The notes beneath the pieces are model-generated. The model was given only the letters and a program-made list of their open reading frames with translations, was not told where the DNA came from and did no database searches. A stretch of DNA of 64,000 nt from Himantopus leucocephalus. Its lineage: Eukaryota; Chordata; Aves; Charadriiformes; Recurvirostridae. The position numbers and the translations under genes are program-made. Positions 1 to 64,000 of this stretch are shown here, piece by piece. Position 1 is the stretch's first letter. Every line of letters starts with the position of its first letter. Location: positions 52,653,232 to 52,717,231 of the forward strand of contig RSEF01000031.1 in NCBI GenBank assembly GCA_003993805.1, written 5' to 3'.

Positions 1-2283
1 ATTTTATCCCAAGAGACCCCATCTGAATCAGTTCTAATGATCCTCTATTATTGACTGTTGATCTTCCACTGCTGATTCTCTGACAAGTGCAATAATTTCT
101 CCTGATGCCCCCTAAGCTTATGCCACACAACATAATCAAGTTGACTCAGAAAACGGGACTTGAAACCTGGGAAAGAACATATGCAAACATACATCTGGAA
201 CAAACCAATCCTGCTGTTTAATTACTCTGTGATCTAAGCCAGAAGCTCTATATGACTGGAGAACAGCAAACACAAAAATAAAGTGACCACAGTAAGATTC
301 TTTGTCAGACCTTAATGGCGTGAAAGCATGCAGAGTAAGTTTTGAAAGCAAAAATAATGTTGTTGAGATATAGGCAAAACCAGCACAGAATACAGCACTG
401 GTTTACTGGTGGTTATTCTAAAATACAGCTATGGGTTGGAAGGGAAGAGTTCTGCAAAACCCCATCTTGTTTAATATTGCATTAATACATCTACATCCTT
501 GAGAAGGATGCAAATCCTACCATTCAGTGTCTTGGGAGAGTTTTGGATCCTGCTCCTAAGGGATGCTGAAAAAAGACCCTGCACGGTGGGCAAGTCAACC
601 ACAAGATTACCGAAGGAAAATGCATAAGACATAAATTATAGCAGAGTGTATTTTTTTTTTTTTTGGTAATGTCACCTAAGAAAAAGCATTCAGATGGATT
701 TCTAATCTCTCCGTCTTCCTACTTCTATCAAGAAGAACAAGATGTACCTCACAAATGGATGCTCTGTCCATTAGGTTCAAAAACATAGGGAAGTGAGTCA
801 TTCTCAAGCTATTCTACTTTTATGAGAACTATTTTCAACAACACGAACTCTTTCCAACCTGAACTGGAGCAGGTGCCAGAGTTTGTGACTTCTGCATGAG
901 TATCCCACCCACAAAACTGAAGAGTTATACTCCCCTTGTATACACTGACATTTTTGGTGCAACTTCCAACCACTAGAGACTGTGCAGTATTAGTCGAAAA
1001 GAGATCCAACAACAGCAGGAAAAGAGAACTCCTCAAAAACTGAATTTTCAGTACCGAAGACTTCAGAACCCCCCCAAAATAAGATTTTAAGACCTTATAA
1101 TCGTAAGTCCAAGTGCCTTTGTGTTCTGAAAATGCAAGTGTTTTTAGCTGAGCAGTCTCCAGCTAAAAGTAATATTAAGAAACATCTCATGAAACCTTTC
1201 AAAGTGACTGCACCTGCGGAGGTTCCTGCCCGTGTTAAATACTTGCAGCGATCGACACCCTGGAAGCGATAAGGAGATAAAGGGCTGATTAAATTCTGAC
1301 TCAGGCGTGAGCCTTGCCAGGACAGCGGCACAGACAAGTGGTCTCGTAGGCTTATTCCTGCCTGCCTACCAGTGGCATAAAGCCAGATGCCATCAGTGGC
1401 ACCGTTTTGTCAGATACTTAGCAGAGACTGTCTAGGCTTCAGTGTCTATAAATTAAGTATTTGTTAAAGTACAGTATGTAACTATGCACTCCGCTTATCT
1501 TCGCTTTAGCGAGATTGACACAGTGAATTATGAAGTCAAACCCTAGGCTAGAAGATGCCTATAAAGATTAAGTCATTTCATTCTTTTCCAAACAATTAGC
1601 AGCACTAGACTGCTAAGCGGAGATCAATCGTAATTGGGGAACTGAGAGAGGGCAATAAACAAATTAGTCGTGTTTTCTCTGAAGCCTGTTGGTTTACAGA
1701 CTCACTGTTATTTAATCCAGAAGCTCAATAGATTGTAAATTATCCATTAGAGTTGTCACTGGCCCCTTGAAAAGGATTTACTTTACGATAAAGGTACAAG
1801 AAAAGAAATCTGCCTGGTGGCTTCAGGTGAAATGGGATAATTGCAGTTGATTCATCATCATCATCATGTTTGTACAGCCTACTTCTGGATGACGGTCAAG
1901 AGGTTTAGAGGTTTTACCTGACCAACGTCAACACTTGGACTTTACCAGCTTAGCTGGGGGGCACCTGGTGTCCTCTCCATCTTTCAGTACCCATTGTGTT
2001 ATTCATTGCAAAAAAGAATGAAGAGTGATCAGTGGACTTACCATTCAACAGAAAAGTGAGATAAGCAGCTAATTACAGCACTAGAAAAATGATTTCCACA
2101 ACCAAACCTGGAGCTTTAAGGATCCCCTTCCCGGAGAGTATTCTATACCTTGGAAGCAGTCAGGGCTGTGCTACTGTGTGACCACAGCCCACACACGGGG
2201 CACATTAGATGACACTGACAGGGTTGGAAAGACCTAGAATCCAGCCTGCAGAGCTCACTGCAGCCTTTGGAAGGATTTACAAG
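1..2283. other. unique non-coding sequence
   Basis: No gene, RNA or recognisable transposon is visible. Open frames are short (80 codons or fewer) and none has a familiar motif. The only local structure is a short (TCA)n run at about 1852-1866 and a T-run at about 651-664. The sequence is AT-rich with a unique look, consistent with avian intergenic or intronic DNA. Confidence 0.6.
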
Positions 2284-2336
2284 TTTGTTGTTGTTGTGTT
2301 TTTTTTTTTAATTTATTTTTTTTATTTTTTTTTTTN
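2284..2336. repeat. T-rich low-complexity tract ending in an unresolved base
   Basis: A (TTG)n stretch passes into long T-runs broken by single A bases, and a single N stands at 2336. An isolated N at the edge of a homopolymer also occurs at 18827, 33542 and 43930 in this window, which points to a base-calling or polishing artefact in long homopolymers rather than biology. True tract length is uncertain. Confidence 0.85.
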
Positions 2337-2635
2337 TACCTAACTTGGGTAGCAAGAAGCAGTAATACTGTTTTTGCAGGAGGACAACTGCTCATGTGCT
2401 AGTGTATTAGGATATCTGCATACTGCAATGAAGTCTGAAGTATAGACATGCACAAAGATAGTTATTTAAATGAAAGAGACCTTATTCTTTGCCTATCCAC
2501 TATCCCAGTGCAATAGCTACAAAGCAGAGGAATTAATGTTTTTCTTCTCTTCTAAATCCCCTCACTCAAAGGATGAAAGATGTTAAAGAGACTCTTTGTT
2601 TTGTTTTCAGCTCTTTTTATTTCACTTGTATATGT

Positions 2636-2765
2636 TGGCAGCTGATAGAGCCCCAAATCTTGTCAATCCCAGTGTGCTAGGCACAGAAGTATAAAGAACA
2701 TTACAATTCCTGCTCAGAAGAGCTTAAGGACAAAAATCTAAAGGACAAGACATGGACAAGACAGC
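2636..2765 (+). repeat. ancient amniote interspersed repeat remnant
   Basis: The segment contains GTGTGCTAGGCAC, then TCCTGCTCAGAAGAGCTTA, then GACAAGACATGGACAAG. This order of blocks is one I recognise from a very common ancient repeat of turtles, crocodilians and birds, where a 'gctaggcrctgtacaaa' block precedes 'cctgccccgaagagcttacaatc' and an 'agacaagacagacaa' block. The copy is diverged. Family assignment (MIR/CORE-SINE-like or another old element) is from recollection and has not been checked. Confidence 0.5.
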
Positions 2766-5090
2766 AATATCGCTAGTCACAAAGCTTTTGCACTCAGTCC
2801 CAGAAAATAATGAGAAACAGTATAAAACCCATGATATTTAAAACACTGTATGTGTATTACAGTTTTTTTTGAGTTCAAGTTTCCAGAACTTTTTCCTGCA
2901 ATCATAATGACAACAAAGACCCACCAAAAAACAACATTCTTATTATTAAGAGTAGAAATCTTATATTGGTCGTGGAACTTGTGTGTGTAATCTTAAAAAA
3001 AGCACTACATATAAACCAGAATTTAAATTATAAAAAGACAAAAAGAAAATTAAAAATGTTTAGTCACCACACAGCAACTCATTTGTCTCCACGAACACTG
3101 CCACAACGCCCAGAAAGGACTAAAATATGAGGAAAAAGAAACGTGATGCATCAGAGGATATAAAGGAAGAAAACACAAATGCATTTACAATTTTGGTTTC
3201 GTCCTGGAAGCTGCCAAAATTTCCTCATTGCCAGAATTTATAGCAATTCAGAATGACGTAGCTACAAAAAGGGCAGATATATTAGAGAACTAGAATGTGT
3301 AGCCATCATTTACTTTTCCGGTTCGTCTAAATTGCATATAACCTGTCTTGTCCTCAAGAAGTCCTATGGCTGTTTGGATCATCATTAGCTGACCCTAAAA
3401 ATTCTGTTTTTCAGTAATAGTTAGAGTACGACCTATGAAAACCCAGAAGCCAGCGATGGCAGGATATCATGCATCACTACAACCAAAACAGGGAAAAAGT
3501 TATCCAATCCATAGAGGAAAAAAGAGGTCTTTTGTATCTTTGAATTGTCCCTGTCTTCTCTGAGTTAATTCCTGGGCTGGTCGGCCACATACAGTAACAG
3601 ACAAGCAGGAGTAACAAAAAAAAATGCATTCCCAAATTTTGTGGTTTTTTGCCAGGTTGCTCACCCTGTGCTTAATGACAGCTCGAGAGTCACTAAAAGA
3701 AAGGTATGCAGATTACAAAGTTTTAGTGATAATGAACAAGTTAATGCTGCCTCTACCCCACTGTCTCCACCCCCCAAAAATATGATATCTGCCTATTAAA
3801 TCTGACTATTTAGAATAATAACAAAAACCTCATGGCAGTGCAATCTTTATTCAGTACAATATGAGAAACTTGAAGAGAAAGGAAAAAATCCCAAGGCGAT
3901 ACTTTCACATACATTAAAAATATATATGTGGGGTGTGATATCACATTAACAGACATCATATGCCTCCTCTGGAGATGTTAATTCCTAATCTCATCAGGGG
4001 AATGTGTGTGTGTACCGTATGTGTGTTCATGGGTAATGTTTCGTAGATTGTCTGTCTCTAGATGAGAGGTTGCATGCATCTGAAAACTTACTTTGCTCTT
4101 GGTACTAAACAACTAAAAAATCAGTTGTGGTTGTTCCCAATTTTAGCAGATTTGCCATAACACGGTGCAACAGCAGTTGATGAACAATGAGAAGGAGAAT
4201 TACTGTTAACGAAAATAAGGAAACGCTGGGCTTATTCCTGTCCTCTGCTCCAGCAAATCTCAAGCTGAAAACAACAAAAGGAGATTCTTCCCAGTAACAA
4301 ACCTAGGACTGGGTCTGTTTACAGTCTTGGTGTGCACCTTCTGATTGAAAAAAGGTAGGATTTGAGCATCAATTTTTTAGTCATAAATGTGGGAGTTTCG
4401 CTACTATGTTTGGCAACAGGCAATCCCTCTCAAAATTAATGCAAACTAGAAAGCACTCTTTTACATTCACAAGCTGATTATTGCAGAATTTTTCCTCAAT
4501 GGACATTTTAATAGGTTTCTACTGTGAACTTTACCTGTACAGCTATATATTTCTAAATTATGGAGGCAAGTAGGTGCAATTTCTGATGAGGTCTGTGTAT
4601 TTCATTAGGTAAGTAAATTAAAACAAATGGAAATTTGAAATTAATCAGATGGCGTTCAAATAAAAAAATCTTTCATGTCATAGAGGATTTATAATCCTTT
4701 TAGGTGAATGTCTCACAATGAAATGACCTGATCTTGTTTTCCTTACAGGTTTGTTTTAACTTTTGTCCATGAAAACTGGCATTTTGGTTTGATTCTGAAT
4801 TTTGTAGTAAATTGCTTTAGTTCTTCACATTAAATTTTCCACTGTATGCACTTATATCACTCTGCACTGCTGTTTTGCTGGAATCTGAGTCACTCAAAAC
4901 CAATGAAAATGTTGGAGCTTTAAGACCCCTCACAGCAGAACTGGCTGGGTGAAGGTATCTAACAACTGTGTGATGAAAAGGAGTTTTTGGAGATTTTACG
5001 AAATGTTAAGTGTCAGGGTAGAGATGGTTTGTTTTGTATGTTCAGGCTGTGAATCCTGAGGCGAGGGGATAGACGTGACAAAGAATAAAA
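2766..5090. other. unique non-coding sequence
   Basis: No coding region or recognisable repeat was found. The block is AT-rich with many short A and T runs. A short TATATATG stretch near 3921-3929 and GTGTGTGT near 4007-4013 are too small to count as microsatellites. It ends where the palindromic minisatellite begins. Confidence 0.6.
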
Positions 5091-5367
5091 GCTCCTGACG
5101 ATTTTATAAAATCCTGATGGACTACTGAATACATTTATATACCCGCACGAGTTCTCCTGCAAGGTTTATAAAACGGCAGGAGCTCCTATGGAGGCTATAA
5201 AACCTCCTGGACTCCTGAGGGTTTGTGAAATCCATGTGAGATCTTGAGGAACTTGTAAACTGTCAGTGAGGTCCTGCAGAGTTTATAAACTCTGGCTGGA
5301 CCTTAAACAAAGTCTGGGATTCCTGCAGCAGTTACAAAGCCCACCAGGACTTTTGAATTGTTCACGG
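5091..5367. repeat. degenerate minisatellite of near-palindromic units of about 30 bp
   Basis: About nine diverged tandem units of 29-31 bp can be laid out, starting near 5091, 5122, 5154, 5183, 5212, 5243, 5273, about 5302 (shortened) and 5321. Most begin with CTCCTG or CCTG and are centred on a TTTATAAA-like core. Several units are inverted repeats in themselves. Unit three has CTCCTGC at 5154-5160 pairing with GCAGGAG at 5176-5182. Unit four has GGAGG at 5190-5194 pairing with CCTCC at 5203-5207. Unit one contains the perfect palindrome GATTTTATAAAATC at 5100-5113, and unit seven the perfect palindrome CAGAGTTTATAAACTCTG at 5277-5294. The array is old, because no two units are identical. 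It has no cas genes and no unique spacers, so it is not a CRISPR. No known satellite family is recognised. Confidence 0.8.
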
Positions 5368-7261
5368 TATTAGTACTTCACCAAGAGAAATACAACTAAC
5401 CTTTCCAAAATCATAATGTACTCTCTAACATCACGCAGGTATTTGTCAGAGCAGTTGAGGACATCAAGAATCACCGAATTACAGAGCTGCCATCTATACA
5501 TCATCTTGCCGAAGGTGAAAAAAAACCTTAAAATATTAATGACGTTATTCTCATTATTACAACGCTCCAGACAAACTTAAGTGTAGCCATTTGGCAAACA
5601 AATGATGTAAAATTTTAAGTCAATGGGTCTACTGGAAATAAAACATTTTCCCTCAAGAAGTGTAAGTTAAGACAATGTGTCCTCAAGAGTGACTTTGTTA
5701 AAAATTAATCCAGCCATGGTTGGCCAGTAATGTAAACAACCTGAAAAAAAGTTGTAGCATATACCAGCTGCATTGATTACAAACAAGTTTTTGCATCTTT
5801 TTTTATATGAGGTCCTTTAGGAATTGCTCAAAAAAAGTCTTTGCATGTTCAGCTATATGAAGAAACTACTCATTTTTTTGTTGTTTCTTTGAAACCAGGA
5901 AAGTTCAAGCCTCTCCTTAAACTTTGTCCCTGCTGCTGTTCAGTCATGAGACAAAGTGTGTAAGGACGGAGAGAACATGAGTGATCATAAAGTGTTACAT
6001 TGCAGAGTGACCTAAGGGGAAGGAGTCCTCACACAGCAGGTCCCTTCTCCCGCTTCTGCTTCTGCTTCTGATGTAACTGATTATGTCACCTTCAGAAGAT
6101 CTCTGGTAACTATTAGATTCCATTTTCCTCTGACTCCAGAAAAAAAACCCAAAGTCCACTATTAAATACAGTGTAATGTCCTCCACTGAGGGTATCATGT
6201 CATATATAGAAACCTACATTTACGTTACTGAGCCTTTAAATACTGTTTTTATATCACTGATAGGAAGCTGAAACATGGGTGTACAGGATTTTTTTATCAC
6301 AATGAAAATTCAGTTTAAATAAACAGTTTGCAATCTCTTCACGTGTCAGGTCATACTTAAGGTCGACTCTACTTAAAAATGCCTCTTCTTAAGGATATGG
6401 TTTTTTGCTTTCATCCCTTTGTATCTCTCAGCTGCTGCACCTCAGAACATCATTCTAGGGGAAGGAGGGTGGTTGGATGCTGTGTGTGGAGAACAGCGCA
6501 GTTCTTTGTAAACATCTGCCGTTGCTTCTTATGTGGAGGAATACATAATGCTTCCAAATACACAAATCACATTGTAGATTTAGATCTCATTTACATAATA
6601 CATAAGAACGCAGAAAATGCCCCAGAGGGCAAGTAAACACTTTGAGCATAAAACGGAAAGAAATTTTGAGAACCGTTTCCTTGTTGGTTTCTTTAGCGTG
6701 TTTTAAAACCAAAGAGATGGTTATTGCAGAAAACAACGTTGTTTTCGCTCTGTCTGCATGTAAAGGTTGGTTTGGGTGAAGGAGTGTCTGGCCCCAGTAC
6801 TGCTCGTTCTGCTCCAGGAACATCCCTCCCACAGGTGAATTTCAGGAATGCAGTTCCCAGTGACATGTTTGCATAAAACCAGTCATATAGCCACAAACAC
6901 AAAAATATAATTTGTCTGAAGTTTCCAAGACCCGTATTAAACAAGAGGACCTCAGCTCCTGCTCCGTTAAGCTGAGAACATTACTTGATGTTTGCTGGAG
7001 AAGGTCACTTTGCATTTTTGATGATTTTCTATGATTGTGACTGTGTTAACATTCGCATTACAAACACAATTTCCGGCACTTGAGACCACGACAGAGCTAT
7101 CTCGTGGTTGCAATGCCTCGACAGTCGTTTTGTCAGCCGGAGAATGATGGAAACCAGAAGAAAGAACACGTTAAGATTAAATTCTCAAGCAAGTAGTGAC
7201 AAACTCCTTGTCCTTGAAGCTTATATAAATAACTTTCCTGTGTTTTTTTAACCTGTTCCCC
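5368..7261. other. unique non-coding sequence
   Basis: No gene is supported. A short (GCTTCT)3 run lies at 6052-6069. Overlapping open frames on both strands around 6379-6944 are short, share no recognisable motif, and look like chance frames. Confidence 0.6.
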
Positions 7262-7490
7262 CCTCTCCCCAGCCACCCCAGCAGCGAGGCATGTCACTCT
7301 GATGGTTCACATCCATCTCCTTTTATTGATGTCCACTTTGGTATCTGCACAGGTCATCAATTTTGCTGCCTCTCCGGCAGCCGCTGGGAACGGCGGGGCA
7401 GCCTTGCAGGACTTGGCGTGCGGGGGGAGGCTCGGCTCGCCGCCGGACTCACGGTTCCAGTCGGATGCCGGTACCGGGGTGTCATAAATC
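7262..7490. other. small CpG-rich patch in AT-rich surroundings
   Basis: Roughly 7280-7485 contains about fifteen CpG dinucleotides, concentrated in 7373-7482, within sequence that otherwise has very few. On the plus strand it overlaps a 61-codon ATG frame (7302-7487) whose first 17 or so residues are hydrophobic and end in a small-residue stretch, superficially like a signal peptide. The remainder is Gly/Ala-rich as expected from GC-rich translation, and I recognise no family. It could be a short CpG island, a first exon or a regulatory element; coding is not supported. It is below the usual CpG-island length. Confidence 0.45.
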
Positions 7491-10400
7491 TTGTAGGTGA
7501 CCCAGGTGAACTCTGAGGCTCAGAGCTCACTGAAAACTGATCAGGCCTCTGTTTAGTTTAACAGGCCCTTTTCAGTGACAAGTGAAGGGTTCAACAAATG
7601 CACAAAACAGATATATATTAGTTGAAAAACTAATGGCTTTTAAAAGAATGTTTGACAATTGTTTAGGGCTGTCTGTAGATCCATTATACTGATAAACGAC
7701 CAGCTTGGTCTACACCAAACTGGAGATGGCCAGCGAGAAAGTAACCTCGCTTTTTATTTTTTTTTCCTCCTCTGCTTTCCCGCACGCTCCCCATCTCGTT
7801 GGTGGCTTCATAAGAGCCACATGTGCTGTGGTGGTCAGGAAGACTTAAAGAAGGCAGCAAAGGGTACCTGTGCAGCTTATATTTAACCTTGCAATCAAAC
7901 TGGAATTAAGCAAGACTGCAGATGCCCCCGGTGACCTGCTATTGACCGCCTGAACTTCTCAGTTAGGGTCAGTTGGGGCCCAGAATAGGAGGTCAAAAGC
8001 TGGTCAGTGCTCTTCAGCTCCGGCATGTTGAATAGAGAGACTTTATTGCTGTGATTTATGCAATTTGCACAGACAGGTTAAGGAGACCTTAAAACATGCC
8101 ACAGTGCTCACTTACACTGGGTACACCATCCACTTGGAAAATAAATTCCGATTGTCCATATGAAATCTCTTGTGGATACGCCTTGAAGTATTTTAGCCTC
8201 TGTACTCTAAAGATTCATTCTCACACTCGACCCCTGAACGTGACAAGGTTACTGTTTCCAGATTTATTTAAACAATACGAACGCACCAAACGAAGCACTT
8301 TGCAAAGCTGATTAATTGCAAAGGCAGAATAACAATCAGTAATGAATTATTTTTTTGGGGGGGAGGAGCAGCTAAACTCGTATAAAAGTTAAGATCTTAA
8401 ATCAGTCTCAGTGGCAATTTGAACAGAGCAAAGACTAATTTTTAAGTAATCCGCAGATATCAAAGTTTGGTGTTTCCTTCTCAGTTTTTACGTACCTTCT
8501 TCTATGTAACAGAATTCTAGAGTTGATGGGAAACTATGAGATCAATTATAAAGAAGACTTAAAAAAAATTAAGAGCTCTTATCACTTTGTAATCAACCTT
8601 TTTATTTTTTCCTGCTGAAGTTTATTGTAGATTAAATTAATCTTATCTTCCCCACCCAAAACAGTTTCAATGTTTGTGCTACCTGCTGCTCAAGCTCTAG
8701 GTCTTTCTCACGCAGAAACTGCCAGTGGTGATGTGGATTTTTTGACCGGCTCATCTCCGACCACCAGACTTGTTTTCACTTGTGATCAAAGCAAGAAATT
8801 GAACCCTGGTTGTTGAAGGTGAAATGGTAGGGCATTTTTAAAACCTTTTAACGCTACTTCTTCGTCTTTGTAGTAGTTCATAATTCTTTGGTGTGTGTTA
8901 CCCTGATTTAATACGTCTAATTTAACAAGATATTAGTCCATAATAGGGTATAGTTGCATTTGATATAATGAAGGGGAGGAAAATTTGCCAAGCTTTACTG
9001 AAAAAATAGCTTTAGCAAATGCGTAGCTACTCATTTTCATAAGTATTTTAAGGATGCAGTTTCAATAAGCATATTCTGTGCCCTAAATTATATTTACATG
9101 AAGCTCAAGAGTGGCTGAGCACGAACTGTTTGAGTCTGTCAGGTAAGTGCCCCATTATTAATAAATATATTTATAACCAGCTATAGAACAGAGCAGCCCT
9201 GGTGGTTAAATAATAATTTGTTTTTAAAAGTACTTATACTTATTATTTAAAGTGATCGACTAGTCTGTCATTGGCATAACGCATATTTTTAAGGCTGCCA
9301 AAATGTGTGTTTATCTGAGAGCCTGGAACAGATCCAAAAGACTCTTCTCAAGTCAATAACTCACATCACAACCTCCGATAAAAGTATCTTTCTCTTGTAA
9401 TTAAATGTAAGGAAAGCTATCATCTCCTTACTTATTTCTTTTAACTCAGGGATTAAGGTACACAGTGCCGACCACTGATTTACATGTAAAAGGGTCTGCA
9501 AACAAGTGACAGGAGTAGAATATGATCTCTCACCAATCTGCAGAGCTAGTGCTGACAGCTGTGGTCTTGTTTTAGCCTGCTGTGTGTGCTGACTTAAAAG
9601 CAAGGCAGACAGTCTTCCCAAAGCACGGAAGTGTTATTTTTGCCCTGAGTTTTCACAGATCACCCTAAACTTGTCTCAGACTGAAGAAGAAAAGTTGGCC
9701 ACATGCATTATGATTGATCGATTGGCATTTTGTAAGGGCATTGTCATGAGTCAACTGGTGGTTTCATGCTTTGCTCTCCAGTCTTTAACAGTGAGTGATC
9801 ATTGACTGGGCTCCTGAACAGCTACAAAACTACCACAAAATAGATATTGGGAAGAAGGAGGCAGTGAGTGAGAGACCTAACATCCCATGTCTTTGATTAC
9901 ATTATGCAGCAGAAGTATAACATCGTATAAAGTACAGAGAATAGTAATTCTATTACTTTCTTTGCAAAAAGGATTCTTCCCAGTGGACTGTTCACCGAAA
10001 TTCCCACTGTTTTTTTCATGTCATTCTCTGAGGTGGTCTGCTGGTAGAAGACCCCATTGTCTCTATCTCATGGCCCAAAGCTACAGCTGTTGGTTTATCA
10101 TTGTGGGTTTCAGGTGGGAAGTCTATCCCACATTCCTAAAGAATCTGTGACAGAAACCTAAGAAAAGAGAATCTCATTTCCAAGCAGCTCTAAGTTTGTT
10201 TAGGGATTTCTGCAAACTAAGAGAGGTTGAAACCCACCAGTATAAGAGCAAAAGATTTTTGGAGGTTCAGTTCAGGGAAAGCTTTAAAGTTAATTTGAAT
10301 CCTATCCAAGTTTCATCTAAAACTTGAGCTAGATTTCTCACAGGAACACGCTCTTTCAATGTATTTCTGAAGTTCGGCTCCGGATAGAATTGCAAATACT

Positions 10401-13400
10401 GCAATAATGCTGGATAATTCTTTGCACATTGATAGTTATGCAAAGCAGAGCAATCCCAAAAGGAAAAACAAAACCTTCCCCGAACACTCCAAAATATTTT
10501 GTTTGTGATGGGTACAATGCACAAGTTTCTTTCAACTTTTTATTTTCTAAGTATAAAAAATATTCTAGATCAGCACTGAGAATTGTGAGAAAAGTTAATC
10601 TTACAGCTGTAAGAGGCAAACTTGTTTTGGAAAATACACCAAATGTAAACAGCAGCATTTTAAGAAGAGTTCTGTATCTAAAACTAAACTGATGCCAATG
10701 AAGAAAAAAGTACTTTTGATGCCAGTTGGTCAGTTTTGGATCAATATACTTTTTAAATTACCAAAAAATTATATGATTCGGAAAGTGAAAATCCTAAATA
10801 AAACCACAGCCTCAGTACGGGGACCCTGTTTCTAAACAATAGGGAAGATGAAGAGAGTCACAGGGTAGATATACATAATTTTATGTACTTGTGTTGCAAG
10901 AGCTTTCCCAGGGCCAGTTCAAGAATTTTGATGCTCCTTATCACAAAAGCCTTTTGGCTTTTACCAGTTGTAGCACAGATCAGGAAAACCTCAGACAGTC
11001 CTAAAGTTCAGGCTGGAAAGGGTCTGCCTTTTACATATCGAGCTAAGTCTTGGTGCACCTGAGGTCTGAGATGGTGAAAAGCGAAAGAAAAGTTGGATGG
11101 ATGTATTATGATACTTATACATTTGTATGTAAAATAAAATAAAAATGCTTATCAGCTGTCAGGATTTGGTCCAAATGGCAATTTTCAGCCCAAGAACAGA
11201 TCAAGACTAAGCCTGAATATGGATGAAGTAGGTCCTAAGTTAAGGTTAATCTAGTTATTAATAATATAGCATTAATGCTGTGTCACAGAAACATATAGCA
11301 CGTCTTTCATCTTTGCGTGAGGAAAGGGCAAGATCAAAAGGATTTTGGTGCTTAATGTTCACCCAAGTGCAACATTTAGACTTCAAGTACCTGGTGTCTA
11401 ACCCTGCAAACCAAAACTGTACATGAAGTTCCCTTTTTGGATTTATCTGCATACTCTACAAAGAAACCACAAACTTGACTTACTGACATGTTTTCTCACC
11501 TTTGACAACTGACCAGAAAGACAGACTGTTGGGTATTTTCCTTATACTTTCTCTTACTTTCTTCGAAAAGTGCATACTCAGCCTGCAAATTCCTAAGCAG
11601 TTTGGACTTCTGGGTGTTCATCACTCTGTACACATTGAGAAAAAGTCTTAGCATTTTCAGTCAGTTTTATGATCACATTACTCAGCCTGGCATTCAAATA
11701 GTTCAGCTTTCCCGTCCTTTACCAAGAAACTTGGAAACTGACTTATTCTTCATTGTCTTACACAATGAAGACTATTTATTATATTTGATTCCCTATATTA
11801 ATATCTTAAATGTTTCATTACCATGCCAGGATTACAGAGTTACTCAGACTGATGAGCGCAGAGGAATCCTAAAACTCTGGCAATGTGAAACATGTTCTTG
11901 AGTGGCTTCTACAGGAGGATGCTCTAAATAACTAGATTTGTAGCTAGGCTTTACATTTTAATGTGAAGGCAGGTGGCTTCTCAGTTTTATCTTCTGGGAA
12001 TACACTGTGGAACAGACAAACATTGACTTTTGGCTTTGTGGCTTGCAAAGTCGTCTCAAGGACTTCATACAGCGTGGCTTTACCTACCCATAAATAAAGA
12101 AATCTATAACCTCAAACTCAGGTATTTAGCTTATTTTCACGAGGCTAATTGTAACTTGTATTCAAAAGAGCCTGCTGAGAAGTCAGGTTAGAAACAAAAA
12201 TACTATCTGCTTTTAAGCGGAGCATGAAACCCCGTCTAAGGTCAAAACTGAGGTCATAAAGAGGATAATATGGGTTTAGCATGCAGTGCAGCTGCTGTAT
12301 GCTGTATTTAGCCTGCGAATAAAAAAGGAGCTTTTGTTTCCACTACTGTTACTCCCTGCATCTTTCTAAGTAATTTCTTCCCTCCGCTAACAGTTAACTT
12401 TAACGTGCATATATGTGGCAGTCGGCTATTTACTTTCAAATGTCTGATTTCAGAAATAAAGCAAACAGTCACGATACAAGTTTAATAGGCTGCAACTCTC
12501 TTGAAAAAAAAAAAAGGTATTTATGAAGACATATGCTCTTATAGTGGCAAAACTATTTTTTTGGTGACAGAAATCAGTGACTCCCATCATGTGGTATGGC
12601 ATTAAATTCTCCTATAGAGGAGGAATCAACAACAGACCGAGTTTTGACTGACTTATATTAGGACAGAGGATCTAGGATCTAGCATGGCTTGTAAGGAGCT
12701 AAATCGAGAAGAAATCAAATAAATAACCCCTCTGCAGGGCTATATCCCTGCCTGACTCCGCAGTGACCAACTGGAGAACAAGGCAGTCAAGGTTTTTTGC
12801 AGTGAACACGAGGAAAAAGTTGGAAAAGGCACATTCCAGAGATGAATGGAGAGGACTGCACAGATATAATCCACTAAACAGAACCATGGAAAAAATCTAA
12901 TTCCATTATTCAGAGGCTGCTGAGTGTATTTCACCTTAGGGAAATGTACTTCTACTCATTTTCAGTAACTCTATAGTCCATTTCAGTCTCTATGCTTGAA
13001 AATTAACAGCACGTTAACAGGACTATTGCCTGTACTTGTGGAACTGTCTGTTTAGGATTAGGCCATTAAATATTGATGGAGATAATTGTTCCTGCACTTG
13101 AACAGCAGAAGGATAGAACTGAAAGTAGTTTAACTGGCATTTGCATTTATGCTTGGTAAACAGAGCTGGGTTTGAAAGCGCTGAACATCCAGTATTGCCT
13201 TCTGCACAGTTCACATTCCAAAGCATCACTGATCACCAAGATCAGTTTGATAAAATGTTGTAGCAAAGGTTAAATCAAACCATTTCACCAGTAATTTATC
13301 ACATCTAAATAAATAAATGCAATGGCAATACATAATAAAATACATCTAATTGTTCTTCAGTAATTATATTTTATTTTTTGAAGGCTCATCAGGCACAATT

Positions 13401-14971
13401 TCTCATGATTCCAATTTTAAGTGTCACCTTTTGTCTGCATACTTTTCAAATTGTGTTTAGCTTGAACAGCAAGATTTTCAAAGCCAGCTATGCACTGGAG
13501 GAGAGCTGGCTTTTCATTTCTTGTATGTTTTCCATTAATTTTACTTTTTAACCTTTGTTCCTGAAACAGAAAGTTTGTGAATTACCCTGTGTGATATAGA
13601 TCACCCAGGAGGAAATAGTTTGCTCACACCCAGTTTTCTACTTCATTAGGTAAGACAATTTATCATGCCACTGGTCGATCAGATAAGCACGACCTTATCC
13701 TATGATCATATAGTCCCCTGCATCATTTTATTCAGAATTACTCTAAATAAACTCAATATGAGATCTGCAAACATGACACAGCCAAGATGCATCAAGGTGG
13801 AAAGACTGGCAGTTCAGCTCAAGAAGACCATTTAAGTGAAGCGTACAGCACATCTTGAGGGAAGGCTGTCCCCGTGGGCCAATGTTCAAGGTGCATTAAA
13901 GAAATGGATGGAACGGACCGGTTCTCTGCAAGCGGCTGCATGCCTGGAGTTCTCCATGACTTGCAGAGGTGAGTGATGCATAAAAAAACATTCAATTCAA
14001 TAATGTGAATTACCTATGGCTTGATAAATGACTGCTAAAAACTGTGTGCTTCTCTCTATGGGAACTACACTTACTCGAACGCGAACAAAGTGTCTGGAAG
14101 TTATATCAAATTAAAAAACGTGCTGCGGCTGTTAACGAAGGGCCTCCTGTGCTGGCTCTGAATATGATGCCCATATATCAAAGACCTCTGACATTGCCTG
14201 CCACTCGATCTGGACACAGGAAATACGGGATTCCAGGCAGATGAGAGCTGAAACTGAAGCTCCAAAAACCTTCCTTGTGCAAGTGATTAGGCGCAGCTGT
14301 TTCGCTTCACATTTCGGAGCACTTGAACTCTGCAATCTGCCACATTTTTACAGGACTGCATGTGCAGAGGGTAAAAAAAGGTATCATGCCCTGGCTAGAC
14401 AGCAGATGTAGGGATAAAGAAATGTCTCCATTAAGAGAAAAAATAAATGAAAAAAAAAAATTGAAAAAAGCACAAATTGAGAGGCAAGAGGAAGAAATTA
14501 AAGGAAGGCTATCTGAACAAGCAGAGGAAATAAATCTGTTTTCCCAAGATAAAAGGGGTTAAATCTGCAAATATTTTCCTCAAACATTACAAAAACAACA
14601 TATTCACTCTTTAAAAACATCCTTGCACTTTTCATCTGCCCAAAGGTATAAAGTTTTTAGGTACAAAGACCAGGGAGTCTAGAAACTCAAATGCCACCTC
14701 TACGTTTTCCCATTTTGTGTAATAAGACAACATGCTCAACAGTTTTTTAGGATGAAGACTCCTTCAGCACAGATCAACAATACATAAATATTAGGCTACA
14801 TAGGAGAAATTATATGAAAAAGCCAAACCTAACATTTTCACACTCTCTTGGTACTTTCCTGCTCCAGGTTTGTACTGTAAAAGGACCACAAAATGATGAG
14901 GATTTGCTCAGAGAAGCCTCTTCTATAAATTGATGAAGCCTTTTTATTCTACACATTTGGTCAAATAGCCA
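7491..14971. other. long unique non-coding stretch
   Basis: No CR1, LTR, RNA gene or plausible coding exon could be recognised. Longest frames are about 100 codons (minus strand 10356-10658, plus strand 11602-11901) and lack any familiar motif; overlapping frames on the other strand are equally long, which suggests chance. An A-run lies at about 12504-12515. An A- and purine-rich run at about 14430-14560 produces a lysine/glutamate-rich frame that mimics a coiled coil. Ancient, unrecognisable repeats may be present. Confidence 0.55.
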
Positions 14972-15045
14972 TTTAAAGCCTGATCCTACTTCCCAGAAGC
15001 CTATAGAACACTTTCCCATTGACTCCAATAAGACCAGGATCAATG
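14972..15045 (-). repeat. ancient amniote interspersed repeat remnant
   Basis: Read on the minus strand, this segment has TTGATCCTGGTCTTATTGG, then GAGTCAATGGGAAAG, then AGTAGGATCAGGC. The combination of 'gatcctggt', 'agtcaatggga' and 'aggatcaggc' blocks is typical of a widespread old repeat in sauropsid genomes. The match is by eye and the family name is not assigned. Similar blocks recur at 19431-19490, 47881-47985 and 58922-58992. Confidence 0.45.
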
Positions 15046-16304
15046 CTTTTTATGCCATCTTCTTACTGAAGCTACAGGAGAACTGATGGCAGTAGAGCTT
15101 TTTCAGAAACGTATGAAATGGGGAGGCAACTGATATGTTCAGTGAAGGAATACAGCAATTCAATTTAATAAGAGTCTGAAATATAGTAAGGAAAATACAT
15201 ACACTTGCAAACTTACATATAGGAGGAAGCTATATGAAAGATCTAAAGAAAAGTTTACTGCCTCTACTGTCCATCAGCAGAGAGCTTCATTCAGCAAGTA
15301 AAACCTCTTTGGGTTATTTCTGATGACTTTTTATGACTCTAAGGTGTTTGAGTAGAGGTGTTTCTTTGATCACTGTATCATACAAAGACAATTTTGTGGG
15401 ACAATCAGACTGTCCAGGGTGTCCTGAGCAAGGAGCGTTTCACAGTGCAGAAAGCCCTGACCCCTGGGACAGGGAGCTACCAGGGAAACGGTCAGTCTCT
15501 GACAAAGTGGGTGATTCCCCTCCATCACAAGTGGTGCAGGGTGGCCAGAAAGAGAGTTTACTTTAACGAGCTTCCCATTTCCAGAAAAGCTTCACTGGGA
15601 ATTAATACTTGAAAGCTTTATCTTCACTGCTGCAAAGGTGTGAGGCTTTTTTTCTCACTTCGGGGTAAAAGATGCTGTCTGTCCCTGCGTGTGATGCCAA
15701 CAGAGGCACTCTTGATTTACCTGAAGTTGTGTGTGGGAAAGGACAGAGTTCTTCTTCTGTGGTTTAAAAGTTGTGATTACCAAGCCCTCCTTCCACTCCC
15801 ACCTTTTACTCAGTGAAGACAAAACTCTAAGGGTTTCCTACATGAAAACACAAAGCTGACCTCTCTTGTACTACCTAGTAACACGAAGGTGTTTTCTTAT
15901 GTCCCGATTACAGCAAAGTTTCAAAACTTGTTAAAACCCACTGCCAGTGAGAGAAGAAAAACAAAACCGCATGAAGCTGGTGTAGAAGTGAGGTGAGTAA
16001 AGTTCTATTCTTGTGAAGAAAAGGAGGGGTTTATCTCACTTGTCATTATTTTGGGGGCTCACCTGGAAGGAAGCCGTTCCAAGAGGTTTTATCATACTTG
16101 GTACCTTTCTTGAAACCCCACGTGCTGGCATAAAATTAGAGCAGCATATCTTCTGCTAAAAAATAAATCATAATCATGACAGGCTCAAAAATAAACTGAA
16201 GTCATGACCCAAGAAGACAAAAAGAAAGCACTGGATATATTTTTGATATTTTTTTCCCCAAATGACCCACTAGTTTTCAAAACCAACGTGATTTGATGGG
16301 ATGG
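15046..16304. other. unique non-coding sequence
   Basis: No gene is supported. Two overlapping plus-strand frames at 15333-15612 (77 and 72 codons) share the same DNA in different phases, and neither resembles a known protein. Confidence 0.55.
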
Positions 16305-16340
16305 GAAGGGGAAAAAGAAAAGGGAGAAAGAGGAAGAGGA
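16305..16340 (+). repeat. purine-rich (GGAAGA-like) tract, left of CR1
   Basis: A GA-rich run ending in AGAGGAAGAGGA directly abuts the CR1 3' end at 16341. The same GAAGAGGAAGAGGAAGAGGAAG motif type resumes on the far side of the CR1 at 16804-16830. The insertion therefore appears to have split a pre-existing purine microsatellite, or the two ends carry a duplicated target. Confidence 0.7.
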
Positions 16341-16795
16341 ATCATAGAATCGCCTAGGTTGGAAGGGACCTTTAAGATCATTGAGTCCAACTGTCAACCT
16401 AACACTGCCAGGTCCACCACTAAACCATGTTCCGAAGCACCACGTCTACCCGGCTTTTAAATACCTCCAGGCACGGTGACTCTCTGGGCAGCCTGTTCCA
16501 ATGCCTGACACTCCTTTCAGTGAAGAAATTTTTCCTAATATCCAATCCAAACTGCCCCTGGCACAACTTGAGTCTGTTTCCTCTTGCCCTATCACCTGTT
16601 CCTTGGGAGAAGAGACCGACCCCCCACTCTACCCCCTCCTTTCAGGGAGCTGTAGAGAGCGATAAGGTCTCCCCTCGGCCTCCTCTTCTCCAGGCTGAAC
16701 ACCCCCAGGTCCCTCAGCTGCTCCTCATCAGACTTGTGCTCCAGACCCCTCACAGCTTCACTGCCCTTCTCTGGACACGCTCCAGAAGTTCAATG
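16341..16795 (-). mobile_element. CR1 LINE, 3' fragment (5'-truncated)
   Basis: The left edge reads ATCATAGAATCGCCTAGGTTGGAAGGGACC, which is the reverse complement of an avian CR1 3' terminus with its octamer; only one clear octamer copy is kept. The rest follows the usual CR1 3'-UTR order on this strand: a 'gtccaacc' block, CTCTGGGCAGCCTGTTCCAATG, TTTTTCCTAATATCCAATCC, CTCTTGCCCTATCACC, the AGCGATAAGGTCTCCCCTC block, then CTCTGGACACGCTCCAG. It breaks off near 16795, a 5' truncation typical of CR1. No reverse-transcriptase coding is included. The 135-codon plus-strand frame overlapping it is an antisense artefact. Confidence 0.93.
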
Positions 16796-16799
16796 AGGT

Positions 16800-16832
16800 G
16801 GAAATGGAAGAGGAAGAGGAAGAGGAAGAAGT
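16800..16832 (+). repeat. purine-rich (GGAAGA)n tract, right of CR1
   Basis: About four GGAAGA-type units follow the truncated 5' end of the CR1. They mirror the purine run on the left side at 16305-16340. Confidence 0.75.
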
Positions 16833-18123
16833 GAGCAGGTAGTACAGAGCAAAATAAGCTTAGCAATAACAGAAATTGTGTTGCAGGCCAAAAGAGCAGC
16901 TGTATAGAAATGAAGTCCTGTAAAACCCGATTCTATAAAATCAGTTATAGAAATAACTGTATGATCCATTGAGACAAAAGCTGAGAAAGGGAGCATTCAA
17001 ATTACCCAGAACTGGCAGGAAATATTAAACTCAGAGTAAGACACCCTCATTAAATAATATGGTACCCTAAAACTGGTAAGCCATTTCAGCAGTTTCATAT
17101 TGCAGTGAAATTTCTCAGAGTGAGGAGAAGAAATTGTCTTTCTATGAGATATACGATGGGAGAGGAAATAGTTGATATACTGAGAGCACCAAGTCAAACA
17201 TGTTATTGGAAGGAGGTAAAAAATGGTGAAACCTGAACAGCTGATAGAGATTAAGAAAGAGAAATACAAGGAGTAAGATTTCAATGTAAATATGACAATT
17301 AAGTGGCTTGAAATGGAAACTTTGATGGTCATTTAGAAACACACAACAAATACAGAAAACATGTGTGTGGCTGTAGGGACCTCTGCCCTTGTGACACTGT
17401 GAAAGTCTGAGGTAGCTCTGAGTCAACTTTCTGAAGGTCTTTGAGGATTGTCAGTTTCTCCACAACACTGCACATGGCTTTCCTGGAAAGGCACTGTAGA
17501 TCTTTGACTCATATCTCAAAATATGTAAGAATAAGACAGGAACATGGCAAAGGCTCGTAAAATATTTGGAAGAGTACAAAGACATCTCATCTCTGCTGAT
17601 GTTCATCTTCTCACACACTTTGTGGAATTAGCTATCACCTGAATTCTGGAGGGGAGAATCTCTTGGACAGATATGGAGGATGGTTACATCCAGAAAGAGT
17701 GAGAAGAGGGAACCCTTTAAATAGAGTAACAGAAGATTGTGGAAGCTGTAAAGGAAGTCTGCTCATGGATAAAAGTGTGGTGAGAAGGCAGTAAGGAGGC
17801 AGATGAATCATGGATGTGAAGTGTTCAGCATCCTGGTGTAGGACGCTCTAAAATGGTGACTCAGGCCCCGGCAGAGCCACAAAATGAAAAGAAGGCTGTC
17901 AGCTCCCTAAGGCTTGTTTAATTTCAGGATTTGTTGTAAAATATCACACTGAAGTTTGCATTCCCACGGAAGGTCTGCAAATCTCAGTGTTGATCAGGAA
18001 CAGTCATTTTAACATTTCTACCTCCTGTAATTCAACTGTAAATTGGAGATCCATGAAGACAGACAAAGAACAGAAAAGTGCGTAAGTCAGAAGCAAATGG
18101 CCCCGTTTCCTCCAGGCTTCTCC
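16833..18123. other. unique non-coding sequence
   Basis: No gene is supported. Minus-strand frames at 16997-17426 (111 and 94 codons) overlap in different phases and have no recognisable motif. Confidence 0.55.
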
Positions 18124-18236
18124 AATTCATATTTCTTTTATTACAGTATCTCCCCTTCCTCTCTCTGTTCCCTGTTCCTTCTTTTTGTGTCCTCCCTTTC
18201 TCAGCTGCTTCTTCCCCCTTTCTAGTGTTCCTTTTT
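18124..18236. repeat. polypyrimidine-rich tract
   Basis: A C/T-rich stretch of about 110 bp with few purines stands directly upstream of the plus-strand CR1 3' end. A second pyrimidine-rich tract (18440-18545) lies on the other side. Together they generate a 173-codon plus-strand frame rich in Ser, Leu and Phe that has no biological support. Confidence 0.7.
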
Positions 18237-18356
18237 TCTGGATGGGGCTTTGAGCAATCTGGTCTAGTGGGAGGTGTCCCTGCCTATGGCAGGGGGGGTT
18301 GGAACCAGATGATCTTCAAGGTCCCTTCCAACCTAAACCATTCTATGATTCTGATT
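18237..18356 (+). mobile_element. CR1 LINE, short 3' terminal fragment
   Basis: The segment holds GGGCTTTGAGCAATCTGGTC, TAGTGGGAGGTGTCCCTGCC, GGCAGGGGGGTTGGAACCAG, ATGATCTTCAAGGTCCCTTCC and AACCTAAACCATTCTATGATTC in order. This is the sense-strand 3'-UTR end of an avian CR1, about 120 bp long and strongly 5'-truncated. It is the only CR1 in the window on the plus strand. Confidence 0.93.
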
Positions 18357-18439
18357 CTTTGTCCTGCCAAAACTGCTTTTTTCCCCCTAATTTCTAGATA
18401 TTTACCACTATTTCGTTTTAGACCTACATTAGTGTCTCA

Positions 18440-18545
18440 GAGACACCTTTCCGCTTTGCTCTTCTCTACCTTTCCTGCCTCTCCTCTGTTGTGCTCTCTT
18501 CTTTTGTCTCTCTTTCATTTTCTTTGCTTTTTCACTGTATTCTCC
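18440..18545. repeat. polypyrimidine-rich tract
   Basis: This C/T-rich run is rich in TCTC and CTTT blocks. Its complementary strand gives a Lys/Glu/Arg-rich open frame that is not a real protein. Confidence 0.65.
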
Positions 18546-18801
18546 ATGCCAGAACTTCAGCAAAAGATCAAAAGGAAAAAACCCAGCAACACAAATTAGA
18601 GATTTGATGGCAGCCAAGTGTAACTAAATAAAAATGCTTTTGCATTAGCCACAGTTACTAACAGCGTTTAATAGTTGGTGATCTGTAGTTTTTACTAGAC
18701 AAACAAGAGGCTGGAAAACATAAGTAGGCATAGCAGGCAGCACAGTAAAAATTACATTTCCTCATACAAGCTTGTCCAAAGCAGCACGTCTTTTGTGGGT
18801 A

Positions 18802-18827
18802 TTTTTTTTCTTTTTTTTTTTTTTTTN
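18802..18827. repeat. poly(T) run ending in an unresolved base
   Basis: T-runs broken by a single C end in an N at 18827. The homopolymer length is unreliable. Confidence 0.9.
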
Positions 18828-19430
18828 TACTGTAAAATATGGTTTGAGACACAAGTTACCTAAGTTTGTATTCTTCCTCCCCACTCCCCCAGTGAATAGA
18901 ATGTCATTCAACTTCCTGTCACTAAAAGGCAGAACTGAGAAAGACATTTACTGATTAGAGAATTAGTACTATTCCCCACAGCTTGTTTTAAAGGATGCAG
19001 TCACCCAGATGTTGCTGCTGTCAGTAGAACTGCAACACTGTGTATGTTCACACTTCAGTATGCATTAAAAGCATAGTTTATAAATGTATGAGATGCATAA
19101 CACTATGTCGGTATGGAAATATTATTCTAACATACCTTAATTGTATTCAATAATCACGTTTTATAACCTTTTAATTGACTAGTGTTTAGTGTTTGGGAAT
19201 TAAGTGATTGTAACCAACCGTTCATTGAAGTTAATTACCTGTAGACAGTGCTGGTCACTTTAAGTATTTTTTTCACTATGTTCAGGACATGGCATTTTTC
19301 CATTTTCTCAATGGGCCACATTTAGAATCAGAACTACAGCAAACCTGTTATCTGTAGTGTGTGTATTAGAGAAGAATAACTCATATGACAGCAGTCTTGT
19401 TAGAGGTTGTTATGAACAACATTCACCATG
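18828..19430. other. unique non-coding sequence
   Basis: Nothing recognisable beyond AT-rich unique sequence. Confidence 0.55.
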
Positions 19431-19490
19431 GGCCATATCTTAAGCTGTCAGTGTAGTTACTCTGATTTACACCAGCTGAGGATTAGGACA
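19431..19490 (+). repeat. ancient amniote interspersed repeat remnant
   Basis: GTGTAGTTACTCTGATTTACACCAGCTGAGGATTAGGAC matches, by eye, the 'ggagttactcctgatttacaccagc...aggatctggc' block of a common old sauropsid repeat. It is short and diverged, and the family is not assigned. Confidence 0.45.
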
Positions 19491-22400
19491 CATGTATGAT
19501 TACGAAGAATGGTAACTCCTTTAGATGCATCAAATCTTTCAAGATAAGGAATGTCAGTATAAAGCATAGCTGAGTTAAAAAACAATGTTTCTGAGAACAG
19601 CAGAGTAAGGTAAGAACAGCTACACTGAAGATAGTGTTAGTTCTTCTGTGTTTATCTCCATATAGGACTCAATTTGGTCCTGGTACAGAAGGATCAGTTG
19701 TGAGGTCCTGAAGGCATTCCATTAGTGCAAAAGGTTTGAAATGAAGAAAAAACCCATATTAATTGTTCATGTGATGTTGCATTCTCTATGTTCAAATAAC
19801 GTAATGGAAAATGAATATGACAAAGTTAACTCCTGAAATGTTCTCCCATCTATATTTAGTTATTTTTCCCTGTTAGGCCAGTATGGCTTGTGAACATTAG
19901 CCCTTTGACAACTTGTCATACGTGCCATTCCATGAAATACAGGAGGATAACAGAAACTGAGCCTACACGTTTTGCAAGGTCAATGGGGAAGAAGGCATTC
20001 TAATTTTATACACCAGATTTGGCCAAACTACAGATGTTGATCCGCACATGGTTTTGAACCCGAATATGGGCAGTCCATGTCACTACTGCACATTTGGCAG
20101 CAGCCTGGTGTTTGACTGGTGCCAGAGAGAGATGGGTCCTGTCCTGTGATGGAGCTGTGATGTCCCTGGGATGTACCTCACTGCTGTGAGCACCATTCCG
20201 TGTTCTCTCTGGAGGACATCCGACATAGAAGATTCAGATTTTGTGGCTCTTAAGAACATCAGACTCTCATTATGGGTCCTGCAGGAACAAGTGGTTTATT
20301 CTGAACTAATACATACAGTTGAAGCTTCAACTAAGAAGATGAAGATCTTTCTATGTAACTTTAGGCCTTTACTGTGTAATGAAGATCTGTACAATGAGAA
20401 TGTCAAGGTTTCACTCATTAGTTTGATCCTATATTGCAATCTGAAATTGCATACAATGGCAAGGATGGTGAAACACGTCCTTCAAGTAGCAGTTACAACG
20501 GATCAGTGCAAATAATAGTGCCAGAACTCGGATTTTTTTTGTGATATTGAAGAACTCGGACTGAAAACATCTTTTCACTTTCACATCACTTTCTTGTCTT
20601 GCAGCTGAATTGTGAAGTAGATGCAGTCATGTGTGATCTCTTGCAGTGTGCTGCTTAGAAAATAATCTCCCAATCTCTTAAATGGATGTCTGTAAGGTGT
20701 CTGCAGGAGCTCACCTAAATGCAGGCTCTGTCCAGGCACCCAACCAAGCAGGATCAGAGATGGTACGAGAACAGTAGCTTCTCCTATGGGATGCTGACAC
20801 AAAGATCCAGAAACCGACACAAGGCCCTATATTAGATGGCCAGATGTACATTGATGCTTTGCCTTCTCTTTTTATCTGCATGTGTGATATATTTTGAATC
20901 TTAATCTCTCAATAGTGAGCATACCAACAACAGTAACACCTCCTCTCCCATCAGCACAGAGAAAACTGGATCTCGCTGTGTCTTCTGCTGAGACCTGGTC
21001 ACTGGACTTGCTGCCAGAGCAGGCCTAGGTCAAGACCTTCCAGAGTGATCAGCAGAAAAATAATGTCCTTAGGGTAGGCTCAAAAATCTTGTGCTGAAAG
21101 AGCAAAGAAAGGCATAGTGCACGATGTGCCCAGCTTTTCGAGGCTGGAGCATTTCTATGCATGTTTAAAACAGGAATAGGTTTTCGGTACCAAGGAGCTA
21201 TTGCTGCTGGTAATTGAGTCATGGGTAGAAACAGGAACTTCTAGAGTTGAGTTTTGTGTTTAGCTGTGCAGAGAATCATGGTGACCACAGTCTGTGTCAA
21301 CCCCACTTTAGGTATGTAAACTTCTTTTCCACGATTTACTAAAATCCTTATGCAAAAAGAAGCTATGACAATTATATTCAGTCTTCTGTCTCTGAAAAAA
21401 CAAATTTTAAAATGCAATTGCAAGGAATTTGCAAAGAAAGCGTGCTTAAAGATTCTTTTTTTCCAGTAGTGTTTTGTCTGCAAACATGAGGTGTACCTGT
21501 TTACATGTACAGAGTTAAAATATTTTTTAATATTTGCTAATTGATAGAGCTAGCTTGTCTTGAATGGGTTTTGTTGCTTTTTTACAAATAACATTGGTTT
21601 ATTGTTTCAAATTATTTTATTGTCTTGCGTTGGGAGGATTTAAGAGAAAAACTAAAAAGAACTGATCTCTGGGGAAATTTTTGACATTCTGGAAGGAGAA
21701 ATCTTTTGATAAATACGGAGAAGAGCAAAGGAGACAGAAAGGGTAATCTTCACTGGACTGATCTAGTTAAAAGGAAACTCAAGAATGCAAACAAATATCT
21801 TTTTAACAAAGGAGTAAGAAGATCTTTCATGGACCTTACTGCAGTAATGAATAGGGCTCCACTAAAGTTTCAAAACGTTATGAAGCACAAGCCACAAATT
21901 CTGATCAACTTGTTCCTAATGTTTTGGACACCAACTAAAAACGTATAGAGTCATGATATCTAAAGACCTGAAATCACAAAAACATCAGGTTTTCTCTTCC
22001 AGCTTAACATTACTCCTCTGCCAAGGTCTTGTGTGGCATCTTATATACAGAAGAAAAAGCACCGCAGAGCTAAGTGGTTCCTTAATGTGAAGTTATCTGA
22101 TCCAAAAACAATCTGAATTTTTAGTTTTGAAATTGAACACCAAAAAATGGCACACAACCAGACACTCTCTTGAAGAGGGTCTCAAACCTTCTTGCACACT
22201 TTTCTTGCTTACAAAGTCTACACAGTTCTTTTTTCAACAGGTCTATACTTTTTAGCTATGGGATCTAAGGCAAAAACTGTCTGAAGACTGTGTAACCTTA
22301 CACATCACACCCATCTGTCTACCTCTTTTGCACACAACGTTTTCAACAAGTGCAGACCAAGCTGAAAATGCATCTGTGACTCACAAAAAAGGTTTTTCAC

Positions 22401-22600
22401 CTCTGCAATGCCTCTTATAAGTGTTTGGGGCTCACTACTTCTTGGACTCATGGACCTGTTTTCTCAAGGTTCTGTCTGTTGTCCTACTTACATATCTATG
22501 GCCTGTCATTTATCAAAGTGTCCCAATGTTACTAAAATAGTGGGTACATGCAAAAGTCTCTAAAAAATCCGTGGCCCCACCCCAGTGACAGAATTTTTCC
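19491..22600. other. unique non-coding sequence
   Basis: No gene is supported. The longest frame, 20171-20515 plus strand (114 codons), has no recognisable motif and no codon pattern I can defend. Confidence 0.55.
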
Positions 22601-22652
22601 AAAAAAAAAAAAAAAAAANNNNNNNNNNAAAAAAAAAAAAAAAAAAAAAAAA
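22601..22652. repeat. poly(A) run containing a 10-base gap
   Basis: Eighteen A bases precede ten N (22619-22628), followed by 24 more A bases. No AATAAA stands closely upstream on the plus strand, so a retrocopy tail is not indicated. The gap is most simply an unresolved homopolymer. Confidence 0.9.
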
Positions 22653-25193
22653 GAAAATGAGTCCTGTATGACAAACTTCAGAGTCAGAGTCATACACATA
22701 TGCGACCACCTTTCATTGCACAGCCAGCTCATTTCTCTTGCCTTTTCAGCTGCATGTATCTGCCATAGTACTGTTTTTGCCAGGTTTATGCCTGTTGCTA
22801 ATTGTAGCTTACCTGGAAACTGCCCAGAGAAGTGAGACCTGGTTACATCTGCCCAGCTCAAACTGGGTACACTAACGGGGTATAAACTGGGTTTAGGTAC
22901 CATAGCTCTAGATAAAAAGTGGTTCATTTAATCATAGGAAGAGGTAGGAAGATGATGAACAGGTTGATGAACTAACGAGTTCTTCAAAATCCATGTTTCT
23001 TTTTTAAGCTTCTAGTTAATTTTACTCTGTAAAAGAGTAGAAGGGTAGACACACATATGGAGTGAGTTACTGTTCCTTGCTTGACGTCGTAAAAAACTCT
23101 AACAGGATGATGCCAACACTTAAGACACTCTAGATCTCTTACTTTCATCTAATAATACACAGGATGAAACCTTTTTATTTCCAGCTAAGATGACTAAACC
23201 AAATCGAGCAATATTTACTTTTAAGAAGGCTGATGCTTTTCTCTCCAAGAGTATTTTTGAGGGTATGTTTCACAATAGTTACTCTGATGTTCTTGTTTAT
23301 GGTGGATTGTTGATGTTAACATATCCAAATATAAGATATTAGCTTTCTTTGCATTTTTGAATGAGAGTTGAAAGAGGTTCAATGGAAAATTATCAGCAAT
23401 TTATTCTTTTATGGTTGTGCAAAGAGCTAATAGGTGCAATGCTTATTTCAAAAGTGTTGACAACAGTTACCAATGTAAATTCTCTAACGGTGTCAAAATC
23501 CTCAGATAGCCTCTGATGGATATTTTATTTTATTGCTTATTGCACTTCCTTAGGATCTCTGCATGGTTTGTTCTTAATAGAAGCCACAAGATATATTTCT
23601 AAATGGAGGTTGAAGACTTTAAAACTGTCGGTACCACATTCAAGATATGGGTAGGAAAATAACAAAAAGTTAAACTTAAGTATCATTAAGTCCCACATAA
23701 CACGGTCATGCAGATTCAAGACAGCTGGAAGAAGACAACACAATGAACATCCCCTGAAAATGAGAACTGTGGAAGTTCAGAGACTGCTTTGAAGGCATCA
23801 GTCTGCATCTGGCTGAGGTCAGTAAGTGAAGGCAGATCGAGATCCTAATGGCAGCCCAGCTCTTTGCCTGAGAAAGGGGTGCAGACGTGGCTGTTCTGCT
23901 TTCCAGCATCATTAGATTTGCAACGGTTGGTTCAGCCCGGTTAACTGTTTCAATAATGCTATACTAGTTAAAGGTTTCCCTACCAGGTTCCCATGGTTTC
24001 CCACCCTATCCCACCCCCCTACTGAATGCACTCGCATGCACTGGGAAGGAAGTGTGAGCTGGAATGTGTCCTGCTACCAGCCCTGGGGCTGTGTTATTTC
24101 AGGTATACAAGGCTATCCGGTCCAGCACAGTAATATGGGAAACTTCTAGAGAGTCTTTCCTTTTTCAGCTCCAAAAAATCAAGCCAAATTTATGTGGTGT
24201 TTTTTTTTGTTTTTTTTTTTTTTTTTACTTAATAGTAGGATTGCTTCCAAAATAATTACATTATGGATTTGTTTACATGATGCAAGCAGGAAGTGAAAAG
24301 GGACAGCAAGCGAGACTTCAGTTTCCTTAAAGCCAATGTTTCTAGGTGCAATTGTTTTCCCCCATTATGTTCATACTTCACAGAAATTACATTGCAAATG
24401 CATCTAACCTACCCTATTATAAGTAATGCACTCTAGCTCTGCTGTTGCTTGAGGAACAGGTAGTGTCACGAGATGGCAATACTACAAACAGAGAAAAGCA
24501 TGCTAATCCTGTGCCACACAAAATTAAGTACTCAGAAGATTCTGGTGTTTGTCCTGCTCTTAATTACAAGCCTTGGAGAAAACAGTCATATATCATGCAC
24601 AGAACTCCAAGGGCAGCGTTGTTGGTTTATTAATCCTAATATAGTATCAGATCATAAAAATAATTTGAGTGATTTGGTAATGTGATTTGGTAATGTTCTG
24701 ATTAATGCATTACCATGAACAGAAGAGACAGATTAACCATACCATGAATTGTAACACGCTAATTCCTCACTGCAGCTCTAACAACTGAGTCACATGCAGT
24801 TTCAATTATTTTACATGTTTGGCAGCCATTCTTCCCAATGGAACAATAAGCATTAGCACAATAATCTGAAAGAAGCTTATAAAAATATGGTCTACATAAG
24901 TTCTCTCTATTAAGAAATATTTGACATTACAATGCCAGTTCTGTTTTAACCGTGCAAACTTCTACAATTGAAAGATCTTGATCTGAATGCCTTGAAAATA
25001 CTTTCAAATTTGTCATGCTCCACTAATATGTCAAATCATTGATAGTCCAATAAATTAGTGTTATTTCAGTAGAAAATCATGGAAAATTATGGGCAGCAGG
25101 GGTTAACGTGCTCTGATGAAAATGAGCTTTTCTGAATTAAGCAGTGCTTTAAATTGGAGACACAAAGTAGAAGAATGATGCTACAACTGCTGC
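22653..25193. other. unique non-coding sequence
   Basis: No gene is supported. It contains a T-run at 24200-24226 and a perfect tandem pair of the 13-mer GTGATTTGGTAAT at 24669-24694. Confidence 0.55.
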
Positions 25194-25405
25194 TGCTTCT
25201 AATAATGCCTTGTGCTTCACACAGAGCTCTTCACTTAGAGATTCCCAAACACTTTACAAAGGCTGCAAATATCGTACTCATATTTTGCAGGTCACGTACG
25301 GAGAAACTAAAGCTGAGAAGCGAATTGACCAAAGAAACAAAAAGAATCAGTGTCAGAGTTGGGATAAAAAGTTCCTGTCTCTTCTGTCCACCCTATAAAA
25401 ACCAG
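25194..25405 (+). mobile_element. MIR/CORE-SINE-like ancient SINE
   Basis: Blocks in order: GCTTCACACAGAGCTCTTCA, CCCAAACACTTTACAAA, then CATATTTTGCAGGTCACGTA, GGAGAAACTAAAGCTGAGAAG, GAATTGACCAAAG, and CAGTGTCAGAGTTGGGAT. This follows the order of a MIR-type SINE (ctttacaaa; cattttacagatg; ggaaactgaggc; agaggttaagtgacttgcccaagg; gtggcagagctgggatt). The copy is old and diverged. It overlaps an 86-codon frame whose leucine-rich start mimics a signal peptide, an artefact of the SINE. Confidence 0.78.
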
Positions 25406-28400
25406 AATTCTTAAAAAAATGGAAGAGGCATGCTTTCCTTTGTTTCCATCATTTATGTTTTAGTCCAGATTGGTCTGCTATTTCATCTATCATGCTAAAG
25501 ATGCTACATTGTCCTATACCAACTTATGAACAATGAATGCGCATAGAATCTGGACAACTTGTTCAAATCCATTATATTGCCTAGATGAAAAAGCTATATA
25601 AGATCAATAGATTCGCTGTCCAGGTTTTACAGTGGAAGATGTTGTGTGTCCCACACACCCTCTTGTCCCCCAAGGCAGAAACAGGGTAGTCGTCCTTGCT
25701 CGGCTTCCTTGTGAGGAAACTTTCTCCTACAGTGGGTCCGTAGCTTCTTGGAAAGGGTAGCCATTTATCACAGCCCTAAATGAAAGCATTCCTTGGACAC
25801 AAATGTCTTTTTCTTCCTTTGTCTAATTACTGAGGGGAAAAGTGAGAAGGAAATGTCAAAACAGTGAAACAGTGGTGTATAGAGAGCAGTCACTTTGGAG
25901 CTCAACCAGCTTTTGTGAAGGCCTGGGCGATTTGTCAAATGGTTGTGGCATAAGTCAAGCCCTGAGGTTGAAAGGTCTTGACCTAAGGAGTGCTGAAATC
26001 AGGCAGTATAAGCAAGAGGGCTGCTAGAAGTTTCAGCTGTAGTGGAGATGAACAATGATGGGTGCTGGACACAACAAAACCTCATCTGCATAATTCAGGT
26101 AAGGAATTTTATTGAATCTGACAAGTATGTGACAGGCTGAGAAAGAGAAAAGAACATGCTCTTGCTGGGAACCTTTAAAGCTCTTCAGTTAAGGTATGTG
26201 GAAATAAATGACAGCTAATCTCTTCACTAAAAAAACTGTAAACAATGCCATTTTACACAGGGCTCACCCGTGACCTTTTCATAGATCAGGCTATCCACTT
26301 TCAGGCCAGGCCACAGAACTTATCACAAACAATGCGGCCAATTCAGATTGCGCAAGAAGAGCTTTACTTCTCCCAACTGCTTCACCTAAAGTTGTTACTT
26401 GCTTTGGCAGGTATGCTTCAGCAGAAACGTTACGACTTAAATCTAGTGCATAACTCCTCACGGCAAATGGAAAATCCACGTGGAAATTTTTTGGGGTGTA
26501 GCTGGGTTTTTTTTACAGTTTTGGCTTGCATGGGTCATCTTGCAACTACAAATATCAAGCTAAAAGGTGATAAGGTAGCAAGACCTGTTGATACTATTAA
26601 AGTGATCAAGGCTTTTAAAATCCTTCATTAATCTTGACATGTCAAGTTTCCCAGAATTTTTTTTTAATGTATTTTAACCACTTCCCTCCATTTTAAGTCC
26701 TCTCTAGGTGAACAATAGATTTTAAGAAGAATATGTAATTGGTGCTTTTCAAAATACAAATAAGATGCTAACCACCAGCTTTAGAGGATGGAATCTTTGT
26801 ATGCAACTTTAGTTCATAAGCACTAAGACAAATATAACCTTAATACATATACAAAACTCACGAGCAATGGTTGAAAATCAAATCTAGCCTCTATGTCATG
26901 TTTAACCTAATCAAGTAAAATAAGAAATGACCTTGCAGGCAAGCAAGAGTTTTCCTGTTGTGAATATCTGTATTCTTGAGAGTTCTTTCTTGACACTGAA
27001 TTCCCCACAAAAAGTAGCACTTCATATCTATGTAAAGAGGGTTTCTTGCCAGATGCAGACCTCTAAGCCTGACAAGAAAACAATTTGTTCTACAGGCTGC
27101 TGAATGATTGGAAGGAAAGCTCAAAATCTAGAGAAGCACAGTGCGACTGTAACTTGCAAGAGCAGAAATTAAACTCTAAAACTCTTCAAATAAATACAAA
27201 AACAAAGATTAGACTGACTTTGTCAAGCATGAGTCACAAAATCCCCAAGCACTTCCCTGGATTACTGGCAGTGATTTCTGCAGTGTACAGCACACATGTA
27301 TGTTTTTACCAATCTGTGGATCATTCCACCTAATGGGAAGCCGTTAAGAGTCCTGGCTGGATCAACTGTGGATCTTGGTGTTATAAGCGGTCCAATGCAT
27401 AATTCACAAGGCTTAATGAATATTCCAATTCATGACAGCCAACTGGCTCCATAGGTCACACCTCCCAGTCTCATATAAATAAAGAATGAGATACTGGAAA
27501 GCGTACCAGCTGAACCCCAGTGAGTGCCAAAAACATGCATATTAATGAGGTGCAATAAAAGATATACTTGACTCTCAGGAAGTGCCTCTATTGTTTTCCA
27601 GCTTTAGAGAGGGAGAGAGGAAAACTTTGCGGTGCACCCTTCAATATACCGCACCGAGCGCAACGCGAAGCTTCCTCCTGGGGCAAAGAGGGGATCAGAT
27701 TGTGGCAATGGCATTTCACATCCAGCCTCATCAGGTCTATGACATCCTCCGTCATTCCCACCACAATAGCGAAATCCATGCTGGAAATATCCCCACCCTC
27801 CGCTCCCATGTTCCTCTGCAAGTCCCCATTTGGTAACTAAGGAGAGGAAGTGCTTCAGCAGTGCTGTTCTTTTATGTGCTCTGTTTAGACCTTGGAACAG
27901 GATGAATGGTAGCTTAGATGAATGCATTTGTGCCATTTTTCTTGGCCCCAGACGATGTTTCCTCACTACCATGACATCTGAACAGAAGGAGAAAACATCT
28001 CCCTTTTGTGGCAAGCTAATTTAATTTGTACCTTCCACCTAGGGGTAAATATGTTTGTCTGTCTTTCTAAGCTCTCTTTGCCCACTTTCTTTTCTCACGG
28101 GAAACCCTGCTGAGTCAAAAGCAGGATATTGCTTAGTGTTCTAACTTTATTTTAAAGTAATTTAATTTTAAGCATACTCACACCCACCCTAAAGTGAAGC
28201 AACTGTAGGAGCTCCGCTGGGACAGCCTTAATGACTTTTGCATGTCTCTTGTGTCAGAGACATCAAGGGCTTGTTGTTAGGGAGGTATTTGTCTTTTAAA
28301 ATAAATGCTTTAAAACAGGACCTCTCTTTTGCAGTATCCTCAGCGCAAGATGTTTCTTTATTTTCAAAAATCCTACGGCTTTGCACATTGACCTACCACC

Positions 28401-28904
28401 TTTGAAAACCAGCATTACAAACCATTGACCTTTGCTCTTCGTTGATCTGGTGCTATATGTGATTTGACCTTGTTTTGTCTGAAAACTTCGTAAAAGGATT
28501 TAAAATAAACAATGAATGCATTTCTTTATGAAAAATGGCGGTGAAATATGACTCAGATGACTCAGAATTTACATCCTCATCGTCTGATTTATGCATGACT
28601 TCTTTAAATTGGCAAATATATTAAGTTAAGGGCATTATTTAATCTAGTGCTGAAAAGTTTCTGTAATTAAAAAAGCAATATAAGGTAAAGAGTGGGAAAA
28701 GAAAACGGAAACCCAAATTGAAACATCATTTAAAGCCCATTTTGCTTACCGTAACACCACAACTTCTTTTATTTAAACCTTGTTATCTCATATTAAAGTG
28801 GCAATGACACATGCAAGAACCTGCATATTAAGCAACTTCTTGCAATTTCTTCCCTTTAAAAAAATTCTATTTCAGTATTATTACCAGGGAAATATTTTGT
28901 CATC
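25406..28904. other. unique non-coding sequence
   Basis: No gene is supported. The longest frames are 26245-26631 plus strand (128 codons) and 27604-28014 minus strand (136 codons); four frames on both strands overlap at 27568-27840, so length alone says little. A moderately GC-rich patch with several CpGs lies at about 27635-27700. No known domain is recognised in any frame. Confidence 0.5.
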
Positions 28905-29282
28905 CTGTCATATAAGAAAAAGAAAACATACAACACTTAAAATGATAGAGTATATTTCTAATATATGCAGTAATAAATATTGGAAGTACTGATTTTACCT
29001 GTAGTTACCAGTTATTTGTTATTTGCATAATATTATATCAATGTTTTTTCACAATAATTTGCACTCTTTGTTCTGATCAGAAATGTGGATTTCTGTCATG
29101 TATGAAAAAGAAAACGTACAACACTTAAACCGATAAAGTATATTTCTAATATCTGCAGTAATAAATATCACAGAAACTATGATTTTACCTGCAGTTACCA
29201 GTTACTTGTTATTTGCGTAGTATTTTATCAGTGCATTTTCACAATGGTTTGCACTCTGCGTTCCGGTCAGAAATGTGCATTT
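28905..29282. repeat. tandem duplication of a 188-190 bp unit
   Basis: Copy one is about 28905-29092 and copy two about 29093-29282. Both carry, in order, CTGTCAT, AAAGAAAAC, TACAACACTTAAA, AGTATATTTCTAATAT, TGCAGTAATAAATAT, GATTTTACCTG, AGTTACCAGTTA, TTGTTATTTGC and TCAGAAATGTG. Matching positions are offset by 188 to 190 bp. They differ at many scattered sites (roughly one in six by eye), so the duplication is not recent. Neither copy resembles a known transposon. Confidence 0.92.
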
Positions 29283-32200
29283 ATCATCAGCAAATCACAC
29301 AGACTTACAGGGAAACAAGTCTTGGAATCAGTCACAACACTCGGAAAGATTAATCATGACAATATTGCTGTTTTGCTCGGAAAACTTCCCTCCATTCTGT
29401 TTCTATTGCCTTGGTGGTTTGTTTTTATAAACAAGCTGCATTTGTTAGGAAAAGGAAGCAGCTCTCTTATTCAAACTTATGGTTTTGGAGTCTAAACATG
29501 CAATACCGTGACAAACAAATAACAGCCAACGTGTGCTCCGGAGCAACAGGAGAAAGTGCAACTGCCTTGCCTGCCCTGGTCTGCTCAGTGTACAAAATAT
29601 ACAAGATATAAAATGGGCAAAACACCTTCCTTCGCCTGCGTAGAGGGTTGTTCAGCCAGAACCCAGCACTGCCGTGCACGTTGTGCGATTTTACATCAGC
29701 TTTGAGGCTAAGGGAGGTAATTCCCAGTGGGGGACCATGCATCTCCACATCCTGGAGCAGAGGTGGATCAGGAAGCAAAGCTGAAGGGCAGTGGGTGAAC
29801 AGGTCCCCTTGACCGATGGCCAGAGGATGGATCTTGCCCTCGTGCCTCACTTCAGTCCTCTTCTCAGCCAGATTTTGGACCTCAGAAGCTTTGCCCGGAT
29901 AAGGGTGGACCTCAGATGTATGTTAACATCTACATGGAAGCTGTGGTAGCCCATGGGGCCAGCTGGCCTGTGTACCATGTCAGAAAACCAAGGATCAAGT
30001 GCAAAGAGGGGGACAACAGTTAAAAAAAGGGGCTAAAATTACTTCTCTGAATTTCACCCCCTGGCCTCGTCAGTTCACAGTGCTTCAAACAAATTGCTTC
30101 GAGGTCTGAAGCTTTCACTTTAAACTCCAAAGTTGGCTCTCAAGACCTGGCCTCTGACAAGGGTGGAAAACCTCGTTAGCAAAATCCCTTAAACATTTGC
30201 TTTGTTTCGCAGTAAATTTGCCGTCTTTAAGGGTTATAAAGTGGTCACAAAATGCCTGGTGTTAAGAAGATAGTTATCTTTAGGGCTATAAAAAGGCATT
30301 TCCAGCCTTATTGCTGAACTGTGTAAATCAAGGCCATCCACCCCTCCATTAGAAGCTGAGCTCTTAAGGCCTATATGGACAAAGGACTTGGTTGTTTATG
30401 CAGCAACAACATCTGCTTACACTCAGCCTCATTGTCAAAGAGCTGTTGGTTAAAAGCACAGGATCTCCTTTCTCTCCATTTCATGCTGTATTATGTTTCA
30501 TGCGGGAATATCTAGTCTCCGAGGCTTGACCACTGCTTTTATCTGCTGGACTTTAAAGACTTCGCTGCTCGTAGTGAGAATCCGATCATCGCCTCCCTAG
30601 CAGTCTGCAGGGTGCGTTTTGCCGGACACTTGAAAAATTTCTTTTGGTCTCCAGACACCTTTCTGCAAAGTATTAGCTTTCCTGTGCTGCTCTGAAGCTA
30701 AAGCTCCTGTGTAAACAGCTCTCCGGTTCACTTTAAGATAAAATACGGTGTTTGGATCTGAATTCCTCAAATACTGCGTGTGCACAACAAAAGACCATTA
30801 ATTACACTCAAGCCACAAAATGCCGATGCGCTCTCCAGACTGTATGATCAGCATTGCTATCAACTAAAGTGTTTCTGAGCTTTGCTGGCTGACATAACAT
30901 GGATTTTCTTAGACCCGCATCTCTAACATGGTCAGAAGAGAGAACGTCTTGTTGCAGTTAATCACTTTTGAAGAGAAAGCACGTGAAGAAAAGAAACTGC
31001 CCTGCAAGTTAGTAAGGTTTCGCTTTGCTACTCTTCCCCATCTGTCCCTCAGTGTGCACTCAAAGACAGAAAATACTTAATGTATAAATTTAAATAGTAC
31101 AGTAAACGTTCCTTTCCCTAATCTGCAGGGTATAATGGATTCAGATATTGTCCTGTACGGCTCGAAAATGCATTTCCAGAATAAACCCAAGACATAAGTA
31201 CAACTTCCATAAGAAAGCCGTGACACAGTTCACAGAGATGACTTTTTCCTTGAGAGGATATTTTCACAGTATTGTACCAATTAATTTGACTGTAGCCCCA
31301 CAGCGCATATTTTAATGACATGATTGTCGAAAACACAGTCTGATAGGTGTGTCATGCATGAAAATTTGAACAGGTTTTGCAGAGGAAAAAGGTGTAAATG
31401 TTGGCGTCCGACTTATTTAGGTATGCTGAGGTGAATGGGTACGTGCGTGCCCCAAAACTTTAAGAAGAAAAGCGAACAGTGAATACAGGCGCAAAGGAGA
31501 CTTGGGGCAGGGCAAAGTGCAGGGAAAACCAAATGGCAGGTCAATGGGCAGGAACCCAAAAGGCTTTTTTTGGGGGGAAAAAATACCCCAAACCAACCAC
31601 CTCTGAAAGGGGAGCAGTGGGTGACATAAGGATTTCTGACCCAAAGACCAGTGAGTCCTGCCTCCAAATATTGCTGCCACCTGCATCGTGCAATGCCTTC
31701 TTGAAAGTAAACAAGTCTTGCTAAAAATAAATTTGCTGTTTCAAGTCTTTTCCCCCTGACCTGTGTTTCTGCTCTGGAAGTTTGCTGCTTTGATAGTTAG
31801 AAACTTCTAATTTCTCATGTAAAAGTGATCATGCACAGTGGAAATAAATGTGTTTCTCTTTCGGCATTTTGGCTTAAGCAGTCTTGCTCTCCCTCTGCTA
31901 TTCACACATGCAGTTATTTATAGGGAACCACTCTAGCCCTGCTTGGAGCCCACTTTGCAAAGGTATACGGGCCACTCAACTGGCCTGCTCCCTCAGTCCC
32001 CCTTCCCATCCTATCTATTTCCCTGACTTACTTAATCCCCCTTTCCTGCAGTTTGCTTTTCTCTTTTTCAGCGATACACAACCAATATATTACAGAGTGC
32101 TATAGATAATGTCACCGATGACATGGGTGGAAGTGTCAATACTCCTCTTTCCTAGCAGATCGTATAGCACACTTGCATTTTTCAGAGCTACATCAGTGAG

Positions 32201-33509
32201 GTTGTCTTCTTCCTTGGCTGCTTCCTACTCTCAGCCTCCTCTGTATACCCGCAAATTCCTGCTATTTGTATGCCTAGACTTGCACTTTGCACTCTTACAT
32301 TTCATCCCATTTCTACAAACTTAGTTTAGAAACCCACAAATATTTTGCCACCAAGAAAAAGGAAACACCTGGCTGTTTGGTAGATCTCACCACTTCCAAG
32401 TGGATTGTACCCACGCCACATGTTGATACTAGCATTTCACCTTGCCGGCCTCAGTCCTTCATTCCTGTGTCCTTTTACCTTATCTTATACCCTTTATTAC
32501 TTAATTCTCTTCTCCTGAAGAATCAACCAAAAAGGAAAGATAACACAGTACTTTTTCAGCCTTGTCTACCTGCAGCAGCAGCTCCCGCAAACCTCACTTG
32601 CGGACAGACCGGTGCTCGGTTTCACCAGCTACGCCAGTAGGATCTATGTTGAAGCTTTGAGAATTTTAATTGTTCAAGAACTCAATAGCAATTTAATTTT
32701 GAATCCAGGTATGCGAAGACAATAGCTGTCTCCCTTTTGAGGACGTGCTCCCGACAGAAGAGCTTGCAAAACCACTTTCTCAATACATTCTTGCAAAAAA
32801 CTGGGGAAGCACTGATACAGCATTTTGTCATCACAGTTGTTAAGATTCAAAGACATCTGTTTCTGTCTTCATCAGGAATAAATTCCTAGATAAATGAACA
32901 GACCCAAGCTGATGCAATGTTAAGACACTCAAGAGGGATGGGTTTTTCTTTTTTACTTCTGCCTTACTTTGCATACTGTGAATTTGTACCTGTTTATCAG
33001 AGTGGTCAGACAAGAATTTCAAGAGGGAGACAGATCGGTAAAATGGAGGAGTTGACAAAGGGGGTACACTGCCTTCGCACAGAACACTTATAATTCTGTA
33101 TATGCCCCCCAGAAAGGAAATTGTGAAGCTTTGCATCATTAATCTGCTTGTGTACATTGGGATAAAAGCATGGTGTTTTGCCATCAATGGCTAGGAATAG
33201 AGTACAGGGGTGCAAGATCAGGGAAAGAAGCAAAGGATCAGATTCAGAGCAGGGATAAAGCATGGCAGTACTTCTTCTGTGGGATGTAAAGAATTATTTG
33301 CATGTGCTAATTCCTTCACCTGGACAGACAGCAGATCTGGCTTTATCAGGAACAGTCCTCCAAAACAAGATCTGTCCTGAATTAGATATGATGTTTGTTC
33401 TCCTGGATTCAAATCCAATGAGTTCTCACCTAGTAGTTTATTGCTCCTGAGGATGTTTTCATACAGTCAGCCTCCATTTGTAGCTTCCATGGAAAGCAGC
33501 TGTTCTCTC
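29283..33509. other. unique non-coding sequence
   Basis: No gene is supported. Frames of 117-127 codons at 29467-29850 (minus) and 32287-32640 (plus) lack recognisable motifs and overlap frames on other phases. Confidence 0.5.
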
Positions 33510-33559
33510 TTTTTTTTCCTGTCTTTTTTTTTTTTTTAATTNTTTTTTTTTTAATTTTT
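33510..33559. repeat. T-rich tract with an unresolved base
   Basis: Runs of T separated by AAT contain an N at 33542. The tract length is uncertain. Confidence 0.88.
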
Positions 33560-35319
33560 CTCTCTGATCATTTTGCCCACATATTTTAATTTACAGGAAA
33601 AAGCAAAAAATTAAAGATGGAGCAGATGGTATCATCGAAACTTGCTTCTCACCAGTGTAACACAAAGAGCCAAGCATCGCTTTGCGTTTTCCCACTGTGG
33701 CCATGCCACTTGCGGCGTTGGTTAGACGACGGCAGTAAAAAGCTCTCTCCTCCTACAAGCAAAGGACACAGTAGTTCAGAGGTTTTGGCTCATTCTTGTC
33801 GCCATCACAACCTCCCTGGGACCTCTGTATGGCTTTAACCTCAAGTCTGTAGTCTTCTTTTTTTGGAGACGTTCAGGACTGAATGTACGTTCCTCCTTGG
33901 CCAGGGCTGCCAGTTTCAGGAGTAGCCTGAGTTGCTGCTGGCGGGCAGTTTTGAGAACATTGCAAACACATGCTTCTGGTTGTGGCTGGCCATAGGCATG
34001 GAGATATTAATTCCCCTTTCCTGCCATTTGCACGAGCACTCTCTGGAAACCCTTCTTCTAAAAATCAAGAGAAGGAATTGGCTCAGTGATGGTCTCTCCC
34101 CCAAGTTAAAAGCTTCCTCCCTCCCCCCCCAGTTAAAAGACTCCAGGAATAAATTGCATGCCATGACCTTGCTGAGACCAGCACGGCATAGCCCCCACAC
34201 TCTTTCTCCTTCATGCCACTTAGAGTGGGCAGCTGCAGCTTTGTTGTGCAGTTGGGCTGTGGATGCAAAGATTAATGCTATATGTATACATAGTTTAGTC
34301 CAGGTGGTTTGGTCTGTTTAGCTATGAGTTACCCTTTCCCCTTGCTAATTGCAGTGTGTATGTTCCTTAAGTTGACGTTGCTTGCTCAGAAGGATTAGGG
34401 GTTAGGGTTTGGTCATGGGTTCAGGGAGACCCATGAGAGATCCCACCAGACAGCTGGGGTTATTGGGAGGTTTTCAATGCATATTACCATGGGGGACCTT
34501 CCACTGATGTCTTCAGAATTATTATCTGCATCACCACTTTGAGCAAAAGTCTACAAGTCTACAAGTCAGAGAAATGAAATGTGGAAACTAACAAATAATT
34601 GCAATTAAGACATTTAAAAAGATAGCAATGGCTCTTTGAAATAGCCCTACATTTCATTTCCAGTAGTTTATGTTGGTACAAAAGGAAATGCAATCCATGA
34701 ATATTTCTTATGACATAAAATATTTGATAAATGTCAGTAACGATGTCATTAACCATGTTCGAGTCCAACGGTCCATAGTGGGATGAACATATCTCCACTT
34801 CATTAGGATATATTACACTGGAATAAACTGAATTCACCAAAAAAACTACCAAACAACCTACCTACTATCTTATTCCCTGAACAATAACTGAAGATTACTC
34901 ACATTTTTAAAAAAATTTTTCACATATTCTGTATATAAAGGAGTTTGTGAAATATATTTAAGGACATAATATAAAAATGAAAGTAAACCACAACTAGTGC
35001 AAAAAAGGAACAGCTAAATAACAAATGTTGACCTTTGTCCCTGCATTGAATGAAAAAATAGATGTTACCTACACTGCCTTCATTTAGAAAAGGTAAATAA
35101 TCACTATCGACAAAGATTGATGAAATATTAATTTGATGCAACTTTCAAACCACAATGTTTCTTCCCTCCCCCTTTTAAAACTCTCATTTCTTCTATTTGT
35201 TGGTTTTTTTTACCTTTGCTTCATCATTCCTTCTTTTGGAGACAGGTTAGGAAGAAGCAGTAGTTGGTGTGCTTCTGGATCTTTAGCCTGCTTTGGGTCA
35301 GCATCTTTGTCCTGTGATC
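33560..35319. other. unique non-coding sequence
   Basis: No gene is supported. A short telomere-like stretch, GGATTAGGGGTTAGGGTTTGG, stands at 34392-34412, only about three degenerate units and possibly chance. A C-run is present at about 34123-34130. Confidence 0.5.
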
Positions 35320-35396
35320 TTCTCTCCTCTCCCTCTTGTAGTGTCTCTTTTTCTTTTACTTTCTTTCCTCCTCCTTTTCTTTTCTTTCTTTTGTAG
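35320..35396. repeat. polypyrimidine tract
   Basis: This is a C/T-rich run of TCTCCTCTCC and CTTTCCTCCTCC type. It explains the Ser/Phe-rich plus-strand and Lys/Glu-rich minus-strand frames here. It lies about 360 bp before the (CCCCAT)n array. Confidence 0.75.
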
Positions 35397-35757
35397 CCAA
35401 ACAGCCCATGGCACAAAGCCTAAGAATGAAGTTTGGTAGCAGTTTCAGATCACCAAGTTCTGTGCTGATGCCTGCAGCCAGCATGGACTAAACATAACCT
35501 TATAAAAATAGATGTGAAAGTGAGAGTGGAGATGACATAAAGCATTGCCAAGATTAGCTTCTGAAAATATTTCTTATCTACAGCCTACTTGAATGGACAG
35601 GACCTCCTTCCTCTGCTACCTTTCACACATTGTTGTCTCATTCTACGTGGTATGTGAATTATTAATGACCTGCTGGGCATAACTTTGTTGCCTATTGCAG
35701 TTTTGGGCAAGAGGGGCTTCTCTCGCTTGATCCACTGGTAACCATACCATCCTCATC

Positions 35758-36135
35758 CTCATCCCCATCCCCATCCCCATCCCCATCCCCATCCCCATCC
35801 CCATCCCCATCCCCATCCCCATCCCCATCCCCATCCCCATCCCCATCCCCATCCCCATCCCCATCCCCATCCCCATCCCCATCCCCATCCCCATCCCCAT
35901 CCCCATCCCCATCCCCATCCCCATCCCCATCCCCATCCCCATCCCCATCCCCATCCCCATCCCCATCCCCATCCCCATCCCCATCCCCATCCCCATCCCC
36001 ATCCCCATCCCCATCCCCATCCCCATCCCCATCCCCATCCCCATCCCCATCCCCATCCCCATCCCCATCCCCATCCCCATCCCCATCCCCATCCCCATCC
36101 CCATCCCCATCCCCATCCCCATCCCCATCCCCATC
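35758..36135. repeat. perfect (CCCCAT)n array, about 63 copies
   Basis: The hexamer repeats without a visible error for about 378 bp. Six consecutive 60-base rows are identical, so the phase never slips. The left edge holds interrupted CCTCAT units (about 35748-35760) that look like the decayed ancestral motif. The complementary strand is (GGGGAT)n, with four-G runs separated by two bases, a dense G-quadruplex pattern; the C-rich strand could form i-motifs. Because the hexamer has no stop in any phase, 158-182 codon minus-strand frames of Met-Gly, Asp-Gly and Trp-Gly dipeptides cover it; these are not genes. Confidence 0.98.
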
Positions 36136-38162
36136 TGTTGTACTTCTCTGGCGGGTAATTGCAAGCAAAAAAACTCAGCAAATGGTCTGAGAGTGTCCTG
36201 GAAATGGTTGGTTGGTTCAGGTCCTCTCTGTACCCTTTGGACACGGTCACACCAGAGCCAGGAAAGTTAAAGCCGATCTCCTGAGGCTGGTGGGTGATTA
36301 CCGGCAAACGTGAACAGATTTTTGGTGCATGGATATGTGCCCAGTATGAGATGTAAAGGAAGCCAGAAGGCCTCTCACAGATATTATTCTACATAGGTAT
36401 AAGCAAATACTAAAAATGTGTGCAATTATTTAACCAGAATCAATACATTCTGCTTCGGATTTGTATAGTCATTTTCAGTATGGTCCAGGACATTTTCTGT
36501 TTACTGAAGGTACATGTTCAGATACAGTGAGAGGCAGACACTTTATTAAGATAATACAGAAAGTGAGGTGATAATATCTGTGTCACTAGAGCAGTGATTT
36601 CATTGGAACAAAAAAGATAAGCTTTTCAATGCCAAACTGTATTTGCTAGTACTATATTGTTCTTCCACTTGATAATACGAACTAATATTCATGTAAAAGA
36701 GAAATCAGCAAGAACCGCTCCCACACACCAAAAAAAGACACCGCCCTCCCTCTCCAAATTCAGAACAGAGTGCCCCAACCTGGTCTTACAAAGACAAAAT
36801 CCAGTTGTGGCACTTTTCAAAGTGCCTCATCTTTCAAAGGCTCTTAGATCTTTTAACAGCACTGTCTGACTTTCCACAGTGGACAGCACTGAACTTCCAC
36901 GATTCGCACCCAAACATTTGCTCACTTTGTGGCTCTAAGTGAGCTCTCAGCATGGGCTTTGCAACCGTGAACACTAAAATACAAGTTGGCCCATGTGCTC
37001 CACCCCATGTACAGATGAGTTTTGTGAAGAACTTTCCCCAGGGCCAGGGTCCTGATTTTAGGGCCCAGATATGCATCATTATGTTTTGTGTCTTAAATAT
37101 TTTCAAGTCTTAAATATGACATAGTTCCATCTTTGCCCATGGAAGAGCTTATGTTTATATGGATATACACTTTCATTAAAAATAGACATGCTTCTTGATC
37201 TTCATGCTTACAGAAACTACGCTCAGAAGCAGTGACTGTTTCGGGAGCAAGCCATCATAAAAATCTGGCATGTATTTTCAGTATCGACATGCAGATACTC
37301 ACATCCCTTCTGAGTTGTATGACAGCATTGTTTGTTTGTGCAAGGCAAATATCGTATATAGCACAAATCACCATGAAATTACTGAGCAGTTACTTGATCA
37401 TTTAATTATTGTGCAGTTACATAGTAACTCCACGATTATTGAAGCCCTTCAGATTGCATTAATTATACTCAGAGTAATTATTCCCATCCACTGACATGGA
37501 TATATGTCATATAGTTTGCTAGATAAGATAAATTTTTCAGAAACTCATGACTGAAGAGAGGGTTTTAAAAACGGGCTGGCCAGCACAGTCTTAATTATAG
37601 CACATGGCAGTGTGAATTTATTTCACCTAATGTTGCATGATGTAATTATGTTATCCCAACAGAAAAGGATATGAATTGTGCTTTATAGTTGATATATCTC
37701 AAAGGATGAGATGCAAATATATAAATAGCAATTAAACTAAAACTCAGTCACGTTCCAGAATTAGTTGGTCCTCTGGTCTACAGTGACAAGGTCCTGAAGG
37801 TCTGGCTTTGGAGGGCAGGTTTGGGCATTCATGGTCCCTGCAGAGGTGCCTGTAGCTGAACTGAGGACCTCTGCTTGCTCTGCAGTCAGGTGCCGCCTCT
37901 GGCCGCCTATCCATCACATCTGCCCCTAACCCCGCAGCGCTGGGTGGCGTCACTCTATGGGCAGATGGGATTTGTGGGAGCAGCTGTCCGCTCACAGAGC
38001 AGGTAGCCATGGAGTGGTCCGTACCAAGGAGTGGATAAAATCAGAGTTTTATCCCAGTTTTCCCTAAGAAAACCTGGAGGCAAGAGCTTCCTCTACAATG
38101 AAGATGCAAGGCACTTTTTTTTTTAGTCCGAATATGTGCCAGACGTGCTCTGAGAAGGCAGA
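36136..38162. other. unique non-coding sequence
   Basis: No gene is supported and no recognisable transposon was found. Frames are at most 90 codons. Confidence 0.55.
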
Positions 38163-38198
38163 AAATATATATATATATATGTATATGTGTATATATAA
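38163..38198. repeat. (TA)n microsatellite with TG interruptions
   Basis: An alternating AT run is interrupted by GTATATGTGTATATATA, about 36 bp long. Confidence 0.9.
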
Positions 38199-41100
38199 GT
38201 ACAGAGAAAGCTATGGTTCATTAGACCCATAAGGACTAAGTTCATTTCCAGCTCTACAGGAACCTTCTTGGCTGATGCTGGGAAAATCAAATGGCATCTT
38301 TGTGACGCTGCTGAGCTGTAGGATCATCTCGTCTATTTAGATTTTGATTTCTTGAGGCAGAGGCGGTTTCTTATGTGCCCATTGGGACTCGGCAGAACAG
38401 GGCTCTGATCTTGGTTCAAGTAGCTGAATGGCACCGTGGGCTAATGAAAACAGGGATGCAGCTAGGAGTTGATACACCACGGGTATGAAATGGCATCTGA
38501 AAGGGCATAGCTGACCCTGTTAGCACTGGCCAGCTTGGCAGTTCCTTGCAGGTGGGGTGATACCTCTTTCTCCTTATCTTGTTTCGACCAGGGCTCTGTC
38601 TATTACCACAGACCAAGCAGACCCCTGTTGCACCCAAAAAGTAGGAGCAGACTAATCATAATAAAATTACTATTTTATTGCTTTGGAACAGTGAAGGTGC
38701 CTGCTAAAACCAAAATAATCCTGCAAAACAGGCAGGAAGGGTAATTCTGCAGAACAGCCCAGCAGAATAAGTGAAGCTGTAAAAAGTCCTGATCCTGAAA
38801 ATAAGGTGTCAAGGGCAAATGAGACAAATGCCCTTTTCTTTTTGGGGAGCAGGGGGGAGATGAACACAAAAAACCCCCCATCAATGAGTGAGGAAGGATG
38901 GGGAAGGAAGAAAACATCCGGCTTGTGTTCTGGTTTCCTCCATCAAAGAGTTGCTATGTCCGGCTGAAGACCATCAAGATCAATGAGCAATGTGTAATGT
39001 TAATGAATATCAATCCAATAAAGAGTTGTATTAAAGTTTGGCATTGGCCTGATTTAAATAATCCCATGACAGTGATCTCTAATTCCCTAGCTGGCATATG
39101 GATCTAGAAATGTGCAGCTGCAACAGTCACTGGTAATTCTAAAACATACGAGGGCACCAGGGCCTCACATGCTAGAGAGAGAAATCTAATGGTTACTCAC
39201 AGGGTGGGTTTCTTTTAAAATTGCTTTTATACTTTTTTCAATTTAGAAATGTATGAGGAGATACACTTCTAAGCTTGTATCAAAGGAGACCGCTGATCTC
39301 AGATGAGTTAGATGACATATCAACTGCGTGTCATACAACCTTCAACATATAATATCTTCAAATATAGTTAAGATCTCACATCCCATGTGGCATGCAAAAT
39401 TTAATTTATGCCACAGAAACCTTCCCACAACTCTGCTTTCCCCTTTATTCTGTTCACCAGCTGCAACCTATAAAAGGTAGTTTTTTATTCTGAAATTATT
39501 CTTATAATAATTAGTAAATAATGCAATAATAATAATAATAATGATGAAAAATGTCTGGTTTATTTGTTTTTAAATCCTAGAATTGCACCCAATGTATTAG
39601 GGCTGTGCCTATACGCTCATGTAATTGATTGGGCAAAGTGGACTTGTTGGTTTTGTGACTAAGGAAAGCACATTAAATATGTTCTGTTTTTCAATGTCCA
39701 CAAAGCACAGGGAATTGATGGGAAAAAGCTGCATATGCCTTTTCCCACCCATAGGCCAGAATAGAGGGTAACTTCGAACCTTGTTAATGGAGGGAGGTTG
39801 ACTATCTCAGTCTCTTCTCCAGCAAACTGAGACAGCAGCTAGCTGCCCACTTTCCTTCATAAGCTCAATTTCTGCTAAAATGACCCCAGTGAAGCAGGTG
39901 ATGTTGTTTCTACTTAAATGACCATCATTAGTATTCAGAGTGCGTGTCAGCTCGAGCTAAACAGAACGATTCCCACATGGCAATCAGGGGGCAAGCTGGC
40001 AACCCTCGATGGCCCTGGATCTCTCCGCTGGTCCCCATCTTGCCGTGGCTCTTGCCCAAACCCACCCTGGCCCGTGCCCTTGCACTGAAGATGGGCTTCC
40101 CGTAACAGCTTCCCAGCAGCTGCTTTCTCTTCTGCACGGGTTGGCTGTATCCAGGACTGTCAATGCCCATAGGGCTGTGGGAGGGATTGCTTTTTAATGA
40201 AAAACAGAAATTTTAAAAATTTCATGAATTTGGGAGGGGGTGGGTGGGCTTGAAGCTTAAAATACTAATTAACTGCTTCCTGAAGTCAGGCTCAAGGAGT
40301 CCTAAAAACAATGTTGTTTCAGCTGTAATATGGTCACAAATTACGTACCTTGAGAAATAGTATCTTGATTCATTAGTGATATTTTGAGGAAAGAGGGGGA
40401 TTGTAAACTAATCAGAATATCCATGTGCATTTTAAGTAGCCCATTCTCTGAAAGTGCTCTACCAAATGTCTTATTTACCACAGCTTAAGCTTTTAACGAT
40501 TGTGTTAAAATGTCCAGATCTGACTGAATGGAAGGAGATGCTCTTAGGAGGGGTTTTTGAGGCTACACAAAAAATAAAGGTCACTATCTGCAAGAATGGG
40601 GGTAAGGTGTTTGTTTTGGGGTTGTTGGTACATTACTTCAGTACATTTTGTCTATGAATTGCCTCCATGATTATGCCTGCCACTATCATTTAGGATGTTT
40701 ACTGATGTTTTGTTTTTACCTTTGTCAAGAAGCAATGTCCTGGAACAGAAAACTCAATAGGTCTTTCCCATAAAGTCAAAGAAACCAAACTAATCAACCT
40801 GGAAAGTTGTTCTCTGTCCCTCGTTACCGGCTTCTCCTTGAATCAAAGTGTTGAGAATTGATATCAAGGTACATAGCTAATAGCGTTATTGAACGTCTCC
40901 ATGGTGTATGTACCCACGTGGTCTTGAATAAGCTCCCAAACTGCTGTGCCAGCATGCTTTGGGCTCATTTTAAAATTTACAACTATTTTTTTTTTTTTTC
41001 CAAGGGCAATCTTCTCAGCTGCTCTGAAGTCTAAAAGTCATGCACCTGGATGATAACTTTTCAGGCTCTCAGCTAGAGTGTTTTGCTCTACTCTGCCAAG

Positions 41101-43261
41101 AGCTTTTCATGACTTTCCCTCCTGCCCTCATCACTGATAGATACCATTAACAGAAAGCTTCAAGTTGTCAAGAGACACGAAACAGAATAAACAGACTCTG
41201 CCCTTTCACCTAGCAGTTTGTAAACAGAGATTAAGTTAACAGTATGTGTTGTCTACACCTATAAACATCCTCTCAGGACATAGGTGACTTGAAATACACC
41301 TTGTCCTTACCATGAGGGAAAACTCACTCTTCCATATGTCTGTATTTTTGATATATGTTGCTTTGATTAACACTTTGCTTTTGAGATAAAATCAACATGC
41401 TGTATTGGTATAAAACGAAGCTCATTTGCAGCTATTACGCTTTGAAGACTGCTTGACACTCCTTAAGATAAAAACAATAATAATAAAAGGTAAGAAGGAT
41501 TTACAGTTAATGAAACCTAGAAACTTTGAAATAGTATTTACATAGAAAATACATTCTTTGTGAGTTGACTTTTAAAAACCAGGCTGCAAAAATACTCTTT
41601 TTGCATTTTAGTAAACTTACCCTGTGCTTTTCATATCAGTTGAGAAAGCAGGAAATCACTGGTGAGCAATTCATTACACTTTGGCAAAAGCTGTCAGCCT
41701 CTGCTGAAGAGATTCAAAAATAAGTCACATTGAGGAATGTAAAATACCATTGATTTTAAGAAGCAGAGCTCCCTCAAAGGTTGAAATAATTGGTATGTTT
41801 ATATTGGGAGACTTAGACAGTATCTTGATAGCCCGGTGACTGCAACATGCCTTTTTTGCATCTGCATGCAAGCCAAAAAAACCTCTGTTTTGTGTGATGA
41901 CTGCATTCGCTGAGGGCCAAGGCTAACACCTTGTATGTTAATATTGCAAATGTCTGTAAGCAAACATAAAACCTACTTCATAACCGTGTACAAATGAAGC
42001 CATCGCCCCTTCTCTGATTTGGGAGTTATCGAGTTATGTAGTTTTGTAGGTACAGGAGGTTTTCAGACAACCCCTGTTGCCAATATCGCTTCTAGGCACA
42101 CGAAAAATGATCAGATTTCTTCCAAAAAATCCACTAAATACAGATTCACTTCAGAAATCAAGAAGTAAATGTTGCTGATTTCTTGGCAGCGCCGCGGGTA
42201 CAGTACTGCCAAATCACTTACTGTACAGCGTGAGGCTGAACCGAGAGGCATAAAGAAGAACTAACAGTGCTAGTCACATGCAGCAATTAGCTATGGTAAC
42301 AGAATTGTTTTTAAACCAGGATTTGGACTTCATTTAAATAAAACTCGCCTCAAATTTACATGTTACAAAGCACTCTGCCTGCAATGAAAGTACTTAGTGT
42401 GCTGAGTCGCTGTGATTAGATTTTAATTTCAGGCAGCCGGGCAGGGTTGGATTTGGGCGCAAAAAATACTCTTTGCTTGTAGAAAACACATTAATTCTTT
42501 AGATAAATAAAGATTCACCCTTCCCACCCCTGCCAGAGAATTATTCAACCATTTTTTAAAAAGCTATATTGTTAAATATTTCTCTTCAGTCTTAAGCTGA
42601 AAACCAATATACCTTGATTAAGAAGTGATTAATATTACTTGGTGAGAAGTTAAGCTGTCATATAATAGTCTGGAGGATCCGCAAAAAGTCAGAAAGATAT
42701 TACAACACAGCATGAGCTACTCTCTGATCTTCTAAATACCTGGACTATATTTGCTTCTACAATTTCTGTCTTATCTAACCTTCTTTATGTTCACCTGTAA
42801 GTTTATATTAAAGCCCCAATCAGTAGTATGGCTTCTAACACTGAGGATTTCATACTGTACAGAAATTAACCACCTCAAGTACATGCATTGGCACTTTAAA
42901 ATCCTTCCTGCCACCGCAGTGCATTTCCAAGATAGGAAAGTCCAGGCAGAAATACCAGTGCAAACACGTAGATATTCTAGCATGGAGATACAGACATATA
43001 AGTGTGCGTACCTGATTTTTAGAATCCAAATATTACTAGATACTGGAGGTTATTAATAAGAAGAATACCAACAACAGCAACGATGAGAACGATTAGCTGT
43101 ATTGGAGTCGTGTGATGCCTGATGGCTTTTCAGACAGACTTACACCAGGTGTGGTACGAATACCTTTAATATCCAGCATAGCGCATCCTTACAAAACAGA
43201 GGTTTATGCAGCTACAAAGTTCCCTCAGGAGAAAGATGTAATAGTTTAATTCAGCTCCTAA
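38199..43261. other. unique non-coding sequence
   Basis: No gene is supported. A short (AAT)n run lies at about 39525-39542 and a T-run at about 40986-41000. The rest is AT-rich unique sequence. Confidence 0.55.
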
Positions 43262-43860
43262 AAACTGGAGAAACCAGCGCAGAGGCTGTGCGTGGGCAAG
43301 CCTTGGCGGGCGATGCTCCCCGTGCAAGAGGCTTGCCCGCTGCACGAGGGGCAGACCCCAGGTGGGAAGGGCAGAGGGAGAAGCTCCCTTCGCCTCGGGG
43401 CAGGCGGAGGGTCGGTGGCCAAATTAGCAGGAGACCCCCGTCTCCTGGCTCCCAGCCTTATCCCCCTGACCTGCCGCTCTGGATGGCGAAAGGGATTAAT
43501 TGGCAAATTCAGCCGGTGCACAGATCGCCCTAATTTGCTGTGACTTCGCCCGCAGCGGTGCTGACTGCGGGCTCGGGGGCGCACGGCGCGTGGTGTCACG
43601 TCCCCGGGCTGTCACCGGCTCTTGAGCAAAAGCAGAGGAGGAGCGGGCGTGTGTGCTGTAAAGGGAACGTGGCCTCGGCGCAGGAGTCGAGGACGGACCT
43701 CATTCCCACTTTGGGAGGCCGGAGGGCAACCTAGGACCCGCATCCCGCTGCCCCCTGGTCTGGCCGCTCGCGGTGCCATCAGTGGGGAGCAGGACGCGCA
43801 CCCCGAGGCTGGTGACTTCTGGGTCACGCTGGCTGCTTGCCACCCAGCGCAGTGCTGCTT
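43262..43860. promoter_or_regulatory. CpG-island-like block
   Basis: About 600 bp is GC-rich and full of CpG dinucleotides (for example GGCGGGCGATG at 43307-43317 and GGGGGCGCACGGCGCG at 43575-43590), with AT-rich sequence on both sides. In a bird genome such a block often marks a promoter or first exon, but no splice-consistent coding frame can be defended; overlapping frames of 60-165 codons run in several phases on both strands. A short AT-rich island (TTAATTGGCAAATTC, 43496-43510) sits in the middle. It is followed directly by AATAAA and a poly(A) run, which allows a second reading as a retrocopied GC-rich transcript. Confidence 0.55.
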
Positions 43861-43881
43861 TATGTAAAAGCAATTAGCAGG

Positions 43882-43934
43882 AATAAACTCCTTGTAGCCC
43901 ATGTGCTGCAAAAAAAAAAAAAAAAAAAANAAAA
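43882..43934 (+). other. AATAAA followed by poly(A) run
   Basis: AATAAA at 43882-43887 is followed 22 nt later by a long A-run (43910-43934, with an N at 43930). The spacing is that of a polyadenylated mRNA 3' end copied into DNA, or chance next to a homopolymer. No target-site duplication is obvious by eye. Confidence 0.5.
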
Positions 43935-46900
43935 GGAAAGCATCCCTCCGCTGAGCTGCTGCAGCCCTTCGGTGAGATGCAGGCTCCGAGCCGGCCAAAT
44001 GAAGTACAGGCTCTTCTGCTGAATCTGCCTGAAACATTTTTCTTATATCCCAGCTGTTACAGCACCCAGTCGACGGAGCTGTGAGATGAGGAACATATGC
44101 CTGTAACACTTCATTTCAACAGGCTCACTTAGTGTCTCTTACTTTGATCTTTCACTGTATACTTCCTGTAACTGGAGTTAGTTACAGGCTGAAACAAAGC
44201 CCAGAGTTACCAAAGAGGTTTTTTTTTTTTTCCCCCTAAATATTCCTTTTGTACCAGATTCTGTTACCCAGTGCGTCAAATGAACCAGCTGGAGGACAGT
44301 GTCTCTGCGAAAACGCTGCTGCAGTTCGAACTCTTTCTCTCTGCCTTTGTGGCCGCCGGTGCTGTACCGTCACGGTAACTCTGAACCGGCTGCAATTTTT
44401 CAGACCTGGTAATGCCCTTTAGGTTCTCTTTTCAGCTAGAAACAGCCCAAACTAAATGCAATAAAGAGCTGTGCAGAAGGTCTCTGGCCAAGTCGGGGGG
44501 TCAATGCCTTGCCACTAGACCTTTATCCTTCATCATCCTTCATAGAAAACAATGAATTTTCAGTCCTAAGCTTCAGCCTGTGCTTTTGCTATTAACTATT
44601 CAGGTTGAGCTAAATGATTTCCGTAAACAGGCGTTCCCGAATGCTGCGATATTGTCCTCTTTGCACTGCAGATGGGCAGAGAGTTATAACTCTGCGTTAA
44701 ACATAAAGTGATCTTTTCCCAGAGAGGTGGTTGAACTGCCATGAGCTAGTTTTGGCTACAATGGAGTTCAAATATGGCTAAAAAATATACCCGTGAACGT
44801 GCAAGCCTCCAGGAGTAAGCAATCCCTGAAAACATTTCGTTTCCACAATCTTGTATTCACTTGTTTTCCAGTGTCGCCCTTGTAGCATAACAATCAGAAG
44901 AAAATAAAACACCAGCATTGCCCTGTAATAAGATTATTTTCTACCAGCACTGCCTGGGTCTGTGTACGCAGAATATCTTTCACTGTCGTGTCAAGTGCTG
45001 TGATTCCGATGATCTTTGTTAAAGGAGAAACAAGTTTTACATATACATATGAGCAACACGCAGGAATAAAGCTTTGCTAGAATGCTGTGGTTTTTAAAAA
45101 TTAAGCATGTAAATGTTGTGCTGCATAAGCATGAGGTACATTTCAAACATATGGGGAGTAGAAATTGAACTAGAATTCAGTTATTCTGGATTCTCATTCC
45201 TATGCTCATTTCATTACAATATGGAATTGCAGAGGGAGTCTCGTCATCTTCAGATTTCAAAGCGTCTCAGACTTCCTAATATGCATGTCAGGTTGCTTGT
45301 TTTTTATTATTCTTGTAAGTCAAGGTGGCTGCTTAGTGCTTTACAGCACCACCAGTGATCATTACTATAGAGTCAACAGAAAAAAGAAAGTCAGTTCTAC
45401 TCATTTCCTCAAATTCTAAACTTTTTGTTTTGTTTGTTTTGTGGTAGAACCCCAGAGCCCTACATTAAATCATTGAATTTCCCACAATATACACTTAAGG
45501 AAAGAAAACCTGAAGGAGAATTCCCTGGTGAATATGAAAAAAAATTTGAAGAAGATAATTTAAGAGCCATGGACAACATCTCCTTATATGTCCTCTGGCC
45601 TACAAGACAAATCAGAGCAGAATAATTTTAAAATTTTGAGTATTATACATGTGTTCTTTGTGTAGTTGTTCTAACACTGCATGCTTACCATTCTCCTTTA
45701 ACTGTTGATCGGCTTTGTGGAGAAGGGACTGTGACTTTTTAAACTATGTTAGCCACCTAAAGAAGGGGACAGCAACTAGAGGCCCTTTAAAAGCAAGTAG
45801 TTGCCTGATTTTTTTTGGAAATAGACCACTGAGGGCTTCTATACTGTTTGGACATTTAAAGATACAGTATACAGTCCCACCTGGATTGAAAACAATCAAA
45901 GTATGGAAAGAAATATATGACACAGGTTCTGAATACATTCAATAAGAAATTACAACAAAATCGCTTCTGGGGGAAGATCAAACCTCTCAAATCAAACCTG
46001 GGAGAAGTTCACCTTCAATGTTTATTTGAGGGAGTGGTATTAACAGGAGGATGCATCGTGAAGAAAACGACTCAGTAGCAGAAATCAAAAGCATTTTAAT
46101 GAGATTATTGGTTAATAAACTTAATATACATACTAAAATAAGATTATAATCCAGAAGTGAGTAGCAGTTCGAATAACCAGCCTGAAGCATCTGGAAAAGC
46201 TTATCTTCCCAGAAAGAACTCACCCTGTGAAAAAGAGTTGTGGGGGAAAATAAATACATTAAAAAGGAACAAATGAAAAAGCCTTGAACAAAAGTGTTAA
46301 GCATATGGCTTGTTTACATGTCTAGCTACTAATTAGATATCTTTAAAAAAGTGATTTGTGAATTTAATGTCTAGAAGACTGCTGCTCCACTAGTGTGTGG
46401 CAAGCATGCGTCAGGTCTACCCCAAAGTCTGTGGCAGAGAGCATGAGCTTTAAGCATGCTTTGCTTGCTTCAGCCAAAATCTTGTACTGCATATTAACAG
46501 AATATTATCAACATATTCCCATGCAGCAGCATAGGCACCAATGTTGACTTGCTGGTGACTGTCATTAACTTGAGTCAGTTGCACTGGATTACTTCATCCA
46601 TCCCTCAGTCTTTGTCCAACCGGAGCCAGTGCCCTTTGCTTGGCTGGAGGCTTGCAGCCTCACCTCAGGCTGAGTCCAGAGGAGGCAGCTCATCGGGATT
46701 TCTGTTTCCATTGTGTGGAAACTGCCATTTGTTCTGTTGGCCCTCTCCATAAATGCTGGTGCTCTGCAGGTCCGTGTTGTCAGAAACCATCAATAGCTGC
46801 AGACCTGCAAAGGGAACCAAAAGTCCCATCCAACCTTGGAGTGACTGGGAAACAAATTATTCTTACCTAGAACAGAGAAGACTTCCTAAAAACAATGCTG

Positions 46901-47880
46901 ATGAAACTTCCAGCTGTGGTATCGATTTGATGGACCTGCCCTCTATGACAGACTTAAAGGTCTTCAGGACTGGGCAGCGTGAGAAAGCCACAAAGCGTGG
47001 AGACACCATGAACTGGGGAGAGAGCTGTCCAAGAGTCAGGGGAAAGCACGGCCTCTCACATAGGTACCATTAGGGTCTCCTCACAGCCTGATGTTTGAGG
47101 ACAAGACAAATACAACTCCCTTTTCCTTCGCCAGTGGAAGGAAAAGAGAGGGAAGACCCAGAGAGAGTCCAGGCTAATTCAGCAGCCCCATGGTTACAGG
47201 AAGCTTGCGATTCTGAAAATATTTTTCAAATATAATTATGTTGAGGTAAAACATCTTTCAAAAAATACTGCTCAACAATGAAATGTTTCTGTCCTCTTCA
47301 AACTGTTAGGCCTGAAATCCTGCCAACAATACCCTTTGCAGCTGTTTATATTGGTTCAGTTCCCTTCCTGTTATCCATTTATTTGTTCTGTGCTTGTTAG
47401 CATTTTGTGCTAGTTCTAATTTCCTCTCCCTATCTAATCTACGCAGTTGACTCAGTTCAACTGTCAGATTCCTCCTTTTTTCTCTTGCTTTTTCTCTTTT
47501 TTTTTCATCTCAAGGTTCACATATTGTTTTAACTCCTCTTTAACTTATGAAAAGCCATATATCTCTGTGTTAACTACTGACAGTGTATGCTACATTTGCT
47601 AGCAAAACAAGGCAGGGATTTTACTTTCCTATGAATGCATGGAGTCTTTGGCATTGTGATTCCCGCTAGCAGTAATGGGAACTGCACATGCAAATCTCTG
47701 TTTTGCCTGTAGTCCCCATTTATTTAGTTGCTAACACAAAAACAAAATAATCAGATCAAACTTTCAGTGTCTTCTAGATTTTACTAATAGGAAATAGATT
47801 AGTCTATCTCATTTTTACATTAAATTCTAGGGTCAAAATTGTTGACATTTGAAACTCATAAATGTGTACCTAGAGATGTT
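43935..47880. other. unique non-coding sequence
   Basis: No gene is supported. A perfect 8-bp stem with a 6-nt loop, CTGTAACT...AGTTACAG, lies at 44166-44187 and a T-run at about 44220-44232. Frames at 46549-47073 (up to 106 codons) have no known motif. Confidence 0.5.
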
Positions 47881-47985
47881 CTCACATTCTTGCTCCGTTC
47901 TTACTCCAGCAAAACTGGAATAGAGTTCAGTAAGAGTTCAGCCTAAAATGAGTTGCATAAATCTGGTTAAAGAGTCCAGGATTTG
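47881..47985 (+). repeat. ancient amniote interspersed repeat remnant
   Basis: Blocks TTACTCCAGCAAAACTGG, AGAGTTCAGTAAGAGTTCAGCC, GAGTTGCATAAATC and GTCCAGGATTTG resemble the 'actcaggcaaaactcc', 'gacttcagtgggagttttgcc' and 'gcaggatttggcc' blocks of an old sauropsid repeat. The match is by eye and the family is not assigned. Confidence 0.4.
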
Positions 47986-49845
47986 TCGATGCATTTTTAA
48001 TATACTTGAATATTATGGAAAATTCCATTGGTTCATTCTGACTCCATAATCAATGCTCACATATTCCCTAGCTTTCTCAGACAAAAGGGAACAGTACACA
48101 AAGGGGTTAATTGTACAGAAGTGACATCATTGTTCATATCTGTGGTTATCATCCCACGGTCCATTAAGACCAACGTCTTTAGCTCCATTCACCAAGAGGA
48201 CAATCCGGAGCTCTCAGGAATCAATGGCAATAACCCAACCCAGTGCAGTGAGCTCCCAGGCCAGCATGAAAGAAACTGAACTGAAATGTGGTTTGAAAGA
48301 CCGTGAGGAGGCTTTGCCCAAACGGCAGCTCCGGCACTGAAGGTTTTTGCGATGGAAGTGCTTTGGTAGCAGAATGGAGCCAGCCCCTTGTTTTCCAGGC
48401 AGAGTCATGTGCAAAAGTGAAGACTGGCGGTGGTACGACTGGCTTTATGAATTAAAAGGAAGGCAAAGCAATGCATGAACTATGCGATGAAAGCAGTACT
48501 ATTTCTAAATGGGTATTGCAGAGTCTCAAACAGGTGTGGTGAGCTTACTTACCCCCTGCACTTTATTATGAAAGGACATACGAAGCACAAATGTTCATGT
48601 TCCCTGGTTATCTAGGAGGATGAACTTTACAGACCCCTATCTTAGACTGAAATCTTAACATGTTCTATGCCTTAAAAACAGTTCTTCACCAGCAGCAAAT
48701 TCCATAAAAAGTTTCTGTTCCATGGTGGGCCAGAAATGTGCTGAAAGCCATGATGTTAAACAGCACTGTTTTAGTGATGATGTTAATGGCTGTCCTCAAG
48801 TGAGTTTCAAATCCCCAAATAATATTTTTTTTCTTAAGTCAGTGGATCCCCCTAAAACTTTCCCAGTCTCTAGACAAATTAGGCCCCTGCATATGCCTGA
48901 AACAACAGTAAACAGTAGGTGAAGGCACCGAATAGGACAGAAGTACGGAAAGTGACTGAAAATAAGAGCTACTTTTGCAACTCTAAAAGCTGCTACAGCA
49001 AAAAAGGCTGTCAGGCAGTCTGGAAAGTTAGTTAAGAGCAGGACCCTGAGAGAAAGCTAAAAGATGCGTCTTGTTGGGCAGAGAGTTGGCTGCAGTGTCA
49101 TATGTGGGAGCTCTGGGCTGGGAAAATGCCCTTTGATGCTCATTACAAGTGTGGAAAGAAGACATCTGGACGTGTTTTGTAAATAAACAGGATTACACTA
49201 AATAATATACCTGACTCGGAGCATCCATTTCTAATGGTTTATTTTAATGATTTATTTAGACGGGAATTTCCTGCATTATTCTGCGTTCTGTATCACCCAT
49301 GTTTACTTTGCAGCGAGCGAGCCAGACTCACAAAATGAACTGCGTGATCTTAGGGCTCGCTCAGTGGCGAGTGATCCAAAAGCCACGTTTTGTGGCTTCC
49401 TGGAGGGAGCAAGCATGCGCTTGGTGCTCATCTCACCTTTTTGAAAAGCCAAATTAAACTGCTTGCAAAGAAAATGAAATGTGGCGTTAGGATCCAGGCT
49501 CGGGCGAGCTCTTACCAAGCTGATTGCTCACGGTTCAGCTCACAATAAAATACGCGGGAGCTGGTGTCGCTGCAGCAAACACTGGGGAGCAGCTAGGTCA
49601 AGAGTGTGATAGGCAGCTGATGTCAGCTTACCACTGAAATCGTGTGCGATGTTCTGTACTGTCTTCTCACCGCTCGTGGGAGAGCATGAGAACATATGGC
49701 TTCTCTGGAGCAGCCTATGTGGTGAATTAACAGTGTATAATCTTGGAGAGATATACGCTGCCTTGGTCTAGCTTGGCTCTGGGTATCCAGACTGACCTAC
49801 CACCCCCTGACCAGGACACCTGATGCTCCTTGGGGTCACTGACAA
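47986..49845. other. unique non-coding sequence
   Basis: No gene is supported. A perfect 7-bp hairpin, AAGCCAC-GTTTT-GTGGCTT, lies at 49380-49398 inside a patch with several CpGs (about 49310-49560). Overlapping frames on both strands there have no familiar motif. Confidence 0.5.
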
Positions 49846-49885
49846 TTTTTTTTTTTCTTTTCTGTGTTTTTTGCTTATTTTTATT
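49846..49885 (-). other. minus-strand AATAAA and A-rich run downstream of the fossil pol
   Basis: Read on the minus strand, AATAAA (49885-49880) precedes an A-rich run (49861-49846) by about 20 nt. This lies just beyond the 3' end of the decayed retrotransposon described next, in the same orientation. It may be the poly(A) end of a retrocopied transcript or coincidence. Confidence 0.4.
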
Positions 49886-50114
49886 GAAGAGGGCAGAGGT
49901 GTGTGGCTTACAACACAGCAGACTCACAGACACTGGAGCAGGGGCGCCTGCTCTTGAGTAGGTGAACCAGGCTGAAATTCTTTGCAGGCGCTGTAGTGCT
50001 GTATGCCAACAATATCTCACATGTGTCATCAGTCTTCTTTAAATGGGATGTCTTGACAGAGCACTTGTTTCAAGGAGGATCTCCCCAGGATATGGAAGAC
50101 GGTGAAGGAGCGCC

Positions 50115-50330
50115 TCAAGACATAAACCATTTATTGCACGGGTTCTTAGAGGGGTTGATACACTTCAGTGGGAAAACAGGTTTATGATTAGTTTCAAAAG
50201 ATATAGCAAGCCCTCTGATGAAATATTGAAAATATCCAAACGCTCCAGTCAGAGCAGGATTTTGTACTCGTGAGTACCTCCCTGCTGGACCGTGATCAAG
50301 ATCCCTGCCGTGTGTTAAGTTTTCTGCTCT
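50115..50330 (-). pseudogene. RNase H remnant of a Ty3/gypsy-type element
   Basis: An uninterrupted minus-strand frame carries RYSRVQNPALTGAF, then FQYFIRGLAISFETNHKPV. The sequence FETNHKPVFPL (50166-50198) matches the characteristic end of the gypsy-type RNase H core, where a Thr-Asp-His-Lys-Pro block is expected; here the Asp is replaced by Asn. The first catalytic region of the domain is not visible. This is the most convincing single piece of the fossil. The frame ends in TGA at 50115. Confidence 0.8.
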
Positions 50331-50358
50331 ATGTTGAGCACAGAACAATGCCCTTCCT

Positions 50359-50946
50359 TTAAGATGAACCACAAGTCAGAGTAACTGGGTTGAAAAACAA
50401 TGCCATCTTTTCTAACACATGTTTTCTCACATTCAGACTAGATACTACCTCTTCAAATATTTGTAAAGCTTTGAGCAGACTATTGTCATTGGTCTTGACT
50501 GTAAAGTCATGGACTATTTTGCCATCCTCTTGTGACCAAAGGTCCACCAAAATCTGGGCGACCTCCTCCTCTGAAATAGTTAAGATATCTCAAAGAGGAA
50601 GCTTTTCAACATATGTGTCTCTCAAATGGAGTAATGAACATGGCTGTGTACATGCTACCCAAGGATGCCGTGCCTCACAAAACACAACTAGGCATTACTT
50701 CATCACCTTGATTGGTCTCTGCTTGACCCTTGGCATGGAGAAATACACATTTCATAGACTCCCGGAGCTCCAGCAGCTTGATACAAATGGAAGTGTGTCC
50801 AGCAGGCTTTATTCCACTAGCTGGGGATGCTCCAGTGACAGACTTATCACCTGAATCAGTAACTCCTCTGTGAAACTTGTTTTGGCATCTTTCATTAGAG
50901 GGAGTTGTTTGAGGCACAGTGAATACAAAGGTCTGAGCACCTCTCT
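50359..50946 (-). pseudogene. reverse-transcriptase remnant of a Ty3/gypsy-type element
   Basis: Four pieces in successive frames are recognisable. At 50812-50946 is the start of the domain (a proline/leucine-rich lead-in followed by a stretch ending HPQLVE and a stop at 50809-50811). At 50675-50800 is the strand bearing ICIKLLELRESMK (50750-50788). At 50624-50638 is FITPF, a block conserved before the palm of these enzymes. At 50359-50590 is the C-terminal part containing AQILVDL, then LLKALQIFEEV, then FFNPVTLTCG. The segment where the catalytic aspartate pair belongs has only one Asp (VHDF), so the active site is lost. Stops and frame shifts separate the pieces. The assignment rests on the order and spacing of weakly conserved blocks and needs a profile search. 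Confidence 0.68.
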
Positions 50947-51369
50947 TCAGCCTAATTAAATAGGATTCCTTCTGTTTTCTTAGTCTGTTGAAAAGTCTTG
51001 GGAATACTTGAACTAAGTTAATTTGGTCTCATCCAAGATTTGAAACTGATTTATTTCTTCACTTGCCTTACAGATTAACATCAGGCTTCAAAGTAATTTC
51101 CTACTCAAGTGTCTTTATGCTGTGCATAGGATCCAGCTTTTTCTGCATTTTAATGGTCTGCAAGGACTCTTTCAAGGAAGCAAGGGAAAGGAGGAGAGCT
51201 GCAGATGAGCCAGGACAGACCCATGCATAGTCCCAAAACCAGGTGTGGCATTGGTCCCTGTGCCAAATCCAAGGTGGCAGAGGTTTCTCAGAACACAGCA
51301 ATTACAGTCCACAGGCTTTGGCTCTGAGTTTGTGTTAACAAGTAGTTCACCTACAGGAGACTTGCTCCT

Positions 51370-51450
51370 TGAGCAGCACACATGCAGGTGCTGACTGTTC
51401 TTATGACAGCTGTGATATATGGCACTATTAGCGGCATGTTCATCACATAG
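51370..51450 (-). pseudogene. possible gag zinc-knuckle remnant
   Basis: A minus-strand frame (51172-51492) contains CDEHAANSAIYHSC followed by HKNSQHLHVCC. The Cys/His spacing is close to, but not exactly, two adjacent CCHC knuckles; one Cys position is Tyr. Its place upstream of the reverse-transcriptase remnant in the same orientation is what makes it plausible. By itself it would not be convincing. Confidence 0.35.
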
Positions 51451-51480
51451 ATGTCTGGGGATGGGCAGAGACACTTGACC

Positions 51481-54400
51481 CTCAGGCCACACAGGTTTCT
51501 CCTGAGATCTTGTAGATCTTTCACTGCTTTAGCTTTCAGGTCTTCCTCTGCAGTGCCATAACTGCTGGCGTGCATTGCTTTTGTTCTTCCATGGGTAATG
51601 TGCTGCATTGGGTAGGTGTACGCTCTTGGCAATGCAGATAGAAGTGAAGCAGCTTTTGAAATTGCCGGAAAAAAACTTTCCATCATCCAAAGTTATGTCA
51701 ACTCCTACTCCAATATGCATTGGTGTCACTTATTAATTGCCCACACTTCTCCTACTGAGGATAACATGCTGCAGAGGCCCTAGATGGTTAGGACTGGAGA
51801 AATCATGTAAACCTACAGGGGAGAAAAGTTGAGTATGGGTTTCTGGCATTCAAACTGAAAGGTACGGCTGCTGAGCAGTGCTGTCCTCGCCTACTTGTGT
51901 AACTTACTTCTGCTGAATCTTTAATTTCCTATGTGTAGCAGCATCCCGTGGTTATAGATGTGGCAGACAACATGCAAATATGGAGTACAGAGAAAGAAAT
52001 TATCTAAAGAACTCAAAATTTAAGTGATTTATGCTTAAAATCCAAGAAGTAGGAAGAGGTAGGACTACGTAGTTTTCTCTAACATGCAGAGCCATGTGAA
52101 TATCATGAAACAATAAATGAAACATGGCACTGAATTTTCTGGTCACAAAAAAATATCTGCCGGGTATTTTTGATCAAGAACAGAAGATGAAATTTATTGT
52201 ATTTGCATTTTACCTGTAAAGAGACAGAACTGGGCTGATCAAAAGCAGTAACTACTACAAATCTTTCAATTTCTTGACAAAACATGAGTATTTCTATTCT
52301 TTTAGATGCAAATCCTAATAAATAATGAATAATATTGGTAATAATGGTCTAATTTATCCATTTAAGGAAACCCATTATAAATGTAAACAATAGTGCAATT
52401 CAACATTTATGAAGTCCTTGTTTTCTTTTCCTATGGAATTTATTTAACAAACATCACTAGAACCATCCATTATTTATCATATTTTAAAGTTTAATGAATA
52501 TGGATATGAAAATTGTTAAAAATTGAAATACAGAAAATGTCTCATTATCTTGTTGATGAATCTGGCCTGCAAGTTCAAATCCACAAGTGAAAATGAGTTG
52601 GCTGGTCTAAGCCACAGATTATTTGTCTACTAAATAGTTCAAAGTATTGATTCTTCACAGCCAGCAAAGAGATGTCTTGAAAAAAGTAATATATTCCAAA
52701 GTCAAGACTGTGAAACGTACTAATTGTGAGAAGAAAATTAGTTTAAAGAAATGAACTAACATGAACCTTTGCCCAAAATCCCATGCAAAGTGCATTAAAA
52801 TTGAACCAGGTAAAGTGAGGCATTTTATCTGTACATTTCTGTGTGCTTCTGTAACTCATTGCTTATGTGGACAGGATGAGTCAGTAGAAAATTAGATCTG
52901 AAAAAGCCAAACAACATCTCTTATTTCCAATGTGGTCAGAGCCGGGATTTTTCAAAGGGAAAAGACTTTACACTTTGCTTTTCTGAGATTTGATGGTAGA
53001 GTTCAAGGGCAAAAAATGCCAGCTAATCTTTGGAAGTTTGCTTTTCAAACCAAATTGTCAGCTGAGCAATTTGAGGACATTTACCACAAATAAATTATGT
53101 TTGGCTGGTCATTGCAGCATTTAAAGACAAATTTAAGCTCTAGTCTTCCTATAACTCTTTTCAAAATATGTTAGAGAGAAACTAATTAAAAAATCAGACT
53201 GAATTTTTATTTTTTCCATAATTGGACCTGGTGACAAGATATTCTTTTCCTGCAACAGATTTATTGTTTCCAGTGTCTATGAAATCCACATTATTAGAAG
53301 GTGGTCGGTTTTTTTTTAAAACAAATATTCTGTACAATAGTCTTGCAATTTTGGATGGTGTCAGAACACAGGAGGAAAACGAGGCACAGGAGTCTACAAG
53401 AGGCTCCAATCACTGCACCTAAGAATAAAGAAACAGACAATTGTAAAAGAATAAAAATTATTCTAACAAGAAAGTGTTGAAAAATAAAAGGCACCGTACA
53501 GCCTACAGTTCTTGCCAGGAAACCATCTATCAGGAGACTACTAAAGAGGTATCATTTTTGGGAGTTTGCCAATGGGACCTGATGATATGCCAAAACAGGT
53601 GTCTTAACATTAGGACAAAAGATAAAAGCTCAGACACTTCAATAGTTTTCATCACTGGAAGCTGAGGAGCAAGAGTCCGCTCCTAAGAGAGGAGTTATCC
53701 TTCTTTCCCTTGGCAGAAGGATACAGGAAGAACAGAAGGATACAACACATATATTTTAATCCATGTGAAACCAGATCAGAGCAACATTAAACCCTGAACC
53801 ACTGTCTTCGGAAGGGTTGTCACTGGGATGCTAAAAAGATTATTTTAAAGCCTACACTTATTTAGCTTACCCCTCCAAATGCAATGAAATATCATCCAGC
53901 AATTTGTTTTTTTGTTGTTGTTTTTGTTTTTGTGATTATACTAATGAGCTCCCGAGTTTGCAACACAGAGGATGACTTCAGGTCTGTGGCTCAAAAGCTC
54001 TGGCTGTGCCTGGGTTGCCAGGTGGTTGCCTTCTGCCGCTTGGTCTGGTTTTCCAGCCCAAATCAGCACACTTCTGCTCTGTGCATCCACATTTCCTACA
54101 GAAACCTGAATGTATCTACGGGGGCTGCCAGGAGGAGGGTACATGCCTGAATCCTGTTATCGTGTGAGCTGACACGTGTCCACGTGCTACCAGACCTGGG
54201 AGGCACTCGTGGACTTATCTCATGTGTCTGAGGTCTCGGAGTCATGATATTTTCCTACTTTGCCAGTGTGCTAGTGTATGTTCACAAGCACTTGTAAGGC
54301 TCACGTATGCTACAGTAATAGGCCTTAAAAATAGACAAAAGGCAGATTTATAAGCTGCTCATCAAAGAAATGGTCAAACAATTTTTGACTTCTCTAAATT

Positions 54401-55245
54401 GCTCTACTCTTCTTTGTAAAAGAATAATTTTTAGTGGTGCAGATTGGCAAAAGTCTTAGACAGTAGTGACGTTTACCGATTTGTTTGACTGTGGAATAGC
54501 CTATATCACCTACGAACAATTGCATATCCACTTCATACCCAGTCCACTGAGGTGAAGTAATTCACAGGAAGACATAAGTAGACTAGGACAAATTCAAGGT
54601 AGATCTTTCCTCACAGATCCCTCTATGCTCCTTCCACTCCCACATTGGAAGGAACATCTGTCTATTTGATCTGAAACAGTATCTTATAGCTCTTTTAGTG
54701 AGTAAGACTACAAATTTTGATTAATTCACCAGCGTCTCTGTTTAACTTTTTCTAACAAGGTAGGTGACTGTCTACTGTAATCATCATTACAAGGTTGGAA
54801 TAATGGTGGCATATATCTTTGGTCTCCACCCAAATGCAGCATGTTTTGGTATCAAGGCTTCTTAATTAAAAGGATATTCAGTGACAAGCAAACTAACAGC
54901 ACTTCACATTAAGCTGAATTATAATACCCAAACACTTTATTGTATTTCTGCCAGTTCCAGTAACTCTATAATTGCATCCGCATTCTGACATGCTTCTGCT
55001 GATATCACAAATGCATTGTGGCATCTGAGTCAGAATCACACCCCTCATTTTGCTAAGCTGGAAACAAAAGGATAGCGCATGGAGAAAATACTGGCTTTAA
55101 ATGCTGAGTAAATATTGCTGGGTAAAGCATCACTGCGCAATAAAGAACATGCATCTGCAAAATGCCAAGTGAACAACCAGCCTGCAAGACGGGGTCTGAA
55201 TACCCGAAGGCGCTGATCGTTCTTAACCAACTTCATGTCTCCATA
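51481..55245. other. unique non-coding sequence
   Basis: No gene is supported. Minus-strand frames at 51351-51729 may extend the retrotransposon fossil into gag, but no conserved block could be recognised. A TTG/T-rich low-complexity stretch lies at about 53907-53932. Confidence 0.5.
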
Positions 55246-55850
55246 TCATAAAATCATAGAATGCTTTGGGTTGGAAGGGACCTTAAAAATCATCTTGTTG
55301 CACCCTCCCTGCCCTGGGCAGGGACACCTCCCACCAGCCCAGGTTGCTCCAAGCCCCGTCCAACCTGGCCTTGAACACCTCCAGGGATGGGGCAGCCACA
55401 GCTTCTCGGGGCAACCTGCCACAGGGGATCACCACCCTCAGAGTGAAAAAATTTTTCCTAATATCTCACGTAAATCTCCCCTCTTCCAGTTTAAAACTAT
55501 TCCCCCTTGTCCTGTGGGTCCCCTCCCTGATCAAGAGTCCCTCCCCAGCTTTCCCGTAGCCNNNNNNNNNNNNNNNNNNNNNNNNNNNNNNNNNNNNNNN
55601 NNNNNNNNNNNNNNNNNNNNNNNNNNNNNNNNNNNNNNNNNNNNNNNNNNNNNNNNNNNNNGGACCTTGCACTTGGCCTTGTTGAACTTCATGATGTTCA
55701 CACATGCCCATCTCTCCAGCCTGTCCAGGTCCCTCTGGATGACATCTCTTCCCTCTGGTGTGCCAACTGCTGTACACAACTTGGTGTCAGCAAATTTGCT
55801 GAGGGTGCACTTGATCCCAACATCCACGTCACCAACGAAGACGTTAAATA
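55246..55850 (-). mobile_element. CR1 LINE, 3'-UTR and C-terminal ORF2 fragment, interrupted by a gap
   Basis: The 3' end is at the left (TCATAAAATCATAGAATGC, then TTTGGGTTGGAAGGGACC), followed by CCTGGCCTTGAACACCTCCAGGG and the AAAATTTTTCCTAATATC block. Beyond the assembly gap the minus strand encodes the CR1 reverse-transcriptase end: [28 protein letters not shown] and FNKAKCKV. The catalytic motif expected as F/Y-A-D-D reads FADT, meaning one Asp codon has been deleted in frame. The element is therefore dead and 5'-truncated near 55850. The 207-codon plus-strand frame across it is antisense and includes gap bases. Confidence 0.95.
55562..55661. other. 100-base assembly gap
   Basis: Exactly 100 N, the usual placeholder for a gap of unknown size. 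It falls inside the CR1 between its 3'-UTR and its ORF2 end, so the true length of this CR1 is unknown. Confidence 0.98.
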
Positions 55851-57422
55851 GTGTATGACAGTTAAATATCACAAGTTACAACCTTCTGCCCTTCTTTGCC
55901 CAAAGTCACATCCCTTCCCTTGTGGCTTTCCCCTGCTTTTTCCTCCTGCACCACGCACCCTCACCCCCGTCTTTCCTCGGGCTGCCACCACCCGTGATAC
56001 CCAACATCTGGCCGCTGATGCTGCCGTTGTCCTGCATGCCAGTGGGGACACAGCTGGCCGGTGGTTTGCCTTGGCAGGAGGGGGTCACCTGCGGTACGCC
56101 CAACTGCTGTGCAGGTGTACCAACCGCAGGATGGCAGGGGACCCGTTCTCTCAGAAATTTCTACCAAAGGTGCCCAGGCTCCAGGAGAAAGGTACGGCGT
56201 CCCCATCCTTCCTCCCAGCATTTTCTGCTGGCTGCTGTTTTCTGCTTTTTTTCACTTTATTTTTCACTTTTCTCCTGAAATGGCTTTGTTTCTTTTAAAA
56301 GGGCAATTGTTGGATAGTTAATGGTGGCATTAACAGCTCAAGAGGAAAATGGGAGAGAAAGCGGAGAGGGGGTGCTGGGCAGAAGAAGAAACACTGATGG
56401 CAAGGCCACAGAAAATTACTGGTAAGTGGTGTCTGGGTTTGACCTACAGATCAGGTATATAGAGCACTTTTTCTTAGAGAAAGGAATGATAGCTACTTAC
56501 CAAAACTCTGTCAGTTGTAAGTCTCTTATGTTGGGTATAAAAGCCTGGCTGCGGAGAAAGACCACTTATCTTTTACTCGCGACAGTCCAAAAAAGAAATG
56601 GCAGCTCGCAAGAACACCTCTTCAGTTTTTACTGCTAGCTGGATCAGCCTCATAAATGCCTAAACTCATATATAAAAATGTTAATGTTTTCCAATTGCTA
56701 TTCTGAATTTATATTTATTGCAATACAAGGTATCCATTAGCACATCTATCACTGGTAAATTTGTTACTGCTTCAAATATACAGTACATAACGTTGCAGCA
56801 ATTTCATTTTACAAGCTAATAATGTACTGTAATGTAGCTTACAATATCATGTAGATGTATTTGATTAGGGAGGTTCAACAGTCAGTCAGGTTGAATAGTG
56901 GATTATACGAGAATCAAGTTTTTAACTTATTTACTGTACAAATGAACAGCTTTGGTGCACATTAAATGTGTTAATTTAACAGGTGTGTCGTTTTATTTCC
57001 TCAAATATTCGTCGAAGAGGAACAAATGTTATTTTGACTCAAACTGAAGCACAGTAGACCTAGAATGTTTTTGACACTTGATGTGTTTATCCTTTAAAAG
57101 AAAGTCATAATTGTATTTAATTGTTTTCTAAATTTACTTAACTGCTGCATTCCACTGGCTGCAGTAACTTCCCGAGAGCAGGAGATGTAACTAAAATATG
57201 TTTTCCTGAAATGTTATAAAAATACAGAAATAGGCCTTTTTTTCAAACAAACCCAAGCTTCAAACACACACTGCCTAGGAGATGATTTTCTGGAAAAGTT
57301 TTGCACTTTGTTGAAAAAAGTGGTGTCACCCTTCCTACGTGGTTTTACCGAAACTTACAGCTGTGCGCTGTGCAGGTTGGCAATGTCTGCTGTGCCACCT
57401 GCAAGGCACAGGGTGCCTTGAG
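55851..57422. other. unique sequence, GC-richer at its left end
   Basis: From about 55870 to 56230 the sequence is GC-rich with scattered CpGs and gives overlapping frames of 60-147 codons on both strands, none recognisable. From 56300 on it is AT-rich and unique. It separates two minus-strand CR1 fragments. Confidence 0.5.
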
Positions 57423-57688
57423 TCATAGAATCATAGAATTGTTGAGGTTGGAAGGGACCTTTAAGATCATCTAGTCCAACCATTAACCTAACCTGACAAA
57501 ACCACATCTAAACCATATCCCCAAGTACCACCTCTGCCCTTTCTTTAAACACCTCCAGGGATGGCGAATCCACCCCCTCCCTGGGCAGCCTATTCCAATG
57601 TTGAATCACCCTTTCAGTGAAAAAATTTTTCCTAATATCCTACCGAAACCTCTCCTGGCTTAACTTGAACCCACTACCTCTCGTCCTC
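57423..57688 (-). mobile_element. CR1 LINE, 3' fragment
   Basis: Two octamer copies (TCATAGAATCATAGAATTG) mark the 3' end at the left, followed by AGGTTGGAAGGGACCTTTAAG, ATCATCTAGTCCAACC, the AAACACCTCCAGGGATGGCG block, CCTGGGCAGCCTATTCCAATG, AAAAATTTTTCCTAATATCC and a block ending CTACCTCTCGTCCT. It is 5'-truncated near 57688. No coding region is present. Confidence 0.95.
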
Positions 57689-58921
57689 ACGCAACTCTTC
57701 TTTCTGCAGGTCCCCTTGGATGGGAGTGTGACACCTCCAGTGGACTGAAAGGTAGGGTGGGATTGGTATGAATTAATATTTGGCTTCCTATTCCACCAAC
57801 CATTGCACCATGAAAAAAAAAACCAGGGCTGTGTTTTAAGAAAGGCTCCTACCAGGATTTCAAAAGCATTCTTGAAAACTTGTTTTTGAAACTGTGCCTT
57901 TTTGAAAGGGCATAGGTGCGTGGAGATCAATCTGTAAATCCTCCCAGGGACTTACCTGCACCCTCTGGAGCCTGCAGCCGGTGCGTCATGTGGATCGGAG
58001 ACTGCTGTAGGCTCCTGGTCTTTACCACCCAGGTCAGAAGAGACACCATCAGATACAGCGGTGGTGCAGACCATGGCAAGACCCAAAGACTGGCTTGTGG
58101 TGGGTGAGAGGCTGATGCCTGCTTCGGTTCCTAACTCACACCAGTAGCAAGCTCATCTGGGGCAGCTCTTTTGCATGCAATCGGATAAAACATGGGAAAC
58201 ACTTTCATAAGGGTATATTTGCAGAACTGCATATAGGCAGTGATTTTTTTAAAATCATGTCCAAAGGTATTGTCTTTGGAACGCATGTTTATGTTGAGTT
58301 TTACTGCTTAGGTAACTATACTCAACTAAGAAGTCAGAAGTTATTAGGCTAAATCAATCACTGGTAAAATTCCATGCTCAACGTTGTGTTTGTACGTCCA
58401 TGAAAAATATGAAGAAGCGTTTTAGCTCCCTAATCCACTCCTGCTCCTTGCAGTACATTCCAGCTGAGAAATGGGACACAACAGGAAATAGTTTACAATT
58501 TTTTTATGTGAAAGGGGACTATAACTGTCACTTGTGTTTAGCTTATAGTTTCCCGAGTTTTGCCAGTCTTTGAGCCCATTCAGATAGGATAGCTTTTAAT
58601 TTAGCTGTCGTCATTCATAAACTACCCACATGAGTATTGCGGCAGGGAAAAATTACATGAATGACTTCTGGAAACACTGACTTCCTAAGGACTGTTATGA
58701 GAAGTAATATTACATTATATCTGCAGTCATCTTTGGTACAAGGGATCAGCGGAGAGCTAAGGGAAAGAGTTTGACACACAGAGCAGCGTTACTGGAAAGG
58801 GAAGCTAACTTATACAGTGTTAATGAAGAGAAGTATTTTTCCTTTGTCATAAATTGAAGTGACATGCGAGGGTGGCCCTTAAAAATCCTCCATTTACTCC
58901 CCCAGGGCAAAATCTCTTAAT
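57689..58921. other. unique non-coding sequence
   Basis: No gene, RNA or recognisable repeat. Confidence 0.55.
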
Positions 58922-58992
58922 GGGCTAGGTCCAATTTCACTAAAGGCGATGGAGATTCTTAATTGGCTCCAATAGGCTTTAGATCAAGGCCA
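58922..58992 (-). repeat. ancient amniote interspersed repeat remnant
   Basis: GGTCCAATTTCACTAAAGGC, CGATGGAGATTC, TTGGCTCCAATAGGCTTTAG and ATCAAGGCCAC resemble the 'tcaatggag...gacttcaataggctttagatcagg' blocks of an old sauropsid repeat. Short, diverged and not family-assigned; orientation is uncertain. Confidence 0.4.
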
Positions 58993-60211
58993 CAGAAGTT
59001 ATACGGATCAAAATATTTTCAGCAATCTAGATGGATGGCAAGAAGTGGCCGCGGTGGTAACGCTTGTGCGAACAGTTTGTGCTTTTGTTCTGCTGTTTCA
59101 CTGTGGGGAAAAACCACGTTTGTAGTTTATTTCTCTGTCCAACAGACACCTACAGCTTTCTAATGTCATGCAGAGGACACTAATGCAATATATTATGCAT
59201 GCTATCTATGTTCTGCTATGCCATTGGCTTTCACCTCGCCTCATTTGTCTATTGAGTCTAGAAGGTGGTTGAGGGGTGATGAGAAGGGAAATACCCCAAA
59301 TCTGTCAGAATTACTTAGACATGTTGATATGTTTTGAAAAAAATGAGTATTCATTGCCGTGCATTGCTTTTCCAAGGTAAATTTCTGAAGTGGCACGTGT
59401 TATATTCTTTAAATGTGCACAATGACATTGATCAGCCTCTGTTTTATTACTTTTCCAGGTACAGTATCAATAACATGTTATTAACCTATGTTCATTAAAG
59501 AGAGACATTAACATTCTCAGGAAAAAAGTACTGTATCTTCCCTGATCTACATTTTCCATTTCTGATTTTGGTTTGCATATTTATTCCATATTCCATCTGT
59601 CCTCTCTATGCTTTATTAATGTACTTTCATCATGAGATAAAACAAGTACAGTAGGAATAGACTAAGCACTGAGACTAAAGAGCACACAATCCTATCCACG
59701 GTGGAATTGTCTGCACCCACGCAGTACCGTGTGTATTTTCCTAAGTCGAGACAAGATTTTAAATGAAAATACCCAGTCTTTTCTGGATCTGATTCATGCA
59801 ATTTACTGAATGATATTCTTGTGAGTTTCCTTATCCTGTTTTACTCCTTTTTTCTGCAAAAAGAAAATAAAGGGAAAGACTTTACTTGAAAACATTGTGA
59901 CAGCTTTTATTATGGTGTTAAAAAGAAAAGGAGCTGCTGACTATTAGCCTGAATGATTAATATCCTGTACAATTTAGCCTGAGATGGGCAAACAACATAT
60001 TCTGAAATCCTTGTTTGCCTAAAGTTCTTGGACCTCTGCTATTCAATGCTGTTTTTTTTTTTTTTACATTTCATAACACAGAATAACATAACAAAGCTTC
60101 CATCTCACCATTGTAGCTCATTTCACAGAACTTCTCTGTGTAAGGAAAAATATTTTTGTATACAGCATTTTTAGAACTGTTTCCACTTAAAACATATCCC
60201 TATTGATCCAT
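58993..60211. other. unique non-coding sequence
   Basis: No gene is supported. A T-run lies at about 60051-60065. Confidence 0.55.
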
Positions 60212-60253
60212 GAAACCCCTAAAACTGTTCAGGAAACCCCTAAAACTGCTCGT
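60212..60253. repeat. tandem pair of a 21-bp unit
   Basis: GAAACCCCTAAAACTGTTCAG is followed at once by a second copy that differs only near its end (CTGCTCGT). This is a small local duplication. Confidence 0.9.
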
Positions 60254-61010
60254 GTTTCCTAATCAAAGAAAAATAATGTCACTACTGAAATAAACACCTT
60301 TTTGAACATCTCATTATCATTTCAGAAAAGAAAATGAATAGTAAATTCCGTGCTGTCTTGGCTAATTTGTAGTGTGAAGATGTCACCAGATGTTAAGTTT
60401 TCAAGTTTCTTGTTTGCAGCAACTCTTTTCGGACTTGGGCAGCAGTCGCTTGTGTGCTATAGGCCCTCTCTCTTGCTTCCAAACTCCTGTAAATTAATAA
60501 AGTAAAATGCACTTGCCTCTGCCAGTAAAACAGAAAACAAAAATAAACTCTCTGAAGGCTCCATATCCTCTGGTCTGAAATAAGAGGGAGATAAAACAAT
60601 TAATTTAATTAGGACTCAAAATAAAATCTGAAAAATATCCTCTAAGAACTTGCCCAAAGGATAAAGCACAGAAAAACAAAGAATACAATGGAGGCAACAG
60701 TTTTTTTTTTCCTCTATGTGTATCTTTGTTTTCTTTTTATGCAAAAACAAGTGATGAACTTTGGATGTACTTTAGCCTGCTCTTTTCTTCTTTTTTTTTT
60801 AGAGACTCCATCATATCCCCTGCTTCCTGTGAAGCGAACAGGGTACTGCAAATAGTCCTAATCCGAAACAACGCTGTTTTGCTCCTTTGGAGAGGGACTG
60901 AAAAACAGAAACAAACCACCACACGGTCAAAGGAAATGCAGATAAGTATGTAACAGAACGGATAGCGAATCCAATTGAAGGAATTGTCTCTTCTTCTCCT
61001 GTTCTCTTGT
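60254..61010. other. unique non-coding sequence
   Basis: No gene is supported. Short T-runs lie at about 60702-60710 and 60791-60800. Frames of 75-97 codons overlap on both strands. Confidence 0.55.
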
Positions 61011-61026
61011 ACACACACACACACAC
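61011..61026. repeat. (AC)8 microsatellite
   Basis: Eight perfect AC units preceded by TTGT and followed by TCATCTACACAC. Confidence 0.95.
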
Positions 61027-61152
61027 TCATCTACACACTTGATTTATTTGTGAATTGGTGTCTTCTAAATGTAGAATTTTGCATAGCTGAAAGGCAATTA
61101 AACAGAACAGCTTGAAGCTGCCAATCACTCCAACTACCAACAGAAGCATCCG

Positions 61153-61226
61153 CTATCAAAGCAAATAATGTAAATGTACAAAAAAAAATACATTCTATCA
61201 AAGTAAATAATGTAAACATGCAAGTA
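61153..61226. repeat. tandem duplication of a 42-bp unit
   Basis: CTATCAAAGCAAATAATGTA at 61153 recurs as CTATCAAAGTAAATAATGTA at 61195, an offset of 42 bp. The following bases (AATGTACAA and AACATGCAA) remain similar before the copies diverge. Confidence 0.88.
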
Positions 61227-62163
61227 AAAAATAAGCTTGTTTATCATCTGTCATAGGAAAGTATGCATTTTTTAGCCCTCCCCCCTCAGTATATGTCTTT
61301 TTATATTTCATTACATTAATTTGTCCATGTATCTGACATGGAAGGTAAGAAACAATAACAGAAGTTAGCTTTTCTGCACACTCTTCTGTTGGGGAAGCAT
61401 ACAACTGTTATTGCGGGTTGGTTCTTTTTTTTTTGGCTTCTGGTGTACAAATAAATTGACAGTCACAGCTTATCATCACTTAAAGATGCATGTGCATGCT
61501 GGAGTTTACTGAAACATGATTGGCTGCTACATAAATCAATCTGATAGAGATCGGTCCCATGAAAAAAAGATAAATCATTAGCCTGTGCTTTTGGAATGTA
61601 ATTCATTTTAGATAGTGATTATTGATGATTTCATTCCACTGGTACATGTACATGTCTAGACCATGTTTTTCTATAAAATGTTAAAACAGTGGAATGTGTT
61701 CATTTCAAGAAAGACCATGAAGAAATAATTATTAAACGCTTGTTATTGCAACACTCACGATGTAAAATTTTCATGCAGAAAACTTGCTTTCTTTTAAAGT
61801 CAAATTCATGGCTCTAACAGCAATTATAATTTAGCCCTCTACCTCGCATGCAGCATTTTCTTGTGTATCATCACCAGAGGTTTTTCTCCACCAGAATAAA
61901 GGTTCTGTGCAGGCACGTTCATGTGGCCTCATTATGGTGACGCTGGATTTTGCTGGTGTGCAGTATGTCAGACTCAGCCATTCACTCAAACATCCTCAAA
62001 TTGTGCTGGTTAAGCCAAACTGGCTTTGGCTTTAACCCATGTGACCAAGGGGAATTTCTTTGCTTGTGCAATGATTTGATTTCATATTAGTTGGTGGCTA
62101 AACATGTGGCTATTTTCTTTTGTACCGTGAATCATGACGATGGTAACAAAATGGACTTTGAGA
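61227..62163. other. unique non-coding sequence
   Basis: No gene or recognisable repeat. Confidence 0.55.
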
Positions 62164-62310
62164 GCATCTCATATAGACACCTAATGGTTTCTCACAGCAC
62201 CCTGGTAAAGGAGGTGAGCCATTTTGCAGACGTGGAGTATAAGCCAGAGAACGATACTGATTTATCAAGAACTCATAGCAAGTCAGTGGTAGAAGGATAT
62301 TTCTGAAACA
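62164..62310 (+). mobile_element. MIR/CORE-SINE-like ancient SINE
   Basis: Blocks in order: GCATCTCATATAG, CTCACAGCACCCTGGTAAAG (62191-62210), GAGGTGAGCCATTTTGCAGAC, AAGCCAGAGA, TGATTTATCAAGAACTCATAG, and CAAGTCAGTGGTAGAAGGAT. The order equals that of a MIR-type SINE: tctcat, ctcacaacaccctgtgagg, ccattttacaga, agagaggttaagtgacttgcccaagg, and agtggcagagc. Diverged but convincing by order of blocks. Confidence 0.8.
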
Positions 62311-63232
62311 TAACCCTGACCTCTTTCCTTTCAATGTGTTTTAAGCACTCAGTCACATGCAAGTTCTGCGCAAGCTGAAATTCAGTCCCTCAGCAAGGAA
62401 AATGATATGTTCTTAATATTTTCTATGCAACTTTTACTTGGTTTCAGCTTCCTTTCTCTCTCCTCCACCTCTTTTTCAAACTGAACAAAGCATACATTCC
62501 TTCCAGAAGGCAATCTCATCTACAATAAGTCAGTTTTGACATTATCAGAGCCAAAAAATGAAGCATCCTGAAAAACATCTTAAAATATGAAAAACATTTT
62601 ATTATGGCTAATTCAAAATCAGCCAAACAGAATCTTACCAAACTTTCCAGAAGAATTTACCTTCAGGCTGAGAACAAGCATGGAAAATTCAGGGCCGTTC
62701 CTCAAATGTTTACTCTTACTGACCTCACCTCCCTGTAGAAAGCACAGAGGGGCAAATGAAAGATGAGCACAGCGCTCTCACAGTGGAGGAGATCTCAGTC
62801 TCTCGAGAAACGTTCACCGTGGAGGAACTGAGTAGTAGTACTGAGTTGGGTAAAACTCCCAAGTCCACTGTAAAAATATTTCTGCAACTATTTCCTCTGG
62901 AGGCCATAGATTTTCAAGCCTGCACCTTATTTTGGGAAGATACTTTCTGAACTTGTATGTCTCTCTGTCTGTCTGTCCATCCGTCTCTTTTTCCAGCAGG
63001 CTACTCTGAGAGGACATTTTTTCCTTCCTGGTGACCTGGCTGCTGCTGGCAGGTTTCTCTGCTGTGTCCTCATAAGCTGCGTATGGGAGGCCCATAAAGC
63101 AAGCTCAAAGAGCAGAATTTTTCACTCGTTCACAGAAATCCTCCAGTTTTGCCGCAGATGTTTTTCTGCCATTCTTTGTATCTCCACTTTCTGCTTATAC
63201 TGCAGAGCTCCATTCCCATTGGTTTTCAATGA
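62311..63232. other. unique non-coding sequence
   Basis: No gene is supported. A short TCTGTC-rich stretch lies at about 62961-62980. Confidence 0.55.
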
Positions 63233-63320
63233 ATAGAGAGCTGGAGGAAAGAGGAAAGGAAGGGGAAGGAGTGGAAAAAGGAAAGGAAAAAAGCAAGGAA
63301 ATTGCAGAGGGAAAATCTGT
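63233..63320 (+). repeat. polypurine tract
   Basis: A G/A-rich run of about 85 bp (GGAAAGGAAGGGGAAGG type) with very few pyrimidines. Such tracts can adopt triplex (H-DNA) structures. It explains the Lys/Glu-rich plus-strand frame and its Pro/Phe/Leu-rich minus-strand counterpart. Confidence 0.8.
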
Positions 63321-64000
63321 AATTTTCTGCAATTCCCAACAGGCACTAACAGCAGTGTCATTTTTTTTCGTGGCCTTGGGGACACTTGCATTTGAGCAAT
63401 CACCATCTTCTTGAAAATCTTGAGACAATCAGGTTGTTTAAATTGGCTTGTTTTAAATGGGTATAAATTTAGCATCACTTACACAGGGTCTGGGTATTAG
63501 CCCAAGGACACCTTGCTTTTGTATCATTGGTTCTGTCATTTTCCGACTTCCCAAAGATTACAGGATTGTTTGCTATTTTGACAGAAAACCCACACAACAT
63601 ACATTTATTTCCAATGAAAAAGAAATAAATATAGCTCTGTTATGGTTGTGTAACAATAAGGTTATTCTAGGAACTAATTGATCATTCAGTGTGTCTGATT
63701 TCATTATATCTGACACCGCCGAAAAAGATTATGCTAACTACTAGTAGTGTGTTCAGAGTGAAATACTTAACAATATTCTTGGAAAATGCATTTGTGTAGG
63801 CATCTTTTGCGGGGAGGGGGAAAATCAAACTTATTGTTCTGAGTTCTGCAACCAGAATTAAAAGTTAGTCTTTGCTGGGCACTAGGTTTATGGAAGTCTT
63901 TGAATGCCACAAACTTTTTCCAAGTGATGTTTTATAGAATTGCTTTTAAAAACCCCAGAGGGTAAATAGTATTCTCAGAATAAACAGAAAAATGCTGACC
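63321..64000. other. unique non-coding sequence
   Basis: Nothing recognisable; AT-rich to the end of the window. A 74-codon plus-strand frame at 63457-63681 has no known motif. Confidence 0.55.

Follow-up and report, generated by a model that had tools for sequence, protein, structure and literature searches.

Decayed reverse transcriptase and RNase H remnants of Ty3/gypsy type on the minus strand of a bird genome

Introduction

The closest described counterparts of the locus reported here are the Gypsy protein fossils of the human genome. In the passages of that work covered here, Frith (2022; PMC9004415) describes human Gypsy fossils that predate the amniote split, 83 of which appear in Table 5 together with four still older ones, and draws attention to the extreme sequence conservation of these ancient transposable-element (TE) fossils; RepeatMasker had flagged just 3 of the 83. 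Gypsy relics, including MamGyp, are also listed in Repbase for human and mammals, according to the sections of PMC5753468 considered. A study of five bird genomes (PMC5486457) arranges their endogenous retroviruses (ERVs) in clades; in the 12 of its 32 mentions covered, Gypsy appears only among the references of trees or in connection with reptiles and fish. A study of chicken LTR elements names Gypsy and Copia as possible classes in the part considered (PMC5006616), and Gypsy is the outgroup in the corresponding part of a crocodilian ERV paper (PMC4299795). The main text of a squamate repeat paper does not contain the word 'gypsy' (PMC6050309). None of the papers listed by the literature searches made here names Gypsy protein fossils in birds in its title.

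The DNA analysed here, called the window throughout, is a stretch of 64,000 nucleotides (G000:C165:52653232-52717231) from a bird genome of 1.1 Gb; all positions below are those of the window unless a contig is given. An inspection of its letters had suggested a fossil Ty3/gypsy-type retrotransposon on the minus strand. We conclude that the site is almost certainly what remains of the pol region of a Ty3/gypsy LTR retrotransposon, a copy now dead and truncated that lies in minus orientation and probably entered the genome in an ancestor of the bird. The relationship of its sequence, the order of its pieces and their breakage were observed directly, and no second DNA copy was found.

Results

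The site carries the gypsy-type RNase H signature Y-S-x3-E ... T-D-H-K-P ... A-L-S-R with near-normal spacing: 28 residues separate the Y-S block from T-[DN]-H-K-P (30 in the references), and 42 separate the latter from the A-L-S-R block (47 in the references). The two segments singled out by the original prediction, FETNHKPVFPL (minus strand, 50198-50166) and RYSRVQNPALT (minus strand, 50279-50247), lie where it had put them. Both motif sets, for RNase H and for RT, were composed after the window had been read, and the random controls were first-order Markov sequences throughout, except for the shuffles applied to the T[DN]HKP DNA pattern; this pattern is present at a single place in the window and absent from all 100 shuffles. 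At the site, the RNase H signature in three blocks reaches 75, the top score of the window, against maxima of 67 (n=600) and 69 (n=60) in 64-kb first-order Markov randoms and of 54 in 20 further stretches of this genome, each 10 kb long, some of which contain runs of N (4842 N, about half of the stretch, in one case). A five-block motif score reaches 111, compared with at most 104 in 60 randoms and 102 at the runner-up place in the window. Within the PDB, the gypsy RNase H signature picks out two distinct Ty3 sequences, a third sequence named 'Enzymatic polyprotein' (which we take to be that of a caulimovirus), and no retrovirus. When 120 gypsy-type proteins were compared with the window by tblastn, the top match fell at the site and was to P0049, with 40% identity over 45 residues and the ALSR block in order; its E of 2.6e-5 is a single-query value from among 120 related queries.

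Conventional searches with the raw pieces behaved differently. The raw RNase H piece found nothing in a protein database, a PDB sequence search with two pieces found no relative, and Pfam, run on ten ORF pieces and nine trimmed pieces, returned no RT or RNase H match and a few unrelated weak ones for the raw pieces (E 0.026-0.19). Because Pfam and the protein database show neither RT nor RNase H for the raw pieces, the site escapes standard annotation. DNA patterns of the motifs, searched for in viral contigs and genome contigs, had no match.

A profile of the signature brought in gypsy-type proteins with RT and RNase H domains (2921 matches among 3851 candidates, E no higher than 1, with 120 among the matches listed), and one of these brought in further relatives (792 matches among 4330, E no higher than 0.001, again with 120 among the matches listed). 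In a frameshift-tolerant local alignment, a 17-row profile, in which P0063 is only partly represented after trimming to 88 residues, scored 87.0, 70.5 and 70.5 at the site in three settings; the corresponding maxima were 67.4, 60.2 and 60.2 in 60 random 64-kb sequences and 50.5, 49.0 and 49.0 in 200 kb of the same genome. Three stricter gap-cost sets were used and all are reported; laxer costs gave chance scores near 400. RT and RNase H stand in normal spacing in 38 of 239 references, and all 38 score 86-166 at the site. Every second one of these (19) was run against controls over 49950-51250, and with each of the 19 gypsy references none of 317 real bird segments of the same length reached the score of the site.

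The strict-setting trace spans RNase H alone (50255-50045), and RT was therefore tested separately. Over 50290-51250 the RT scores were 66.5, 102.4 and 156.4 in three settings. None of 1000 randoms reached them in any setting; among 453 real segments, none did so in two settings and a single one in the loosest. A chain of seven RT motif blocks scored 91 over the whole window, where 300 randoms had a mean of 93 and a maximum of 119 and real stretches reached at most 100; locally the chain is unusual, with 6 of 2000 local randoms as good. The site is absent from the list produced by a two-block RT motif test over the window. Taken together, tblastn, the profile, the separate RT test, the traces and the single-reference controls bear out both the proposed Ty3/gypsy pol origin and the order in which RT precedes RNase H.

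The anatomy of the pieces, all on the minus strand, was read from frameshift-tolerant traces with three references (P0011, P0203 and P0218), which broadly concur on a core of 51010-50042 and differ in detail. An N-terminal RT piece at 50909..51010 (14/34 residues identical to P0011; 11/33 to P0203, over 51010-50912) is followed, in another frame, by a piece at 50842..50901 that lies before the first conserved RT motif (6/20 identical to P0011). The R-[IV]-C-[VI]-D motif itself falls in the piece at 50753..50809, with its Asp replaced by Lys (8/19 identical to P0218; 7/22 to P0203, over 50809-50744). The RT palm is represented at 50559..50656 by FITPFER... and FQRRRS, distributed over three frames with a stop; FITPFER is identical in 6/7 residues in the loosest setting, and both placements are common to all three traces. 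Directly upstream of these palm pieces, 32 (P0011) and 24 (P0203) codons are unaligned, part of which the P0218 trace weakly aligns near 50656 (3/13), and a second loss of 24-32 codons is possible there. The following RT piece, at 50422..50556, runs across the Y-x-D-D position, with QILVDL 5/6 and the next 39 codons 11/39 identical to P0203; the position reads QEDG in the P0203 trace and HDFT in the P0218 trace, with no D-D pair in either.

The main internal loss zone lies at 50283..50422 (minus strand). In 17 of 19 references, TDHKP follows the R-[IV]-C-[VI]-D motif at a distance of 312-316 residues, which at the site is about 200, and therefore some 115 codons net have been lost between the RT motif and TDHKP; P0011 puts the junction mostly before 50385 and P0203 at 50283. 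The RNase H core at 50166..50282 (minus strand), comprising RYSRVQ and FETNHKPVFPL, is identical to the top line of the profile in 12/30 residues and to P0011 in 14/30, and scores 70.5 half-bits ungapped against the profile. It is followed at 50042..50127 (minus strand) by the RNase H end, SFTVFHI and then PGEILLETSALSRHPI, in two more frames (over 50089-50042, 8/16 identical to P0011 and 7/16 to P0203). Counting by hand from where the better-supported pieces start, we find at least eight changes of frame. Catalytic places are altered as well: K stands in the R-C-D motif, the D-D pair is missing from Y-x-D-D, N replaces D in TDH, and S is found in ADALSR. The frame changes, stops and large internal loss claimed at the outset are thus all seen.

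The span first assigned to the element, 49905..51480, is roughly correct; of it, 50042-51010 is solidly backed and the remainder is suggestive at most. A candidate gag zinc-knuckle remnant lies at 51352..51444 (minus strand), where the aligned CCHC is suggestive only (7/23 with P0218, 6/21 with P0203); an NC-protease profile over 50990-51950 was not significant, 163 and 15 of 453 real segments scoring as high in two settings. At the opposite end, 49842..50042 (minus strand) is a weak candidate for the RNase H-integrase spacer, with 7/15 residues identical to P0011 over 50042-49998. An integrase profile, of which 50 of 55 rows were used and some row starts may have been misplaced by trimming, was applied to the heavily decayed stretch 48900-50070 in two settings and was not significant, 329 and 75 of 361 controls being as good. 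No LTR-like repeat pair was seen in 47500-54500, and none was expected given the decay.

At the site, the best of five gypsy references scored 167 and the ERV reference 44, the control maxima in 115 pieces being 85 for gypsy and 89.5 for ERV. A fit to retroviral pol was not found with this one gamma-type reference, since at its score of 43.8 as many as 86 of 317 controls were as good; judged on that single ERV reference, the site is closer to gypsy than to retroviral pol. The ERV reference is the locus L022 (G000:C197:92471400-92472900), whose best PDB match is an XMRV-type RT. This locus is a retroviral-type pol whose frame stays open for 1222 residues without a stop and which carries the domains RT, RT_RNaseH and RNase H; having C-A-G-D at the Y-x-D-D place, its RT is probably inactive. 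It is possibly a retained ERV-derived gene, with OVEX1 as a candidate. As to the clade of the site, elements with TDHKPLVPL presumably belong to the Mag clade; such an assignment could not be decided on some 40 well-aligned residues of RNase H.

A DNA search of the genome returned the site itself as its only match, which is not proof of rarity. With E allowed to reach 10, Pfam RT_RNaseH was found at 85 places of the genome, including 52 marked as over the cut-off, and the site is missing among the 85. The 24 best loci were sorted by a rule fixed after the scores had been seen, in which gypsy-like means a gypsy score >85, an ERV score <=89.5 and a gap of at least 20. Eleven were gypsy-like (L023, L024, L026, L027, L029, L030, L032, L035, L036, L039 and L044), four scored higher as ERV (L041, L042, L046 and the reference L022 itself), and nine were undecided (L025, L028, L031, L033, L037, L038, L040, L043 and L045). 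With 11 of the 24 best loci gypsy-like, the site is not isolated in its genome, and the picture of a rare, isolated Ty3/gypsy copy finds no support. The uncharacterised lineage that the original prediction also considered is at most a possibility. Two of these loci, L029 (G000:C165:5300800-5302000) and L039 (5413700-5415000), are relics 113 kb apart that are 90.6% alike over 1175 bases, with an equal number of stops in the match; at most 10 of the 11 are therefore independent, and the pair may have arisen by duplication at a later time or belong to a defective repeat of younger age. A protein search of the genome with the raw RNase H piece returned, apart from the piece itself, one locus, L034 (E 0.86), which scored 56, no better than controls. 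When the 12 loci fetched first were compared with the site by tblastx, no match was convincing (best E 0.022).

The background of the window is of avian type, as had been stated: a LINE RT piece, which we take to be CR1-like, lies at 55531-55875 on the minus strand and is interrupted by a run of N. The window also contains an array of the hexamer CCATCC at 35747-36135 (about 65 copies, 99% matches) and a 190-base unit in two tandem copies at 28905-29282 (84% matches).

Discussion

The history that we propose for the site is that a Ty3/gypsy element entered the genome of an ancestor of the bird, in minus orientation and probably by the cycle of its type, in which RT copies the RNA of the element, RNase H removes that RNA and integrase inserts the DNA. 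The copy now present is incapable of this cycle, presumably drifts as neutral DNA and may be of great age. Such an age would not be new in kind, because pre-amniote Gypsy fossils have already been described in the passages of PMC9004415 covered here. The site is a new example of a known fossil class and is ordinary in kind.

Every single piece of the site is short, no relative appeared in Pfam, PDB or raw protein searches, and the chain of RT motifs does not exceed chance across the window, all of which would suit chance resemblances chosen by eye. Such an origin is nevertheless extremely improbable, as RNase H and RT are significant each by itself and none of the 317 real bird segments matches the score of the site with each of the 19 references. 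We also regard it as very unlikely that the site is a decayed endogenous retrovirus and not a Ty3/gypsy element. ERVs are presumably common in such genomes, and three loci among the 24 score higher with the ERV reference, beside the reference itself; at the site, however, that one gamma-type reference scores 43.8, and 86 of the 317 controls are as good, and the PDB matches of the RNase H signature are to Ty3 and the 'Enzymatic polyprotein', with no retrovirus among them. Descent from a host gene that had itself been domesticated from gypsy pol and later decayed to a pseudogene would agree with the failure to find a second copy at the DNA level, but the similarity of the site extends to RT and RNase H proteins of many sources, which appear to be those of elements, and further gypsy-like loci exist in the genome; we give this origin very little credence.

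The remaining alternatives concern what became of the copy after its insertion. The extreme conservation of ancient TE fossils, as reported in the covered passages of PMC9004415, would favour the view that the host kept the stretch for a regulatory or other function, whereas the reading frame of the site is not preserved, and we consider such exaptation unlikely. A fuller scenario, in which a Gypsy insertion predating the bird-crocodile or sauropsid-mammal split was selected as a regulatory element and its lineage has since become extinct in birds, is likewise improbable. As a dead, truncated Ty3/gypsy pol copy, the site indicates that bird DNA, too, contains Gypsy protein fossils that Pfam does not reach, matching the reports for human, alligator and turtle. 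Screening bird genomes systematically by frameshift-tolerant methods would probably reveal more of them than repeat annotation suggests, and would show when birds lost the Gypsy group.

The fossils of PMC9004415, in the passages covered, resemble the site in being decayed, frame-shifted Gypsy pieces in amniote genomes that were found by frameshift-tolerant DNA-to-protein comparison. They differ in having been dated via orthology (human, alligator, turtle), whereas the site lies in a bird and is undated; no bird locus is named in those passages, where 'chicken' has 0 occurrences and 'birds' 1. MamGyp and the other mammalian Gypsy relics are, in the sections of PMC5753468 considered, old amniote Gypsy traces like the site, yet they constitute Repbase repeat families, whereas the DNA search found no further copy of the site in its genome. 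Avian ERVs share the RT and RNase H of LTR elements, but the site fits the gypsy references and not the single ERV reference. Compared with Ty3/gypsy pol references, the site has about 115 codons fewer, its catalytic residues are altered and integrase was not found; yet it has kept the block order and approximate spacing of a Ty3/gypsy pol with a TDHKPLVPL-type RNase H, with 14/30 core residues identical to those of P0011.
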